In this document: positions 1 to 41,314 of the stretch, piece by piece | Layout: each line of letters starts with the position of its first letter | Position numbering within the stretch: the stretch's first letter is position 1 | DNA from: Nanobdellota archaeon | Lineage (GTDB): Archaea > Nanobdellota > Nanobdellia > Pacearchaeales > GW2011-AR1 | Direction: 5' to 3' | DNA length: 41,314 bases | Assembly: GCA_028867075.1 (NCBI GenBank) | Contig: JAGWGZ010000006.1 | Span: 1 to 41,314, forward strand | The notes under the pieces: model-generated | Database searches by the model: none | Seen by the model: the letters and a program-made list of their open reading frames with translations, nothing else | Told to the model about the DNA's origin: nothing | Translations under genes and position numbers: made by a program

Positions 1-164
1 TTCACAAGTTTCTCGTCTTCAAGCAAAGGAAGTGACTTGGCAACAGCAGTCTGGGAAACATCAAGATGCTGCGCAAGGCGGCGGGCATTGAACTGTTTTC
101 CTGCATTCGCGCAGAGGAACCTTAAAATCTCCAGCTGAAGAATAGTAAACTTTAGTTTATACAT
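1..164 (-). CDS. Winged-helix transcriptional regulator (5' part; runs off the window)
   Basis: This gene is too short for a standard ORF list because it is cut by the window edge. Reading leftward from the ATG at 162-164 gives 54 codons without a stop. The product starts MYKLKFTILQLEILRFLC and continues through a helix-turn-helix (ARRLAQHLDVSQTAVAKSL) into the start of a wing (LLEDEKLV). This is the pattern of archaeal winged-helix domains, which are often fused to a nucleotidyltransferase or stand alone; the C-terminal part is outside the window, so the full architecture is unknown. Two near-palindromes cover codons 2-6 and the upstream region (146-179), suggesting autoregulation. It diverges from the secreted protein gene at 289. 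Confidence 0.75.
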   Translation of the reverse strand, partial: MYKLKFTILQLEILRFLCANAGKQFNARRLAQHLDVSQTAVAKSLPLLEDEKLV

Positions 165-179
165 ATAAACTTTAGTTTA
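146..179. promoter_or_regulatory. Two tandem palindromic operator-like sites
   Basis: The 14-mer TAAACTTTAGTTTA occurs at 146-159 and again at 166-179, exactly 20 bp apart (two helical turns). Each copy is palindromic apart from its central bases. The left copy lies inside the first codons of the winged-helix gene and the right copy just upstream of it. A further half-site AGTTTATA starts at 184. The spacing on one face of the helix fits cooperative binding of a dimeric regulator, most simply the product of the adjacent gene; that link is inferred. Confidence 0.6.
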
Positions 180-288
180 TATCAGTTTATAAAGATTTTG
201 AAATATAACTCTAATAATCCCATATTTTCATTATTATATAGTAACTACAAGTAGAATAATTTATAAATTCAAAAAAACAGAACATTGT

Positions 289-1932
289 ATGGCAAAAATG
301 TTAAGAAAAATTGCATTGACTGCAGCTTTGGTTGCAGCTCTTGGAACAGGAAAACTGATCGCACAGGAAAACCCCTCTTATCCACCTGTAAAAACAGAAC
401 AAACATTATTGATAAAAAACGAAACAGGTTCTAGAGGCATAAGTTTTATTGATTATCTATACCAATCTGACAGCTATCCTCCTTCAGTCCAGGAGATATT
501 AGGGGATTTAAAAGATAATAGCATAATGTCATACCAACAGTTGGTGGATCAAACTAAAAAAACCACTACTAACAATCAATTGATGTTTCTTTCTGCAGTA
601 TCAGATTTATTATACAAGTATAGCTATAATCCATTATCTATATCGAATCCTTCCACTTCTGATTTATTCAAAGTTCTGCAGGAGGACGTAAAAACAACTT
701 TTACTGCATCTCCTCTAGGTACATGTAGGCAGATTTCATCAGCAGTACAACAATTTGCGGAAGACCTTGGTTACAAGTCGGCAGTGGTCACTATTTTAAA
801 TGGATTAAATGGGAACCATGCGGATAATCTTATAAGTACCCCTGATGGAATTGCGATTATCAATAGTTCTCAATTGTCAATTACCAAAACAAACAATGTT
901 GAAGAAGCTATGAGAATGTATCAAAAATCGATTAATTCTGTACTCTTCCAAACATGGATGTATAGAGATAACAAGCTAGAGTCAATGCTTATTTTTCCTG
1001 AAGGTCAAGGGTTTATAGACTTCCTAGGATACGACCCTTCAATAAGGTCTCTGGAAAGAGAGCTTCTTGGAGCAGAGAGGCATCAAAGTTCAGTGAGATT
1101 AAACATTGGAACTGAAGAAAATTCAATTTCAGCAGAGAGCATCTTAGGGGTTATTAATACAAAGATTGGATTAGTCTTATTCCCATATTATAATAAACAG
1201 ATGTTCATAGTTCAGGGGGGATTAGGAAAAGATTTCCGACTCGATAGTCTCGATATATACTCTAAGATTAGTGCCTTTACAGGAGATGTCTCGGGTCAGC
1301 CGCAAGGCGGGAATGTAATCGGCTTTCAAGGAAGAGTCGGAATAAACACAAAAAATGAAGAGGGTATTAATGCAGCGCTTAGTATGGGGGGTAATGATTC
1401 GTTCATAAACAGCATATTTAATCCGCTTCCGGGAACTCCTCCCTGGTGGAGTATCTTTAATGATTTTAATATCAGCGGAGGCCTTACATATAAAATCCCA
1501 TTTATTTCTCAGAAGATATCAGGTATTATCTCACCTTATGGAATAGTGCAATATTTCTTAGCCCCAAAAGATCTTGGAACATTCAGTTATATTCCGCAGT
1601 TGGAAGAATTAAGAGGGGGTCTTAAAACCAATGCAAAAACACAGGGAGGAATAATATTTGAAGTAAATCCATTCTATTTTTGGAGAATGGACGAATATGG
1701 TGGGGGTATAAAAATAGGCTCTAATGATCAGAGATTGGATATTAAGATGGATTTAAGAGCTTCTAAATCAACGTATGAATTCAACCCGAACAAATATGGA
1801 ATGGACATCGGGGTAAGTTTCAAAACCGGAAAATGGAAAGTAGGAGTTAACGGAACAACTGAAGTAGAAGACTATAGTGGGAAATTATATCCAAAGATTT
1901 CAATAAATGCAAGCGGTTCATTAGAGTTTTAA
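289..1932 (+). CDS. Secreted protein with transglutaminase-like core and beta-rich C-terminal region
   Basis: The protein has 547 residues with an N-terminal signal peptide (about 1-25; positively charged MAKMLRKIAL, hydrophobic stretch, likely cut near AQEN). Around 140-190 it has a Cys-His-Asp pattern in the order seen in transglutaminase-like cysteine peptidases: C146 in GTCRQISSAVQQFAEDLG, H177 in GNHADN, D186 in STPDG. From about 290 on it is rich in alternating beta-strand segments with Gly/aromatic residues and ends SGSLEF, a terminal Phe reminiscent of bacterial outer-membrane barrels, although an archaeon is not expected to have that membrane. A TATA-like TTTATAAATT lies at 259-268. 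It is convergent with the propeller gene, with a 4-bp gap. The catalytic role is inferred from the triad only. Confidence 0.55.
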   Translation: MAKMLRKIALTAALVAALGTGKLIAQENPSYPPVKTEQTLLIKNETGSRGISFIDYLYQSDSYPPSVQEILGDLKDNSIMSYQQLVDQTKKTTTNNQLMFLSAVSDLLYKYSYNPLSISNPSTSDLFKVLQEDVKTTFTASPLGTCRQISSAVQQFAEDLGYKSAVVTILNGLNGNHADNLISTPDGIAIINSSQLSITKTNNVEEAMRMYQKSINSVLFQTWMYRDNKLESMLIFPEGQGFIDFLGYDPSIRSLERELLGAERHQSSVRLNIGTEENSISAESILGVINTKIGLVLFPYYNKQMFIVQGGLGKDFRLDSLDIYSKISAFTGDVSGQPQGGNVIGFQGRVGINTKNEEGINAALSMGGNDSFINSIFNPLPGTPPWWSIFNDFNISGGLTYKIPFISQKISGIISPYGIVQYFLAPKDLGTFSYIPQLEELRGGLKTNAKTQGGIIFEVNPFYFWRMDEYGGGIKIGSNDQRLDIKMDLRASKSTYEFNPNKYGMDIGVSFKTGKWKVGVNGTTEVEDYSGKLYPKISINASGSLEF

Positions 1933-1936
1933 ATCT

Positions 1937-3979
1937 TTATAATACGATAACATTCGCCTGGCTTCCAATATAGATTGTCTGATTAGCATAAAGAGATCCC
2001 AAGTCAGATGCCTGCAAGGTTGCATTTACTGTAAAATTACCTGAAATATCAGTGCTTATTTTTGTTACACCATTATCGTTTAAATGAGCAACCCATATAT
2101 TTGTTCCATTTATTGCTATACTAAAATATCTTCCTCCCCCCACATCACTATAATTTGTCATTGTTCCATCTGGAGCAACCTTAGTTATACTATTATCTCC
2201 CTTATTAACTGTCCACATGTTGGTGCCATCAAATGCAATTGCAATAGGATTTACTCCTGTTCCGGTATAGTTTGTCATTGTTCCTGAAGGAGTTATTTTT
2301 GTAACTGAGTTACTCCCATAGTTTGCGGTCCACATGTTGGTGCCATCAAATGCGATTGAATAAGGAGTATCCCCTGTTCCCGTTGCATATAATAAAATCC
2401 CTCCACTAGATGAAACCTTAGTCACACTATCACTAAGAGAATTAGTAATCCACATGTTGGTGCCATCAAATGCGATTGCAAGACCACCTAACCCTGAAGA
2501 CATAGCATAAGATGTTGATGTTCCATCTGGGGCTACTTTTACCACAGCACTTTGATGAGATACGAGAGCAGATGTCGCAATCCACATGTTGGTTCCGTCA
2601 AATGCAATTCCTCGTGGGGTGGTAGTCAGAGAAGAATAATTTGTCATAGTCCCGGTTGGAGTAATTTTCGTGACGCTATTGCTATTTGCATTTGCTGTCC
2701 ACATGTTAGTGCCGTCAAAAGCGATTGAATAAGGAGTAGCTCCCGTTCCAGAATAAGTAGTCATTGTTCCGGTTGGAGTTATTTTTGTAACTGAGTTACT
2801 GGCAAGATTAGTAACCCATATATTTGTTCCATCAGATGCAATTGCCTGCGGACTATCTCCTGTTCCAAAATAATTAGTCATGAATGGTCCTGTATATGAA
2901 AGGTTTCCTGTTCCCATATTGCAGTCTACCTTAAGGATGCAGTTTGCAGGCATAGCAACATCCCAATTTTGATTCAGTCCAGAACAAAAACAATAAGTAT
3001 ACCCATCAAATGCAATTGCCTGGGGATACCTTCCAGTCCCAGTATAATTGGTCATTGTTCCACTAGGGGCTATTTTAGTTACACTACCAGAGCTATTAAT
3101 CCCCCCATCATAATTTGCGGTCCACATGTTGGTTCCGTCAAATGCGATTGCATCAGGATAGAAACCTGTTCCGGTGTATGTTATCATTGTTCCTGCGGGG
3201 GTTATTTTTGTAACTGAGTTACCCATATAATTTGCGGTCCACATGTTGGTGCCGTCAAATGCAATTGCATAGGGTTGATTTCCTGTCCCAGTATAATTGG
3301 TCATTGTTCCTGCGGGGGTTATTTTTGTAACACTATTGCCCAATTTATTTGCAGTCCACATGTTGGTGCCGTCAAATGCAATTGCAACCGGTTGAAAACC
3401 AGTTTCTGTGTATGTTGTCATTGTCCCATCTGGAGCTATTTTTGTAACACTATTATCACCCTGATTCGCTGTCCACATGTTGGTGCCGTCAAATGCAATT
3501 GCAACAGGGGTTGCTCCTGTTCCGGTGTAATTTGTCATCACACCTCCTGAAGAAATTTTCGTGACGCTATTGCTATTTGCATTTGCTGTCCACATGTTGG
3601 TGCCGTCAAATGCAATTGCACTAGGACCTACTCCTGTTCCCGTATAAGTTGTCGTTATTCCTGCGGGGGTTATTTTTGTAACACTGTGACCAATATCATT
3701 TACAATCCACATGTTTGTTCCATCAGAAGCTATACCATAGGGAGTATTTGCTCCAGAAATGGTATAATTAGTAATTACACCTGCCGGGGTTATTTTTGAA
3801 ACGCCAGAATCTATACTATTCGCAGTCCACATATTTGCGGTTCCTGGAGCATTTCCATTTAGAGTCAAAGGTATAAGCGCTTTTGTAAACGGCAGAAAGA
3901 ATAAAAAAGACATAAATAAAATCAGCAAAAAGATTCCTGCGCCAGAATAAACCCCCTTATGTTTTCTTAAGCCGAGCAT
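1937..3979 (-). CDS. Secreted beta-propeller-like repeat protein (streptogramin-lyase-like repeats)
   Basis: The protein has 680 residues, with a membrane-inserting signal at about 14-36. The rest is about 15 repeats of roughly 39 residues with consensus AFDGTNMWTANxxxNSVTKI, then TPxGTMTNYTGTGxxPxAI. Each repeat has the four-strand look of a propeller blade, similar to Vgb/SMP-30/NHL-type repeats. Fifteen units would fit two seven-bladed propellers plus a terminal unit. One unit near residues 330-385 is divergent, longer and carries four cysteines. The catalytic residues of streptogramin lyase cannot be confirmed, so a binding or scaffold role at the surface is more likely than enzyme activity. 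The start overlaps the end of the long fibre gene by 13 bp, so the two are probably co-transcribed. Confidence 0.7.
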   Translation of the reverse strand: MLGLRKHKGVYSGAGIFLLILFMSFLFFLPFTKALIPLTLNGNAPGTANMWTANSIDSGVSKITPAGVITNYTISGANTPYGIASDGTNMWIVNDIGHSVTKITPAGITTTYTGTGVGPSAIAFDGTNMWTANANSNSVTKISSGGVMTNYTGTGATPVAIAFDGTNMWTANQGDNSVTKIAPDGTMTTYTETGFQPVAIAFDGTNMWTANKLGNSVTKITPAGTMTNYTGTGNQPYAIAFDGTNMWTANYMGNSVTKITPAGTMITYTGTGFYPDAIAFDGTNMWTANYDGGINSSGSVTKIAPSGTMTNYTGTGRYPQAIAFDGYTYCFCSGLNQNWDVAMPANCILKVDCNMGTGNLSYTGPFMTNYFGTGDSPQAIASDGTNIWVTNLASNSVTKITPTGTMTTYSGTGATPYSIAFDGTNMWTANANSNSVTKITPTGTMTNYSSLTTTPRGIAFDGTNMWIATSALVSHQSAVVKVAPDGTSTSYAMSSGLGGLAIAFDGTNMWITNSLSDSVTKVSSSGGILLYATGTGDTPYSIAFDGTNMWTANYGSNSVTKITPSGTMTNYTGTGVNPIAIAFDGTNMWTVNKGDNSITKVAPDGTMTNYSDVGGGRYFSIAINGTNIWVAHLNDNGVTKISTDISGNFTVNATLQASDLGSLYANQTIYIGSQANVIVL
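2220..3900. repeat. In-gene tandem repeat, about 117-bp period
   Basis: A nearly invariant block (for example CCACATGTTGGTGCCGTCAA on the plus strand) recurs about every 117-120 bp through the propeller gene. Most blocks are identical or differ at one or two bases, while the segments between them vary. This is coding repetition, not a CRISPR array: the period matches 39 codons and the reading frame is kept. Confidence 0.85.
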
Positions 3980-6900
3980 ATCTTTCCCCCTGAATTAAAG
4001 ATTATGCAGGTGTTTGCCGCATTTCCGACTGTAAGATTGCTTGTTATATTTGCATCCCCTATAACATTCAATTTATTCTTCGGGCTCGTTGTTCCTATTC
4101 CGACATAACCATTGGAATTTATAACCATCCTATAAGCACTATTCTTGTTATCATAAAATGCTAAATCGCCCGGAGCTCCGGAACTGCCAAGGGGCTCGGA
4201 TGAGATTGTATAATTTGTGTCTGGTGTCCCAAACTTTATTCCTGCCGCATTTGTCCCATTGGTTATTGTTGTTATGTAAGCCAAAACATTTGAGCTTCCA
4301 TTAATTTGCAGGTTATTTAATGGGTTCGTTGTTCCTATTCCTACATTGCCTGTGTTTTGTATTGCTAGAACGCCTGTTGTCGGCTGAGTTGCTCCGGTAT
4401 TAAAGATTAATGTTCCTCCACTAACATCAGAAGTAGTTTCCCACCATCTATTTCCCGTACCTGTTTGTAAATTTAAAGCGGCAGGGGTTCCAGCAGAAGT
4501 ATCGTATAATGATAAAACGGCGGATGGCGAAGATGTCCCTATTCCAATATTGCTTCCACTCTGATAAATATTAGAATTTCCAAGACCTGTTCCGGAACTC
4601 CACAGAGGAACATAGTTAGTTGTCCCGCTGCCAGTAGGAACATTTCCTCCATTCAAACTAAGGGTGTTTCCCACCTGAAGATAGCCTGTGCTAGAATAAT
4701 AAAGTCTCATTGTTCCGCCTGCATCAAGCAGCTGTATTCCTCCTCTAAAATTCCCTCCGGAGTATCCGTAAGACAACCATGTTGCGCTCGTGCTTGTTCC
4801 CATCTCAGTTCTGTAACCTCCTGCGACAGGAGTGTTTCCCCAAGATGTTGAAGGCCCGTAAGAATTTACTGTGCTGCTTGCATTAATCGTTCCTGAAACA
4901 CTTAATGTATTCGAAGGCGAGGTTGTTCCTATTCCTATTCCTGTATCTGTAACAGACATGATTGGATTTCCGAAATTTGAAAGGCTTCCCAAACCTGTTG
5001 CACTTGATTCATAGAAATTCAAAGCCCCGTTTGATGCCTGAATTAAAGATGGAGAAACAGAAGGGTGCGTGTTCACATAATCCGTCCCATTTCCTTTGGT
5101 GAACCACCCTATATAACCATAACCAGCGCTATGCCCCATGTCAAACCAAGAATTCGTATCAAGAGAAAAGTCAGGATTTTGGGGGCTTCCTGCTGCATTG
5201 CCGGCAATCTGAAGAAGTGATGATGGAGAAGTTGTTCCTATTCCGACGTTGCCTGCATTTGTTATAATCATTCTTAATGTTGAGGGAGAGCCGGTATAAA
5301 ATGTCTGGTTTCCGTTGTTTGTTATGAGATTCAGGCTTCCGTTTAGGTTATTATTTACATACAAATCGTCCGCAGTTGAGCTTCCATATCCTACATATCC
5401 CTTTCTTCCTGTTGAGTCATAGAAAGACAGATAGTTGTTTCCTGTCCCCCTTGCTCCTGCCTGCAACTTCAGGATTTCTCCTCCCGAGCCAGTGATATTT
5501 GCTGTCCCAACAACATTTAGCGTATTTTGGGGAGAGGAAGTTCCTATTCCGACGTTGCCCGCGGCAGTTATGTGCAGCCTGTCCTGCATTGACGTGTCGG
5601 AAGCCTGCCTTGTGCTGAATATCAAATCACCGCCTGTTCCGAGAGGAGATGATTGGAAGCTTGTATATTTCGCGGTTATGGAAGCGAGCATGAAAGACAA
5701 ATTTGTCCCATATCCTGCTGAAGGCGAGAAAGTGTTGAAGTCTATTTCTCCCAATGCCCCATAGCTGCTCGTGTCCCTCGTTGTTATCAGAATATCCGCT
5801 TTCTGCCCTATTGTCCTGTTAAGGTCGTTATTTCCCGAATCAATATTGACATATCCATTGGGCATTGTGTTTGCAGTGGTATAAATGCCTACACTACCAC
5901 CAGAAGAGCCGTTAATAATAAACTGTGCGGGGTAGTTTGCAGTATTCCCGGAGAATATAAAATCGTTTCCGAGAGTCCTGAATACCATGTCCCCCAAGGT
6001 TGCAGACGTGCTCCACTGATTGCTGCCCATTGCCATCCCTATTGCGCCAAGAGCAGTTGGGGTCTGGTTGTAAAAGCTTATTCCGGGCGAGATTGGTCCC
6101 GAAGTGCTTCCCTGAATTGCTATTGCTGACCCGGATTGAGATGGCTTCACCGTGAGTATTTCCTGAGGCGAAGTTGTCCCAATGCCGACACTTCCTCCTG
6201 CAGCCTGAAGAGATATATTGTAAGCGATCGCGGTGTCAGTTCTTCCTCCCTGTATCCAAGAATTGCCGGTCCCATCAACACCCGCATATAATCCATAGGC
6301 ATTGCTTGCAGCCGCTGTAACTCCAAAACCTATGCCTGCTGTGGAGCCTAAGGTCATTAAGGTCGAAGCTGCCGGTACTTGTGTTTGGAATCTCACCTGC
6401 GGGCTTGTTGTTCCTATTCCAACATAGCCTGTTCCATTTTGGAATGTTATATAATTGCTATTCCCCATATCAAAATAAATCGGTCTGTATCCAGAAGCAC
6501 TTCGGTCATATGATACAATATATGCACCTGTAGGTCCAATTGCATTAGTAGACGGATTTATTTCAAGCCCCCCTGCACCCCCATTACTAACAACAAATTT
6601 GTTTTGCGGTGTTGTTGTTCCCACACCCATATTCCCCATGACATACAGATTACTAGGAATATTTATTCCCGCTGTTGAATAGTTTTTAAGATAATCCACT
6701 GTTATGTTTGTTGCAGAGAGGACAACATTTCCGAGGTAAGATGTTCCTGTGACATTCAAATCCCCCACGACATTCAATGTATTCTTCGGGGTTACAGTGT
6801 TTATTCCCACATAATTACTAGTTCCGCTGCCGACAGTTAAGACAGCTCCGTTTGGGTAACCTCCCGAATTTGCTATATAAAACTGCCCGCCGGTTCCTGT

Positions 6901-9333
6901 TGCATTAGCCCCTATATTCCATTGCCTAACTGAAGTTGTCAAATCAGGATTAAAAGTCATAAGGGTTGACGCATTATTGTTTTGGGCTACAACAGCAAAT
7001 CGGGTGTTATTTCCTGAAGCAAATCCGCTAATCGCTCCATTTGCGGCATAAATTGTTCCGGTTATGTTTGCATCACCCACGACATTCAATGTATTCTTGG
7101 GTGAAGTTGTTCCTATTCCTACATTTCCTGAATTATCAATATAAACTTTGGATGTTCCGATTCCTGAACCGCCTGAAAAAAAGTTATATGTTCCATTTTG
7201 GACTATCAATGCGGCTGTATTAGCACTGCCGGGGGTCACCCATGCAGTACCATTATAATAGACATTGCTTCCTAGATAAACACTCGGCTTGCCACCGCTA
7301 CCAGTAGCATAAGAACCGACAAATCCGTTTGGTTTCCCTGTACCCATACTCCCGATGGCAATAACGCTTGGGTCTGCTTCTCCAAATGATGCAGCAATCC
7401 CGCCTGTTGTCCCGTTTACATCAAGGTCATAGTTCGGTGATGTTGTTCCTATTCCGACGTTGCCTGTCGAAGAGTTAATATAAAACAAACTTGTTGTGGA
7501 TTGATTATAAAACCCGAAATGGTTGTTATCAGCCTGCATTATGGAATTAAATGTAACAATATTTCCCTGCCCGGGGTTGCTTGGGGCAATAGCAATCTGA
7601 ATTCCCCCACTGTATCCTGTGATTTGAGAAGGTATAACTGAAGGGTGAGTTGCAATATAATTTGTTCCATTTGCTTTCGCAAACCAGTTTATAGAACCAT
7701 ATCCTGAGCTATGCGCAAGGGTAAACCAATCACTCGTATCCAAAGAAACAACGGGTTGGGGGGCTCCTGCCAGACCTCCAGATATTTGCAATAATGAACT
7801 CGGCGTTGATGTTCCTATTCCAACATTCCAACTAAGATTAGAGGGATAAACATAACTTCCGGACTGATTCCAAACTCCGTTGCTTGAGCCTGCCCCTAAA
7901 TTACCATAGATACTTCCAGTAACATTCAAATCTCCGACGACATTCAAGGTATTCTGTGGGGTTACAGTGTTTATTCCCACATTTCCTGACGGAAGAATTG
8001 TTAATTTTTGAGTAGTATAAAAAGAACTCCCTTGCCCGATGAAGAATTCGCTGTTTGTGCTTCCAAGCCCCATAGCCCATTGTGCACCTGTTGAATTAGC
8101 AAACACTAACTGGGAGCGGGTTGTTGAATTGGGGCTCCGAATAAATACATTTGTTGCAGCACCCGAAGAATTAATATCAAGAGTTCCGACTGGTGAAGTT
8201 GTTCCTATTCCTACATTTCCTGTTGAAGTTATCCTCATCTTTTCAGAGAATAATCCTGCATTTATGTTCTCAAATACCAAGTCTGCACTCGTCGCTCCTG
8301 CATTATGGTTCGTGTTTATTGTCCCTATTCTTCCCTCTGTCACACTTGTTCCTGCTGCATCAGTAGTTGAAAATGCCAGCATGCTTCCTGTATTATTTGT
8401 GGAATTTGAATTTTGTATCTTCAATCCTGATAATATGTTAGCCTGGGTTGTTGTTGAATCACTAAAATTAATGTGAAGAGGATTTGCAGGACTTGCTGTT
8501 CCTATCCCTACGTTTCCTGATTTAACAATTAATCCGTAAGAACCTCCGGCAATATCAATTTCATTCCCGCTATTGTTATTATAAAATATTCCTCCCCAAT
8601 AAGTCCCAGATGCCGCTTCTCCAAGAATGCCGTGCGTTGAGGTCCCCCCTATCCCAGCTATTGCTACTGAATTTTGAAATTGTGAAGCAGGGGTCGTTCC
8701 CTGAATAACTGTCAAAGCATTTTTTGGCGAACTTGTTCCTATTCCGATATATCCGCTCGTGGAATTTATGAAAAACTGCGACTCATTTCCTCCGAGTGCT
8801 CCATTGCTGTTGAATTGTATTGCTCCGTTGTTTCCCCCTGCAGTAACGCTTGAACCGGAAATCCCTGTCAGATATTGCCCATTTCCAAACAAATATGCGG
8901 CAGTGAAGTTATAAGCGCTGATATTTATGTTTCCGTTTGAAAGAACTCCCCCCGAGGGGACATGCCCTGCATAGAATGCATACGGAACCTGGGCAAGCTT
9001 TGACGTGTCAATCAAAACTCCATCCCTATAATAGCAAAGCCAGTATTGCTGGCTGTAATCGCTAAGGATTACATTGTCGAGATAGTAAGAAATGATTCCC
9101 CTTGAGTCAGTTGTCAGCGTCGTGGAATTTGAATAAACAATGTTTGAGACGTTGCAATCAGAGCTTGAAGAGATGTTAAATACAAAGGCAAACGTCCCTG
9201 TCTCAATGCTTCCGTTTGTATAAGTGACCTGAATGTTCAGGTGAAGACTGCTGTAAGCAGAGACAGCATATATGCTTCCTGATAAAGCAGCTATAAAAAA
9301 TAAAACGCTCAAAAAAAATACACCCTTTTTCAT
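3967..9333 (-). CDS. Giant secreted fibre/adhesin protein with GIGTTSP repeats
   Basis: The protein has 1788 residues. It begins with a signal peptide (about 1-24), followed by a beta domain to about residue 125 that ends AQVPYAFYAG, matching the YAF(R/Y)A motif that closes N-terminal domains of bacterial tail-fibre-like proteins. The body carries about 18 copies of the motif GNVGIGTTSPxNxLxVxG, found in phage tail-fibre and long surface-fibre proteins, often trimeric. The C-terminus NTCIIFNSGGKICSA carries two cysteines that could crosslink chains. No intramolecular chaperone (endosialidase-type) domain is visible. It is followed by the propeller gene with a 13-bp overlap. The likely role is adhesion or host/partner contact; the ligand is unknown. 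A TATA-like TTTATAAA about 70 bp upstream (near 9400) may drive it. Confidence 0.75.
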   Translation of the reverse strand: MKKGVFFLSVLFFIAALSGSIYAVSAYSSLHLNIQVTYTNGSIETGTFAFVFNISSSSDCNVSNIVYSNSTTLTTDSRGIISYYLDNVILSDYSQQYWLCYYRDGVLIDTSKLAQVPYAFYAGHVPSGGVLSNGNINISAYNFTAAYLFGNGQYLTGISGSSVTAGGNNGAIQFNSNGALGGNESQFFINSTSGYIGIGTSSPKNALTVIQGTTPASQFQNSVAIAGIGGTSTHGILGEAASGTYWGGIFYNNNSGNEIDIAGGSYGLIVKSGNVGIGTASPANPLHINFSDSTTTQANILSGLKIQNSNSTNNTGSMLAFSTTDAAGTSVTEGRIGTINTNHNAGATSADLVFENINAGLFSEKMRITSTGNVGIGTTSPVGTLDINSSGAATNVFIRSPNSTTRSQLVFANSTGAQWAMGLGSTNSEFFIGQGSSFYTTQKLTILPSGNVGINTVTPQNTLNVVGDLNVTGSIYGNLGAGSSNGVWNQSGSYVYPSNLSWNVGIGTSTPSSLLQISGGLAGAPQPVVSLDTSDWFTLAHSSGYGSINWFAKANGTNYIATHPSVIPSQITGYSGGIQIAIAPSNPGQGNIVTFNSIMQADNNHFGFYNQSTTSLFYINSSTGNVGIGTTSPNYDLDVNGTTGGIAASFGEADPSVIAIGSMGTGKPNGFVGSYATGSGGKPSVYLGSNVYYNGTAWVTPGSANTAALIVQNGTYNFFSGGSGIGTSKVYIDNSGNVGIGTTSPKNTLNVVGDANITGTIYAANGAISGFASGNNTRFAVVAQNNNASTLMTFNPDLTTSVRQWNIGANATGTGGQFYIANSGGYPNGAVLTVGSGTSNYVGINTVTPKNTLNVVGDLNVTGTSYLGNVVLSATNITVDYLKNYSTAGINIPSNLYVMGNMGVGTTTPQNKFVVSNGGAGGLEINPSTNAIGPTGAYIVSYDRSASGYRPIYFDMGNSNYITFQNGTGYVGIGTTSPQVRFQTQVPAASTLMTLGSTAGIGFGVTAAASNAYGLYAGVDGTGNSWIQGGRTDTAIAYNISLQAAGGSVGIGTTSPQEILTVKPSQSGSAIAIQGSTSGPISPGISFYNQTPTALGAIGMAMGSNQWSTSATLGDMVFRTLGNDFIFSGNTANYPAQFIINGSSGGSVGIYTTANTMPNGYVNIDSGNNDLNRTIGQKADILITTRDTSSYGALGEIDFNTFSPSAGYGTNLSFMLASITAKYTSFQSSPLGTGGDLIFSTRQASDTSMQDRLHITAAGNVGIGTSSPQNTLNVVGTANITGSGGEILKLQAGARGTGNNYLSFYDSTGRKGYVGYGSSTADDLYVNNNLNGSLNLITNNGNQTFYTGSPSTLRMIITNAGNVGIGTTSPSSLLQIAGNAAGSPQNPDFSLDTNSWFDMGHSAGYGYIGWFTKGNGTDYVNTHPSVSPSLIQASNGALNFYESSATGLGSLSNFGNPIMSVTDTGIGIGTTSPSNTLSVSGTINASSTVNSYGPSTSWGNTPVAGGYRTEMGTSTSATWLSYGYSGGNFRGGIQLLDAGGTMRLYYSSTGYLQVGNTLSLNGGNVPTGSGTTNYVPLWSSGTGLGNSNIYQSGSNIGIGTSSPSAVLSLYDTSAGTPAALNLQTGTGNRWWETTSDVSGGTLIFNTGATQPTTGVLAIQNTGNVGIGTTNPLNNLQINGSSNVLAYITTITNGTNAAGIKFGTPDTNYTISSEPLGSSGAPGDLAFYDNKNSAYRMVINSNGYVGIGTTSPKNKLNVIGDANITSNLTVGNAANTCIIFNSGGKICSA

Positions 9334-9445
9334 TTTGCTTGTTAAATGAAACCGCAGGAATTCTCCCGAGGATTTTTCATTCCTTTATCAATGGGATTAT
9401 TATTTATAAATTTTCTTAGGATAGAGGATGATAAAATTCTTGCCC

Positions 9446-9700
9446 TCAACTCTTGTAAATATTCTTTCTATGCCCTATTTCTATAACAATAATTACCATC
9501 TTATCTTGTTTAATATCGATTATAACCCTATATTCTCCAACTCTCAATCTATAATAAAAAGTGCCCTGAAGCCTTTTTACATCAAAAGAAAAAGGGCGAA
9601 ATTTAATCCTCTCAAGTGCATTAAGGACTCTTTCCTGGATAGATTTGCCTAATTTTCTCAATTGATATTCAGCTTTTGGATTAAAAAGTATAGAATACAT
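9446..9700 (-). CDS. RelE/ParE-family toxin
   Basis: The 84-residue protein starts MYSILFNPKAEYQLRKLGKS and contains LQGTFYYRLRVGEYRVIID, the conserved core of the RelE/ParE superfamily (the YRLRVGEYRVIY-type strand pair with basic residues). Members are mRNA interferases or gyrase poisons; which of the two applies cannot be decided here. Its start codon overlaps the last base of the antitoxin stop codon by 1 nt, the usual arrangement for a translationally coupled toxin-antitoxin pair. Confidence 0.85.
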   Translation of the reverse strand: MYSILFNPKAEYQLRKLGKSIQERVLNALERIKFRPFSFDVKRLQGTFYYRLRVGEYRVIIDIKQDKMVIIVIEIGHRKNIYKS

Positions 9701-9924
9701 TAATACCCCAATTCTTCTTTTACCTTATCAAAGGTCTTGAGAGCTAATTTTCCATTTCTCAGGCCTTCTTCATAATCAATCAGGCTTTTTCTTGTCTCTT
9801 CCGAGAGTTCCATCCGGTCTTCTATCAAGTCCCAGATAATATCTTCATAGCTCTCTTTGCTGTGCATCTTCATCTTCTGAAGTTTGCTTAAAAGCTCTTT
9901 GCTTACTTGTATAGTTGTGTCCAT
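9700..9924 (-). CDS. Antitoxin partner of the RelE/ParE-type toxin
   Basis: The 74-residue protein begins MDTTIQVSKELLSKLQKM, the short beta strand followed by helix typical of ribbon-helix-helix or related archaeal antitoxins, then an acidic helical tail (EDRMELSEETRKSLIDYEEG) suited to wrapping the toxin. It lies directly upstream of and overlaps the toxin by 1 nt. Such antitoxins usually repress their own promoter; the AT-rich stretch at 9925-9960 is the likely site. Confidence 0.75.
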   Translation of the reverse strand: MDTTIQVSKELLSKLQKMKMHSKESYEDIIWDLIEDRMELSEETRKSLIDYEEGLRNGKLALKTFDKVKEELGY

Positions 9925-9971
9925 ATCAACTATATAACTTTCTATGATATATAAATCTTATCTCTTCTATA

Positions 9972-11099
9972 CTAGCTATAACCTGGATGCAAAACGCAGC
10001 CCTGCTGCGCATTCCATATCTGGTATAAATTCCCGTTTGAAATGTTCGCTCCTGTTTGCGTGTTAAGGGATGCGAAGGCCATTGTGCTTGGAGGCGGTTC
10101 ATTGTAAACTAAAGCAACCTGAAAACAACCGGGTTCGTTGCTACTTGGAAATCTTACATAATTTCCCTGAAGAGTCGCCTGAAGCTGGATATCATTATAA
10201 GGAAGAGCGACGCTGTCAAAGAACAAAGCTGAATTTTGTGCAGGCCAGACTGAATTTATTGTCCCATTATTCAGAATCGTGTAATTTTCGCACTTGTAAT
10301 TGCTGTTGCAAAATGCGATTGAAGTATTGCATCCCAAAGGAGGGGCATCGCAGCTAAAAGTCCCGCCGCAATTGTTTGAGGGAGTACCGCATTCATAACC
10401 AAGCTGCGTGCAATTTGCAGTGGTATAACAATTGACTCCGCCCGGAGGGTTGCTTCCTGAACAGAAAAAGGTGCATCCACTGTCTGAATAGCAATTCCCA
10501 TCGCCATTTGAAAATCCGGTTCCTGTACCTCCGCATAATGAAAGATCGCATGAAGAGTTCGCAACACATGTTCCTGTGCCCCGGGTTCCGCCAGTTCCAC
10601 CTGTTCCTCCCGAAGAGCCGGAAACAAAACTGTATGTATCTGTTATTCCGCCAATTTGTTCTGAACCGCTTGACATGAATATAGGGGCAACAGAGACTGT
10701 CTGCACAGAAGAGATGCTTATTTGCGTCGGCACAAGAATGAAAGTTGCGCCCTGGTAAACATCAAGATTTGAATTTTCTTTTATTGTCTCATAAGTTTTT
10801 CCGTCATAAAGGACAAAATTTATTCCAGTAAGGTTTCCTGCACCCGCCTGCCTCTGAACTGTGACTGAAATGTTGTTCGCATTAATTTGCGCACCCTGGA
10901 TTTTCAGATTGAGTGTGATTCCGCCAAGCGTAATTCCCTGGCTTGCAGATGAAGTCAGGCTCCGAACAACAACCCAAACCACAGCTATAAGCGCAATAGT
11001 TAAGAGAACAAGAAGAAGTGTGGCGATTATTGAAGATATTCCTCTGCGATTCTTAAAAAAAGAATGAACATTCTGAATTTTTCTATCCTTAGACACCAT
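9972..11099 (-). CDS. Pilin/archaellin-like surface protein with cysteine-rich C-terminal domain
   Basis: The 375-residue protein has a class III signal peptide: basic KNRRG ending at residue 20, then a long hydrophobic helix (ISSIIATLLLVLLTIALIAV, 21-40). Prepilin peptidase would be expected to cut after G20. The mature N-terminal helix is followed by a beta domain to about 165, a Gly-Thr linker, and a cysteine-rich region (about 177-270, with repeated NSSC, GxxC, NCxQLGYECG-type motifs) probably held by disulfides. It should be assembled into or anchored near the envelope by type IV pilus-like machinery, which is not in this window. It lies upstream of the toxin-antitoxin pair in the same orientation. 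Confidence 0.7.
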   Translation of the reverse strand: MVSKDRKIQNVHSFFKNRRGISSIIATLLLVLLTIALIAVVWVVVRSLTSSASQGITLGGITLNLKIQGAQINANNISVTVQRQAGAGNLTGINFVLYDGKTYETIKENSNLDVYQGATFILVPTQISISSVQTVSVAPIFMSSGSEQIGGITDTYSFVSGSSGGTGGTGGTRGTGTCVANSSCDLSLCGGTGTGFSNGDGNCYSDSGCTFFCSGSNPPGGVNCYTTANCTQLGYECGTPSNNCGGTFSCDAPPLGCNTSIAFCNSNYKCENYTILNNGTINSVWPAQNSALFFDSVALPYNDIQLQATLQGNYVRFPSSNEPGCFQVALVYNEPPPSTMAFASLNTQTGANISNGNLYQIWNAQQGCVLHPGYS

Positions 11100-11140
11100 T
11101 TTCCTCTTTTTCAGCGAATACGATAATCAGTAATAAAACC

Positions 11141-11148
11141 TTTATAAA
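11141..11148 (+). promoter_or_regulatory. TATA box positioned for the 5' echo of tRNA-Ile
   Basis: TTTATAAA at 11141-11148 would place transcription start near 11172, which is where the partial 5' copy of tRNA-Ile begins (11173), not at the full tRNA (11245). No comparable AT-rich box is present 20-35 bp before 11245. The same AT-rich patch could also serve the divergent pilin-like gene. Confidence 0.5.
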
Positions 11149-11172
11149 TAATGCTTTCCGAGTAGTGATTAT

Positions 11173-11185
11173 GAGCCTGTAGCTC
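11173..11185 (+). repeat. 5' echo of tRNA-Ile (13 nt)
   Basis: GAGCCTGTAGCTC is identical to the first 13 nt of the tRNA-Ile gene that starts at 11245, 72 bp downstream. The identity covers the 5' acceptor strand, positions 8-9 and the 5' D-stem strand and then stops. The intervening DNA holds two possible stem-loops (TGAGA...TCTCA at about 11187-11212; CCGC-ACA-GCGG at about 11214-11224). Confidence 0.8.
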
Positions 11186-11244
11186 TATGAGAAACCCGAA
11201 GGGAGAATCTCATCCGCACAGCGGAGAGCGAAGGCAAATATAAC

Positions 11245-11359
11245 GAGCCTGTAGCTCAGCCTGGCTAGAGCACTGCTCTGATACATGAAAGGATTTCATG
11301 TGCTAAATCCGGTGGATTCAGGAAGGCAGGGGTCCGAGGTTCAAATCCTCGCAGGCTCA
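11245..11359 (+). tRNA. tRNA-Ile(GAT), intron at 37/38
   Basis: The acceptor strands GAGCCTG (11245-11251) and CAGGCTC (11352-11358) pair fully, with discriminator A at 11359 and no encoded CCA. The D-stem is GCTC/GAGC, the anticodon stem CTGCT/GGCAG, the loop CTGATA before the intron gives anticodon GAT, and the T-arm is CGAGG-TTCAAAT-CCTCG. A 40-nt intron at 11284-11323 follows position 37, the canonical archaeal site for the splicing endonuclease. The spliced length is 75 nt. It lies upstream of disA in the same orientation. Confidence 0.93.
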
Positions 11360-11439
11360 TCAATTGTATCGCCTGTTTTCATTGGGCAATAGCGATAAGA
11401 ATATATAAACAAAAAGCGGGCTAAAAATTAGGGGTTGAA

Positions 11440-12513
11440 ATGGAACAGCGTGTAAAGGAGATACAAAAAAAGATTACTGAAAAGAACGAAAACAGTGCGA
11501 CAGAGGAGGAATTTCTTTCTATATTGAAATGGATTGTGCCCGGAACAAATTTCCGCGCGGCGATTGACAGCGCGCTTAAGGTGGGAAAAGGGGCGCTAAT
11601 TGTCATTGACAATGGAAATGCATTTGGGATATTTGAGGGCGGATTTAGGATAAACACGAATTTCACGCCGCAAAAACTGACGGAATTAACGAAGATGGAC
11701 GGTGCGATTATCCTGAGCAAAGACCTGAAAAAAATAAGTTATGCAAATGTGCTCCTGACTCCTGACAGCAGGATAAAAACGAATGAGACGGGGACAAGGC
11801 ACAAGGCAGCAGAAAGGACGGCAAAACAGGCTGGCACACTTGCAGTCGCAATCTCCGAGAGAAGAAGCGACATAACGATATACTACAAAGACATAAGATA
11901 TCCTCTGATTCCGACAGATGAGTTATTAAGAAAAACAAATGAGCATCTGCAGCTTCTTGAGAAGCAAAGAGATTTGTTTGATAATTACATGGAAAAACTT
12001 CTGAAAATGGATTTGAAAAATTACTTCAACCTCAGCCAGGCGATAGTCGTTATACAAAAAGGAAAATTAATCCAGAAGATTGCGTCTGATTTGAAAAGAT
12101 ATTCAATAGAACTTGGAAAAGAAGGAACACTGTTAAGGATAAGGCTGAAAGAGATCCTGTCTGGAATTGACAAAGACACGGATTTTATAATAAGGGACTA
12201 TGCAAAACTGGATTTGGATCAGACAAAGGTTATCATAAATGCTCTCAATTACGAGGAAATCCTGGACGAGAATGTAATCTGCCAGATTCTTGGATATGAA
12301 AACCCCAATGTCAACGATTCAATACCCGGCTGGCACATACTCATGAAAACATCCCTTTCAGATTCAGAGATAGACTCTGTGATAAGGAAAGGAGAAACCT
12401 GGAAAAAGATTGCGACTTCTGACGAGGGATTTTTCTCCGACGTAATCGGTGAGGAAAAATCAAAGACCCTGAAAGAAGACATAAGGAAGATGAAGATGAG
12501 CTTTAACGCCTGA
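11440..12513 (+). CDS. disA: DisA-type diadenylate cyclase (c-di-AMP synthase)
   Basis: The 357-residue length equals bacterial DisA. The N-terminal DAC domain (about 1-145) has the DGA motif at 87-89 (KMDGAIILS) and the nucleotide-binding motif at 120-122 in ETGTRHKAAERTAKQAG, read here as RHK where the family usually has RHR. It makes cyclic di-AMP from two ATP. A helical linker (about 150-285) and a C-terminal helix-hairpin-helix-like DNA-binding region (about 290-357; GYENPNVNDSIPGWHILMK) follow, as in the DNA-scanning octamer. It therefore probably couples DNA structure to c-di-AMP level. No c-di-AMP receptor or phosphodiesterase is recognisable in the window. A TATA-like TATATAAA lies at 11402-11409, and AGGGGTTG just before the ATG may act as a weak ribosome binding site. 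Confidence 0.88.
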   Translation: MEQRVKEIQKKITEKNENSATEEEFLSILKWIVPGTNFRAAIDSALKVGKGALIVIDNGNAFGIFEGGFRINTNFTPQKLTELTKMDGAIILSKDLKKISYANVLLTPDSRIKTNETGTRHKAAERTAKQAGTLAVAISERRSDITIYYKDIRYPLIPTDELLRKTNEHLQLLEKQRDLFDNYMEKLLKMDLKNYFNLSQAIVVIQKGKLIQKIASDLKRYSIELGKEGTLLRIRLKEILSGIDKDTDFIIRDYAKLDLDQTKVIINALNYEEILDENVICQILGYENPNVNDSIPGWHILMKTSLSDSEIDSVIRKGETWKKIATSDEGFFSDVIGEEKSKTLKEDIRKMKMSFNA

Positions 12514-12515
12514 GC

Positions 12516-13163
12516 TCAAAGAGCATTCATCTCTATTGTAAGTTTGCCGTTTAAGAGTTTATATCTGCTTATGGGCATGTTTATCGGAATTGATTTCGAA
12601 TATGCCTTTTTATCTGAAAGAGCCTTCAGCTCGATTCCCTTATCAAGATTCAAAATCGAAATATCTCTGATAGATTTGACTCCGGGAAGTTCAACTTCAT
12701 AAAGCAGTTTGTTTGCAAGCCTCCTTATGCTGGTCTTGGGCTCTTCCCTTGGAAGAGTTGAGAATTTTTTCATCTTGTCCGGAGAAAAATCAGAAGAAAA
12801 TGTTTTTGCCTTTTTCTTTTTGGGGTTTAGATTCGGCGTGAGATTTTGCCCCATGTTTATCATGGGCGGATTTCCCGCAAATGTGGAGATTGTTATGTTT
12901 ATGTTCCCTTTTCTCTCCTCGGGTTTGCTGTCCTTCCTGTTTTGATCATTGAACTGCTTCTCAAGATTCCTGATAAGGGAATTAAAAATCATCCCGAATC
13001 CTGCCTGTCGCGGCATTTCATTTATCCTTTCAAAAGAATCATCCTTCCCGAGCATTCCGAAATCTTCTTCCTTGCTTCCGAGAGGGTTTCCGCAATAGGG
13101 GCAGAAGCTGTATTTAGGTTTTAGACTGGCTCCGCATCGCCCGCAATTCTTCCTGCTGAACAT
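12516..13163 (-). CDS. Zinc-ribbon protein with C-terminal Hsp20/CS-like domain
   Basis: The 215-residue protein starts with a zinc ribbon (C7, C10, C21, C24: CGRC...CPYC), followed by a disordered charged linker. From about residue 145 it has a segment resembling an alpha-crystallin/CS fold (LLYEVELPGVKSIRDISI ... IELKA ... YSKSIPINMPI ... LNGKLTIEM), which matches the strand order of small heat-shock proteins, including the closing LxNGxLxI-type strand. A chaperone or adaptor role is inferred. It lies 44 bp downstream of the MFS gene on the same strand and is convergent with disA with a 2-bp gap. Confidence 0.65.
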   Translation of the reverse strand: MFSRKNCGRCGASLKPKYSFCPYCGNPLGSKEEDFGMLGKDDSFERINEMPRQAGFGMIFNSLIRNLEKQFNDQNRKDSKPEERKGNINITISTFAGNPPMINMGQNLTPNLNPKKKKAKTFSSDFSPDKMKKFSTLPREEPKTSIRRLANKLLYEVELPGVKSIRDISILNLDKGIELKALSDKKAYSKSIPINMPISRYKLLNGKLTIEMNAL

Positions 13164-13207
13164 TTTTGGAAAAAGCTGATGTAATTTAAAAATTTTATGT
13201 CATTCAA

Positions 13208-14596
13208 TTATCTTTTAAGATATTTGTTAATAGAAAGAATTTCGTGCACTTCCCCGATGAATGCCGGCTTGAACTGCCGTATGATAAGGTTTTTTATTCC
13301 GCCGCGTCTTCTTTTGAAATCGCGGACTTCCCTTATCATGGGCATGAAAACTATTGTTGTGATTATCATAAGTCCGCCGCTGAGTATGAATATAGCGAGG
13401 ATCGGGGAGATAAAACTAATTGAAAGGAATTTTATAAGGAAAGCGCCGAACGAAGCGCCAAGGAAAATCCCTATCCCGGTGAGCATGTTGAAATAAGAAA
13501 TTGCCAGCCCTCTCTTATCCGGTCGAACATTGTCATATACAAAATTATTGGAAGCAAGGTTGAAGCCTGCCGAAGAGATTCCGCTGATCAGTGTTGGCAC
13601 AAGGATAAGATAAACCGGCGATGGCGAGAATATCCACAGGACAGGAACGATTGAAATCAGGAATCCACTTATGTAAAGCACTGCATAATTCCCGTATCTG
13701 TCCGCAATTCTTCCCCATATTTCCATAACAAGCAATGAGAAAACAATCCCTGCCACAGTTATTAACATGTAAGTGAGATAGCTAAAATTCAGGTCGCGGA
13801 GCATGTAAATCACGAAAAGAGGGGAGGAAATTGAGGCGGCAAAGTTCAATGCCGCATTGAAAAATGAAAATCTTCCGAAATTTGTTTTCCTAGCCCTGAT
13901 GAGAAAATCGGAAAAGGAAAAATAATCTCCTTTTTGAAATTCAAGCTTAGGTTCGTATTGTTTGTGATAAAACTTCCATGAGATTACTCTGGAAATAAGT
14001 GCCAGCAGGAACAACACAATAAAACCCCCCATAATCAGATCTATTTTCTTGAAATAATCAAGGATAAAAGAAGATACAAGAGCAAGAACAACTGAAACAA
14101 AGCCCGTCAGAAGATTTCTCTTTGAAAACCATCTCCCTCTGTATCTCTCGTCAACTATATCCCCTGTCCACGAAAACCACGCCGGAGTTCCGAGATTTGA
14201 GAAGATTACATAGAATGCAAAAAAGAAGAGAAAGATAATCGGCAATGCGCTCTGAATTATGCTTGTCCAGTACAGGACTGCAATTGTGACGAAAGGGATC
14301 CAGAATAAAAGTTCAACCAGAACTGCGCGGAGCACAATCTTCTTCCTCGCCGATTTCTCAATCAGCCTTGAACCAAACATCTGGCTCAGCGGCCCGAGTA
14401 TTCCGGAAACAGAAGTCAAAAGCGCGACAAGGGAATTGCTTGCATTAATTGCAATGGCAAAAGGAGAAAGGTAATAATCTCCAAATGAGCTTTTTGCTGA
14501 AGCGAACATCCCTGCTTTAATGCTGTTTATTCGCGATTTGTACTTCAGCTCTTTTGTTCTGCTATCGGAACTTTTCACATCTTTTTCTCCAACCAT
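13208..14596 (-). CDS. Major facilitator superfamily transporter
   Basis: The 462-residue protein has about 12 hydrophobic segments, a basic N-terminus and a typical mid-protein cytoplasmic loop (about 205-235). The segment FSWTGDIVDERYRGRWFSKRN near residue 150 resembles the conserved loop 4-5 motif of MFS proteins, and DNVRPDKRGLAISYFNM repeats that pattern in the second half. The substrate cannot be assigned. A TATA box at about 14618-14625 sits 26 bp before the start codon, so the message is probably leaderless. It is followed by the zinc-ribbon/Hsp20-like gene. Confidence 0.85.
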   Translation of the reverse strand: MVGEKDVKSSDSRTKELKYKSRINSIKAGMFASAKSSFGDYYLSPFAIAINASNSLVALLTSVSGILGPLSQMFGSRLIEKSARKKIVLRAVLVELLFWIPFVTIAVLYWTSIIQSALPIIFLFFFAFYVIFSNLGTPAWFSWTGDIVDERYRGRWFSKRNLLTGFVSVVLALVSSFILDYFKKIDLIMGGFIVLFLLALISRVISWKFYHKQYEPKLEFQKGDYFSFSDFLIRARKTNFGRFSFFNAALNFAASISSPLFVIYMLRDLNFSYLTYMLITVAGIVFSLLVMEIWGRIADRYGNYAVLYISGFLISIVPVLWIFSPSPVYLILVPTLISGISSAGFNLASNNFVYDNVRPDKRGLAISYFNMLTGIGIFLGASFGAFLIKFLSISFISPILAIFILSGGLMIITTIVFMPMIREVRDFKRRRGGIKNLIIRQFKPAFIGEVHEILSINKYLKR

Positions 14597-14765
14597 TTCA
14601 AAAGTAAAGCCTAAGAGTTTTATAAATTTGTCTCGCTTCGCTCGGAAGAATAAAAGTTAATGTGAGAACAATCCTAATAAAACTAGAACGCGTCGAACAA
14701 AATTTATCGGGTTCTGTTTCATTAATAATTCTCAATCATGAGCGAACGAAATGAGATGCCTGTTT

Positions 14766-14781
14766 GGGCGGGTGGGCGGGG
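14766..14781 (+). other. Canonical G-quadruplex motif
   Basis: GGG-C-GGG-T-GGG-C-GGGG: four G-runs with single-base loops, the arrangement that forms the most stable parallel quadruplexes. It lies between the 3' ends of the tRNA-Gln transcript and the promoter of the MFS gene, in otherwise AT-rich DNA. Confidence 0.7.
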
Positions 14782-14796
14782 AGGTAAATATTTTCA

Positions 14797-14818
14797 ATAG
14801 CCTTGCCAGGATTCGAAC
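14797..14818 (-). repeat. 3' echo of tRNA-Gln (22 nt)
   Basis: Positions 14797-14818 are identical to 14864-14885. On the minus strand this copies the T-loop, the 3' T-stem strand, the complete 3' acceptor strand and the discriminator of tRNA-Gln. It lies 67 bp from the original, downstream of the gene in transcription direction. The T-stem 5' strand is absent, so it cannot fold as tRNA. Confidence 0.85.
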
Positions 14819-14864
14819 TGAAAACCACCTGCGGGTTTTCTATCCTGCAACCATCGAATCCACA

Positions 14865-15009
14865 TAGCCTTGCCAGGATTCGAACCTGGGTCACAGACTC
14901 TCTCCACAGAACACAGAGATGCGGAACCATCCCGGAATCAATCCGGAGGTGCGGAACCGTTTGGGTTCTGGCCAGAGGCCTGTATACTTGACCGCTGTAC
15001 TACAAGGCT
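14865..15009 (-). tRNA. tRNA-Gln(CTG), intron at 37/38
   Basis: On the minus strand the acceptor AGCCTTG (15009-15003) pairs with CAAGGCT (14872-14866), with discriminator A. The D-stem is GTAC/GTAT, the anticodon stem CAGGC/GTCTG, the loop CTCTGG before the intron gives anticodon CTG, and the T-arm is CCAGG-TTCGAAT-CCTGG. The intron is 72 nt (14900-14971). The intron contains one full and one partial copy of the dispersed hairpin repeat. A TATA-like TTTTTATACC is centred near 15037, 27 bp before the 5' end. The spliced length is 73 nt. Confidence 0.92.
14900..14971 (-). other. tRNA-Gln intron carrying dispersed repeat copies
   Basis: The 72-nt intron holds CAGAACC-CAAAC-GGTTCCGCACCTCC (14945-14971 region) and a second partial copy, GGTTCCGCATCTCTG, at 14915-14928. 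Thus the intron body is built largely from the repeat found at several intergenic sites in this window. Confidence 0.75.
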
Positions 15010-15061
15010 ATGTAAACTTTAGAGATAAATGGTATAAAAAGGTTTCATCGAGAAAAATTTT

Positions 15062-16408
15062 TTAGATCCCAAACATATTTCTAAAGAAATTAATGATTTG
15101 CTGCAGAAAGTTTGGTGTGACACATTCTGAATTTGCGCATAAATTAGATGCGCATTCAAAATTGTTGTCGCATATACCGCTATTTATCTGCATCGTAAGA
15201 GTATTGTTAATATTGCAATAATTCGTTCCTATACGATAGCCATAAGGAAGACACTTAGCCTTATATAAACATCCTGAAGGACAGATGAGAGTATTATTTG
15301 CAATAAGGGGTGAAGTTATTGTTTGATTTCCAGAATAATTTGCAAGAGAATTTGCATTTGATGATGCAGGAACTGTCTGGTTTGTTAAATTCTCTGATGT
15401 ATTGCCCGAAGCAGAAACTGTATTTGACTGGTTCAATGGCAGATTATTATTTGAAGAAGAACTAATACAAGCGCCGTCGCTGCACCCATAAGGGCATGAA
15501 TAAGTTTGTATTGACCAGATATAGCTATTATTTGTACAATAATATTCAGCCAAGGTGACGTTATTTGAGCAGGAATCCCATCCGGAAAAGGTAGCGGTCT
15601 GAATAAGTCCTTTTACATAAATATTTCCTCCATTGGACTTACTACAGGAATAAGTTGGTGTTGTTGTATTTGTTGGATTATTGGAAGAGATAGATGAGTT
15701 TAATATTCCGACAATCTGTGCCCATGAGTTTACTGAGGCACCGGTCGGACCTCCGTAAGATACATTATAAACCGTTCCATTGAGAACTAAATAGGTGTGA
15801 CCAGATGAAGAAGGAGTTCCGGTTTTGTAAGTTAAACCGGTTAATACATTTTGATACATTACATAATCATTTGTATATGATGTTGAATCAACCCAAACAT
15901 TTGTAAGTTGTAAAAGTAGAGAAAGATTTGTAGAAAGGATATATCCATTCAGACTCGTATTAGAGTATAAAGAGTCCATAACACTTATGTTACCAACAGT
16001 ACTCCCGACAATCTGTGCCCATGAGTTTACTGAGGCACCGGTCGGACCTCCGTAAGATACATTATAAACCGTTCCATTGAGAACTAAATAGGTGTGACCA
16101 GATGAAGTTCCGAATCTTGTATATGTTGAACCAGTTATGGGGTTAGTATACATCACATAATCATTAGTATAAAGAGAGGGATCAATATAGACACCAGACA
16201 ATTGTAATAGGGTATTATTAACAAGAGTATAATAATTAAGAGAAGTATTTCCGTTAGTCGTCGGATTTGAGATCACATATCCGGTTGCCCTAGAATGATA
16301 GATAAAAAATGTTAGAAATACAAGAGCCAATAATACTATAAAAATGCCGATAATTATCAAAATCTTAGATTTAAATTCTGATTTATTACTCTCTCTTTTA
16401 ACAACCAT
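15062..16408 (-). CDS. Membrane-anchored extracellular protein with duplicated domain
   Basis: The 448-residue protein has one N-terminal membrane segment (about 15-38) and an extracellular remainder rich in Asn, Ser and Thr with many NxS/T sites. Two copies of a domain of about 99 residues (about 55-150 and 155-250) share VYIDPSLYTNDYVMY-like and SSGHTYLVLNGTVYNVSY motifs; part of the copy is identical at DNA level over 103 bp. A cysteine-rich C-terminal part follows, including a CDNNFECASNLCANSEC-type knot shared with other DPANN surface proteins. It ends in an amphipathic or hydrophobic tail (FLQQIINFFRNMFGI). Function unknown; a cell-surface role is inferred. Confidence 0.65.
   Translation of the reverse strand: MVVKRESNKSEFKSKILIIIGIFIVLLALVFLTFFIYHSRATGYVISNPTTNGNTSLNYYTLVNNTLLQLSGVYIDPSLYTNDYVMYTNPITGSTYTRFGTSSGHTYLVLNGTVYNVSYGGPTGASVNSWAQIVGSTVGNISVMDSLYSNTSLNGYILSTNLSLLLQLTNVWVDSTSYTNDYVMYQNVLTGLTYKTGTPSSSGHTYLVLNGTVYNVSYGGPTGASVNSWAQIVGILNSSISSNNPTNTTTPTYSCSKSNGGNIYVKGLIQTATFSGWDSCSNNVTLAEYYCTNNSYIWSIQTYSCPYGCSDGACISSSSNNNLPLNQSNTVSASGNTSENLTNQTVPASSNANSLANYSGNQTITSPLIANNTLICPSGCLYKAKCLPYGYRIGTNYCNINNTLTMQINSGICDNNFECASNLCANSECVTPNFLQQIINFFRNMFGI
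15708..15810. repeat. 103-bp exact direct repeat, copy 1
   Basis: Identical base for base to 16005-16107; the offset is 297 bp (99 codons), so the reading frame is preserved. It lies inside the secreted protein gene and encodes the SSGHTYLVLNGTVYNVSY part of each domain. Confidence 0.95.
16005..16107. repeat. 103-bp exact direct repeat, copy 2
   Basis: Second copy of the repeat at 15708-15810. Absence of even synonymous differences over 103 bp, while the flanking parts of the two domains have diverged, points to recent gene conversion or duplication. Confidence 0.95.
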
Positions 16409-16548
16409 AACTAATTATTAGAAAGAAGTTTTATTTAAAAATATTTGTATAACGTCGCTCATCGCTTAATTCGAGATTAATCTATTATTAATAAAAAAGG
16501 GGTGATAACTTTTTCGAGGGCGCATGGTAGGGCTGATCGGGGAGAAAA

Positions 16549-16695
16549 TGCCCCTGCCGAGATTCGAACTCGGGTCACGGCCGTTCTCCAAACTTCAAAG
16601 ATTGGAGTAGTTGCATTGAGATGCTAGACTTCATCCTTTCGACAAGGCGAAATCACTTGAGAGGGCCGCATTCTTGGCCTCTGAACTACGGGGGC
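16549..16695 (-). tRNA. tRNA-Glu(CTC), intron at 37/38
   Basis: On the minus strand the acceptor GCCCCCG (16695-16689) pairs with CAGGGGC (16556-16550) with one C6-A67 mismatch; discriminator A. The D-stem is GTTC/GAAT, the anticodon stem CGGCC/GGCCG, the loop CTCTCA + C gives anticodon CTC, and the T-arm is CCGAG-TTCGAAT-CTCGG. The intron is 74 nt (16584-16657). A TATA-like CATAAATTC (16718-16726) is centred 27 bp before the 5' end. The spliced length is 73 nt. Confidence 0.92.
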
Positions 16696-16730
16696 TTCCT
16701 GCGCCCGGATTCAGGTCGAATTTATGAGGC

Positions 16731-16745
16731 CTGAACTACGGGGGC
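16731..16745 (-). repeat. 5' echo of tRNA-Glu (15 nt)
   Basis: Minus-strand GCCCCCGTAGTTCAG repeats the first 15 nt of tRNA-Glu, 50 bp upstream of the gene. The copy lies just upstream of the tRNA TATA box, so it is probably outside the tRNA transcript. It is followed upstream by a GC-rich inverted repeat CCCTATG (16766-16772) / CATAGGG (16786-16792). Confidence 0.8.
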
Positions 16746-16842
16746 TCACTCGCTTCGCTCGTTCACCCTATGTCTCCTTCGTCGCCATAGGGCTTTACTG
16801 CTCAAAACCTAAAAGAACATTCATTTAAAAGAATTGCGTATT

Positions 16843-17091
16843 CTACTTTACAAGATAGACCACATCATTTGGTCTCACAGCATCACTGACTTTTATCCCG
16901 ACATGCTCGCCCTTGCTTGCTTTCTTCAAATCCTTTCCTTCAAGCTGCATGCTCGAAACCTTCTGCTCAAAATCAGTCGTGTGCCCTTTAATATGTATTT
17001 TGTCACCAACGCTTAAAGAACCGGAAATTCTTACCGCTGCAACCCCTATTTTTCCGAAGAACATAGAGACTTTTCCTATCTCTTTCTCCAT
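16843..17091 (-). CDS. EF-Tu domain II-like small protein
   Basis: The 82-residue protein is a single beta-barrel matching domain 2 of translational GTPases: IGKVSMFFGKIGVAAVRISG, then SLSVGDKIHIKGHTTDFEQKV, SMQLEGKDLKKASKGEHVGI and NDVVYLVK. There is no GTPase domain. Stand-alone proteins of this type are widespread in archaea and annotated as translation elongation factor-like; their role is not established. It lies downstream of lemA on the same strand, 33 bp away. Confidence 0.85.
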   Translation of the reverse strand: MEKEIGKVSMFFGKIGVAAVRISGSLSVGDKIHIKGHTTDFEQKVSSMQLEGKDLKKASKGEHVGIKVSDAVRPNDVVYLVK

Positions 17092-17124
17092 AGTTTATTC
17101 AATAACAAGAACTATTTAAATTTA

Positions 17125-17676
17125 TCAGAACTTTACCTTCACGGGTTCTTTTTCAGACTCAGTTATCTGCAGATATTCCTTCTCCTTCTTTCCGTAAATG
17201 TTTGCGAAGAAATTTCCAGGGAAAGTTTTGCACATGTTATTGTAACTAAGGATTGAATCGTTGTAAAACTGCCTCGCATAGGCTATCCTGTCTTCCGTCG
17301 TTGTAAGTTCATCCTGCAGCTTTGCGAAGTTTTCATTTGCTTTAAGGTTTGGATAATTTTCAGCAATTGCGAACAATTTTCCGAGGGCATTTTCCAAAAC
17401 CCCGTTTGCCTTCACTCTTCCGACAAGGTCTTTTGCAGAAACAAGCGCCTGCCGTGCTTTTGTAACCTCGGTCATGATTGACTTTTCATGCTTTGCATAA
17501 CCCTTGACGGTTTCAATAAGGTTCGGGATTAAATCCGCCCTTCGTTTCAGCTGAACGTCAATTTGGCTCAGAGAATTATCAATCCTGTTTCCAAGGATGA
17601 CAAGCCTGTTGAAGTAATAAAAGAATATCAATGCGACAAGAATAGCTATCACAACCAGTATCCAAATCCAGGCCAT
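17125..17676 (-). CDS. lemA: LemA family membrane protein
   Basis: The 183-residue protein has an N-terminal membrane anchor (about 2-24), followed by the LemA core: NRLVILGNRIDNSLSQIDVQ, LKRRADLIPNLIETVKGYAKHE, and the C-terminal AYARQFYNDSILSYNNMCKTFPGNFFA that characterises the family. LemA forms a helical bundle outside the membrane; its function is unknown. The length matches the family. It is divergent from ppsA. Confidence 0.92.
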   Translation of the reverse strand: MAWIWILVVIAILVALIFFYYFNRLVILGNRIDNSLSQIDVQLKRRADLIPNLIETVKGYAKHEKSIMTEVTKARQALVSAKDLVGRVKANGVLENALGKLFAIAENYPNLKANENFAKLQDELTTTEDRIAYARQFYNDSILSYNNMCKTFPGNFFANIYGKKEKEYLQITESEKEPVKVKF

Positions 17677-17760
17677 TTAATACAAACAGATAATTTATTT
17701 ATAAATTTATTGATGCACTGAATTCACAAAATTTATTAATGAGAGTCTTTTTAGACAAAT

Positions 17761-20028
17761 ATGAAAAAAGAAGAGGAGAAAAAAGAGGAATTCATAAAGT
17801 GGTTTTCAGAAATTAACAAAACGTCTGTCCCCATCGTCGGAGGGAAGGGGGCAAACCTTGGGGAGATTTTCAATCTTGGAGTTCCTGTTCCTCCGGGTTT
17901 TGTCGTTACAACAGCTGCCTACAAATATTTTGTGGAAAAATCCGGATTGGATGAAAAAATAAAGAAGCTGCTTTCGGGAATAGATTATGAAAACACAGAA
18001 CAGCTTGAAGACAGGACAAGGGAAATACGCGAGCTCTTCATAAAAGCCAGGATGCCGGAAGATATGAAGGAGGAAATAATAGAGTCATATGAAAATCTAA
18101 ACGCCGAGGAAAAGGATTTCGAGAAGCAGGGAAATGCCCTGAAGATTCTTGAAAAAAAAGAGCCGATTTACGTCGCTGTGCGCTCGAGCGCAACAACGGA
18201 AGACCTCGCAGATGCCAGTTTTGCGGGACAGCAGGATTCTTTTATCAATGTCAGGGGAAATGAGGAACTGATTGAAAACATAAAGAAATGTTTCGCTTCG
18301 CTTTACACTGCGCGTGCAACTTACTACCGGCATAAAAAAGGTTTTGAAAAAGAGGCAAGGCTTGCGGCTGTAATCCAGCGAATGGTAAATTCAGAAAAAT
18401 CAGGAGTCATGTTTTCAGAAGACCCGGCATTCAAGGACAACAACATGATCATAGAAGCTGTATTTGGCTTGGGCGAGGGGATTGTATCCGGCACGATAAC
18501 GCCTGACAGGTATGCTCTCTCAAGAAAAGATTTAAAGATGGTGAGCAAATTTATCTCAGACAAAAAGATTGCAATAGTAAGGGGAAAAAATAAAAGAGAA
18601 GAAACAATAGAGCTCCAGCCAAAAAAATCCAGGTCACGCGTCCTCAGCGAGTATGAACTGACAAGGCTCGCAGAATTCGGAATGAAACTTGAAAAGCATT
18701 ACAATCATCCGCAGGACATAGAATTCGCAATAGAGGGGGAGAATATTTTCCTCGTTCAGACGAGGGCAATAACAACGCTGAATACAAGATCTGAAAAATC
18801 CGGGCAGAACATAAGAGGTGAAGTGATCCTGAACGGGATCGCGGCCTCGCCGGGAATCGCGGCGGGAGAAGTAAAAATTGTAAAAACACTGAAAGACCTT
18901 GAAGGAATAAAGGTCGGCGACATTCTTGTCACAAAGATGACAAATCCGGACATGGTCGTATCCATGCAAAAATCTGCAGGGATAGTAACTGACGAAGGTG
19001 GAATGACGAGCCACGCTGCAATAGTCTCCCGTGAAATGGGAATCCCTGCTGTAGTCGGAACAGGAACGGCAACTACAAAGCTAAAAGACGGCGAAGAAGT
19101 GACCGTGGATGGAACAACAGGAAAGATTTACAAAGGAAAGGTTGCGGAAAGCCAGAAGAAAGAAATCAGAAAAGTCGGAGTGAAAACAAAAACGCACCTC
19201 AAGCTCATAGTTGATCTGCCGACATTTGCAGAGCGCGCCGCGCAAACAGGAGTAAAGGCAATCGGACTGACAAGAATTGAGGGCATAATCGCTGAATCAG
19301 GAAAGCATCCGAACTATTTCCTTGAACACAATGAAATGAGAGCATACGAAGAAATTGTATTCAGAGGGATTTCAAAGATAGCAGAGTATTTTGACCAGCT
19401 CTGGGTGAGAACTTCAGATATAAGAAGCGATGAATTCGGGGACTTGAAAGGCGCTCCAAAAAGGGAAATAAATCCTATGCTGGGAATGCACGGAATAAGG
19501 TTTGGATTAAAATATCCCGAAATTCTGAAGGCAGAACTGAAAGCATTGAAACGCGTCGCTGAAAAAGGAAAGAAGATAGGCGTTCTCTCGCCGCAGATAA
19601 TATCTGTAAATGACATCAGAGGAATAAAAAACATATTGAAAGAAATTGATTTCCATAAATGCGAGGTCGGAGTGATGGTTGAGACTCCCGCGGCAGTCCA
19701 GATAATAAAAGACCTGTGCGCTGAAAAAATAGATTTTATATCCTTCGGAACAAATGACTTAACGCAGTACACTCTTGCAATAGACAGGGGAAATGAAGCT
19801 GTCCAGGAGTTCTACAATGAAATGGACCCGGCTGTTCTTTACCAGCTGGAATACGTCATAAAAGTCTGCAAAAGGGAAGGAGTCCAGACAAGCATCTGCG
19901 GGCAGGCGGGAAGCAAAAAGGAAATGGTAAAGTTTCTGGTTGAAAAAGGGATAGACAGCATCACTGTGAACGCAGATGTCGCCGCAGACATTGCAGAATA
20001 CATAAGCGAGCTTGAATCCAAGAGATAA
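17761..20028 (+). CDS. ppsA: Phosphoenolpyruvate synthase (pyruvate, water dikinase)
   Basis: The 755-residue enzyme has all three domains in order. The N-terminal ATP-binding domain (about 15-340) carries GGKGANLGE and VRSSATTEDLADASFAGQQD. The swivelling phosphohistidine domain has H418 in GGMTSHAAIVSREMGIPAVVG. The C-terminal PEP-binding barrel has VETPAAVQIIKDL, SFGTNDLTQYTLAIDRGNE and C713 in SICGQAG. It converts pyruvate, ATP and water to PEP, AMP and phosphate, the entry to gluconeogenesis. It starts about 26 bp after a TATA-like ATTTATTAA (about 17730-17738), so is probably leaderless. Confidence 0.95.
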   Translation: MKKEEEKKEEFIKWFSEINKTSVPIVGGKGANLGEIFNLGVPVPPGFVVTTAAYKYFVEKSGLDEKIKKLLSGIDYENTEQLEDRTREIRELFIKARMPEDMKEEIIESYENLNAEEKDFEKQGNALKILEKKEPIYVAVRSSATTEDLADASFAGQQDSFINVRGNEELIENIKKCFASLYTARATYYRHKKGFEKEARLAAVIQRMVNSEKSGVMFSEDPAFKDNNMIIEAVFGLGEGIVSGTITPDRYALSRKDLKMVSKFISDKKIAIVRGKNKREETIELQPKKSRSRVLSEYELTRLAEFGMKLEKHYNHPQDIEFAIEGENIFLVQTRAITTLNTRSEKSGQNIRGEVILNGIAASPGIAAGEVKIVKTLKDLEGIKVGDILVTKMTNPDMVVSMQKSAGIVTDEGGMTSHAAIVSREMGIPAVVGTGTATTKLKDGEEVTVDGTTGKIYKGKVAESQKKEIRKVGVKTKTHLKLIVDLPTFAERAAQTGVKAIGLTRIEGIIAESGKHPNYFLEHNEMRAYEEIVFRGISKIAEYFDQLWVRTSDIRSDEFGDLKGAPKREINPMLGMHGIRFGLKYPEILKAELKALKRVAEKGKKIGVLSPQIISVNDIRGIKNILKEIDFHKCEVGVMVETPAAVQIIKDLCAEKIDFISFGTNDLTQYTLAIDRGNEAVQEFYNEMDPAVLYQLEYVIKVCKREGVQTSICGQAGSKKEMVKFLVEKGIDSITVNADVAADIAEYISELESKR

Positions 20029-20070
20029 TTGGAAGTTAATGTTTATAAATAATAAATACTTTCACAAATT

Positions 20071-20547
20071 ATGGCAAAAAAGAGCGGTAAAAGAGGTTCT
20101 GTGTCAAAAAAGACCGAAGAATCGTTTGATTCTGATTCCCAAAAAAGTTCAAATGTCCAGAAGATGCTTATTGAAAATTTTGTGTCTTTCCAAAATGTGC
20201 TTGTTGATGTCTCTTCAAAACTGAATAACCTCACGGACCAGATATCAAAGCTTCTTGAATTGTTTGAAGAATCCGCAAAAGCATTCATGGAAAAAGACCT
20301 CAAGTTTGTCGGAGGAGGATCTGATAAGGACCTATCCGGAAAAATAGACCGCCTTCTCGAACAAAATAAGATAATAGCCCGCGGTATAACTCTGCTGCAT
20401 GAATCAAACTCTGCGCAACAACCGCAACCAATGCCCGCCCAACAAATGCAACCTCCTCAGCAGGCACAGCCATTCACAAAAGACCCGGGAGGAATAAACC
20501 GGTATCAAAGATCAATCTCCTCTAATTATGAAAATGCAAGATCCTAA
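20071..20547 (+). CDS. Unrecognised protein with coiled coil and Gln/Pro-rich tail
   Basis: The 158-residue protein starts with a basic/serine-rich head (about 1-25), then a long amphipathic helix (about 30-75: MLIENFVSFQNVLVDVSSKL, NNLTDQISKLLELFEESAKA) suited to coiled-coil pairing, then a helical stretch around 90-118 and a low-complexity tail of Gln, Pro, Met and Ala (120-150). The next gene overlaps it by 20 bp, so the two are probably translated together. Function unknown. Confidence 0.7.
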   Translation: MAKKSGKRGSVSKKTEESFDSDSQKSSNVQKMLIENFVSFQNVLVDVSSKLNNLTDQISKLLELFEESAKAFMEKDLKFVGGGSDKDLSGKIDRLLEQNKIIARGITLLHESNSAQQPQPMPAQQMQPPQQAQPFTKDPGGINRYQRSISSNYENARS

Positions 20548-21262
20548 ACCAGTTTCTCTCAATAAAAGCCAGGTTTTTCTTCTGCTCTTCACGCGCGAAC
20601 TTATACAGAATTCCGGCGGACTAATACAGCTGAAAAAAATACTTGAAACCGAGAGGGCTCCGCCTGCCCCTGCCCCGAAACAATCAGAAGCGGTAAAAGA
20701 GGAGAGCCAGGGTCCCCTGATGAAATCAATTCTTTCAAAAGAAGAAACAGAAAAACCAACTGAACTTTCTGTTGTCAATCCTGTAAAAATAAAAACACAA
20801 CGGCAGGAGATCCCGGACGGAATGAGGCCTGGACCTGAATACCCTGTTCTTAGAGTTCCGCAACCGGTTCTTCCCCCTCAATTTCAATACCTTAGGCCTG
20901 TCCCGGCTCAAAAGGAAATTGACCTTGATAAGTTAAATCCGTTTGTAAATGATCCAGGAGTCAGGGAGATAGAGTGCCTCGGTCCAAACAAGCCAATCAT
21001 GGTTTCAGGTTCCATGGGAAGAAAACCGACAGGAGTTATATTGCAGCAAAATGAAATAGAAGATATTCTCTTCAGATTTTCAAAGGCATCAAAAATACCT
21101 CTTGATCTGAGCGGCGGTATTTACAGAGTTGTAGTCGGCAATCTTGTTCTCTCTGCAATAATGTCAAACATTGTTTCGTCTAAGTTCACAATAACAAAAA
21201 TGATCCCGCAGAACAATTCAATGATTTCTCCAAGCCCAAATTTTGCAATGCAACGGGGATAA
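20528..21262 (+). CDS. Unrecognised protein resembling the N-terminal domain of secretion ATPases
   Basis: The 244-residue protein has a helical N-terminus (about 8-45), a Pro/Glu-rich linker, and a C-terminal region from about 130 reading LDKLNPFVNDPGVREIECLG, PNKPIMVSG, ILQQNEIEDILFRFSKASKI, SSKFTITKM. This follows the order of the N-terminal domain of VirB11/GspE/ArlI-type ATPases (NPLLxDPxVxEIxxxGPxxPIxV ... FTIRK), but the chain ends where the Walker A domain should begin. It could be a free-standing adaptor or a decoy of a pilus ATPase. The similarity is by eye only. It overlaps the upstream gene by 20 bp. Confidence 0.5.
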   Translation: MKMQDPKPVSLNKSQVFLLLFTRELIQNSGGLIQLKKILETERAPPAPAPKQSEAVKEESQGPLMKSILSKEETEKPTELSVVNPVKIKTQRQEIPDGMRPGPEYPVLRVPQPVLPPQFQYLRPVPAQKEIDLDKLNPFVNDPGVREIECLGPNKPIMVSGSMGRKPTGVILQQNEIEDILFRFSKASKIPLDLSGGIYRVVVGNLVLSAIMSNIVSSKFTITKMIPQNNSMISPSPNFAMQRG

Positions 21263-21295
21263 TTTAGACAATTTCCGGATTAAATAACTCCAAGA

Positions 21296-21589
21296 TTATT
21301 TTGAAGAACTAGTTTGATTTGCAGAGGCCTGTGCTTGAGCATTATAAGGAACCAGTATCAAAGTCTGATTTCCTACAGGTATCTGCGCATATCCGTTCTG
21401 CTGCACCTGAGAAACAATCGCGCTTAGAGCGTAATTTATTCCTGCATTTTGCGCATTTATAGTATATCCGCTAACAGCAGGGCGTATTGCAAACGCATAA
21501 ATCACAAGGAGTGCAAGGACAGCTATGACTGCAATGAGGATGACAACGAGCCTATTCTTTGGAGTTCTTTGAACCATCTCTTCTTTCAT
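21296..21589 (-). CDS. Small single-pass membrane protein
   Basis: The 97-residue protein has a basic cytoplasmic start (about 1-12), one membrane helix (13-35, RLVVILIAVIAVLALLVIYA) and an extracellular tail rich in Gln, Asn and Ala. It is not a recognised family. It is divergent from the DUF357 gene, with 44 bp between the starts shared as promoter region. Confidence 0.6.
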   Translation of the reverse strand: MKEEMVQRTPKNRLVVILIAVIAVLALLVIYAFAIRPAVSGYTINAQNAGINYALSAIVSQVQQNGYAQIPVGNQTLILVPYNAQAQASANQTSSSK

Positions 21590-21633
21590 GAATGGAATAA
21601 ATTTATAATATATTTAAATCTTTTTATTGTGCA

Positions 21634-21915
21634 ATGGATAATATCATAACAGAAGCAAAAATAGAGAAATATTTCTCCCTGACATCAAAAGCGCTGGCGG
21701 AAATAAGGCAGAATATAGCTAAAAAATCCAAAAGAGAGGCAAAAGAAATAATAGATATGGTTTCGAATTATCTCTCTGATGCAGAATATTTCAGGGGCAA
21801 AAAAGACTTTGTAAATGCATTTGCGTCAATAAATTATGCGCATGGCTGGATTGATTGCGGAGTAAGGCTGGGAATTTTCAATGTTACCGACGATAAGCTG
21901 TTCACGATAAAATGA
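21634..21915 (+). CDS. DUF357 family protein
   Basis: The 93-residue helical protein with the pattern AKIEKYFSLTSKALAEIRQN ... VSNYLSDAEYFRGKKDFVNA FASINYAHGWIDCGVRLGIF matches the archaeal DUF357 family, whose C-terminal AxxNYAHGWxDxGxRxG motif is distinctive. Function is unknown. It is preceded by an AT-rich TATA-like tract and followed 33 bp later by UMP kinase in the same orientation. Confidence 0.8.
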   Translation: MDNIITEAKIEKYFSLTSKALAEIRQNIAKKSKREAKEIIDMVSNYLSDAEYFRGKKDFVNAFASINYAHGWIDCGVRLGIFNVTDDKLFTIK

Positions 21916-21948
21916 AAAATATAAAAACTTGCATCAATTTATAAAAAA

Positions 21949-22635
21949 ATGAAAGAGGTGAAGGTAATTAGCCTTGGAGGAAGCCTGATTGTTCCGGAGA
22001 AAATTGATCTAAAATTTCTAAAAGAGTTCAGGCAGGCGATAAATAAAAACAGATCAAGATACAAATTCATAATTGTCTGTGGTGGGGGGACAACGGCACG
22101 AAAATATATTTCTGCGATTGAGGGGCTCGGATTAAATGAAAAATTCCAGGATTTTGCGGGAATATCAGCGACAAGAATGAATGCCAGGTTCATAAGCTAC
22201 CTTTTCGGCGTTAATCCTGAAAATGGAATTCCCCACACCTTGAAAGAAGTTGAAAGCCTGATAAAAAAGCAGAGTATTGTAATCTGCGGGGCGCTTGAAT
22301 ACAAGCCGCGGGAAACATCTGACGCAACATCAGCTGAAATCGCAAAACATTTTCACGCTGATTTCATAAATCTCACGAATGTCTCAGGTTTGCATGACAA
22401 AAACCCGAAGCGGTTCAGGGATGCGAAGTTCATTCCCCGAATATCATGGGAAGGGCTTTACACTATGGCAAATAAATTGGATTTCAGGCCGGGCCAGCAT
22501 TTCGTGATTGACCAGACAGCCTCAAGGGTGATAATGGAAAATAGGATAAAAACATACATCATCGGGAAGAATATGAAGAATCTGGATAATCTCCTGAACA
22601 ACAGAAAATTCACAGGCACGATTGTGGAGGGTTAG
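21949..22635 (+). CDS. pyrH: UMP kinase (archaeal type)
   Basis: The 228-residue protein belongs to the amino-acid kinase fold. It has VISLGGSLIVPEKID at the N-terminus (phosphate-binding GGS at 10-12), IIVCGGGTTARKYI near 43-56, and KHFHADFINLTNVSGLHDKNPK in the second half. It phosphorylates UMP to UDP for pyrimidine nucleotide synthesis. The length fits archaeal PyrH, which lacks bacterial GTP regulation. A TATA-like TTTATAAAA lies directly before the start at about 21938-21947; a more distal element may be the true promoter, or it is co-transcribed with DUF357. Confidence 0.9.
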   Translation: MKEVKVISLGGSLIVPEKIDLKFLKEFRQAINKNRSRYKFIIVCGGGTTARKYISAIEGLGLNEKFQDFAGISATRMNARFISYLFGVNPENGIPHTLKEVESLIKKQSIVICGALEYKPRETSDATSAEIAKHFHADFINLTNVSGLHDKNPKRFRDAKFIPRISWEGLYTMANKLDFRPGQHFVIDQTASRVIMENRIKTYIIGKNMKNLDNLLNNRKFTGTIVEG

Positions 22636-22643
22636 TTACGGCT

Positions 22644-23135
22644 TCACCCGAAATATCCGCCGTTTGTCCTGTCTTCTTTTTGCTCCCTCACGTTGCTGAG
22701 CTTTTCAATGATTGAAGTGAGTTCCTTCTTTGTCTGCTGCCAAGATTCATAGAATCTTTTTATGAATTCCGCATCTTCTTTTTCTGAAGAGTCAACATCT
22801 AGTTTTATCAGCTCCAAATCAATCTGCGAAAGTTTCGTGTAAATGTCAGAAAGCTTCTTTTTATCGTCAGAAGTCAGCGACTTTATGACCGAGAAGATAA
22901 ACATCGGCGCATTCACTGGATTCAGGAGGGTTTCCACAAACCGCAGGTAATTGAAAACCTTGTCAGCAATGAATCTCCTTATTTCCCGTGTAAGAACTTC
23001 AGTCTCGGCCTCTGCAATCTTCTCAATGTAAAACTCATTGTTCATGGCTTCAAAACCCGGAAGATGATATTTCTCCTCAAGGATCTTGTATCCCTTTTTC
23101 AGTTCTTCAAGACCTGATTTGTTTTCCTTAGGCAT
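22644..23135 (-). CDS. Conserved-looking helical protein of unknown function
   Basis: The 163-residue protein is almost entirely alpha-helical by composition and heptad pattern (KKGYKILEEKYHLPGFEAMN, then ETEVLTREIRRFIADKVFNYL, SDIYTKLSQIDLELIKLDVD), with no membrane segment. The protein ends GGYFG. I do not recognise a family. It is convergent with UMP kinase (8-bp gap). Confidence 0.65.
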   Translation of the reverse strand: MPKENKSGLEELKKGYKILEEKYHLPGFEAMNNEFYIEKIAEAETEVLTREIRRFIADKVFNYLRFVETLLNPVNAPMFIFSVIKSLTSDDKKKLSDIYTKLSQIDLELIKLDVDSSEKEDAEFIKRFYESWQQTKKELTSIIEKLSNVREQKEDRTNGGYFG

Positions 23136-23176
23136 ATCCAGAATTGATTTAATGAGTTTATATTATTTTCCAATTA

Positions 23177-23899
23177 TCAGAACGAGGGCATCGGTGGAAA
23201 ATATGAATCCTGCTGTTCATTTATTCTGCTTGCAAGAGTATTTAGGATCGGCTGCAAAGAGGAATCTTTTCCTATTCCCTTCAGTTCAATATACTTTGAG
23301 GTCTCTGCCCCGTCAATTCCGTCTGAGAAAACGCTGAAATCAAAAACTTTTTCTCCATTTGCTCTTCTCTGCAGAAGAATATACATCTTTCCACCATAAC
23401 CAAACACAGCGCGCCCCAAATTCCCACTATCTGGCCCTTTCTCCGAAGATAGATCAAAGTGATCGTAATAACGGATAATACGGGAATCGTTCTTGAACGC
23501 ATCTTCAATCGTGGTCGCTTCCTTCTGCACATAATTCTGGCGGAGATTGTTCCCTTCTGTCTTTTGTGTTTGAGTTATAGCATTTCCTGTATAAATAAAG
23601 ATTCCCGAAGAAGAATTGACAGTGACTCTTTCCAGGCTTCCCTTGGCACCATAGTCAAACTGGACTATTGATTCAACATCTCCGTCTCTCTCTGTTTTAA
23701 CATAGCTTTTGTCATTTAATACAGCAACAGGCCCCCATGGCGCCGGCTCTGAAACGGCACGATTAAGCTGCTTGGCAGAGGGGGGGTACTTTCCCATGAA
23801 AAGCGAGCCAACATCATTATGTTCGCGGGCAAAGACAGAACCTGCACCAACTGTAAGGAGAGTGAGCGCAGCAATAAGCCTCTTTAATCCCTCAGCCAT
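23177..23899 (-). CDS. Secreted protein of unknown function
   Basis: The 240-residue protein has an N-terminal signal peptide (about 1-24, AALTLLTVGAGSVFA with an AxA-type cleavage site) and a mature part with mixed beta segments (ESIVQFDYGAKGSLERVTV, NSSSGIFIYTGNAI, AVFGYGGKMYILLQRR) and no cysteine. The signal peptide resembles that of the 547-residue protein at 289. No family recognised. Confidence 0.6.
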   Translation of the reverse strand: MAEGLKRLIAALTLLTVGAGSVFAREHNDVGSLFMGKYPPSAKQLNRAVSEPAPWGPVAVLNDKSYVKTERDGDVESIVQFDYGAKGSLERVTVNSSSGIFIYTGNAITQTQKTEGNNLRQNYVQKEATTIEDAFKNDSRIIRYYDHFDLSSEKGPDSGNLGRAVFGYGGKMYILLQRRANGEKVFDFSVFSDGIDGAETSKYIELKGIGKDSSLQPILNTLASRINEQQDSYFPPMPSF

Positions 23900-23976
23900 C
23901 GCAAGAAATGGACAAAATTATATTTAAGCATTTATATGCTTCAAAATAGAAAATTGAATATATCTGTTTAAGAAAA

Positions 23977-24124
23977 AGCCTCAGCTGAGGATTGAACTCA
24001 GGACCTCGACATCTTTGGGATTTCCGGGAGGGAAAGTCAAGCGAACGGCTTTTTGCGATGCGTATGCGTAATCGCGTGTCGTCGCATACCAATGTCGCGC
24101 TCTTACCGACTGAGCTACTGAGGC
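23977..24124 (-). tRNA. tRNA-Thr(GGT), intron at 37/38
   Basis: On the minus strand the acceptor GCCTCAG (24124-24118) pairs with CTGAGGC (23984-23978); discriminator T (23977), as in other archaeal tRNA-Thr. The D-stem is GCTC/GAGC, the anticodon stem CGACA/TGTCG, the loop TTGGTA before the intron gives anticodon GGT, the variable loop is AGGTC, and the T-arm is CTGAG-TTCAATC-CTCAG. The intron is 74 nt (24013-24086). A TATA-like ATTTTTAAAA at about 24151-24160 is roughly 30 bp before the 5' end. The spliced length is 74 nt. Confidence 0.92.
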
Positions 24125-24178
24125 TTGATGAAAGTAGCGAGTTAATCTCCTTTTAAAAATTTAAGGGAAAGCTAAGCG

Positions 24179-24204
24179 AAGCAGAACCAAAGGTTCCGCA
24201 CCTC
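24179..24204 (+). repeat. Dispersed hairpin repeat, copy B
   Basis: A 26-bp block identical (in inverted orientation) to 40832-40857. The core GCAGAACC-AAA-GGTTCCGC can form an 8-bp stem with one G-T pair, followed by ACCTC. It lies upstream of tRNA-Thr, between the gene and its 5' echo. Confidence 0.85.
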
Positions 24205-24231
24205 TGATAAAATAAACCGCAGGTTGTCTCG

Positions 24232-24246
24232 CTGAGCTACTGAGGC
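24232..24246 (-). repeat. 5' echo of tRNA-Thr (15 nt)
   Basis: Minus-strand GCCTCAGTAGCTCAG repeats the first 15 nt of tRNA-Thr, 122 bp upstream of the gene and beyond its TATA-like box. The match ends at the start of the D-loop, as for the tRNA-Glu echo. Confidence 0.8.
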
Positions 24247-24305
24247 ACAAAATAGCGGATAAATCATGGTTTAAGAATTATAGGAATTTATTTACAGAAA
24301 AGCAT

Positions 24306-24668
24306 CTATCTTCTTCTGCGCCTGGACCTTCTCGGTTTTGCCTTCTGCCTGTTCATCATCGCCCTCTCTTTCCTGAAAAGTCTTATGAACAAAAATACAA
24401 GGAGGGTGATCAGGAATGCAACGCTTATGAATCCGAAGCCCATCATCAATATAGCAAAAAGATTCTGGAAAATTCCAATTGGAAGGACCCGATACAGTAT
24501 AAGAGAAATGAGGAACATAAGAACAAACAAAACCAGATTGCTGAATATGATTCGAATATTCTTTCGCTCCATTGAAACAGGAGAACTCTGATTCATCATT
24601 CTGGAACTTCTTGAGTTCCTGACTCTTGAACGTGATTTAGAAACTCTTCTCCCTCTTTTTCTAGCCAT
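24306..24668 (-). CDS. Small membrane protein with Arg-rich ends
   Basis: From the chosen ATG at 24668 the protein has 120 residues and begins MARKRGRRVSKSRSRVRN; an ATG two codons further upstream (24674) is less likely because a TATA box (24691-24698) is centred 27 bp from 24668. Two hydrophobic segments (about 41-62 and 70-93) are flanked by highly basic tails, the last ending KPRRSRRRRR. The topology suggests both tails in the cytoplasm, where they could touch nucleic acid or ribosomes; that is inference. No family recognised. Confidence 0.6.
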   Translation of the reverse strand: MARKRGRRVSKSRSRVRNSRSSRMMNQSSPVSMERKNIRIIFSNLVLFVLMFLISLILYRVLPIGIFQNLFAILMMGFGFISVAFLITLLVFLFIRLFRKERAMMNRQKAKPRRSRRRRR

Positions 24669-24708
24669 TAACATATATAATAGAAAACACTATTTAAATC
24701 TTACTGGA

Positions 24709-25062
24709 TTATCCTGAATTTGTCACGTTGCTGGAAGCCAAATTTTGCGAGATATTTGTTTCATTCAGTCCCCAATCCATCTTTATTGCATTTCCTCCGA
24801 GAGATTTCATGTTTCCAAAAACAGAACCGAGCCATGAAAGATAAAGACCCCCCGCCTGTTTCAAATCATCCCATGAAGAAAGATTAAGATTTTTTCCGTT
24901 TAGTACAAAGGTAAAGCTCAGATAAGTGAACAAGAGTAGGACTATGACGAAGATTGCAAATGTTCTGTGCCTGAAAGCTGCCTCTTTTCTTCTAAGCTCT
25001 GCAATAATCCAGATGATAGCGATAGCTACTATGATTCCAATAAGAGTAATACTCACCTGCAT
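24709..25062 (-). CDS. Two-pass membrane protein of unknown function
   Basis: The open frame extends to 25122, but a TATA box (25083-25090) lies inside that extension and is centred 25 bp before the ATG at 25062, so I take the shorter form of 117 residues beginning MQVSITLIG. It has two membrane helices (about 3-22 and 34-55) separated by a basic loop (ELRRKEAAFRHR), then an extracellular C-terminal part with Asn-Ser glycosylation-like sites. It is divergent from metG. Confidence 0.6.
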   Translation of the reverse strand: MQVSITLIGIIVAIAIIWIIAELRRKEAAFRHRTFAIFVIVLLLFTYLSFTFVLNGKNLNLSSWDDLKQAGGLYLSWLGSVFGNMKSLGGNAIKMDWGLNETNISQNLASSNVTNSG

Positions 25063-25150
25063 AAATAAAAAAATGTTCCAAACTATAAAAATATTTCTGA
25101 ATAAGGAGCACCGGGGCCCCACCTGCCAAATTCTCTTGTTTAGTTAGATT

Positions 25151-25158
25151 TTTATATA
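25151..25158 (+). promoter_or_regulatory. TATA box of metG
   Basis: TTTATATA is centred about 24 bp before the metG ATG, predicting a leaderless or near-leaderless message. Confidence 0.6.
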
Positions 25159-25177
25159 ACAACGGCGATTATCATTC

Positions 25178-26650
25178 ATGGAAAGATTTTATGTTACAAC
25201 TGCAATTGATTACCCGAATGCAGAACCGCATATCGGGCATGCCTATCAGAAAATTGCTGCAGATGTTCTTGCAAGATGGCACAGATTAATCGGAGATAAC
25301 GTCTGGTTCCTGACCGGAACGGATGAGCATGGAAAAAAAATTCAGGAAGCGGCCGAAAAGAAAAATAAAACGCCGAAAGAATTTGTTGACGAAATTTCAA
25401 AAGAATTCAAAGAATCATGGAAACTTCTTAATATAGAACCAAGCCGTTTTATCAGGACAACAGACAAAGACCATGAAAGACTTGTCCAAGAAGTAATAAA
25501 AAAATGCGACGCGGGAGGGGATATTTACCTTGGGGAATATGAAGGATATTACTGCACTGCGTGCGAGGCATATTACACTGAAAAAGATTTGATGAATGGA
25601 TGCTGCCCGATACACAAAAGGCCGATTGAAAGGCTCAAAGAGAAAAGTTATTTCTTCAGACTTTCTAAATATCAGAAATTTCTTCTTGGACTATACAAAA
25701 AAAATCCTAAATTTATCCTGCCTAAAGAAAGAAAAAATGAGATTGTAAATCGCGTTAAAGAAGGGCTTAAGGATTTGAGTATCTCAAGAACAAGTTTTGA
25801 TTGGGGAATTCCCTTCCCGCTTGGCAAAAATCACGTTGTTTATGTCTGGTTCGATGCGCTGTTCAATTACCTCACCGGCTCGGGGAAGAATCATGAATAC
25901 TGGCCCGCGACAATTCATCTCCTCGGGAAAGATAATTCATGGTTCCACTGCGTTTACTGGCCGGCATTTCTTAAATCAGCAGGGTATGAACTTCCAAAAA
26001 CTGTTTTCGTCCACGGATTCCTGACATTCAATGGGCAGAAAATTTCAAAATCTCTGGGAAATGTAATCTCGCCAAAAGTTCTCGTTGGGAAATACGGCGC
26101 GGATTCAATAAGATATTTCGTATGCAGACAGTTCCCTTTTGCGGAAGGAAATGACGGGGATTTTTCAGAGAAAGAACTTATTGCAAGGCATAACAATGAG
26201 CTGGCAGACAAGCTGGGGAATTTAGTAGCTCGAACATTATCTCTGATTGGAAGATATAGTATAAAAAACTTTAAAATGAAAAAAAATAATTTTTTGAAAA
26301 AATTAAAACTGGATGAAATAAAAAGTAAAATGAATGAATTAGAACTAGATAAAGCGCTTAATCTAATCTTTGAATTTATCGATAAATGTAATCAATATAT
26401 ACAAGACGAAAGACCATGGGAAAATAAATGTAAAAATCGCGAGCAGATTCTGTATGAACTGGCAGATTCAATAAAAGCAATTGCTATTTTGCTCTGGCCC
26501 TTTATTCCTTCAACTTCTGAAAGCATTGCAAAACAAATTGATTTCAAAAAAGGAAAGATAGATTTCAAAGAAATTAAAAAATTATTAAGTATAGGAAATA
26601 TTAAAAGGGAAGGCACACTATTTGAAAAAATACCGATAACAATCAAATAA
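25178..26650 (+). CDS. metG: Methionyl-tRNA synthetase, catalytic chain
   Basis: The 490-residue class I synthetase has the HIGH motif at 18-21 (EPHIGHAY) and the KMSKS motif as KISKS near 288. A zinc knuckle inserted in the connective domain reads CTACEAY ... CCPIHKRP (about 128-148). The anticodon-binding helical bundle occupies the C-terminus. It charges initiator and elongator tRNA-Met. The C-terminal OB-fold tRNA-binding domain that many MetRS carry is absent here and encoded by the next gene, whose ATG follows 1 nt after the stop. Confidence 0.95.
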   Translation: MERFYVTTAIDYPNAEPHIGHAYQKIAADVLARWHRLIGDNVWFLTGTDEHGKKIQEAAEKKNKTPKEFVDEISKEFKESWKLLNIEPSRFIRTTDKDHERLVQEVIKKCDAGGDIYLGEYEGYYCTACEAYYTEKDLMNGCCPIHKRPIERLKEKSYFFRLSKYQKFLLGLYKKNPKFILPKERKNEIVNRVKEGLKDLSISRTSFDWGIPFPLGKNHVVYVWFDALFNYLTGSGKNHEYWPATIHLLGKDNSWFHCVYWPAFLKSAGYELPKTVFVHGFLTFNGQKISKSLGNVISPKVLVGKYGADSIRYFVCRQFPFAEGNDGDFSEKELIARHNNELADKLGNLVARTLSLIGRYSIKNFKMKKNNFLKKLKLDEIKSKMNELELDKALNLIFEFIDKCNQYIQDERPWENKCKNREQILYELADSIKAIAILLWPFIPSTSESIAKQIDFKKGKIDFKEIKKLLSIGNIKREGTLFEKIPITIK

Positions 26651-26651
26651 A

Positions 26652-26993
26652 ATGGAAGGCATAATTAATTTCAGCGATTGGGAGAAAATAGACCTGCGTG
26701 TTGGGCAGATCAAGAAAGTTGAAGACATTGAAGGCGCTGACAAACTTTACAAGCTGGAAGTTGATTTGGGTAAAGAACTCGGAAAAAGAACAATTTGCGC
26801 CGGAATAAAGGAACATTATTCAAAAGATGAACTGAGAAACAAAAAAATAATAATCGTTGCAAATCTAGCGCCGAGAAAATTAAGGGGAATTGAAAGCCAG
26901 GGCATGCTTCTTGCTGCTGTTAATAAAGACGAAAGCAAAGTAATTCTTCTTTCCCCCGAGAAAGATATTGAAATTGGCAGCAAAGTGAGATAG
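26652..26993 (+). CDS. Free-standing tRNA-binding domain (MetRS C-terminal/beta subunit type)
   Basis: The 113-residue OB-fold protein of the EMAPII/Trbp111 family has IDLRVGQIKKVEDIEGADKL, YKLEVDLGKELGKRTICAGI and ANLAPRKLRGIESQGMLLAA, the signature strands. It is the domain usually fused to MetRS to raise tRNA affinity; the 1-nt gap to metG makes co-translation and complex formation very likely. Confidence 0.92.
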   Translation: MEGIINFSDWEKIDLRVGQIKKVEDIEGADKLYKLEVDLGKELGKRTICAGIKEHYSKDELRNKKIIIVANLAPRKLRGIESQGMLLAAVNKDESKVILLSPEKDIEIGSKVR

Positions 26994-26994
26994 G

Positions 26995-27002
26995 TTTTTA
27001 TA
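26995..27002 (+). promoter_or_regulatory. TATA box in front of the interrupted 99-codon frame
   Basis: TTTTTATA overlaps the end of the tRNA-binding-domain gene and is centred about 25 bp before the ATG at 27024, the same spacing as in intact genes of this window. Confidence 0.5.
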
Positions 27003-27023
27003 TGAAAATAAACATCTGGAAAG

Positions 27024-27320
27024 ATGGACAAAGTTTTAGAAAAGAATTTGGAAAGAGATCATCATTTCTACTGACTCATTGAAACAGCATTTGGTTTACA
27101 TTTGGGGGTTGCTGATAAATTTTTGCTATTATCATATCTAAAAACAAAAAATCACAAATGTTATGATGATTTATGGAGAAACATAAGAGATTTTCTATGG
27201 GAGATGGATTATAGTTCTAAAGAGATTACAGAATCACATAGACAAGATGAAAGAATAAATAATTATTGGGCTCAAATTTTAAATGAAAATAGTTCTATTT
27301 CTTTCTCCCAAACCTGCTAA
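27024..27320 (+). pseudogene. Small gene interrupted by one in-frame TGA
   Basis: A frame of 99 codons runs from ATG 27024 to TAA 27320 with a single internal TGA at 27072-27074 (codon 17). The conceptual product is MDKVLEKNLERDHHFY-stop-LIETAFGLHLGVADKFLLLS and continues with Trp- and Tyr-rich helical sequence. A TGG-to-TGA change would explain it. The promoter is intact. TGA is the normal stop of disA, valS and aRF1 here, so reassignment of TGA is excluded. It could be a recent pseudogene, readthrough, or translated only from an internal start. The 3' end overlaps the convergent minD-like gene by 26 bp. Family not recognised. Confidence 0.55.
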
Positions 27321-28071
27321 AAAGCTTTGTGAGGAAATTGTTTCTGTCTCTCTTTGAATCATACCTTACCCCGATTATCCGCGCAGCGATTTCCTTGTAC
27401 GCACGTGCGGGCTTGCTTCCGGGATGCGTATGCACAACAGCATCCTTGAGATTTAAAGATTCCTTGACAGAAATATCTTCTGGAATCATTCCAAGAATAG
27501 GAACCTCAAGCATTTCTTTCACGGTTTCCGGCTTCATTTCAATCCTGTCTTTCCTGACTCTTGAAACAATAACGCCAAAGACGGGGACCTTCATCTGCTC
27601 TGCAAGCTTTATCGTCTTTAGTGCGTCTGTGATTGCTGTAATCTCCGGATTTGTAACAATTATAATTTCATCAGCCATTCCGATTACGGAAGTTGCCTCA
27701 TGTCCGAGCCCTGCAGAACTGTCAACGATGACATAATCTGAAATTTTCTTGAAGTCTTCTTTGAAATCTTTTATTTTCTCGGGTTTTATTTTTCTCAGCT
27801 CCTTTATTGAAAGTGATGACGGCATTATCTTCATCCCTGATTCGTGCTCATAGACAGCCTCATAAGGCTCCGCCTTTTTCAAAAGAACATGGTTGAGATT
27901 CACCGGAACTTCCGGGGAATTAAGATGAACTCCCACGTTGGGGGTTGAAAGATTCGCATCGATTACAAGAACATCTCCTCCGAGATAATTTATCGCAGCA
28001 CCAAGATTAATAGCGGTCGTTGTCTTTCCAACGCCACCCTTTCCCGAAGTTACAACAATTAATCTCTTCAT
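27295..28071 (-). CDS. MinD/ParA-type ATPase
   Basis: The 258-residue P-loop ATPase has the deviant Walker A motif KGGVGKTT at 11-18 (TSGKGGVGKTTTAINLG), the switch region DANLSTPNVGVHL at about 39-51, and DYVIVDSSAGLGHEA as Walker B. ATYPICAL features are few; it lacks an obvious C-terminal amphipathic membrane helix and ends LTKLFSRFGRKK, a basic tail. Archaeal MinD-like proteins position cell structures such as archaella or chemoreceptors; the specific cargo is unknown. It is preceded by the 31-bp tandem array with minicistrons (28097-28189). It is convergent with the interrupted gene. Confidence 0.88.
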   Translation of the reverse strand: MKRLIVVTSGKGGVGKTTTAINLGAAINYLGGDVLVIDANLSTPNVGVHLNSPEVPVNLNHVLLKKAEPYEAVYEHESGMKIMPSSLSIKELRKIKPEKIKDFKEDFKKISDYVIVDSSAGLGHEATSVIGMADEIIIVTNPEITAITDALKTIKLAEQMKVPVFGVIVSRVRKDRIEMKPETVKEMLEVPILGMIPEDISVKESLNLKDAVVHTHPGSKPARAYKEIAARIIGVRYDSKRDRNNFLTKLFSRFGRKK

Positions 28072-28096
28072 TTTATATCAATAAGGACAGAAGATT

Positions 28097-28189
28097 TTCA
28101 TTTTAAATTAACAGGAGGTGTGGAATCTTCATTTTAAATTAATGGAAAGTGGGAAATTTTCATTTTAAATTAATAGGAGGTGTGGAACC
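28097..28189 (-). repeat. 31-bp tandem repeat (3 units) forming minicistrons before minD-like gene
   Basis: Units start at 28097, 28128 and 28159, each beginning TTCATTTTAAATTAA on the plus strand; a diverged fourth occurrence (28067-28081) covers the minD-like start codon. On the minus strand each unit gives TTAATTTAAAATGAA. Reading from those ATGs gives MKISHFPLI-stop, MKIPHLLLI-stop and MKIFCPY-stop. The first two stops are followed by one nucleotide and the next ATG; the third stop is two codons before the real ATG. Units 1 and 3 carry GGAGGTGTGGAA, the left arm of the dispersed hairpin repeat. Confidence 0.85.
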
Positions 28190-28201
28190 TCGGTTCTACT
28201 T
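28176..28201 (-). repeat. Dispersed hairpin repeat, copy C
   Basis: Plus strand GGAGGTGTGGAACCTCGG followed by TTCTACTT; on the minus strand AAGTAGAACC-GA-GGTTCCACACCTCC. It forms an 8-bp stem and includes the TAG stop codon (28196-28198) of the 146-residue gene. Confidence 0.8.
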
Positions 28202-28636
28202 ACTAAGAAATTGTTTAGTTGTGCTTATAAATTTTTCCAGCATGCTTGCATAAGTTTTCAGCTGTTCAAGATTTATGTCCACATCTTCTCCGCGGTAAAT
28301 GATTTTCAGTGTCACATTTTTCCTGAACTCGCCGATTCTTTCCTTTCTGAGATCCTCAAGTTTCCTCAGCATCTCATAGAAATCAATCACTGCGAGAAAA
28401 TCCTTGTCGTTTCTGAAAAGTTTCTTCACTTCTTCTGTTTTTCCGAGCGGACTCGCGGAGATGGATGAAATTTTTTTCTTTGACTTCGCATGTTTCAGAA
28501 TCTCTTCAATGCTTGTCTCTATCATTCTCCTCCACCTCAAAAGCAAATTGATGATTACATCGCAGGTCTTTGTATACTTGAGACTGACATATAAAAGATG
28601 GTCTGCCCTAATTTTTTCCTGTATTATCTCTTCCAT
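28196..28636 (-). CDS. Helical protein of unknown function
   Basis: The 146-residue protein is mostly alpha-helical (MEEIIQEKIRADHLLYVSLK, TCDVIINLLLRWRRMIETSI, DFYEMLRKLEDLRKERIGEF) with a short strand pair around VTLKIIYRGEDVDINLEQL. I do not recognise a family, although the style is that of conserved archaeal proteins. Its stop codon lies within dispersed repeat copy C and an inverted partial copy lies upstream (28661-28674), so the gene is bracketed by the repeat. Confidence 0.65.
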   Translation of the reverse strand: MEEIIQEKIRADHLLYVSLKYTKTCDVIINLLLRWRRMIETSIEEILKHAKSKKKISSISASPLGKTEEVKKLFRNDKDFLAVIDFYEMLRKLEDLRKERIGEFRKNVTLKIIYRGEDVDINLEQLKTYASMLEKFISTTKQFLSK

Positions 28637-28660
28637 TCCGTTTTTATTTCTGATACCAGA

Positions 28661-28674
28661 AAGTAGAACCGAGA
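28661..28674 (+). repeat. Dispersed repeat, partial inverted copy E
   Basis: AAGTAGAACCGAG matches one arm of copy C in opposite orientation, giving an inverted repeat that brackets the 146-residue gene. Both copies are followed or preceded by a TTAGTAAG-like octamer. Confidence 0.6.
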
Positions 28675-28735
28675 TTTAGTAAGGAAATGGTATTTTTATA
28701 TCTTTCCAATTATAACTATTCTATAATAATAAAAG

Positions 28736-28974
28736 TCAACCCTGATCTGATTCATGTCTCCGGGGAACAGTTCTTACAAAGGGTTCAATCCCTGCCTTTG
28801 CCGTCTGGGCTAGAGTTAAAGTATCAAGCATCTCAAAACATGGATAAATTGAACCCCGCGAGGAAGTTCATAGTGATAATCAATTACTTCAGAAAAAGCA
28901 TATCTTCCTTTTTCCAAAATATTTCTCATTTCATCAAGACACGCTTCTGATGTCTCATCTTATCCAATCGGCAT
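28736..28974 (-). pseudogene. Decayed gene remnant (stop plus frameshift)
   Basis: This fills a gap of almost 400 bp between genes. On the minus strand ATG 28974 opens MPIG-stop (TAA at codon 5) and then 47 open codons: DETSEACLDEMRNILEKGRY, AFSEVIDYHYELPRGVQFIH, ending VLRCLIL at TAA 28816. In an overlapping frame, ATG 28831 opens MLDTLTLAQTAKAGIEPFVR, ending with TGA at 28736. Joining the two by one frameshift near 28830 makes a protein-like chain of about 80 residues. The composition is that of a real protein, not random AT-rich sequence. Family not recognised. Confidence 0.45.
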
Positions 28975-29028
28975 AGATATGCTTACATAAAGGAGAGACC
29001 TCTTAATGATTTAGGCTTCAAAAAAGAA

Positions 29029-29352
29029 TTAAGACAGCTTCATAATCGCTTCTGCCAGATCTCCGGTTTCTTTGAGCGCTTTACGCGCTTCCTCTTCGCC
29101 TGCACCCGTCTTTTCCATTACGGTCTTCACATCCCCTTCGGAGAATCCTTCTCCTGAATTTTCTTCAACATCACCTGAGACCTGGAAACTCTCCTGTCCA
29201 TGCATTGTTATCTTCACAACAGAAGGATTGCTTATCACGATTTTTCCGTCCTCTTTCTCTATTACAACGCGCGATGCTGGAATGCTTTCCTGCGCGACCC
29301 CCATTTGTTTCATAAGCGCATTCATCTTCTTTGGATCAATATTGGGAAACAT
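29029..29352 (-). CDS. nac: Nascent polypeptide-associated complex protein (archaeal alpha-NAC)
   Basis: The 107-residue protein has a short N-terminal helix (NIDPKKMNALMKQMGV), the NAC beta-barrel (ASRVVIEKEDGKIVISNPSV, VKITMHGQESFQVSGDVEE) and a C-terminal UBA domain (SEGDVKTVMEKTGAGEEEAR, KALKETGDLAEAIMKLS). It binds emerging chains at the ribosome exit, as a homodimer in archaea. The length is normal. Confidence 0.95.
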   Translation of the reverse strand: MFPNIDPKKMNALMKQMGVAQESIPASRVVIEKEDGKIVISNPSVVKITMHGQESFQVSGDVEENSGEGFSEGDVKTVMEKTGAGEEEARKALKETGDLAEAIMKLS

Positions 29353-29401
29353 GCTATTTCATGACACAAATGATTAAAAAATCTTTTCATTTTTAAAAAA
29401 A

Positions 29402-29695
29402 ATGAACTTGGTTCAGCTTGAAAGAAGAGTAAACGAGGAAGCTCAGCTCTGGATCATAGCAACAGGTAAGAATGTAACTCCGCAAAAAACATTCAAAACA
29501 AGAATCATCACAACAGATTCTCATGATGGATTAGATGTACTGAGGGATAATATAAAAAAACAAAGGCCTGCTGGAGCCAATGCTTTTGAGATAGGGGTTT
29601 CAAGACTGTACGGAGAACAAGTCGCACACCCAATATGCTATTATACAATCAGTGAATATGCTTATCAACGGGCTATGAATGCTTCTATATCTTAA
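29402..29695 (+). CDS. Small protein of unknown function
   Basis: The 97-residue protein shows strand-helix alternation (MNLVQLERRVNEEAQLWIIA, FKTRIITTDSHDGLDVLRDN, GANAFEIGVSRLYGEQVAHP) and no membrane segment or metal motif. A TATA-like GATTAAAAAA (about 29371-29380) lies about 26 bp before the start. It is divergent from nac and converges on the Sec61-beta gene with an 11-bp overlap. Family not recognised. Confidence 0.6.
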   Translation: MNLVQLERRVNEEAQLWIIATGKNVTPQKTFKTRIITTDSHDGLDVLRDNIKKQRPAGANAFEIGVSRLYGEQVAHPICYYTISEYAYQRAMNASIS

Positions 29696-29849
29696 CTGTA
29701 AGCCCGAGAACTATTCTTAATCCAATAAGAAGGATGACAAAAAAAACAACATGCATCGGCTTCAGCTCAAAAAGGCTTGAATATTCTTCCTTGAACCTTA
29801 CAAGCCCACCATATCCTGAAGGAAGATTTATTGAATTGTCGCTTGCCAT
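29685..29849 (-). CDS. Preprotein translocase subunit Sec61-beta
   Basis: The open frame begins at 29894, but a TATA box (about 29870-29878) lies 26 bp before the inner ATG at 29849, so the gene is taken as 54 residues starting MASDNSINLPSGYGGLVRF. The LPSGxGGLxRFxEEY motif followed by one membrane helix (KPMHVVFFVILLIGLRIVLG) matches archaeal Sec61-beta/SecG, the small tail-anchored subunit of the SecYE channel. The match is strong although the chain is short. Confidence 0.88.
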   Translation of the reverse strand: MASDNSINLPSGYGGLVRFKEEYSSLFELKPMHVVFFVILLIGLRIVLGLTVKI

Positions 29850-29925
29850 GAAATTCTTATGGAATAAGGGTATAAAAATTTTTAGATACGGCAAATTTTA
29901 AAAGATGGGAAACATAATCTAATTA

Positions 29926-32274
29926 ATGTTTGATTTCAAGAAATCTGAGGAAAAATGGAAGAAGTTCTGGGAAGAGGAAAAGACTTACCGATTCAATCAG
30001 CATAGCATGAAGAAAATTTATTCTATAGACACGCCGCCTCCGACAGTGTCGGGAAGAATGCATATGGGCCATGCTTTCTCCTATTCCCAGCAGGATTTCA
30101 TAGCGAGGTTCAGAAGGATGTTCCTCGCTTCAAAAGGAGATTCAGTTTTCTACCCTTTCGGAACAGATGACAATGGGTTGCCAACCGAAAGGTTAGTGGA
30201 AAAGACAAACAAAGTCAAAAGCAAAGAAATGTCAAGAACAGAATTCATAAGGCTTTGCCTCAAAACCCTGAAAGAGGTAACTCCTCAATTTGTTCAGGAT
30301 TGGAAGGACTTAGGCATGTCCTGCGATTTCTCTGAGATATACTCAACCATAAGCGATAGCTCTAGAAAAATCTCGCAAAAATCTTTCATTGAGTTGTACA
30401 AAAAAGGTGAAGTTTACAAAAAAGAATTTCCAACAATCTGGTGTCCGGACTGTCAGACTTCAATCGCACAGGCGGAACTTGAAGACAAGGAAGAAAAGAG
30501 TTTGTTTTCAACCTTGAAATTCTCATGCGGGGGAAAAGACCTTTTAATCTCCACCACAAGACCTGAACTTCTTGAAGCTTGCGTCGCAGTTTTTGTTCAT
30601 CCTGATGATAAAAGGTACAAGTCTTTAGTCGGAAAAAAAGCAAAAATCCCGATGTTCGATTTTGAAGTTCCGATTATAGCAGACAAATCTGCAAATCCCG
30701 AAAAAGGAACCGGCGTTCTGATGATCTGCTCCTTCGGAGATCGATTTGATGCAGATGCGATAAACAGGCATCACCTCAAACCCAGGATAATCTTAAACCG
30801 CCGGGGGAAGATATCAGAAGGGAAATATTCTGGACTAAGTGTCAAGGAAGCAAGAAAACAAATTCTTGAAGACTTAAAAAAAGCAGATTTAATCAAGGAG
30901 CAAAAAGAAATTGATCATGTGGTTAATGTTCATGACAAGTGCGGCACTCCGATTGAATTTCTTACAACAGAACAGTGGTTCATCAGGATTCTTGACAAAA
31001 AGAAAAAGCTCATAGAACAGGGAAGAAAAATAAATTGGTATCCTGACTTCATGAGAAAGCGTTACGAAAATTGGATTCACGGCCTGGAATGGGACTGGAA
31101 CATTTCAAGAGAAAGACATTTCGGAATACCTATTCCTGTTTGGGAATGCAAAAACTGCAAAGAGATAATCCTCGCAAATGAATCTGAACTGCCGATAGAC
31201 CCTACAGAAAAGAAAAAGATCTGCCCCAAATGTAAGGCGGAAGCTATTGGTGAAACAAAAGTTCTTGATACTTGGGCAACATCTTCTTTAAGCCCTCAAA
31301 TTGCATCACATCTTTCAAAAGACAAGATTAAGATTCCTTTCACGCTCCGCGTTCAGGCTCATGACATAATAAGGACATGGGCATTTTATACGATTGTAAA
31401 ATCCTACCTGCACGAATCAAAAATCCCCTGGAGAAACATAGTGGTTTCGGGAAACGTTTCTCTTGGAGGAGAAAAAATGTCAAAATCGAAAGGCAACACA
31501 ATAGATCCGATAGAGGTGATGAACAACTACGGCTCAGATGCATTGAGGTTTTGGGCAGCAAGTTCAAAACTGGGAAATGATTTGGACTATCAGGAAAAAG
31601 ATTTGGTTGCAGGAACAAAAATGGCAAACAAACTGCTCAACGCTTCAAAATTCGTTTTTATGAACCTTGAAGATTACACTGGAAAAGAACCAGAGATTTT
31701 GGAACCATTGGATGAACTTTTCTTGTCCCGATTGAAGGAACTTATAATGAGTGCAACAAAAAGCCTTGAAAACTATGACTACTCGCGCGCAAAGGCAGAT
31801 GTTGAGCAATTCTTCTGGAATGATTTTTGTGATAATTATCTTGAAATCGTCAAAAAAAGAGTCTATCGATATCAAAAAGGCAGCCCGGCAAAAATCTCAG
31901 CCCAATATACTCTTTACAAATCTCTTCTTGCAATCCTAAAAATGACCGCCCCGATTATGCCCTTCATAACCGAAGAAGTCTATCAGGAATATTTTAGGAA
32001 AACAGAGAAAGAAAAATCCATCCACATTTCTGCATGGCCAGAATCTTCAAAGAAGAAGAATTTCGGAAAAGAGAAATGGAGCCTCTTGTTAAAGATAATC
32101 TCTGACATAAGGCAAGAGAAATCAAAACAGCAGAAAGCCATGAACGCCGAGAATATGCTAACGCTCGCAAGTTCAGATTATGAAATGCTTGAAGATTTCA
32201 TCAATGATTTAATGAATGTTGCAAATGCGAGAGGTCTAAAGAAGGGAAAAGAGTTTAAAGTAGAATTTGTATGA
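29926..32274 (+). CDS. valS: Valyl-tRNA synthetase
   Basis: The 782-residue class I synthetase has the HIGH-type motif HMGH at 46-49 (SGRMHMGHAFSYSQQDFIAR), an editing CP1 domain with TTRPELLEACVAVFVHPDD, a zinc ribbon (CPDC near 178 and CKNCKEI ... CPKC in the 405-435 region), and EKMSKSKGN near 516. The C-terminal anticodon domain contains ADVEQFFWNDFCDNYLEIVK, typical of ValRS. No N- or C-terminal extension such as the bacterial coiled coil is present. It charges tRNA-Val and edits mis-charged threonine. Confidence 0.93.
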   Translation: MFDFKKSEEKWKKFWEEEKTYRFNQHSMKKIYSIDTPPPTVSGRMHMGHAFSYSQQDFIARFRRMFLASKGDSVFYPFGTDDNGLPTERLVEKTNKVKSKEMSRTEFIRLCLKTLKEVTPQFVQDWKDLGMSCDFSEIYSTISDSSRKISQKSFIELYKKGEVYKKEFPTIWCPDCQTSIAQAELEDKEEKSLFSTLKFSCGGKDLLISTTRPELLEACVAVFVHPDDKRYKSLVGKKAKIPMFDFEVPIIADKSANPEKGTGVLMICSFGDRFDADAINRHHLKPRIILNRRGKISEGKYSGLSVKEARKQILEDLKKADLIKEQKEIDHVVNVHDKCGTPIEFLTTEQWFIRILDKKKKLIEQGRKINWYPDFMRKRYENWIHGLEWDWNISRERHFGIPIPVWECKNCKEIILANESELPIDPTEKKKICPKCKAEAIGETKVLDTWATSSLSPQIASHLSKDKIKIPFTLRVQAHDIIRTWAFYTIVKSYLHESKIPWRNIVVSGNVSLGGEKMSKSKGNTIDPIEVMNNYGSDALRFWAASSKLGNDLDYQEKDLVAGTKMANKLLNASKFVFMNLEDYTGKEPEILEPLDELFLSRLKELIMSATKSLENYDYSRAKADVEQFFWNDFCDNYLEIVKKRVYRYQKGSPAKISAQYTLYKSLLAILKMTAPIMPFITEEVYQEYFRKTEKEKSIHISAWPESSKKKNFGKEKWSLLLKIISDIRQEKSKQQKAMNAENMLTLASSDYEMLEDFINDLMNVANARGLKKGKEFKVEFV

Positions 32275-32400
32275 ATTTAACTCTAATATTTGATTCCAAC
32301 ATTCAATGCATGCTCTTTCACGATGCCAAATGAAACAATCTCGGGAAGATGCAAAGAAGCGCAAGATGAACTTGTCTGCACATCTTAGTCAAATGTCTAA

Positions 32401-32408
32401 TTTTATAA
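32401..32408 (+). promoter_or_regulatory. TATA box of aRF1
   Basis: TTTTATAA is centred about 29 bp before the aRF1 start codon at 32434, fixing that ATG as the likely start. Confidence 0.55.
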
Positions 32409-32433
32409 ACACGCCTCTTCTTCTTAAAATAAC

Positions 32434-33519
32434 ATGGCTGCGACTAAATCTGAGGTCGGGGAATTGGTTGAAGAACTCAGTGGATACAAAGGAAAACATA
32501 CAGAGCTGATAACTGTTTACATACCTGCAGGTTATGACCCGAACACAACGCAAAAACAGCTGGAGGCTGAAAAAGCAACTGCAAAAAACATAAAGTCAAC
32601 CGCAACAAGGAAGAATGTCATTGATGCTCTTGAAAAAATAATCCGTGAGCTGAAGCCGCTGAAGAAAGCCCCGGACAACGGAATGGCTCTGTTCTGCGGA
32701 AATATTTCCCCTAATGAAGGAGAACAAGATCTGAAATTTTGGAACATTGAACCGCCACATCCGTTAAATACGCGATTGTACAGGTGCGACAAAGAATTTG
32801 TGCTTGACCCCCTGAAACAAATGCTTGAAGTTGAAGAGGTATTTGGATTACTCGTGATGGACAGAAAAGAAGCGACAATTGGACTTCTTGAAGGAAAGCT
32901 GATTCAGGTCCTTCAAAAGATGACATCTGGAATCCCGAGCCAGATTCGCGCGGGCGGGCAGAGTGCGCAGCGATTCCACAGAATAACAGAAGGCCTTACA
33001 AAAGAATTCTACAAGCGAATCGCGGAAGAAATGAAGAAAATTTTCTTTGAAATGCCGAAACTGAGGGGGATAATTGTTGGCGGCCCTGTTCCGACAAAAG
33101 ATGAATTCCTGGACGGAGAATATCTGCCCACGCAATTGAGGAATAAAGTCATAGGACGAATCGACACCGGCGACACGTCCGAGTCTGGATTAAATGAGCT
33201 TGTTGAAAAATCCGGGGAATTGCTGGCACAGCAGGAAATCACCAAGGAAAAGGATGCTATAAAGGCTTACTTCACCGCGCTGAAAGAGTCACACGGAAAG
33301 GCGAGTCTTGGATATCCTGACACGAAAAAAGCGCTTGAATACGGCGCATCACAAACAGTTTATCTTTCCGAAAAAACAGACAAGGAGATACAGAAAGAGC
33401 TTGCGCAACTTGCCGAGAATTCAGGTGCAGAAACGATAATAATATCCGTTGACACAATTGAGGGTCAGCAGTTCTACAATCTTGGCGGGGTTGGAAGCAT
33501 ATTGAGATTCAAGATATGA
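32434..33519 (+). CDS. prf1: Peptide chain release factor aRF1
   Basis: The 361-residue factor has the stop-codon-reading NIKS motif at 52-55 (ATAKNIKSTATRK), the cysteine-bearing FCGNIS segment after it, and the catalytic GGQ at 174-176 (RAGGQSAQRFHR) that triggers peptidyl-tRNA hydrolysis at the ribosome. The C-terminal domain (about 265-361) is present but short, so the whole chain is about 50 residues shorter than typical aRF1 (about 410). It should read all three stop codons, which matches the use of TAA, TAG and TGA in this window. Confidence 0.95.
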   Translation: MAATKSEVGELVEELSGYKGKHTELITVYIPAGYDPNTTQKQLEAEKATAKNIKSTATRKNVIDALEKIIRELKPLKKAPDNGMALFCGNISPNEGEQDLKFWNIEPPHPLNTRLYRCDKEFVLDPLKQMLEVEEVFGLLVMDRKEATIGLLEGKLIQVLQKMTSGIPSQIRAGGQSAQRFHRITEGLTKEFYKRIAEEMKKIFFEMPKLRGIIVGGPVPTKDEFLDGEYLPTQLRNKVIGRIDTGDTSESGLNELVEKSGELLAQQEITKEKDAIKAYFTALKESHGKASLGYPDTKKALEYGASQTVYLSEKTDKEIQKELAQLAENSGAETIIISVDTIEGQQFYNLGGVGSILRFKI

Positions 33520-33561
33520 TCTATTCAAAATACTTTTAAACATCCGAACATTTTAACACTC

Positions 33562-34092
33562 ATGGCATTAACCAGCGACACTGCCTCTGAAATTGATGAA
33601 TCTCCTGAAAAAGAATATCTCAAAAGAATTGAGGCTATATTCTTCATCTCCGGAAGATTTCTGAGCATGCAGGAGTTAATTTCCCTTTCCGACCTAAATC
33701 CGATTATAATAAAAGAGTTAGTTGAGAAACTGAAAGAGAGATACAACAAAGACGATTCCTCAATTGAAATTGTTGAAAGAAACGGGCTCTGGAAGATGGA
33801 CATACGGAAAGAATTCTCAGATATCGTGAACAGGCTTGCATCAGGTAGTTCTGAATTCTCAAGGGCAGAAAGGGAAACTCTTGCGATTATTGCATACAAG
33901 CAGCCGATAAAACAGTCCGTTATAATAAAAATCCGGGGAAATAAGGCATATGACCATATAAAGAAATTCCTCGAGCTAAATCTTATAAAAAAGAAAAAGT
34001 CGGGGCACACGCATGATCTCTCCCTATCCGACGAGTTCTACGATTATTTCAACTTAAAAGATTCTAAAGATCTTCTGGAACAGAAAGAATAA
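33562..34092 (+). CDS. scpB: Segregation and condensation protein ScpB
   Basis: The 176-residue winged-helix protein has the ScpB pattern: EYLKRIEAIFFISGRFLSMQ, EIVERNGLWKMDIRKEFSDI, and FSRAERETLAIIAYKQPIKQ (the most conserved segment), then ILIKKKKSGHTHDLSLSDEF-like ending. ScpB with ScpA and SMC forms the condensin-like loader for chromosome segregation. ScpA and SMC are not in the window. The ATG of the glycosyltransferase overlaps its stop by 1 nt. Confidence 0.9.
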   Translation: MALTSDTASEIDESPEKEYLKRIEAIFFISGRFLSMQELISLSDLNPIIIKELVEKLKERYNKDDSSIEIVERNGLWKMDIRKEFSDIVNRLASGSSEFSRAERETLAIIAYKQPIKQSVIIKIRGNKAYDHIKKFLELNLIKKKKSGHTHDLSLSDEFYDYFNLKDSKDLLEQKE

Positions 34093-35357
34093 TGGAACTT
34101 TATCAGGTACTGATTTACGCTGTCACCTACGTTGGCTTGGTAGCAACTTTTTTTTACATGCTGAATTTAAGGGCTTATTACAAAAGGAAAGACCTTCCGA
34201 AAGAAGCGGAAGATAAAACAGTCAGCATCCTGATTCCGGCATACAACGAAGAAGACAGCATTGAGCGCACGATTGAATCAGCGCTCGCAATTGATTATCC
34301 GAAAGAAAGACTGGAAATAATAGTTGTTGATGATGGGAGCAAGGACGGGACGTACAATCTGGCAAAAAAATATGAATCATCAAAGAAATTCCACGTGAGA
34401 GTCTTTACAAAGGAAAACGGCGGCAAGGGTTCTGCTCTGAACCTCGGAATTTCAAAGGCTAAAAATGATATCATAATCTCGATGGATGCGGATACTTCTG
34501 TAAACAAAGATGCTGTAAAAAAGATGGTCGCGCATTTCTACTCGGACGATGTCATGTCAGTCACTCCCTCTATGGGCGTTGTAAAGCCAAAATCGTTATG
34601 GCAGCGGGTGCAACACATAGAATATTACACCGGAAATTTCCTGAGAAAATCTTTCGCAATAGTGAACTCCATCCATATAACTCCGGGTGCTTTCTCGGCA
34701 TACCGGAAAAGTTTCTTTGAAAAATACGGGGGATATGAGGTCGGAAACATAACAGAGGACCTGGAGATTGCATTAAGGATACAGAAGCATGATTACATCA
34801 TTGAAAATGCAGCCGAGGCTGTTGTTTACACCATCCCTCCGAGAAGATTCAGGGAGCTTCTTGTGCAGAGAAGGAGATGGTATATAGGCCTTGCAAAAAA
34901 TCTTTACAGGTACCGGGAACTTTTCGGATTCAGAAAAGGCATACTCGGAACGATCGTGCTGCCTCTGGCGACGCTTTCAATTTTGTTCACAGTGGTGCTG
35001 ACATTTTACATGGTCATAAAGACAATCTCTCAAGTTCAATCAGATATAAATCTGCTTACCTCAATAAATTTCAATATTGGAAACCTCATAACGACAGGAT
35101 CATTCCTCACGAAGAATTTCTTCTCAACACTGTTTTATAATACATTCACCAACCCAATTTTCATACTCGGGCTTATATTCATACTGTTTATCACATTTTA
35201 TCTGCGCTTCGCGCGTAAGAATATGAAATTCAGGGAAGGGGTGAGGATAAACACGATAATTTTCATTTTCCTCTACGCAATACTTTACACTTTTTGGTGG
35301 GTGGTCTCGCTCATCTATCTCGCAGTGAATAAAAAAGTCGGATGGGGGCACAAATGA
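34092..35357 (+). CDS. Membrane glycosyltransferase, family 2
   Basis: The 421-residue protein has an N-terminal membrane helix (about 3-25), then a GT-A domain with VSILIPAYNEEDSIERTIES, DDGSKDGT at 80-87, DAD at 132-134, TED at 221-223 and QRRRW at 259-263, i.e. the D, DxD, D, QxxRW signature of processive enzymes such as cellulose and hyaluronan synthases. Three or four C-terminal membrane helices (about 283-412) follow, which probably form the export channel. It likely makes or extends an exported polysaccharide or glycolipid; the sugar is unknown. It overlaps scpB by 1 nt and the next gene by 16 nt, so it is in a three-gene operon. Confidence 0.9.
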   Translation: MELYQVLIYAVTYVGLVATFFYMLNLRAYYKRKDLPKEAEDKTVSILIPAYNEEDSIERTIESALAIDYPKERLEIIVVDDGSKDGTYNLAKKYESSKKFHVRVFTKENGGKGSALNLGISKAKNDIIISMDADTSVNKDAVKKMVAHFYSDDVMSVTPSMGVVKPKSLWQRVQHIEYYTGNFLRKSFAIVNSIHITPGAFSAYRKSFFEKYGGYEVGNITEDLEIALRIQKHDYIIENAAEAVVYTIPPRRFRELLVQRRRWYIGLAKNLYRYRELFGFRKGILGTIVLPLATLSILFTVVLTFYMVIKTISQVQSDINLLTSINFNIGNLITTGSFLTKNFFSTLFYNTFTNPIFILGLIFILFITFYLRFARKNMKFREGVRINTIIFIFLYAILYTFWWVVSLIYLAVNKKVGWGHK

Positions 35358-35992
35358 ACAGGCGCATCGGCAAAGACCAAATTTTAAGGCTGCTCATGGC
35401 TTTTATACTTGCAACCCTGACTCTTTCCCTTGTCTTCATAATAATAAATTCTGTCTCATACATAGATTACATAAGCTCAAAACAACAGACAAATGCAATT
35501 TCAGATGCAATAGGCTATATGGAGAACAGTAACATCACATGCAGCAGTGAATTCTTTTCAAACACTTCTGAAAAGCTTGACTTTGTGGCAAAGAGTATGT
35601 CTCTCCTTGAATCGCAATGGGGCACAAATGATCCCCGCGTCCTCCAGGAAAAGGTGCTCTATTCGCAGCTCGAGCAGGACCATCTTAACATAATTCTCGG
35701 ATTTAACAAAAATTGCGGAGCGGATTTTCTGCCTGTCCTCTTCTTTTACTCAAACAACGATAACCTTAAAGACAGGTCACAAAATGTGGGATTCATTCTT
35801 GATTCATTCAGGCAGGCTAACATGGGAAGAGTCATGATATACTCTTTTGATTACGATCTGAACTCCACAGTAGTGCAGCATCTGAAGCAGGAGTATAAAA
35901 TAACAGGTGCGCCAAGCATTGCGATAGGAACAAACTGGACAGTTTTCACACCCGACAACATAAATGAACTTTCCCCTTATCTTTCCGGATAA
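35342..35992 (+). CDS. Membrane-anchored thioredoxin-fold-like protein
   Basis: The 216-residue protein has one N-terminal membrane helix (about 13-35), a helical middle and a C-terminal part with ADFLPVLFFYSNNDNLKDRS and YKITGAPSIAIGTNWTVF, which follow the thioredoxin fold including the cis-Pro loop (GAPS). No CxxC active site is present; single cysteines occur at about 61 and 125. A non-redox, structural or binding role is inferred. It overlaps the glycosyltransferase by 16 nt. Confidence 0.6.
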   Translation: MGAQMNRRIGKDQILRLLMAFILATLTLSLVFIIINSVSYIDYISSKQQTNAISDAIGYMENSNITCSSEFFSNTSEKLDFVAKSMSLLESQWGTNDPRVLQEKVLYSQLEQDHLNIILGFNKNCGADFLPVLFFYSNNDNLKDRSQNVGFILDSFRQANMGRVMIYSFDYDLNSTVVQHLKQEYKITGAPSIAIGTNWTVFTPDNINELSPYLSG

Positions 35993-36058
35993 ATTATCCT
36001 GCAAATCACTGAATTCCATTACAAGAATCTTTAAAAAACGAGGGTGTTATAGATAGGC

Positions 36059-36757
36059 ATGAATACATGTATCAAATGCGGAATTTCTTCTGAAAATGCA
36101 ACTCTCTATGACGCGATATCAACAGATGGGCTTGTTAAGATATGCGCAAACTGCAATGTGCGCGAGAATCTTCCGCTTCTGAAAAAAACAGGGCCGATAA
36201 CCGGGGAAAAAAGACAGACTGTCTATGAAAGGATGACAAGGCTATCCGGCTATAATCCTGGGGAAAGCGGGACAAATCGAAAGAAAGAGGAGGTAAAAAA
36301 ACAGGATGAAGAGATAAAAATGATAATGGAAAAGAATTATCGCGATGAACTTTACAACTCAGGAACTCAGAAAGACATCTCGGGAGAATCCAATCTTGTC
36401 AGGAATTTTCACTGGGAAATCCTGAAGGCAAGAAGAGCCCGCCATATGACACAACAGCAGCTCGCGGACATTATCGGAGAACCTGAACTCGCAATTAGAA
36501 TGGCTGAAAGGGGAATCCTTCCCCGGGAAAGAGAAAGGCTCGTGAAGAAAATCGAATCTTACCTTGGAATAAGGATAATGAAAGGCCCGTCAGGAGTTAT
36601 TGCTGAACAGAAACAAGCGGCAGAGCAGCCTGCTGAAGAGGGGGTCCCGATTGAAGAAATAAGAAAGAAATTCTCTATAAGGGACTTGTTTGGCCTTGGA
36701 AAAAAGAAGAGAGAAACTGAAGAAAGCACGGAAGAGCATTCTGAAGAGGAAAAATGA
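36059..36757 (+). CDS. Multiprotein bridging factor MBF1-like protein
   Basis: The 232-residue protein begins with a zinc ribbon (C4, C7, C29, C32) and has a Cro/XRE helix-turn-helix around 118-165 (FHWEILKARRARHMTQQQLA, then DIIGEPELAIRMAERGIL). This is archaeal MBF1, which bridges regulators and TBP or interacts with ribosomes. An acidic C-terminal tail (about 185-232, ending ESTEEHSEEEK) is longer than usual. Its TGA overlaps the ATG of the next gene (ATGA). Confidence 0.85.
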   Translation: MNTCIKCGISSENATLYDAISTDGLVKICANCNVRENLPLLKKTGPITGEKRQTVYERMTRLSGYNPGESGTNRKKEEVKKQDEEIKMIMEKNYRDELYNSGTQKDISGESNLVRNFHWEILKARRARHMTQQQLADIIGEPELAIRMAERGILPRERERLVKKIESYLGIRIMKGPSGVIAEQKQAAEQPAEEGVPIEEIRKKFSIRDLFGLGKKKRETEESTEEHSEEEK

Positions 36758-36999
36758 ATATAGAAATAAAAGTTGGAGATTTTAATAGCTTCTTAGGTTC
36801 ATTCTACCTTTCGTATGAATATGGCCGCAAAATGAGAAAATTATCTGTTGGGGAATCAATGGTCATAAGAGGCTTCAAGAATAAATATAAATTACTAACA
36901 TTTGTAGACGGGATTATAGGAACAGGAGATTCAGATAAGAACTATTCCTATCACATGGATGAGAAAGATTTAACCTGTACGATTGAAAGGCTGGATTAA
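36754..36999 (+). CDS. Small protein of unknown function
   Basis: The 81-residue protein overlaps MBF1 by 4 nt, so is translationally coupled to it. It shows alternating beta segments (MNIEIKVGDFNSFLGSFYLS, LSVGESMVIRGFKNKYKLLT) without cysteines or membrane segments. Family not recognised. Confidence 0.65.
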   Translation: MNIEIKVGDFNSFLGSFYLSYEYGRKMRKLSVGESMVIRGFKNKYKLLTFVDGIIGTGDSDKNYSYHMDEKDLTCTIERLD

Positions 37000-37042
37000 A
37001 CAATAGCATTAAGTTTATAAACTAATTTTATGATTTTCCTTC

Positions 37043-37306
37043 ATGGAAATCAAGGTATTAAAGAGCGCAAAAGATGAGCTTGAAGTTGAGCTTGACAGCA
37101 TCACGATAGCCGAGATTTTAAGGGTTTATCTGAACAAAGATTCCTCAGTCACTTTCGCTGCCTGGAAAAGGGAGCACCCGACAAAAAATCCGGTAATGCT
37201 GATAAAGACAAAAGGAAAAACCCCGAAAAAAGCAGTTGATGATGCTATCACGGAAATAGAAAAAGAACTTGAAAAAGCTGAAGATGATTTCAAAAAAATG
37301 AAGTGA
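37043..37306 (+). CDS. rpoL: DNA-directed RNA polymerase subunit L (Rpo11)
   Basis: The 87-residue protein matches archaeal Rpo11: MEIKVLKSAKDELEVELDSI, TIAEILRVYLNKDSSVTFAA, WKREHPTKNPVMLIKTKGKT, then a C-terminal dimerisation helix. With Rpo3 it forms the alpha-like assembly platform of RNA polymerase. A TATA box (about 37013-37020) is centred 27 bp before the start, so it has its own leaderless-type promoter. The usual AAY..EHPL motif is AAWKREHP here, a mild variant. Confidence 0.9.
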   Translation: MEIKVLKSAKDELEVELDSITIAEILRVYLNKDSSVTFAAWKREHPTKNPVMLIKTKGKTPKKAVDDAITEIEKELEKAEDDFKKMK

Positions 37307-37355
37307 ATCTTTTGAAAACAATAATTCTTATTAATTCAGTATTCTTTTTTTGTGT

Positions 37356-38081
37356 ATGTCCAAGAATAAAATCTCAAGCGGAAGCTATGATTTGAACAAA
37401 TGGCTTTATGGGGGCTATGAAACAGATATTATAACAATGATTGCGGGACCGCCCGGCAGCGGGAAGACAAATTTTGCAATCTTGGCTGCCTGCTCCCAGG
37501 CAAAAAAAGGAAACAAAGTCCTGTTTATTGACACAGAAGGAGGATTCAGCACAGAGCGAGTGAAGCAGATTGTTGAGGAGAACCCGGAAGAAATCCTGAA
37601 GAATATCCTGATTTTAAAGCCGACAAATTTTGAGGAGCAGAAAGAGGCAATAAGAAACCTGAAGACGCAGATAAAAAAAGAATCGCTCGGCCTGATAATA
37701 ATTGACGGCATGGCGATGCTTTACAGATTGGAACTGGGAGACAGCCGCGGAGACAGCGAGGAAATTAGGGAACTGAACCGTGAGGTTGCAAAGCAGATGG
37801 GGGACCTTGCAGAAATTGCAAGGAAACAGGAAATTCCAATTATGATAACAAACCAAGTATATTCCTCTTTCCTCACAGATGAAGAGATGAAGAAAGGCAT
37901 TGAGCGTGAGACAAACATTGTGGGGGGAGATTTGTTCAAGTACTGGAGCAAGTGCATCATCCAGCTCTCAAATGACAATCGGAAAAGAAAAGCTTTCCTC
38001 CTGAAACACCGCTATCTACCGCAGAAAGAACTTCCCTTTGAAATCCGCAACAGAGGCGTGTTCAAGAGAGGGATTTTCTAA
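37356..38081 (+). CDS. radB: RadB recombinase paralogue
   Basis: The open frame can be extended two codons to a TTG at 37350, but ATG 37356 is the natural start (241 residues). It has Walker A GPPGSGKT at 31-38, Walker B as LGLIIIDGMAML, and RadA/RecA-family strands ITNQVYS and KHRYLPQKELPFEI. RadB lacks the N-terminal HhH domain of RadA and acts as an accessory factor or mediator in homologous recombination. The length fits the family. Confidence 0.92.
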   Translation: MSKNKISSGSYDLNKWLYGGYETDIITMIAGPPGSGKTNFAILAACSQAKKGNKVLFIDTEGGFSTERVKQIVEENPEEILKNILILKPTNFEEQKEAIRNLKTQIKKESLGLIIIDGMAMLYRLELGDSRGDSEEIRELNREVAKQMGDLAEIARKQEIPIMITNQVYSSFLTDEEMKKGIERETNIVGGDLFKYWSKCIIQLSNDNRKRKAFLLKHRYLPQKELPFEIRNRGVFKRGIF

Positions 38082-38149
38082 AGAGGTTTATTCTAAGGTG
38101 CTAAACAAATCATATAAATTATTATAAAGGAAGATCCATTTTCAAGATT

Positions 38150-38638
38150 ATGAGCGATGAAGAAACATACCAACCAGACCCTACTTTAATCGAAGAAATT
38201 AATAAAATAGTAGATTATTCCGATGGTTTTCAATACAGTAGTATTAAAGATTTATTAAAATATTTTAAGGGCAAACCGACGAGTGAAGATGCTGTTAAAG
38301 TTGGAGATTTAATTATAAGGATTAATGATAACATCTTTGAGCAGATAGAAAATTCTAATTTAAGTGAGGAAGATTTAGAAGATGCTAGAGAAGATTATGC
38401 ATGTAGGTGTAGTACTCATATGATGAGAGTTACTTGTTGGTATGATTTAGCAATTCAACTTGATCCAAATAATAAAAAGGCATATGAGAGGTTAGCCGGG
38501 AGAGTTTGGTGGGGATTGAATGAATGGCCAGGCACCACATTAGAACCGCTTCTGACACAATATGATGATAAGACTTTCCAGAAAGTAAAAGAACAATATT
38601 TGAAAGAATTAAGCGATTGGGCTAATTCATTAGGATAA
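38150..38638 (+). CDS. Helical protein of unknown function
   Basis: The 162-residue acidic protein has a segment resembling one TPR unit (CWYDLAIQLDPNNKKAYERL AGRVWWG). The AT content and codon use are higher in A/T than in the flanking radB and nreA genes, which might mean recent arrival. It has a TATA-like CATATAAATT about 40 bp upstream. Function unknown. Confidence 0.6.
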   Translation: MSDEETYQPDPTLIEEINKIVDYSDGFQYSSIKDLLKYFKGKPTSEDAVKVGDLIIRINDNIFEQIENSNLSEEDLEDAREDYACRCSTHMMRVTCWYDLAIQLDPNNKKAYERLAGRVWWGLNEWPGTTLEPLLTQYDDKTFQKVKEQYLKELSDWANSLG

Positions 38639-38691
38639 TTATTCTAATCAATATATAAAAACTTAAACTTCATCCTCTTTTATCCAATCGG

Positions 38692-39897
38692 ATGGATGAC
38701 ATAAAATTTTCAGTCATAAAAAAGATAGCAGAAACAAACTTCAAGTACAAAAGCCTTGGGAAGATTTCAAAGATAGATTCTATTTCTCCGCCCAGCGTTT
38801 TCATCGGAAGCAAACTGAAATATCCACTGGTGAATGTCGGAATCCTCTCTCCTCTTGAAAGAGACGAAAATGCCTGGCTTTATGATGATGAAAAATACTG
38901 GGCTGACAATAACTTCCAAATAAATGATGTCCTCAGATTAAGGAATAGCCTCCTGAATTCGCGATTTCAGTCGCAGGTTCATGATTCGCGATTGAACAAA
39001 AGATTTCTGCAGCTGGCGCAGGACATAGCAATTGCATCCAAGCCAGTTGACGTTGAGATAGAACTGAAAAGAAACCTTAATTTCAATTCCGGAAGAGACC
39101 AGGTGGTAACCCCTCATGGCATGCATGCGGGACTAAAGCAGGCAAAAATAACAGGCAATGTAAAAATTGACAGGAAAGTTGACAGAGTCATGAATGATGA
39201 AATAAAAGCATCAGAAGGGATTGAGTATCTCTATAAGAATGAATTTGACGAGTATGCTCTAAGCAAAATTCTCAGCGTCGGTGTCCTCGGACTGAAGAAG
39301 AATAAAAAGCTCGTTCCTACGCGATGGTCCATAACAGCAACAGATGACACGATAGGAAAGAATCTGCTGAAAGGCATAAGGGATTACAAATGGATTGAAA
39401 ATTACCAGCTTTTCTTAGGGGAATTTTTGGGAAACCAATACCTCATCCTGCTGTTTCCATCACTCTTCAGCTATGAATTGTTTGAGCTGTATCTTCCTGG
39501 AAGCTCATGGAATCCTTTTGCTGAAATAAAGGCCTCAACAGATTATGAGACTTTCTCGGGGAGAAAAGATTATGCTTCAAATACAGTTGGAGGATATTAT
39601 GCAGCACGCCTTCCAATCCTGGAATATCTTGAAAAGATAAAGCGCCAGGCAGCAGTTCTCGCAATAAGAATTGAAACGCCCACATACTGGGCCGGGCTGG
39701 GAGTCTGGGTTGTCCGCGAGAGCGTTAAAAAAGCGATGAACAACAAAGCGATTGAATTCGACAATGAAAGAGATTTCATAGAAATCTCAAAGAAAATCGG
39801 AAAAACAAAGTATCACTTTGATTACGAGCAAATATTCAGGAAAAGCAAACTGCTGAAACAGGTTCAGACACAGAAAAATTTGCTGGAATTTATGTAA
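38692..39897 (+). CDS. nreA: DNA repair protein NreA
   Basis: The 401-residue protein matches the archaeal Nre family: SPPSVFIGSKLKYPLVNVGI near 34, KPVDVEIELKR near 117, ARLPILEYLEKIKRQAAVLA near 307 and TPTYWAGLGVWVVRESVKKA near 330. It ends QKNLLEFM (394-401), a PCNA-interacting motif of QxxLxxF type, as known for NreA, which acts in repair of mitomycin-type damage together with PCNA. The N-terminal zinc-finger cysteines seen in many NreA proteins are absent. TATA-like ATATATAAAA lies at about 38650-38660. Confidence 0.88.
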   Translation: MDDIKFSVIKKIAETNFKYKSLGKISKIDSISPPSVFIGSKLKYPLVNVGILSPLERDENAWLYDDEKYWADNNFQINDVLRLRNSLLNSRFQSQVHDSRLNKRFLQLAQDIAIASKPVDVEIELKRNLNFNSGRDQVVTPHGMHAGLKQAKITGNVKIDRKVDRVMNDEIKASEGIEYLYKNEFDEYALSKILSVGVLGLKKNKKLVPTRWSITATDDTIGKNLLKGIRDYKWIENYQLFLGEFLGNQYLILLFPSLFSYELFELYLPGSSWNPFAEIKASTDYETFSGRKDYASNTVGGYYAARLPILEYLEKIKRQAAVLAIRIETPTYWAGLGVWVVRESVKKAMNNKAIEFDNERDFIEISKKIGKTKYHFDYEQIFRKSKLLKQVQTQKNLLEFM

Positions 39898-40057
39898 AAG
39901 GCACTGCCTCGGCGCTCCGCGCCTCATTTATTGCCTGCCCGCTGTGTCCGCAAAGATTAATAAAAAAGTTAGCACAAAAAGCAGGACAAAATTTATCATT
40001 CTTCTAGATAATAATGTCTTCAGGAGCAGATGGGCGGAAAAATAAATTATCGGAAGA

Positions 40058-40066
40058 CTTATAAAA
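40058..40066 (+). promoter_or_regulatory. TATA box of the FKBP gene
   Basis: CTTATAAAA is centred 25 bp before ATG 40087 and lies downstream of the alternative ATG at 40030, so the later start is the real one. Confidence 0.6.
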
Positions 40067-40086
40067 CCATTTTCTTTTTGCAAAAC

Positions 40087-40575
40087 ATGTCAGTTGAAAT
40101 CGGAAATACAGTGAAAGTCACATATGAAGGATGGCTCGACAATGGGGAAGTATTTGACACTAGCAAGCATGATGATCATGAGCACCCGATTGAATTCACA
40201 GTTGGAGAGCATCATGTGATAAAGGGGTTTGAAGAAGGCGTTCTGGGAATGGAGATTGATGAAGAAAAAACAATTTCAATTCTTCCTAAAGATGCCTATG
40301 GCGAGCACAGGGATGAGCTCGAAAGAGAATTCCCAAGAAATGAAATTCCGCTTCAGAATGAGCCAAAGGAAGGAATGTTCCTGTCATTAAGGACGCCCGA
40401 CGGGCATGAATTTTCCTCAAAAATAATAAAAGTCACCCCTGAAACGATTACGCTTGATTTCAATCATCCTCTCGCAGGAAAAAGGCTGAATTTCAGAATA
40501 AAGCTGGTTGATGTCGCTGAAAAAGAAAGTGCTGAAGCAGAAAGAGAAACTGAGGAAGAAAGCGAAGAGGAATAA
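40087..40575 (+). CDS. FKBP-type peptidyl-prolyl isomerase (SlyD-like)
   Basis: The start is chosen at 40087 (MSVEIGNTVKVTYEGWLDNG) rather than the frame opening at 40030, because of the TATA box at 40058. The 162-residue protein has GEVFDTSKHDDHEHPIEFTV, HHVIKGFEEGVLGMEIDEEK, the inserted-in-flap IF domain (about 70-130) and LDFNHPLAGKRLNFRIKLVD, all of the SlyD/archaeal long FKBP class. It isomerises prolyl bonds and acts as a folding chaperone. The C-terminal tail is strongly acidic (EREAEEESEEE-like) and lacks the His-rich metal-binding tail of bacterial SlyD. Confidence 0.92.
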   Translation: MSVEIGNTVKVTYEGWLDNGEVFDTSKHDDHEHPIEFTVGEHHVIKGFEEGVLGMEIDEEKTISILPKDAYGEHRDELEREFPRNEIPLQNEPKEGMFLSLRTPDGHEFSSKIIKVTPETITLDFNHPLAGKRLNFRIKLVDVAEKESAEAERETEEESEEE

Positions 40576-40855
40576 GTTTGATAGGATAAACTTGCGCTGA
40601 ACTCGATATTAAGAAAAAACCTCTAAAGAATAATTATGCGAATTTGGGTGGATTTTTGTCAGTTAATATATTTGTTATCAATAACGAGCGACGCGAACTA
40701 TTCTTTTTGGGTCGGATGGGTGGATAGGAAAGCTATCGCTAAAGAATATTTCTAAAAGAAAAGTAAAAATTAAAAATTAAATTAAAAAATAAAAAATTTA
40801 GAGAAAAATTACAACTCCTTCTTAATTATCGGAGGTGCGGAACCTTTGGTTCTGC
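40576..40855. other. Intergenic region with AT-rich tract and repeat copy D
   Basis: No gene is seen. It holds a strongly A/T-rich stretch (about 40755-40810), a short palindrome-like AGCTATCGCT patch near 40731, and the dispersed hairpin repeat at its right end (copy D). Confidence 0.5.
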
Positions 40856-40857
40856 TT
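40832..40857 (-). repeat. Dispersed hairpin repeat, copy D
   Basis: A 26-bp block identical to copy B (24179-24204) in opposite orientation. On the minus strand it starts with the last bases of the RRM gene stop codon and forms the hairpin GCAGAACC-AAA-GGTTCCGC followed by ACCTCC, in the position of a 3' end element of that gene. Confidence 0.85.
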
Positions 40858-41212
40858 AGAATCTCTCTCTTCTGCCGCCATCTCTTCCGCCGCCGAAGCT
40901 TCTCCTTTGTCCGCCAAATCCGCCGGACCTAGGTCCTCTGTTGAAGTCTCTTCGTGGCCTTGGAGCATCGGGGTCAAATGGTTTTGCTTCAGAAAGCTTC
41001 AATTCTCTACCCTTGAAGTCTTTTCCGTTGAGCTCAGAAAGAGCTCTCTGGGCAACCTCATCGTTTGGAATTGTCACAAAACCAAAACCTTTTGATCTTC
41101 CGTTGAATTTATCCTTAATGAGCACAACTTCTTCAGGTTCATAACCGGAGAAAAGTTCTTTCAAGTCAGACTCTTCAACACTGAAAGGCAAATTACCTAC
41201 GTATATCTTCAT
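40856..41212 (-). CDS. RRM-domain RNA-binding protein with Gly/Arg-rich tail
   Basis: The 118-residue protein has an RNA recognition motif: RNP2 as KIYVGNLPFSV (2-12) and RNP1 as RSKGFGFVTI (39-48), followed by an RGG-like tail (about 85-118: RRDFNRGPRSGGFGGQRRSF). This arrangement resembles bacterial and plant glycine-rich RNA-binding proteins. RRM proteins are uncommon in archaea, so horizontal acquisition is possible. A strong Shine-Dalgarno AAGGAGG lies about 10 nt before the ATG, unlike the leaderless style of many neighbours. The stop codon is inside repeat copy D. Confidence 0.92.
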   Translation of the reverse strand: MKIYVGNLPFSVEESDLKELFSGYEPEEVVLIKDKFNGRSKGFGFVTIPNDEVAQRALSELNGKDFKGRELKLSEAKPFDPDAPRPRRDFNRGPRSGGFGGQRRSFGGGRDGGRRERF

Positions 41213-41314
41213 CTTACATTATCCTCCTTACATTACTTAAGCATAACAGAATTCGCTGTTTTCTTACTTACTCCTTCTACTGACATGTTTATGTTAAAAA
41301 ATACGGGTATTTAA
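41213..41314. promoter_or_regulatory. Upstream region of the RRM gene
   Basis: On the minus strand this holds a Shine-Dalgarno (AAGGAGG at about 41228-41235) and, further upstream, an A/T-rich stretch (about 41293-41310) that may hold the promoter. The presence of a 5' leader with Shine-Dalgarno distinguishes this gene. Confidence 0.5.

Follow-up and report, generated by a model that had tools for sequence, protein, structure and literature searches.

In Caldiarchaeum, a tRNA-Thr fragment is located 1.8 kb upstream of tRNA-Thr, with a recombinase gene between the two (PMC3293823). This is the nearest published case to the one described here, as in both an insertion has left a 5′ fragment of a tRNA gene ahead of the intact gene. 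However, the Caldiarchaeum insert is 1.8 kb long and affects one tRNA, whereas the inserts studied here are ~35–106 bp long, form hairpins, affect about one quarter of the tRNA genes and carry an antisense arm matched to the host tRNA. Template switching is a documented source of new RNA hairpins, in which a single event places an inverted copy beside its template (PMC8794818). The present cases are similar in these respects, but they have an additional direct copy (A-A′-A), recur at tRNA ends and share modules among their loops. Casposons and Cas1-like integration also target tRNA genes with a short duplicated segment (PMC6614799); here, in contrast, no Cas1 and no gene-bearing transposon with terminal inverted repeats were found, and 5′ as well as 3′ ends are affected. 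The hairpin-forming and double-hairpin elements of organelles are likewise short, non-coding and dispersed, several of them near tRNA genes (PMC2800124), whereas the inserts studied here lie exactly at tRNA ends, together with a direct tRNA-end copy, on an archaeal chromosome. Nanoarchaeum equitans has leaderless tRNA genes, with box A ~26 nt before nt 1 (PMC3491384). Most of the tRNAs studied here have the same box spacing, but in contrast to N. equitans an RNase P RNA is present, and leaders are hence possible. None of these published systems has a host-matched antisense arm at tRNA ends. A published description of the end-copy and hairpin pattern was not found in the open-access literature, although subscription journals may hold one, and the pattern is apparently an undescribed, recurrent change of tRNA genes.

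The stretch of DNA analyzed here (the window, 41,314 nucleotides) is part of contig C9 of a draft metagenome-assembled archaeal genome (G000, 575 kb, 88.7% complete). The aRF1 gene in the window has its best matches among Candidatus Pacearchaeota sequences.

A copy of the tRNA-Ile 5′ end at the predicted transcription start

The functional tRNA-Ile(GAT) gene is located at 11245–11359 on the plus strand (Rfam RF00005, 53.3 bits; Ile, gat in ARAGORN with introns allowed, -i) and contains an intron at position 37/38, with putative boundaries at ~11284–11323. Its nucleotides 1–13 (11245–11257) are exactly repeated on the same strand as GAGCCTGTAGCTC at 11173–11185, an offset of 72. The TATA box TTTATAAA (11141–11148, plus strand) matches 8/8 positions of the consensus, is the best-scoring position and lies 32 bp before the copy, where transcription would start, whereas the best match at the same range before the true start of the gene is 3/8. 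A score of 8/8 is reached by 0.14% of random genome positions. Both observations of the first-pass annotation, that tRNA-Ile is preceded by a 13-nt copy of its own 5′ end and that the only good TATA box stands before this copy, are thus borne out.

The copy and the gene are separated by a 59-bp insert (11186–11244, plus strand). The insert consists of a hairpin, TATGAGA..TCTCAT (11186–11213), a small hairpin, CCGC-ACA-GCGG (11214–11224), an arm antisense to the copy, and a final linker, AAATATAAC. In the predicted fold, AGAGC (11225–11229) of the antisense arm pairs with GCTCT (11182–11186) and AGGC (11232–11235) pairs with GCCT (11175–11178), and the copy forms the 5′ arm of the leader hairpin. 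A second copy of this insert was looked for in the genome and was not found. Pure chance can be rejected as the source of the copies: the probability of a 13-nt 5′-anchored copy within 150 bp is ~2×10−6 per gene, copies never exceeded 9 nt in 7,800 dinucleotide shuffles of all tRNA upstream regions, and tRNA-end copies are in excess genome-wide.

tRNA-end copies recur in the genome

Among the 39 tRNAs known in G000, eight have a copy of their 5′ end upstream, 13–16 nt in length (Ile-GAT, Lys-TTT, Ser-GGA, Ser-GCT with one mismatch, Glu-TTC, Glu-CTC, Thr-GGT, and Leu-TAA), and two have a copy of their 3′ end downstream (Gln-CTG, a 22-nt repeat, and Lys-CTT, 11 nt). A first survey had yielded 5′-end copies at 5 of 31 tRNAs. 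In total, 10 of the 39 tRNAs, about one quarter, have a copy of one end. As exact direct repeats of 13–22 nt, the tRNA-end copies have the form of a short duplicated target at a tRNA gene. Each of the eight 5′ copies starts at nt 1 of the tRNA, give or take one matching base. The two copies are spaced 50–122 bp apart, and the inserts between them are ~35–106 bp long, non-coding and hairpin-forming. Of the direct repeats in G000 that are ≥12 nt long and spaced 30–200 bp apart (n = 51), eight fall on tRNA ends compared with 0.5 expected (P ~8×10−8); an excess of such copies around other tRNA genes therefore exists, and the first-pass annotation withstands the check that it had itself proposed on this point.

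All four tRNAs of the window have a copy of their own end. Three of them, Gln-CTG, Glu-CTC and Thr-GGT, are on the minus strand and contain introns; they were overlooked by default scans and came to light by comparison of flanks against the window. The tRNA-Gln(CTG) gene (14865–15009, Rfam 48.2 bits) was reported by ARAGORN -i at 14864–15010 with the label Pyl(cta), while the anticodon read from the sequence is CTG. A copy of its 3′ end at 14797–14818 (minus strand) forms a 22-nt direct repeat with 14864–14885, and the insert between the gene and this copy starts with the antisense sequence GGATTCGA. The tRNA-Glu(CTC) gene (16549–16695, Rfam 43.1 bits, also found by ARAGORN) is separated from a 15-nt direct repeat of its nt 1–15 (16731–16745, minus strand) by a 35-nt insert with antisense CCTGAATCCGGGCGC. 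Further upstream is a second hairpin unit (16741–16794, minus strand), which is 94% identical over 54 nt to the leader of tRNA-Arg(TCT) on contig C18 and whose last bases, GCCCC, overlap with the beginning of the 15-nt copy. The tRNA-Thr(GGT) gene (23977–24124, identified by ARAGORN and from the sequence) has a 15-nt direct repeat of its nt 1–15 at 24232–24246 (minus strand), and its insert is similar to that of tRNA-Lys(TTT) and has its own TATA box.

In four other leaders of G000 (L001, L002, L027 and L028), short matches of 4–9 nt to the 5′ end of the tRNA lie at the start site predicted from the TATA box, and hairpins are present. These are probably decayed cases, and weak, decayed copies in tRNAs are likely undercounted. 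The short modules GGTTCCGCACCTCC, AACCCGCAGGWGGTT and GGAAAGTTTGATAAAGAAAACC are dispersed in tRNA flanks, in tRNA introns (Gln-CTG, Arg-TCT and Val-TAC of G000) and in a few other places, with sites at C10:38554–38690, C13:8378–8447 and C26:6562–6649.

Ancestral state of the locus

Most copy-less tRNAs of G000 have a TATA-like box ~31 bp before nt 1, and on this spacing most of them look leaderless, as in Nanoarchaeum. The distance from TATA to nt 1 in leaderless G000 tRNAs has a median of 31, compared with 30–32 from TATA to the copy in Ile, Lys, both Ser, Glu-TTC and Thr. The tRNA-Ile(GAT) of G017 is syntenic with that of the window, since in both the next gene downstream is the DisA-like one (57% identity over 295 aa). 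In G017 the box stands immediately ahead of nt 1 of this tRNA, which lacks a copy and is leaderless. In the congeneric genome G001, a TATA-like box lies close to nt 1 of tRNA-Ile(GAT), again without a copy, and end copies sought in 38 tRNAs of this genome were not found in any. The downstream DisA-like protein led to no further related loci in the genome contigs searched. Since the TATA spacing matches that of leaderless tRNAs and the 72-bp segment is absent from both G001 and G017, the segment is a gain in the G000 lineage, and the ancestral gene began at the copy. This agrees with the original proposal that an insertion or tandem duplication had moved the gene 72 bp downstream. The gain of 72 bp stands, and the proposal can be refined: the segment combines an insert of 59 bp with a duplication of 13 bp, and the genome has at least 10 cases of this kind.

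Structure of the leaders

All leaders examined fold as one irregular hairpin with the copied tRNA end as the 5′ arm. The leader of tRNA-Ile(GAT) in the window has a folding energy of −26.0 kcal/mol (z = −4.6), and the other leaders examined have z values from −1.0 to −4.9. The arrangement can be written as A - loop - A′ - tRNA, in which A directly repeats the tRNA 5′ end and A′ is an imperfect inverted copy of A. A strict alignment of the inserts against the antisense tRNA was significant in four of nine leaders (three with P ~0.003 and one with P = 0.02), and for this reason we used a folding test in which the copy in the leader was replaced by the 5′ ends of other tRNAs. The native copy was better than the average (negative z) in 15 of 15 leaders (Fisher combined P ~2×10−7, with units that are not fully independent, related leaders being counted separately). 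For the leader of tRNA-Ile(GAT) in the window, none of 162 swaps was as stable as the native form, and the single leaders of Ser-GCT, Glu-TTC and Thr-GGT show little or no host specificity. The preference for the native copy indicates that the 3′ arm of the insert (A′) is, according to these folds, an imperfect antisense of the host tRNA's own 5′ end. In the long cases, the Ile leaders of G003, G015 and G018 with copies of 23–24 nt, A′ is antisense to the D-loop. Compared with Rfam, the leaders contain no known RNA family above the gathering cut-off outside the tRNA.

An RNase P RNA is present in the genome (149 bits) and the leader can therefore be removed; loss of RNase P with 5′ ends defined by the start site was rejected on the same grounds. 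On inspection, we rejected the idea that the leader is spliced out as a D-loop intron or at a bulge-helix-bulge (BHB) motif. As the upstream sequence is identical at both junctions, splicing between the copies would require a self-complementary 4-mer before both cut sites, which is absent in the Ser and Glu copies.

Distribution in related genomes

G003 has two 5′ cases, one of them at the counterpart of tRNA-Ile(GAT), and one 3′ case (Leu), and G018 has three 5′ cases. On the 3′ side, modular arrays are found downstream of 15 of 30 tRNAs in G018. Each array begins with an antisense T-arm start, continues with at least one unit of stem - AGGTCGA - hairpin - GAGGCC, and ends by repeating the 3′ end of the tRNA exactly. 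By eye, the stems of these arrays (e.g., L170, L172 and L197) seem to covary, as AATT/AATT, AGTT/AACT, GATA/TATC and GCTT/AAGC. In G009, two tandem leader units of ~98 nt precede tRNA-Ile(GAT) (L043), each beginning with a copy of the tRNA 5′ end.

The loop core AATCA(N1-3)AGWTTYSGCTAA has eight matches in 200 genomes of the order, seven of which are in tRNA leaders (three in G000, three in G018 and one in G003). The eighth match, in G167, is inside a coding sequence and was dismissed as chance. A core ATCAG-AAGAT..GCTAA is common to several loops of Ser, Glu, Thr and Ile tRNAs in three genera. G003 and G018 share core and A′ exactly, and the copy follows each host tRNA (CCTGG or CCAGG).

Origin of the inserts

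The best explanation, in our view, is that fold-back (template-switch) synthesis started the process and that modules later spread between tRNA genes; we give this combination a probability of about 0.55. A tRNA gene without a leader would have received a hairpin at its 5′ end and remained intact behind it. Fold-back at the tRNA end generates the inverted and the direct repeat together, which would explain why A′ fits its host. The insert arm is the reverse complement of neighboring sequence, as a template-switch inverted duplication requires (15/15 in the swap test), and the mirror image is found at 3′ ends, in Lys(CTT), Gln(CTG), Leu of G003 and the whole G018 family. It should be noted against fold-back that A′ has diverged whereas arm A almost always matches the tRNA exactly, a difference not predicted from simple ageing of a template-switch product. 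The small hairpin modules in the loops may also have spread between tRNA genes: a loop core common to several tRNAs and three genera points to sequence transfer, beyond local fold-back alone. Transcription would most likely still start from the old TATA-defined site, which is now the outer copy; the leader would fold into its own hairpin with the copy as one arm, the tRNA that follows would fold as usual, and the leader should be cleaved off by RNase P.

A more tentative suggestion, which we regard as possible, is that Pacearchaeota have an active process directed to tRNA ends that repeatedly adds hairpin modules and a fresh tRNA-end copy at 5′ and 3′ ends. This process might be RNA-templated, because the duplications begin or end exactly at the mature tRNA termini. 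A random stagger would not make the duplications start at mature nt 1, but to take this as a hint of an RNA intermediate is speculation.

Alternatively, a putative integrase could insert very small mobile hairpin elements (MITE-like or double-hairpin-like) into the stretch of a tRNA gene that codes for the D-loop or T-loop, with a target-site duplication that reaches the tRNA end. The families of inserts common to several tRNAs within a genome, the core that recurs in G000, G018 and G003, the G018 arrays closed by an exact 3′-end copy, and the related modules in G000 introns and elsewhere all fit such elements. We nevertheless find this origin doubtful, as the arms of the inserts fit their own host tRNA, the 5′ duplications in G000 all start at nt 1, and the insert at tRNA-Ile(GAT) of the window is a single copy in its genome. 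Moreover, PF01867 (Cas1, the one integrase searched) has no match in the 88.7% complete G000. On this result integration by Cas1 or a casposon was rejected. Nor do the copies look like the att site of an integrated element: at 50–122 bp apart they are too close to enclose a gene, and thus no integrase-bearing element lies between them.

It is quite unlikely that the hairpin is a selected, functional leader, for example one that tunes pre-tRNA processing or expression, with the copy kept identical by selection or gene conversion. The stable folds are consistent with selection, and so is the comparison of G003 and G018, in which the copy changes with the host tRNA (CCAGG vs. CCTGG) and core and A′ are identical. 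However, the leader is not conserved at the orthologous locus, being absent in G001 and G017 and different in G003, and most G000 tRNAs do without one. Very improbable, too, is a decayed tandem duplicate, in which a second gene upstream was reduced to its first 13–24 nt. Tandem tRNA genes can occur and part of A′ resembles the acceptor 3′ strand, but the 22–24-nt cases have an A′ antisense to the D-loop, which is found in no tRNA, the inserts share non-tRNA modules, and the 3′ mirror cases contain an antisense T-arm. The initial suggestion was that the mimic and the true 5′ end could compete for the acceptor 3′ strand, to the detriment of folding or of cleavage by RNase P. Sequence identity makes such competition possible in principle, but it is equally improbable and is unsupported, because in the MFE fold of the tRNA-Ile(GAT) pre-tRNA the copy is paired within the leader hairpin and the tRNA domain pairs as it does alone, and host-matched arms would prevent competition.

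The cases show how a tRNA gene that lacks a leader can acquire 5′ leaders and trailers at a single step and keep its function, and they provide a set of recent, datable events for studying tRNA gene disruption, a long-standing question in archaea. If the process directed to tRNA ends is real, leaderless tRNA genes become leader- or array-bearing. In DPANN genomes, tRNA-end copies should be checked for an antisense arm before they are called att sites, pseudogenes or split-tRNA halves.

Two protein-coding features of the window were also observed. The DisA-like protein downstream of tRNA-Ile(GAT) is encoded at 11440–12513 and has DAC and DisA-linker domains (c-di-AMP synthesis), and 117-bp tandem coding repeats occupy 2154–3620 inside a repeat-protein gene at 1937–3979 on the minus strand.

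Follow-up and report, generated by a model that had tools for sequence, protein, structure and literature searches.

Integrative elements that attach at tRNA genes target the ends of these genes and duplicate the targeted end beyond the inserted DNA, and a T-loop-type identity block is characteristic of them. The arrangements described here share the targeted tRNA end and the far-side copy, but differ in their gaps of 35–216 nt, in the preference of core-bearing units for 5' ends, in a segment antisense to the matching gene and in that no integrase was found in the host genome. REP/MITE-like palindromic mini-elements are mobilised by IS200/IS605 or RAYT. Like them, the present elements are short and non-coding, form an imperfect hairpin with an unpaired base and are patchy and low in copy number. 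Here, in contrast, the hairpin is flanked by a copy of a gene end and by the antisense of that copy, and the Y1 transposase is absent from five unit-bearing genomes and present in two others (G008 and G015).

Structured 5' leader RNAs resemble the present units in having a conserved, covarying stem-loop at likely transcript starts; the units differ in that the 5' strand copies the gene's own start and in that no Rfam family was found for them in 12 loci. A review of archaeal BHB introns and split tRNA genes describes extra sequence in tRNA genes that is similar across different tRNAs (PMC4033280). In the units reported here, by contrast, a complete and intact tRNA follows the insert, and the copy at locus L010 is probably not an exon. 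No element family examined in this study accounts for the pattern, and we recognised no description of it in the literature searched, which lay mostly outside subscription journals.

The tRNA-Glu unit and its genomic context

The window, that is, the whole 41,314-nt stretch of DNA analysed, is contig C9 of a 575-kb genome in 26 contigs with an estimated completeness of 88.7% (G000, the host genome). A neighbouring gene was used to find its nearest named relatives, which are bins assigned to Pacearchaeota and Nanoarchaeota. The host genome contains 31 RF00005 matches and encodes an RNase P RNA. ARAGORN, run with introns, identifies tRNA-Ile, tRNA-Gln (typed Pyl), tRNA-Glu and tRNA-Thr genes in the window; its mistypings are Gln as Pyl and one Ile of G003 as Ser. 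An Rfam search of the window returned tRNA matches only. The features used below are as follows.

11173–11185, plus strand: 13-nt copy of the 5' end of tRNA-Ile(GAT), 59 nt before the gene (11245–11359)
14797–14818, minus strand: 22-nt copy of the 3' end of tRNA-Gln/Pyl (ARAGORN type; gene 14864–15010), 45 nt downstream
16549–16695, minus strand: tRNA-Glu(CTC) gene (ARAGORN with introns; Rfam RF00005, 43.1 bits)
16583–16656, minus strand: 74-nt intron of tRNA-Glu(CTC)
16696–16730, minus strand: 35-nt insert between the tRNA-Glu copy and the gene
16701–16715, minus strand: S', CCTGAATCCGGGCGC, imperfect pairing with the tRNA-Glu copy in the predicted fold
16731–16746, minus strand: S, copy of the tRNA-Glu 5' end (nt -1 to 15), AGCCCCCGTAGTTCAG, an exact direct repeat
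16747–16794, minus strand: outer second insert of 48 nt, starting with AGCCC and containing the hairpin CCCTATG...CATAGGG
16823–16830, minus strand: possible original TATA box of the tRNA-Glu gene, TTTTAAAT, from alignment with relatives
24232–24246, minus strand: 15-nt copy of the 5' end of tRNA-Thr(GGT), 106 nt before the gene (23976–24125)

An initial annotation of this DNA had reported a copy of the tRNA-Glu 5' end 50 bp upstream of the gene. The copy is indeed there: the window contains exactly two occurrences of GCCCCCGTAGTTCAG, at 16681–16695 and 16731–16745 on the minus strand, and one further common base makes the repeat 16 nt long. Together, the copy and the 35-nt insert have a predicted folding energy of -17.9 kcal/mol; relative to shuffled inserts this corresponds to z -2.4 and p 0.03. 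The number of pairs between copy and insert gives p 0.065 against shuffles, and an ungapped antisense search of this unit was not significant (p 0.48). The unit is without the conserved hairpin core found at other genes and is assigned to the same family by architecture only. Beyond the copy, the outer 48-nt insert is 94% identical to a stretch upstream of another tRNA gene (L028) and is not present in the syntenic loci of two relatives, G014 and G015.

Two other observations concern the window at large. On the minus strand at 1937–9333, two long ORFs with repetitive sequence (680 and 1788 aa) are surface-protein-like by eye. A small element, AACCAAAGGTTCCGCACCTC, lies on both strands, at 14946–14965 (minus), 24185–24204 (plus), 28177–28196 (minus) and 40832–40851 (minus), and these sites include the inside of a tRNA intron and the inside of the insert upstream of tRNA-Thr; five matches with at most three mismatches compare with 0.14 expected.

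Gene-end copies recur in the host genome and its relatives

The tRNA-Ile and tRNA-Thr genes had been cited as showing the same pattern, and both copies are real (13 nt with a gap of 59 nt and 15 nt with a gap of 106 nt, respectively). The insert downstream of tRNA-Gln contains the antisense segment GGATTCGA close to its start. In the host genome, 5' copies are present at 7 of 33 distinct filtered tRNAs, namely Lys, Ser(GCT), Ser(GGA), Glu(TTC), Ile, Glu(CTC) and Thr. Matches at 3' ends occur there at Lys, Gln and one Leu, the last of which matches its neighbouring tRNA.

A wider comparison covered 188 tRNA genes from 19 genomes, after removal of duplicates and of tRNAs less than 120 nt from a locus edge. 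A 5'-end match with a score of at least 11 was found within 250 nt upstream at 18 of the 188 genes, compared with 1 of 564 controls in which tRNA ends were paired with the flanks of tRNAs of other types. Seventeen of these upstream matches start at gene base 1 or 2, and the remaining one (L023) is a neighbouring tRNA. Matches to 3' ends were found downstream of 26 of the 188 genes and in 11 of 564 controls; the 3' counts include matches to neighbouring tRNAs (L009 and L163 among the 25 units considered below). An anchored search, built so that a match can start only at one of the first three bases, was compared with same-genome controls and gave 17/188 against 13/920 for 5' ends and 21/188 against 8/920 for 3' ends. 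Chance is thereby ruled out, as the initial annotation had argued from the length of one match, and the recurrence that it suspected extends over the host genome and the 19-genome set of tRNA genes and flanks. The copy at tRNA-Glu is part of a real and wider pattern. The rates given here are not family-wide, because genomes and loci were chosen by relatedness and by what was retrieved.

The distribution of copies is patchy. They are found at the 5' end of 6 of 15 tRNAs in G017 and at the 3' end of 10 of 19 in G018, and none was found at 24 tRNAs of the congener G001, at 23 tRNAs of G012 or at the six tRNAs within 55 named loci around a PEP-synthase-like gene. Copy and gene are separated by 35–216 nt. 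The copies are 12–30 nt long at tRNA 5' ends and 7–11 nt long at seven ORF starts in which the ATG is copied, so that no fixed duplication length was found. Two loci of G017 have more elaborate arrangements. At L148 (tRNA-Met), the 5' copy GGCTCCA pairs by eye with the 3' copy TGGAGCC better than with the enclosed gene, as if a full tRNA were nested within the ends of another. Downstream of L075 (tRNA-Leu TAA) lie three stacked segments, each ending in a form of the tRNA 3' end, in an array-like arrangement.

Relatives carry empty sites and copies mostly track their genes

The tRNA-Glu genes of G014 and G015 lie downstream of the same coding sequence as that of the window, and in the alignment the copy in the window lines up with the start of their genes. 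It is preceded there by an insert of about 50 nt that is not in G014 or G015. Within genus g95, a Ser(GCT) unit with the same core is found in G169 and G171 and a unit with another core in G173; G170 is without a unit and is a candidate empty site of presumed synteny. The Ser(TGA) gene has a unit in G172 and an empty site in G169, and the insert is missing from the Thr gene of G001, which was judged syntenic by eye. The earlier suggestion of a target-site duplication is thus supported by relatives with empty sites and a single copy, and it is at odds with a duplication length that varies.

Copies resemble the gene that they precede, even at positions that vary between genes, and in most units the two are identical. 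This was assessed in 21 hand-typed units from five isotypes; the count excludes isotypes represented by one or two units, all Ile, Phe and Met units and the divergent L324. At the variable positions, copy and own gene agree in 18 of 18 cases at Ser positions 5–7 and in 12 of 12 at Leu positions 5, 6, 7 and 10. The exceptions are Ser position 4 (5/6), Ser position 15 (4/6) and Glu position 7 (5/6), and the Glu copies of G163 and G017 also differ at position 5, which is invariant in all genes. The copies of the Met unit (L148) and of L324 have several mismatches to their genes. The likeness between copy and gene could reflect recent duplication, gene conversion or selection.

Locus L010 bears on the relation of the copy to the mature tRNA. 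Its copy has A4 and its gene C4; A4 pairs with the insert in the predicted fold, and C4 with the 3' strand of the acceptor. Since only the C4 of the gene pairs with the acceptor, the copy is unlikely to supply the mature 5' end or to act as an exon. A non-canonical D-arm intron is an unlikely interpretation of this locus.

Promoter position, folding and antisense segments

Units are usually arranged in the order promoter, S (the copy of the gene start), hairpin, a segment that pairs with S, spacer and complete gene. Promoters were scored with the matrix AAAAAATTTAAA, located about 37 nt before the gene and learned from tRNAs without copies. Of 17 testable 5' units, 14 have a TATA box before the copy, spaced as a promoter would be; a box with that spacing to the gene itself is found in 8 of 18 units, and 51 of 169 control positions (30%) also pass the cut-off. 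The copy therefore usually lies at the likely transcript start, and the earlier conclusion for tRNA-Glu that the copy is outside the transcript does not generalise. For example, the score upstream of the tRNA-Ile copy is 8.3, and at L028, which has the element similar to the outer 48-nt insert, the score is 8.9 upstream of the element and 0.4 at the gene.

The tRNA-Glu gene of the window is less clear in this respect. The TATA-like site at 16718–16726, taken in the initial annotation for the promoter between copy and gene, is weak: the best score in the promoter window at the gene is 1.6 bits, compared with a median of 5.5 and a 20th percentile of 2.28 among copy-less tRNAs. The corresponding score upstream of the copy is -1.3, and neither position passes the cut-off. 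Further upstream, beyond both the copy and the 48-nt insert, TTTTAAAT aligns with the TATA boxes of the syntenic tRNA-Glu genes in G014 and G015 and scores 2.2, just below the cut-off of 2.28; it may be the original TATA box of this gene.

Compared with shuffled inserts, the combined copy and insert have a better predicted fold in 16 of 18 5' units (mean z -3.0) and 12 of 25 3' units (mean z -1.8). The count of pairs formed between copy and insert exceeds that of shuffles at the 0.05 level in none of the 18 5' units and in one of the 25 3' units. The inserts at 3' ends are richer in antisense: a segment antisense to the 3' part of the unit's own tRNA is significant in 15 of 25 3' inserts, and one antisense to the 5' part in only 3 of 18 5' inserts by the ungapped search. 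Antisense matches of at least 9 occur in 12 of 25 3' inserts, in 2 of 18 5' inserts and in none of 149 copy-less tRNAs, a zero that is little below the expectation from shuffled flanks (about 1.2 and 0.4). By eye, no box C/D or H/ACA motifs were seen in the units.

Some units share a covarying hairpin core

Some inserts contain a core, the A-GGC-U-stem, an imperfect hairpin with an unpaired T/U. In the helix common to ten units, 93% of cells are paired and 8 of 13 pairs show two-sided changes; sliding the helix partners lowers the pairing to at most 57%. The ten sequences were picked by eye, which biases the covariation test towards structure. A test restricted to Ser units gave a modest result: pairing in 81.5% of cells, two-sided changes in 3 of 11 pairs, and 9 of 500 shuffles scoring as high. 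Cores also look alike by eye within an isotype across genera, as seen for Ser in G000, G160, G169, G171 and G172, for Leu in G017 and G071, and for Ile in G003 and G018. Rfam 15 covariance models, searched in 12 loci at E up to 1, gave only tRNA, RNase P and 5S, with no match to the core.

A model of the core (R1) has 57 matches in 29 of 181 family genomes and 22 of 87 genera, with all ten training units among them; each of the 57 sites was inspected. At tRNA 5' ends, on the same strand, there are 22 matches, of which ten are the training units, leaving 12 of 47 as independent. A repeat between the head of the match and downstream DNA measures at least 8 nt in all 22 and at least 10 nt in 20. 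Three matches lie at tRNA 3' ends on the opposite strand (Cys, Thr and Arg), and the Arg match (L225) has no copy. R1 missed 9 of the 18 5' units, including the tRNA-Glu unit of the window, and gave one match at E <0.01 in 408 kb around a protein gene. The proposal that the intervening segments might contain a shared element thus holds for some tRNAs, by virtue of the hairpin core, which the tRNA-Glu unit of the window lacks.

The remaining 32 of the 57 matches are beside neither tRNA end. Twenty-one of them have the ATG of a reading frame 9–64 nt downstream, and in 7 of the 32 the longest repeat, 7–11 nt in length, spans this ATG (L207, L226, L227, L326, L334, L336 and L341). Repeats of 7 or 8 nt at the non-tRNA matches are near background, with 39% of control positions having a 7-nt and 15% an 8-nt repeat; because repeats of this length are common in AT-rich DNA, the tentative argument for the short ORF-start repeats is their position at the ATG. 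The other non-tRNA matches are weak or belong to a repeat specific to G142. Core matches precede a gene in two genomes that we take to encode an LSm-like protein, and a gene that we read by eye as EF-1alpha. Many units thus fit the earlier view that tRNA 5' regions are the target, to which tRNA 3' ends and the starts of some protein genes have to be added. By eye, the ATG at the head of the core opens a short frame ending just before the ORF start at L326, L334, L215 and L341. A locus of G142 (L328, contig C60) has an 81-nt tandem repeat with a weak core-like hairpin and no tRNA detected beside it.

Mobilising enzymes

Cas1 (PF01867) was not found in the host genome (88.7% complete) or in G014 and G017, which also have units, and is present in 2 of 37 genomes, G036 and the unit-bearing G018. 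A search for tyrosine integrases (PF00589) at E up to 1 gave none in the host genome, with 14 of 14 controls positive. The Y1 transposase (PF01797) is absent from G000, G003, G014, G017 and G018, all of which have units, and present in 12 of 37 genomes, including G008 with one core match and G015 with a 3' copy. A CRISPR-like or casposon origin, suggested by several gaps of 35–46 nt, was set aside because Cas1 is absent from unit-bearing G000, G014 and G017; an IS200/IS605 origin was set aside on the distribution of the Y1 transposase. Nanoarchaeum is not known to have RNase P and has leaderless tRNAs. The corresponding idea for the present organism, a missing RNase P combined with leaderless tRNAs, is rejected by the presence of the RNase P RNA.

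Origin of the units

We favour a non-autonomous hairpin element that was inserted at transcript starts and tRNA ends with duplication of the target and was kept as a structured leader, a reading to which we give a probability of about 45%. According to this model, short non-coding hairpin elements would insert at the first transcript bases in Pacearchaeota, above all in tRNA genes, with some apparently leaderless protein genes and tRNA 3' ends as further targets. The step itself would be an insertion of DNA, probably guided by transcript starts or gene ends. It would leave the original promoter and S upstream (12–30 nt at tRNAs, about 7–11 nt at ORFs), followed by the element and then by the complete gene, whose own S would make the arrangement resemble a target-site duplication. 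The element and the S before it would form one hairpin (S–core–S'), and the pre-tRNA leader would therefore fold on itself and leave the tRNA free. This leader would be transcribed, and its removal would fall to RNase P; as the RNase P RNA is present, it could be removed normally. A difficulty for an insertion is S', which is tailored to each gene and is not explained by plain insertion.

The main rival is a functional leader RNA, in which the S–core–S' hairpin would be conserved because it regulates in cis, or stabilises, the transcripts of tRNA and translation genes; S' would pair with either copy or gene as a switch, and selection would keep the copy equal to the gene. The covariation and low folding energies, the likeness of cores within an isotype across genera as judged by eye, the tracking of gene by copy and the core matches before the presumed LSm-like gene (two genomes) and EF-1alpha gene all agree with such a role. 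We nevertheless consider it doubtful, since the core is patchy (29/181 genomes), has no match in the congener G001 and is absent or replaced between congeners, since a core lying in reverse at a tRNA 3' end cannot serve that tRNA as 5' leader, and since the Ser-only helix test is modest. Fold-back template switching at stalled forks, which would produce a sense–antisense–sense triplication of a gene end with no mobile element involved, accounts for the S–S'–S order at both ends and for the antisense of the tRNA's own T-arm in many 3' inserts. The tRNA-Glu unit of the window is close to this simple form, and no mobilising enzyme was found in the host genome. Template switching does not, however, predict a core shared between different tRNAs and genera, or that 17 of 18 upstream matches should begin at the first or second nt of the gene, and we regard it as improbable.

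Two further origins have still less in their favour. The units might be what is left of elements that integrated by way of a tyrosine integrase, a casposon or a CRISPR-type system and used tRNA ends as attachment sites: 7 of the 10 downstream matches of G018 are 18–19 nt long, reaching from around C56 to the 3' end of the tRNA, and G018 has Cas1. We judge this very unlikely given that 35 of 37 genomes, including unit-bearing G000, G014 and G017, have no Cas1, that G000 has no Phage_integrase match and that gaps of 35–216 nt are too short for such genes. A tandem duplicate of the tRNA gene whose body was lost by deletion would explain the common 5' end and the few upstream bases sometimes shared with it (G018 Thr, G017 Leu), and is hardly credible in view of relatives with empty sites, a shared core unmatched by tRNA models and copied heads before protein genes as well. 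The empty sites and the core that matches no tRNA model also reject the variant raised in the initial annotation, a second complete tRNA lost by deletion.

Implications

Beyond the preferred mechanism, the units may, somewhat tentatively, represent a new class of mini-elements, which would enter genes at transcription starts or tRNA ends, copy the start of the host gene and build a gene-specific hairpin with a conserved apical motif. The resulting leaders would be tailored to their genes, and the element would be either a mobile element targeted to starts or a self-matching RNA switch. Transfer RNA genes are among the most conserved genes, and a precise insertion at the first base together with a copy of the gene end would be unexpected there. 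A covarying hairpin without an Rfam match, present at the tRNA genes and apparently at translation genes of archaea with small genomes, raises the questions of what enzyme or process might target transcript starts and how precursors carrying a decoy 5' end would be processed.

Follow-up and report, generated by a model that had tools for sequence, protein, structure and literature searches.

The tRNA-Thr(GGT) gene of the archaeal contig analysed here (the window, 41,314 nt) is preceded by an exact copy of its own first 15 nucleotides, with a dispersed hairpin repeat between copy and gene. This arrangement raises the question of how the end of a tRNA gene comes to be duplicated beside the gene, and whether the hairpin took part. 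It has long been asked how the tRNA genes of archaea came to be interrupted, split and fragmented, and the main model, in which mobile elements integrate, is based on few loci. Within a 575-kb draft genome of 26 contigs (G000, 88.7% complete), the window corresponds to contig 9. The genome, probably that of a DPANN-type archaeon, encodes an archaeal-type PolB and has tRNA introns of the BHB type. It was compared with G001, a member of the same genus, and with G002-G036 from the same family, the completeness of the drafts compared being 61-95%.

The tRNA-Thr locus and its counterpart in a congener

With tRNA genes called by aragorn, introns allowed, the locus comprises the following features:

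23977-24124, minus strand: tRNA-Thr(GGT), from aragorn with introns, BHB boundaries and the G001 orthologue
24087-24124, minus strand: exon 1 of tRNA-Thr(GGT), nt 1-38 (aragorn, BHB, G001 orthologue)
24013-24086, minus strand: intron of 74 nt at the canonical 37/38 site (BHB, BLAST of the own genome, G001)
23977-24012, minus strand: exon 2 (aragorn, BHB)
24125-24231, minus strand: Thr insert, 107 nt, ORF-less, between copy and tRNA; homologue of the tRNA-Lys(TTT) insert
24183-24213, minus strand: 31-nt block of the Thr insert, absent from the Lys insert in the alignment and equivalent to repeat B
24179-24210: repeat B, 32 nt, inside the Thr insert, 97% identical to an inverted copy at 40826-40857
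24232-24246, minus strand: exact copy of tRNA-Thr nt 1-15, adjoining the upstream promoter region

The sequence GCCTCAGTAGCTCAG has exactly two occurrences on the minus strand, at 24110-24124 and 24232-24246, which are 122 bp apart, start to start. A 15-nt copy of the 5' end at this distance upstream is what the first-pass annotation had described, and its position for the copy (24246-24232) is correct; the match on the gene side lies at 24110-24124, not at 24118-24110 as given there. The dispersed hairpin repeat reported between copy and gene is also present, at 24179-24210 within the 107-nt insert.

The same annotation had proposed a search for empty sites in close relatives, and one is found in G001, where the syntenic tRNA-Thr(GGT) has no intron, no end-copy and no insert. 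The gene order common to both genomes is MetRS, two small membrane proteins, tRNA-Thr(GGT), a 162-aa gene and a UMP-kinase-like gene, and two neighbour genes of the tRNA are homologous between them, at 31% and 52% identity. In G001 the distance from the upstream stop codon to the tRNA start is 48 nt, whereas in the window 59 nt separate the stop codon from the copy and 181 nt separate it from the tRNA. The copy is thus located where the tRNA would be expected to start, and the tRNA itself appears displaced. Judged from the one syntenic locus compared, the G001 locus represents the empty site, and the idea that the intervening DNA arrived together with the duplication is borne out to that extent.

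Directly downstream of tRNA-Thr, a 240-aa ORF (window 23177-23899, minus strand) without a Pfam match is missing from the syntenic place in G001, so that additional DNA is present downstream of this tRNA too.

End-copies and insert families at other tRNA genes

Copies of each tRNA's own ends were scanned for in 300 nt of flank with neighbours masked and a score of at least 11, and the ends of each tRNA were matched to the flanks of other tRNAs as a swap control. All copy counts quoted here come from one masked scan, which was preceded by several thresholds and hand readings. In G000, own-end copies occur at 9 of 34 tRNAs, seven at the 5' end (Ile(GAT), Glu(CTC), Thr(GGT), Lys(TTT), Ser(GCT), Ser(GGA) and Glu(TTC)) and two at the 3' end (Gln(CTG) and Lys(CTT)). 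The swap control predicts 0-0.2 copies per genome and end; for the 34 tRNAs of G000 it predicts 0.1-0.2 at each end, with 0.1 expected vs 7 seen for the 5' copies. The end-copy at tRNA-Thr is far above chance, and is not restricted to tRNA-Thr. Three further cases lie in the window:

16549-16695, minus strand: tRNA-Glu(CTC) with a 74-nt intron (aragorn, BHB)
16731-16745, minus strand: copy of tRNA-Glu(CTC) nt 1-15, beyond a 35-nt insert (16696-16730)
11245-11359, plus strand: tRNA-Ile(GAT) with a 40-nt intron (aragorn)
11173-11185, plus strand: copy of tRNA-Ile(GAT) nt 1-13, beyond a 59-nt insert (11186-11244)
14864-15010, minus strand: tRNA-Gln(CTG), labelled Pyl by aragorn, with a 72-nt intron that contains repeat B twice (aragorn, BHB)
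14797-14818, minus strand: copy of the last 22 nt of tRNA-Gln(CTG), beyond a 45-nt insert (14819-14863)

Three other genera of the family have 8-25 copies each: G030 with 25 copies at 31 tRNAs (8 at 5' and 17 at 3' ends), G027 with 14 at 38 tRNAs (8 and 6) and G007 with 8 at 36 tRNAs (6 and 2). G003 has one clear 5' case and one clear 3' case; a 24-nt 5' match at its tRNA-Ser was discounted, as it reads as tRNA-Ile sequence. By the masked scan, end-copies are absent among the 33, 38 and 39 tRNAs of G001, G012 and G013, respectively. The 5' copies span tRNA nt 1 to nt 12-17, mostly 14-15, and when they are compared at 13 nt, 22 have no mismatch and 5 have one, the expected numbers being 0.1 and 0.3. 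The 3' copies start around the T-loop and end at nt 73 or one base past it; they are 11-25 nt long, many of them 15-16 nt, and 5' ends are used as targets as well.

The inserts between copy and tRNA are 31-201 nt long, ORF-less and hairpin-rich, and they are more structured than copy-free flanks (Mann-Whitney p = 3e-8). They group into families whose members occur at different tRNAs, the end-copy in each case being that of the local tRNA. In G000, Ser(GGA), Ser(GCT) and Glu(TTC) share a constant core with arms that follow each tRNA; this core was not found elsewhere in about 260 kb of G000 plus the fetched loci. In G030, a genome-wide search with family 1 gave eight significant places, every one beside a tRNA. 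At seven of the eight, the insert follows a tRNA 3' end in the same orientation and is itself followed by the own-end copy, two of the seven standing in tandem at Arg(TCT); at the eighth it is inverted and the copy is imperfect. At the G030 tRNA-Val, family 1 is succeeded by family 2 and then by the end-copy.

The two families also differ in where the copy begins, which is TT^CGA in all five clean inserts of family 1 and 3 nt further on in family 2 (five inserts). In each family, conservation on the right extends to the very base that precedes the copy (cores CGAGGATTTACATCCGACGC and AGAACCTGAGGACAGG), whereas the left ends are ragged; they start with a T-arm-like GATTCGAA, for which reason a portion of the unit may itself be an earlier copy of a tRNA. 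With right ends conserved and left ends ragged, terminal inverted repeats were not established for the inserts. For one core to occur beside different tRNAs, each with its own end duplicated, the best explanation is an insertion that duplicates its target; had the units been copied by homology, the end of the donor tRNA would have come along.

Several further hairpin arrangements were noted. At two G030 loci (L251 and L266), tandem units of 60-70 bp after tRNA-Arg(CCT) consist of a T-arm-like half, a hairpin and a tRNA 3' end, and this tandem-unit family is also found after Glu, Gln and Ala tRNAs. In G000, a promoter/leader hairpin of about 40 nt, AAGGGAAAGTTTGATAAAGAAAACC..GGTTGTCTTTAT, lies upstream of Val(TAC), Glu(TTC), Gly(CCC), Thr(TGT) and Ala(CGC); it abuts the tRNA start, and at Glu(TTC) it abuts the 5' copy. 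Within the inserts of Lys(TTT) and Thr(GGT), a relative is found in reversed orientation. PolB is directly preceded by three hairpin units in tandem that resemble tRNA-leader element A (G000 C10:31930-32050; L130 11930-12050).

Repeat B and the tRNA introns

As for the hairpin in the Thr insert, the first-pass annotation had suggested that it may be part of the DNA inserted when the tRNA end was duplicated, and had proposed a search for it between tRNA genes and their copies. It is absent from the other six 5'-copy inserts of G000. The Thr and Lys(TTT) inserts (107 vs 73 nt) align globally from end to end with a single large gap of 31 nt, at a score of 72 compared with 45 for the best of 500 shuffles, and BLAST gives 77% identity over 61 nt. 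Since the Lys insert lacks the 31-nt B block and is otherwise alignable, repeat B is to be regarded as a nested passenger and not as the cause; from the alignment it would represent a later insertion within the Thr element, separate from the duplication. Conversely, most copies of repeat B are found where no tRNA copy is present, in introns, ORFs or intergenic DNA. Copy and repeat each occur without the other, which is what the annotation itself had named as speaking against their being tied together, and we reject repeat B as the agent of the tRNA-end duplication.

Repeat B has the form CAGAACC-loop-GGTTCCGCACCTCC and is present in about 14-17 copies in G000, vs 1 for the reversed pattern. 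It is found in the introns of tRNA-Gln, -Arg and -Val, in the Thr insert, in intergenic DNA and in ORFs. The second copy in the window is placed as follows:

40826-40857, plus strand: repeat B, directly after the stop codon of an RNA-binding-protein-like ORF

In PolB, the repeat encodes QNQGSAPPI within a 46-residue stretch (482-528) that measures 17 residues in solved homologues. An RsmF-PUA-like protein contains two or three units, in a layout that the two units in the tRNA-Arg intron resemble, and in a zinc-ribbon ORF a different reading frame is used. The palindromic elements of Rickettsia are dispersed palindromes that occur in RNA genes and protein genes, in several reading frames. Repeat B, with its copies in ORFs, tRNA introns and intergenic DNA, behaves like an element of this type: in both cases a palindrome lies inside protein genes (in frame) and RNA genes. 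Repeat B differs from these elements in being shorter (a core of about 30 nt) and archaeal, and the sequences are probably unrelated. A scan of GTDB r220 for repeat B returned no archaeal contigs, and 15 Myxococcales and 2 alphaproteobacterial contigs (Rhodospirillaceae UBA4479 and Bosea) that are presumably unrelated. A 31-bp tandem repeat of ATTTAAAATGAARATTYCACACCTCC type at window 28094-28217 (minus strand), before a MinD-like gene, has units that share a CACCTCC tail with repeat B.

Introns are present in nine G000 tRNAs, seven of which are intron-less in G001. The Thr(GGT) intron has a 4/4 central helix (TTGG/CCAA) with 3-nt bulges, and the central helix is likewise 4/4 for Gln, Glu, Arg, Val, Ile(GAT) and Ile(TAT), giving 7 of 9 introns; it is 3/4 for Thr(CGT) and Gly. 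These features agree with those of archaeal introns (canonical 37/38 site, 4-bp helix, 3-nt bulges), with a chance expectation of 0.02 each. The intron boundaries were set by hand, and those of Gly and Ile(TAT) were adjusted and then re-scored, so that the BHB helices constitute supporting and not blind evidence. In a BLAST of the own genome, the Thr intron matches dispersed sequence at C18:13354 (25/26) and C19:3514 (20/20). For Gln, Arg, Val and Thr, intron gain in G000 is likely, loss in G001 being the less probable alternative. A model in which the first copy is exon 1 and the insert plus second copy form a D-loop intron was rejected by reasoning, because both junctions have the same sequence and no general BHB is formed.

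A candidate insertion mechanism and its alternatives

From the observed copies, insert families, tRNA specificity, both orientations, nesting and absence from the congener, we lean towards the view that the 107 bp at tRNA-Thr are a miniature non-coding insertion at the tRNA 5' end, which duplicated nt 1-15 of its target, belongs to a wider class in the family and was later invaded by repeat B. After such an insertion the promoter would face the short copy, with the intact tRNA pushed downstream, and the unrelated palindrome of repeat B would have entered the element afterwards. Members of the wider class would be about 30-200 bp long, rich in hairpins and able to enter a tRNA gene at its 5' or its 3' end. 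One of their breakpoints would coincide with the mature end of the tRNA (nt 1 or nt 73) and the second would fall in the D-loop or around the T-loop, so that 12-19 nt of the tRNA end would be left as a direct repeat. We predict that the duplication is produced by the insertion event itself: an enzyme acting in trans would make staggered breaks at the tRNA end and the loop, the insert would be joined at the staggered break, and the overhang would be copied. One strand of the tRNA gene, if folded, would expose exactly these break points.

The enzyme search covered PF00589 and PF01867. The tyrosine recombinase PF00589 has no match in the G000 draft, one match each in G001, G003, G007, G012, G027 and G030, with or without copies, and four in G013, a genome without copies. 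The recombinase numbers do not track the end-copies. Among eight genomes, Cas1 (PF01867) was found in G027 only, and not in G000, G030 or G007. Neither integrase nor Cas1 was found as a resident enzyme of G000, which, like the recombinase numbers, weighs against the favoured reading. RNA-templated copying of tRNA fragments was also rejected, the copied 3' ends having no CCA in the sequences inspected.

The copies could instead be short scars of ordinary viruses or plasmids that once integrated at tRNA ends, their attachment sites, and have since lost most of their DNA. Archaeal tRNA-gene integration does leave partial tRNA copies, and the fragments in Thermococcaceae derive from integrations of 9-23 kb (PMC9897764). 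For tRNA-Thr(GGU) of Caldiarchaeum subterraneum, Sugahara et al. (2012, PMC3293823) describe an additional intron and a 5' fragment that lies 1.8 kb upstream of the gene, and a pNOB8-like element is given as their source. The likeness to our Thr locus is close, with an intact gene preceded by a fragment of its own 5' end, an intron gain and an insertion between, but there the insert is 1.8 kb long, has a predicted recombinase and concerns one locus, whereas the present inserts are 31-201 nt, ORF-less and found at many tRNAs and both ends. Similarly, elements of the SSV and pNOB8 type share with the present inserts the direct repeats of a tRNA end that bracket the insert and leave the tRNA intact. 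They differ in that the present inserts have neither a recombinase nor a kb-scale element, and in that the repeats copy the local target instead of an att core carried by the element. A deletion scar would also be expected to be locus-specific, whereas one and the same core is found in either orientation next to tRNAs whose ends differ, and no counted insert exceeds 201 nt or falls below 31 nt. In addition, G000 is without a tyrosine recombinase, copy number is independent of recombinase number, and the cores were not found in viral contigs, with no exact IMG/VR match for four patterns. We consider this origin unlikely.

An error of replication, in which the tRNA gene folds or stalls the polymerase and the nascent strand switches template back to the T- or D-loop, would produce a partial duplication with captured or inverted filler. 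It would be consistent with breakpoints at the tRNA end and around the loops, with palindromic inserts, and with units that stack, as at tRNA-Cys in G027 and tRNA-Arg(TCT) in G030. It would also fit the complementarity between copy and insert, which is slightly above expectation (pooled z = 2.6) and which plain insertion does not predict. Complementarity judged by eye was set aside, as single loci are mostly not significant and the pooled z is just 2.6. Insert families with a precise right end that recur at up to 7-8 tRNA loci per genome speak against such an error, as does the complete lack of copies in three sampled relatives, for which it offers no explanation, and we regard it as equally improbable.

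The least probable alternative, and in our opinion a very unlikely one, is that selection maintains the copies and hairpins as functional modules in the leader or trailer of the pre-tRNA (e.g., for sequestering or processing). In its favour, the copies are nearly always exact, copy and insert fold well at several loci, and at Ser(GGA), Ser(GCT) and Glu(TTC) a constant core is combined with arms that track each tRNA. Against it, the modules are absent from the congener and two more family genomes with full tRNA sets, just a quarter of the G000 tRNAs carry them, and their structures vary between loci. The 5' copies hardly decay, which could mean function rather than recent insertion, and the structured inserts and the copy-insert pairing would also fit a template switch or a role in the pre-tRNA.

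Regarded as target-duplicating insertions, the inserts resemble MITEs and other non-autonomous elements, which are also short, ORF-less, hairpin-rich and multi-copy, with direct repeats at the target. They differ in their strict preference for tRNA ends and in duplications of 12-19 nt anchored at nt 1 or 73; neither a parent transposase (PF00589 and PF01867 were searched) nor terminal inverted repeats were identified. The casposase of A. boonei duplicates 14-15 bp at a tRNA 3' end (PMC6614799), to which the 3' copies described here may correspond in part, 5' ends being used as well. Casposons are large and encode Cas1, which was not found in G000, G030 or G007. A search of open-access papers brought up no description of ORF-less inserts of comparable length at a large number of tRNAs; confined to such papers, it is weak evidence of novelty. 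The sequences suggest that the end-copying mini-insertions represent a type of miniature insertion, not described before, whose targets are the ends of tRNA genes.

G000 combines end-copies at nine tRNAs, introns that consist partly of dispersed repeats, and empty sites in a congener. If the inserts are mobile, the lineage would hold dozens of natural insertion events from which the target rules can be read, and short partial tRNA copies need not signal excised viruses or plasmids. A more speculative extension, which we find doubtful, is that the site of these elements is set by the folded tRNA gene, which would be broken at the acceptor-stem base and in the D- or T-loop, and that relatives landing in the anticodon loop become spliceable introns; archaeal tRNA fragments and tRNA introns would then have one source.

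Direct repeats of other kinds are also present in the window. An exact 103-bp direct duplication (15708-15810 and 16005-16107) lies in a repeat-rich coding region, and long diverged direct-repeat arrays at 2056-3843 (117-bp period) and 4020-8772 look like coding repeats of large surface-type proteins.

Follow-up and report, generated by a model that had tools for sequence, protein, structure and literature searches.

Directly ahead of the gene for an archaeal cell-division ATPase, tandem 31-bp units place three short Met-Lys-Ile reading frames in front of the real start codon. The question raised by this locus is whether the array is a device for tuning MinD expression, through either serial reinitiation or multiple promoters as the original prediction proposed, or whether its minicistrons arose in another way. 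The host has a Pacearchaeota-type genome of 575 kb in 26 contigs (88.7% complete), and the species is covered by one genome assembly. The relatives used for comparison are Pacearchaeota/Nanoarchaeota assemblies, and the window is the whole stretch of 41,314 nt of host DNA that was analysed.

The array and its neighbouring genes

The gene that had been called minD-like encodes archaeal MinD. Its product, which begins MKRLIVVTSGKGGVGKT, scores 236.1 bits against TIGR01969, where the curated cut-off is 201.75. The 146-aa gene on its upstream side has no match in Pfam or NCBIfam, and almost all relatives examined have it as the immediate upstream neighbour of minD. Its last codons contain the predicted minD promoter, and its stop codon (TAG, 28198-28196) overlaps a hairpin element. 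Since the repeat starts within this hairpin, the feature is bounded at about 28199 to 28065 (Table 1).

The minus strand of the leader reads ...AGTAAGTAGAACCGAGGTTCCACACCTCCTATTAATTTAAAATGAAAATTTCCCACTTTCCATTAATTTAAAATGAAGATTCCACACCTCCTGTTAATTTAAAATGAAAATCTTCTGTCCTTATTGATATAAAATGAAGAGATTAATTG.... TRF describes the array as 2.9 copies of period 31 with 80% matches and a score of 133, compared with scores of 34-55 on 20 first-order Markov shuffles of the window. At an offset of 31 the leader matches itself at 29/36 positions, above all 500 local shuffles. The three tandem units are therefore real, and the frames MKISHFPLI, MKIPHLLLI and MKIFCPY are all present on the minus strand as predicted. 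ATG codons fall at 28163, 28132 and 28101 and, for minD, at 28071, in steps of 31, 31 and 30 nt; the exact 31-bp spacing that had been claimed is found among the minicistrons and is lost by 1 nt in the last step. That the real start codon lies within a diverged fourth unit was correctly foreseen.

The junctions between frames also agree with the prediction: two of them read TAA-A-ATG, with the stop 1 nt from the next ATG, and the third reads TGA-TATAAA-ATG, with the last stop 6 nt before minD. This geometry is the first point in favour of serial reinitiation, in which ribosomes would translate the three minicistrons in turn and the chain would tune the MinD dose. However, the unit length of 31 equals 1 mod 3, a condition with a chance of about 1 in 3, and a tandem copy of ...ATTTAAAATG... 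with such a length would yield the TAA-A-ATG junctions automatically; they would need no selection.

Table 1. Positions in the window of the minD locus, its repeat units and reading frames, and the element copies.
Feature	Position	Strand	Basis or remark
Element copy, 5' end of tRNA-Gln(CTG) intron (72 nt)	14944-14971	minus	gene ~14864-15010
Element copy next to tRNA-Tyr(GTA), which has an intron, and to a partial copy of a tRNA 5' end	24181-24206	plus	
minD, archaeal cell-division ATPase MinD, 258 aa	27295-28071	minus	TIGR01969
Diverged unit 4 (ATCTTCTGTCCTTATTGATATAAAATGAAGA), holds the minD start codon	28065-28095	minus	sequence, offset test
Minicistron MKIFCPY, to stop	28078-28101	minus	ATG frame
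31-bp unit 3, near-identical to unit 1	28096-28126	minus	TRF, offset test
Minicistron MKIPHLLLI, to stop	28103-28132	minus	ATG frame
31-bp unit 2	28127-28157	minus	TRF, offset test
Minicistron MKISHFPLI, to stop	28134-28163	minus	ATG frame
31-bp unit 1 (element tail + AATTTAAAATGAAA)	28158-28188	minus	TRF, offset test
Element copy GTAGAACC-GA-GGTTCCACACCTCCT, provides the TAG of the upstream gene	28175-28199	minus	E 4.4e-6 genome-wide, training copy
Conserved 146-aa gene directly upstream of minD	28196-28636	minus	no Pfam or NCBIfam match
Predicted minD promoter AAAATTTATAAG (BRE/TATA), in Lys-Phe-Ile-Ser codons of the upstream gene	28224-28235	minus	PWM 11.2
Element copy immediately 3' of the stop of an RNA-binding-like gene (glycine/arginine-rich tail)	40830-40855	minus	

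Repeats of other kinds occur elsewhere in the window. On the minus strand at 1937-9333 there are two long ORFs of 680 and 1788 aa, the former with 117-bp tandem repeats, and an exact 103-bp direct repeat (15708-15810 and 16005-16107) lies within a 448-aa ORF.

Transcription and translation of the minD leader

The upstream regions of 71 host genes on contigs C9 and C10 display a sharp TATA peak with the consensus AAGATTTATAAA. Relative to the ATG, the first TATA base falls between -29 and -27, which makes most of these genes near-leaderless. On the host genome's own BRE/TATA matrix, the predicted minD promoter is by far the best site around the gene and ranks in the top 4e-5 of positions. The first base of its TATA is 28231, which places the predicted transcription start at about 28202. 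All 45 compared loci (host included) that have the (F/L)I(S/T/R) motif contain TTTATA. The codons TTT-ATA-AGY are used in 38 of the 39 Phe-Ile-Ser loci, against the 12% predicted by codon usage in the rest of the gene; each set of identical genes entered this comparison only once, and related loci are not fully independent. Together, these data are strong evidence for a promoter maintained inside the coding sequence of the upstream gene. A TATA box in Phe-Ile-Ser codons (window 28224-28235; loci L010-L033 and L041-L068) would be a promoter under double constraint throughout an entire archaeal family.

The distance from TATA to the minD ATG is 160 nt here and 31-121 nt (median 55) in relatives, and the predicted leader is 131 nt long, compared with 2-92 nt. 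Likewise, the spacer between the upstream gene and minD measures 124 nt, against 1-85 nt, mostly 10-50, in close relatives. Because the conserved promoter sits upstream of the array, the array very probably lies within the minD mRNA leader, and its minicistrons could therefore be translated. A promoter of this kind, family-wide and located in the codons of the upstream gene, makes transcription of the array directly testable. Two findings had been named as evidence against a regulatory array: an untranscribed array, which is not expected given the conserved upstream TATA, and a lack of conservation in relatives, which is what we found.

Serial reinitiation gains from the predicted position of the array inside the minD transcript, downstream of a conserved promoter, and from the scarcity of SD-like motifs, which were seen in only 10 of the 72 genes surveyed. 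Against it, the 31-bp array is present in none of the other loci examined, and the predicted fold of the leader is no better than that of shuffles (z -0.26). The leaders of relatives contain no chain of MKI frames, and the upstream frames they do have are unrelated to one another. An ATG of any kind occurs in 8 of the 48 leaders compared, the host included, which gives short upstream frames some precedent in the minD operon; conservation of the minicistrons as uORFs is absent among the same 48 leaders. We regard serial reinitiation as improbable. The idea of a purpose-built chain also fails to account for the first unit, which is a copy of a dispersed element described below. Most likely, the array has no dedicated function and amounts to a longer leader with three decoy starts and a modest effect on MinD dose. 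Judging from their absence in relatives and from parsimony, the minicistrons seem functionally passive.

The TATA-like core predicted for each unit raises a second possibility, namely that every AATTTAAA core is a TATA box and that the array is a tandem minD promoter. AT-rich cores (TAATTTAAAATG) do exist and score 4.6, a value reached by 0.2% of positions. Moreover, the unit-3 hexamer lies at -36 of the minD ATG, within a minor cluster at -38 to -36 (12 hexamers among 71 genes); transcription driven by it could begin immediately beyond the stop of the last minicistron. As promoters, however, the cores score less than the gene median of 6.6 and much less than the 11.2 of the conserved site at 28235. 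They directly precede ATGs instead of lying at -29 as host TATA boxes do, and TTTAAAATG or similar letters in that place are common in relatives without the array. A tandem promoter appears a little less probable still than serial reinitiation.

Direct repeats ahead of ParA-superfamily genes are common on plasmids, and by this parallel the units could be operator or partition repeats, to which either a regulator or a ParB-like protein working with the ParA/MinD-family ATPase would bind. The protein encoded here is nevertheless archaeal MinD of the chromosomal type, its gene belongs to a conserved pair, the other loci compared lack these repeats, and unrelated genes and tRNA introns contain the same repeat tail. 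Operator or partition repeats are the least credible of the explanations considered.

A dispersed hairpin element in protein genes, tRNA introns and spacers

Searching the host genome with the minD leader identified two further places, both on another contig. They share an identical 28-mer, GAACCAAGGTTCCGCACCTCCTATTGAT, with which the leader agrees at 25/28 positions (0.00 expected by chance in the window). One lies within the DNA polymerase B gene (polB; Pfam DNA_pol_B) and the other within a gene for a protein with an RsmF-type PUA-like domain (hereafter PUA). Further copies came from comparing two contigs against themselves, from a degenerate scan and a more permissive pattern search, and from inspection of tRNA genes. 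Ten copies, including the one in the minD leader, align cleanly as GCAGAACC-loop-GGTTCCGCACCTCC and were used to train a covariance model. The model finds 13 copies in the host genome, three of them outside the training set (on C22, C26 and C20; E 1.7e-4 to 0.007). The conserved core is about 25-30 nt long, with optional extra modules. Its stem has 7 pairs, with 91% of cells paired and one pair altered on both sides; covariation is sparse (65/500 shuffles) and too little for independent proof. In the minD copy, a C-to-T change is accompanied by a compensating G-to-A (C-G to T-A), which, as a single case, fits a hairpin that has been kept.

With the covariance model, no copy was detected in the same-genus genome G001. 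Among 200 genomes of the order, five others score, weakly, up to 0.02. Two of these (G115 and G149) each have one plausible longer-loop relative as a single copy, G061 has one match to the element core, G194 has a weak match, and the match in G205 is a different repeated element. Given the absence from G001 and these few weak or dissimilar matches, the family appears to be essentially lineage-specific, with older single relatives possible. G205, a genome of the same family, contains its own repeat around GCAGAACTAAAGTTCCGCAAGTCCT in five copies (L222 and L224-L227), perhaps a parallel dispersed element. A viral origin was also considered and rejected: a 2-nt-loop pattern matched one viral contig, which is GC-rich and has different flanks, and a 1-8-nt-loop pattern gave no match in the viral contigs searched.

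Within two proteins, the element falls in stretches of residues that orthologues do not have. PolB carries approximately 18-20 extra residues (ENQNQGSAPPIDKKRSDSSSFSID) following the FTSYWPSI motif, and PUA carries about 45-50 between YFAK and IRLSIEG. Another copy is contained in a zinc-ribbon ORF on C22. The four coding-frame copies (polB, two in PUA, zinc-ribbon) are all entered by the reading frame in one phase, as CAG-AAC or AAG-AAC. Between genes, copies lie upstream of genes on C20 and C26, in addition to the one that adjoins the 3' end of the RNA-binding-like gene, which ends at window position 40859. Another short repeat, GCTGGAAATTGTAGAAACCCGCAGGAGGTGTCAC, lies immediately against the start codons of five apparent genes, with an SD-like GGAGG before the ATG, and against the end of one tRNA gene (L208 on C20, L209 on C26, L211 on C16, L212 on C24, L215 on C22 and L210 on C18); its copies on C20 and C26 are connected to the hairpin element.

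In three tRNA genes, namely tRNA-Arg(TCT) (two copies in a 96-nt intron), tRNA-Gln(CTG) and tRNA-Val(TAC), the element occupies the 5' end of the intron, and the first copy begins within the first 3 nt in each of them. ARAGORN recognises all three tRNAs after in-silico removal of the introns at 37/38, and pairing between the 3' end of the intron and the anticodon loop is possible in each (TTCT/AGAA, CTCT/AGAG and TTTA/TAAA). Three of the 11 element loci are in introns, and the seven measured introns total 462 bp; the corresponding P of ~1e-7 is descriptive only, as some loci were found by inspecting tRNA genes. These three tRNAs would suit a model in which the element is a spliced archaeal bulge-helix-bulge (BHB) intron everywhere, the copies in protein genes included. 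Yet the four coding-frame copies leave the frame open and entered in the same phase, the minD leader copy has no exon to join, and the hallmarks of an archaeal BHB tRNA intron (37/38 position, 3' pairing, mature tRNA) are seen in the tRNA copies only. Splicing at every site is very unlikely.

The window has other notable features in its tRNA genes. The tRNA-Tyr(GTA) gene (~23980-24128) has a 72-nt intron and was missed by ARAGORN and Rfam on the raw window, in which one intron-bearing tRNA alone reached the Rfam threshold. The 3' end of tRNA-Gln(CTG) is partly duplicated just downstream (14797-14885), with a AACCACCTGCGGGTTTTC module between the copies, and a similar arrangement is found in G149 (L220).

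Origin of the minicistrons and comparison with known repeats

Tandem duplication next to the element is not restricted to minD. In polB and PUA, the element tail and neighbouring sequence repeat with a 36-bp period (25/36 and 28/36 matches; 0/500 shuffles equal these), which in PUA gives the 12-residue repeats GSAPPIDVKVSK, SSASRVGVKASE and SSAPPIGIRLSI. The periods suit their sites: 36, a multiple of 3, in coding sequence and 31 in the minD leader. The last PUA repeat runs into the conserved IRLSIE, and the last minD unit likewise runs into the real start codon. MinD orthologues mostly start with M(K/S)KIIVITSGKGG, preceded by TTTAAA or a similar stretch, and the 31-bp unit has these same letters. 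We consider it probable that the array arose in the minD 5' leader by a tandem amplification specific to this lineage, and that the minicistrons are old copies of the start codon.

The dispersed element (GCAGAACC-loop-GGTTCCGCACCTCC plus TATTGAT) would have been present first, at the end of the upstream gene. A 31-bp segment uniting the element tail with the minD start region (..TTAATTTAAAATGAAA..) would then have been duplicated in tandem, the captured host sequence being TTTAAAATGAAA, and decay of the start-codon copies would have left three minicistrons that begin with Met-Lys-Ile. The conserved TATA box within the upstream gene would direct transcription from near 28202 through the hairpin, the minicistrons and minD. 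In the mRNA, the longer leader with three decoy start codons may modestly lower or redistribute MinD translation, an effect that unit 3 may partly offset if its AT-rich core works as a weak additional promoter. The sequences themselves establish the array, the dispersed family, the in-frame insertions in other genes, the array's absence from relatives and the conserved TATA; the order of events, the start of transcription, translation of the minicistrons and the size of any effect are inferred.

In four relatives (L011, L014, L015 and L017) a related-looking short hairpin stands at the same stop codon, for example GTAGAACCCATTTCTACACTTTAAAATG in L015. Part of the hairpin may thus be ancestral and native to the minD locus, and the element may have come to minD or left from it. 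The CACCTCCTATT part, which is common to distant loci of the host genome, was not seen in these four. A bolder scheme is that of a mobile element associated with tRNA introns, in which the 5' part of an intron was copied into protein genes, 3' ends and leaders and repeatedly seeded tandem duplications that captured host sequence. We hold this scheme to be doubtful. If it were true, capture of the minD start codon would have created new leader peptides in a reduced DPANN genome. Under tandem amplification in the leader, the favoured reading, the locus is a concrete case of apparent upstream minicistrons that probably arose as by-products of tandem duplication. More generally, a small dispersed repeat can remodel the leader of a core cell-division gene, two proteins and three tRNA introns in a genome of this size.

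Neither the combination of sites seen here nor its association with start-codon-capturing tails turned up in the limited literature searched. As for short upstream reading frames in mRNA leaders, the likeness is that a predicted leader contains three ATG frames before the main gene; unlike regulatory upstream frames, those of minD are unconserved and probably derive from tandem duplication of the start region. Rickettsia palindromic elements (RPE) insert in frame in protein genes (PMC2229807), and repeats of this class have also been found in RNA genes (PMC2229807, PMC3767692). RPE and their Wolbachia counterparts resemble the present element as lineage-bound short hairpin repeats that lie between genes, in frame in proteins, and in RNA genes. 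The host genome has 13 dispersed copies of its hairpin, and the insertions in polB and PUA are in frame and absent from orthologues. RPE are approximately 100-150 bp long and belong to rickettsial hosts, whereas the core here is about 25-30 nt in an archaeal host, which excludes membership of the Rickettsia family itself. With only 13 copies, clustered in tRNA introns, the likeness is one of kind, and no sequence relation is claimed.

Among archaea, Methanocaldococcus jannaschii is reported to carry palindromic elements with coding potential (Suyama 2005, cited in PMC2229807). As repeats with open frames fused into protein genes they are alike in kind, a comparison made by description only, and the parts of the review that describe them mention neither tRNA introns nor minicistron arrays. 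In Thermoproteales, according to the summary in PMC4090602, a similar intron sequence occurs in several different tRNA genes and has been related to tRNA intron transposition (Fujishima 2010). Here, by contrast, only the 5' part of the intron is common to the tRNA genes, and the same part is also present in protein genes and leaders.
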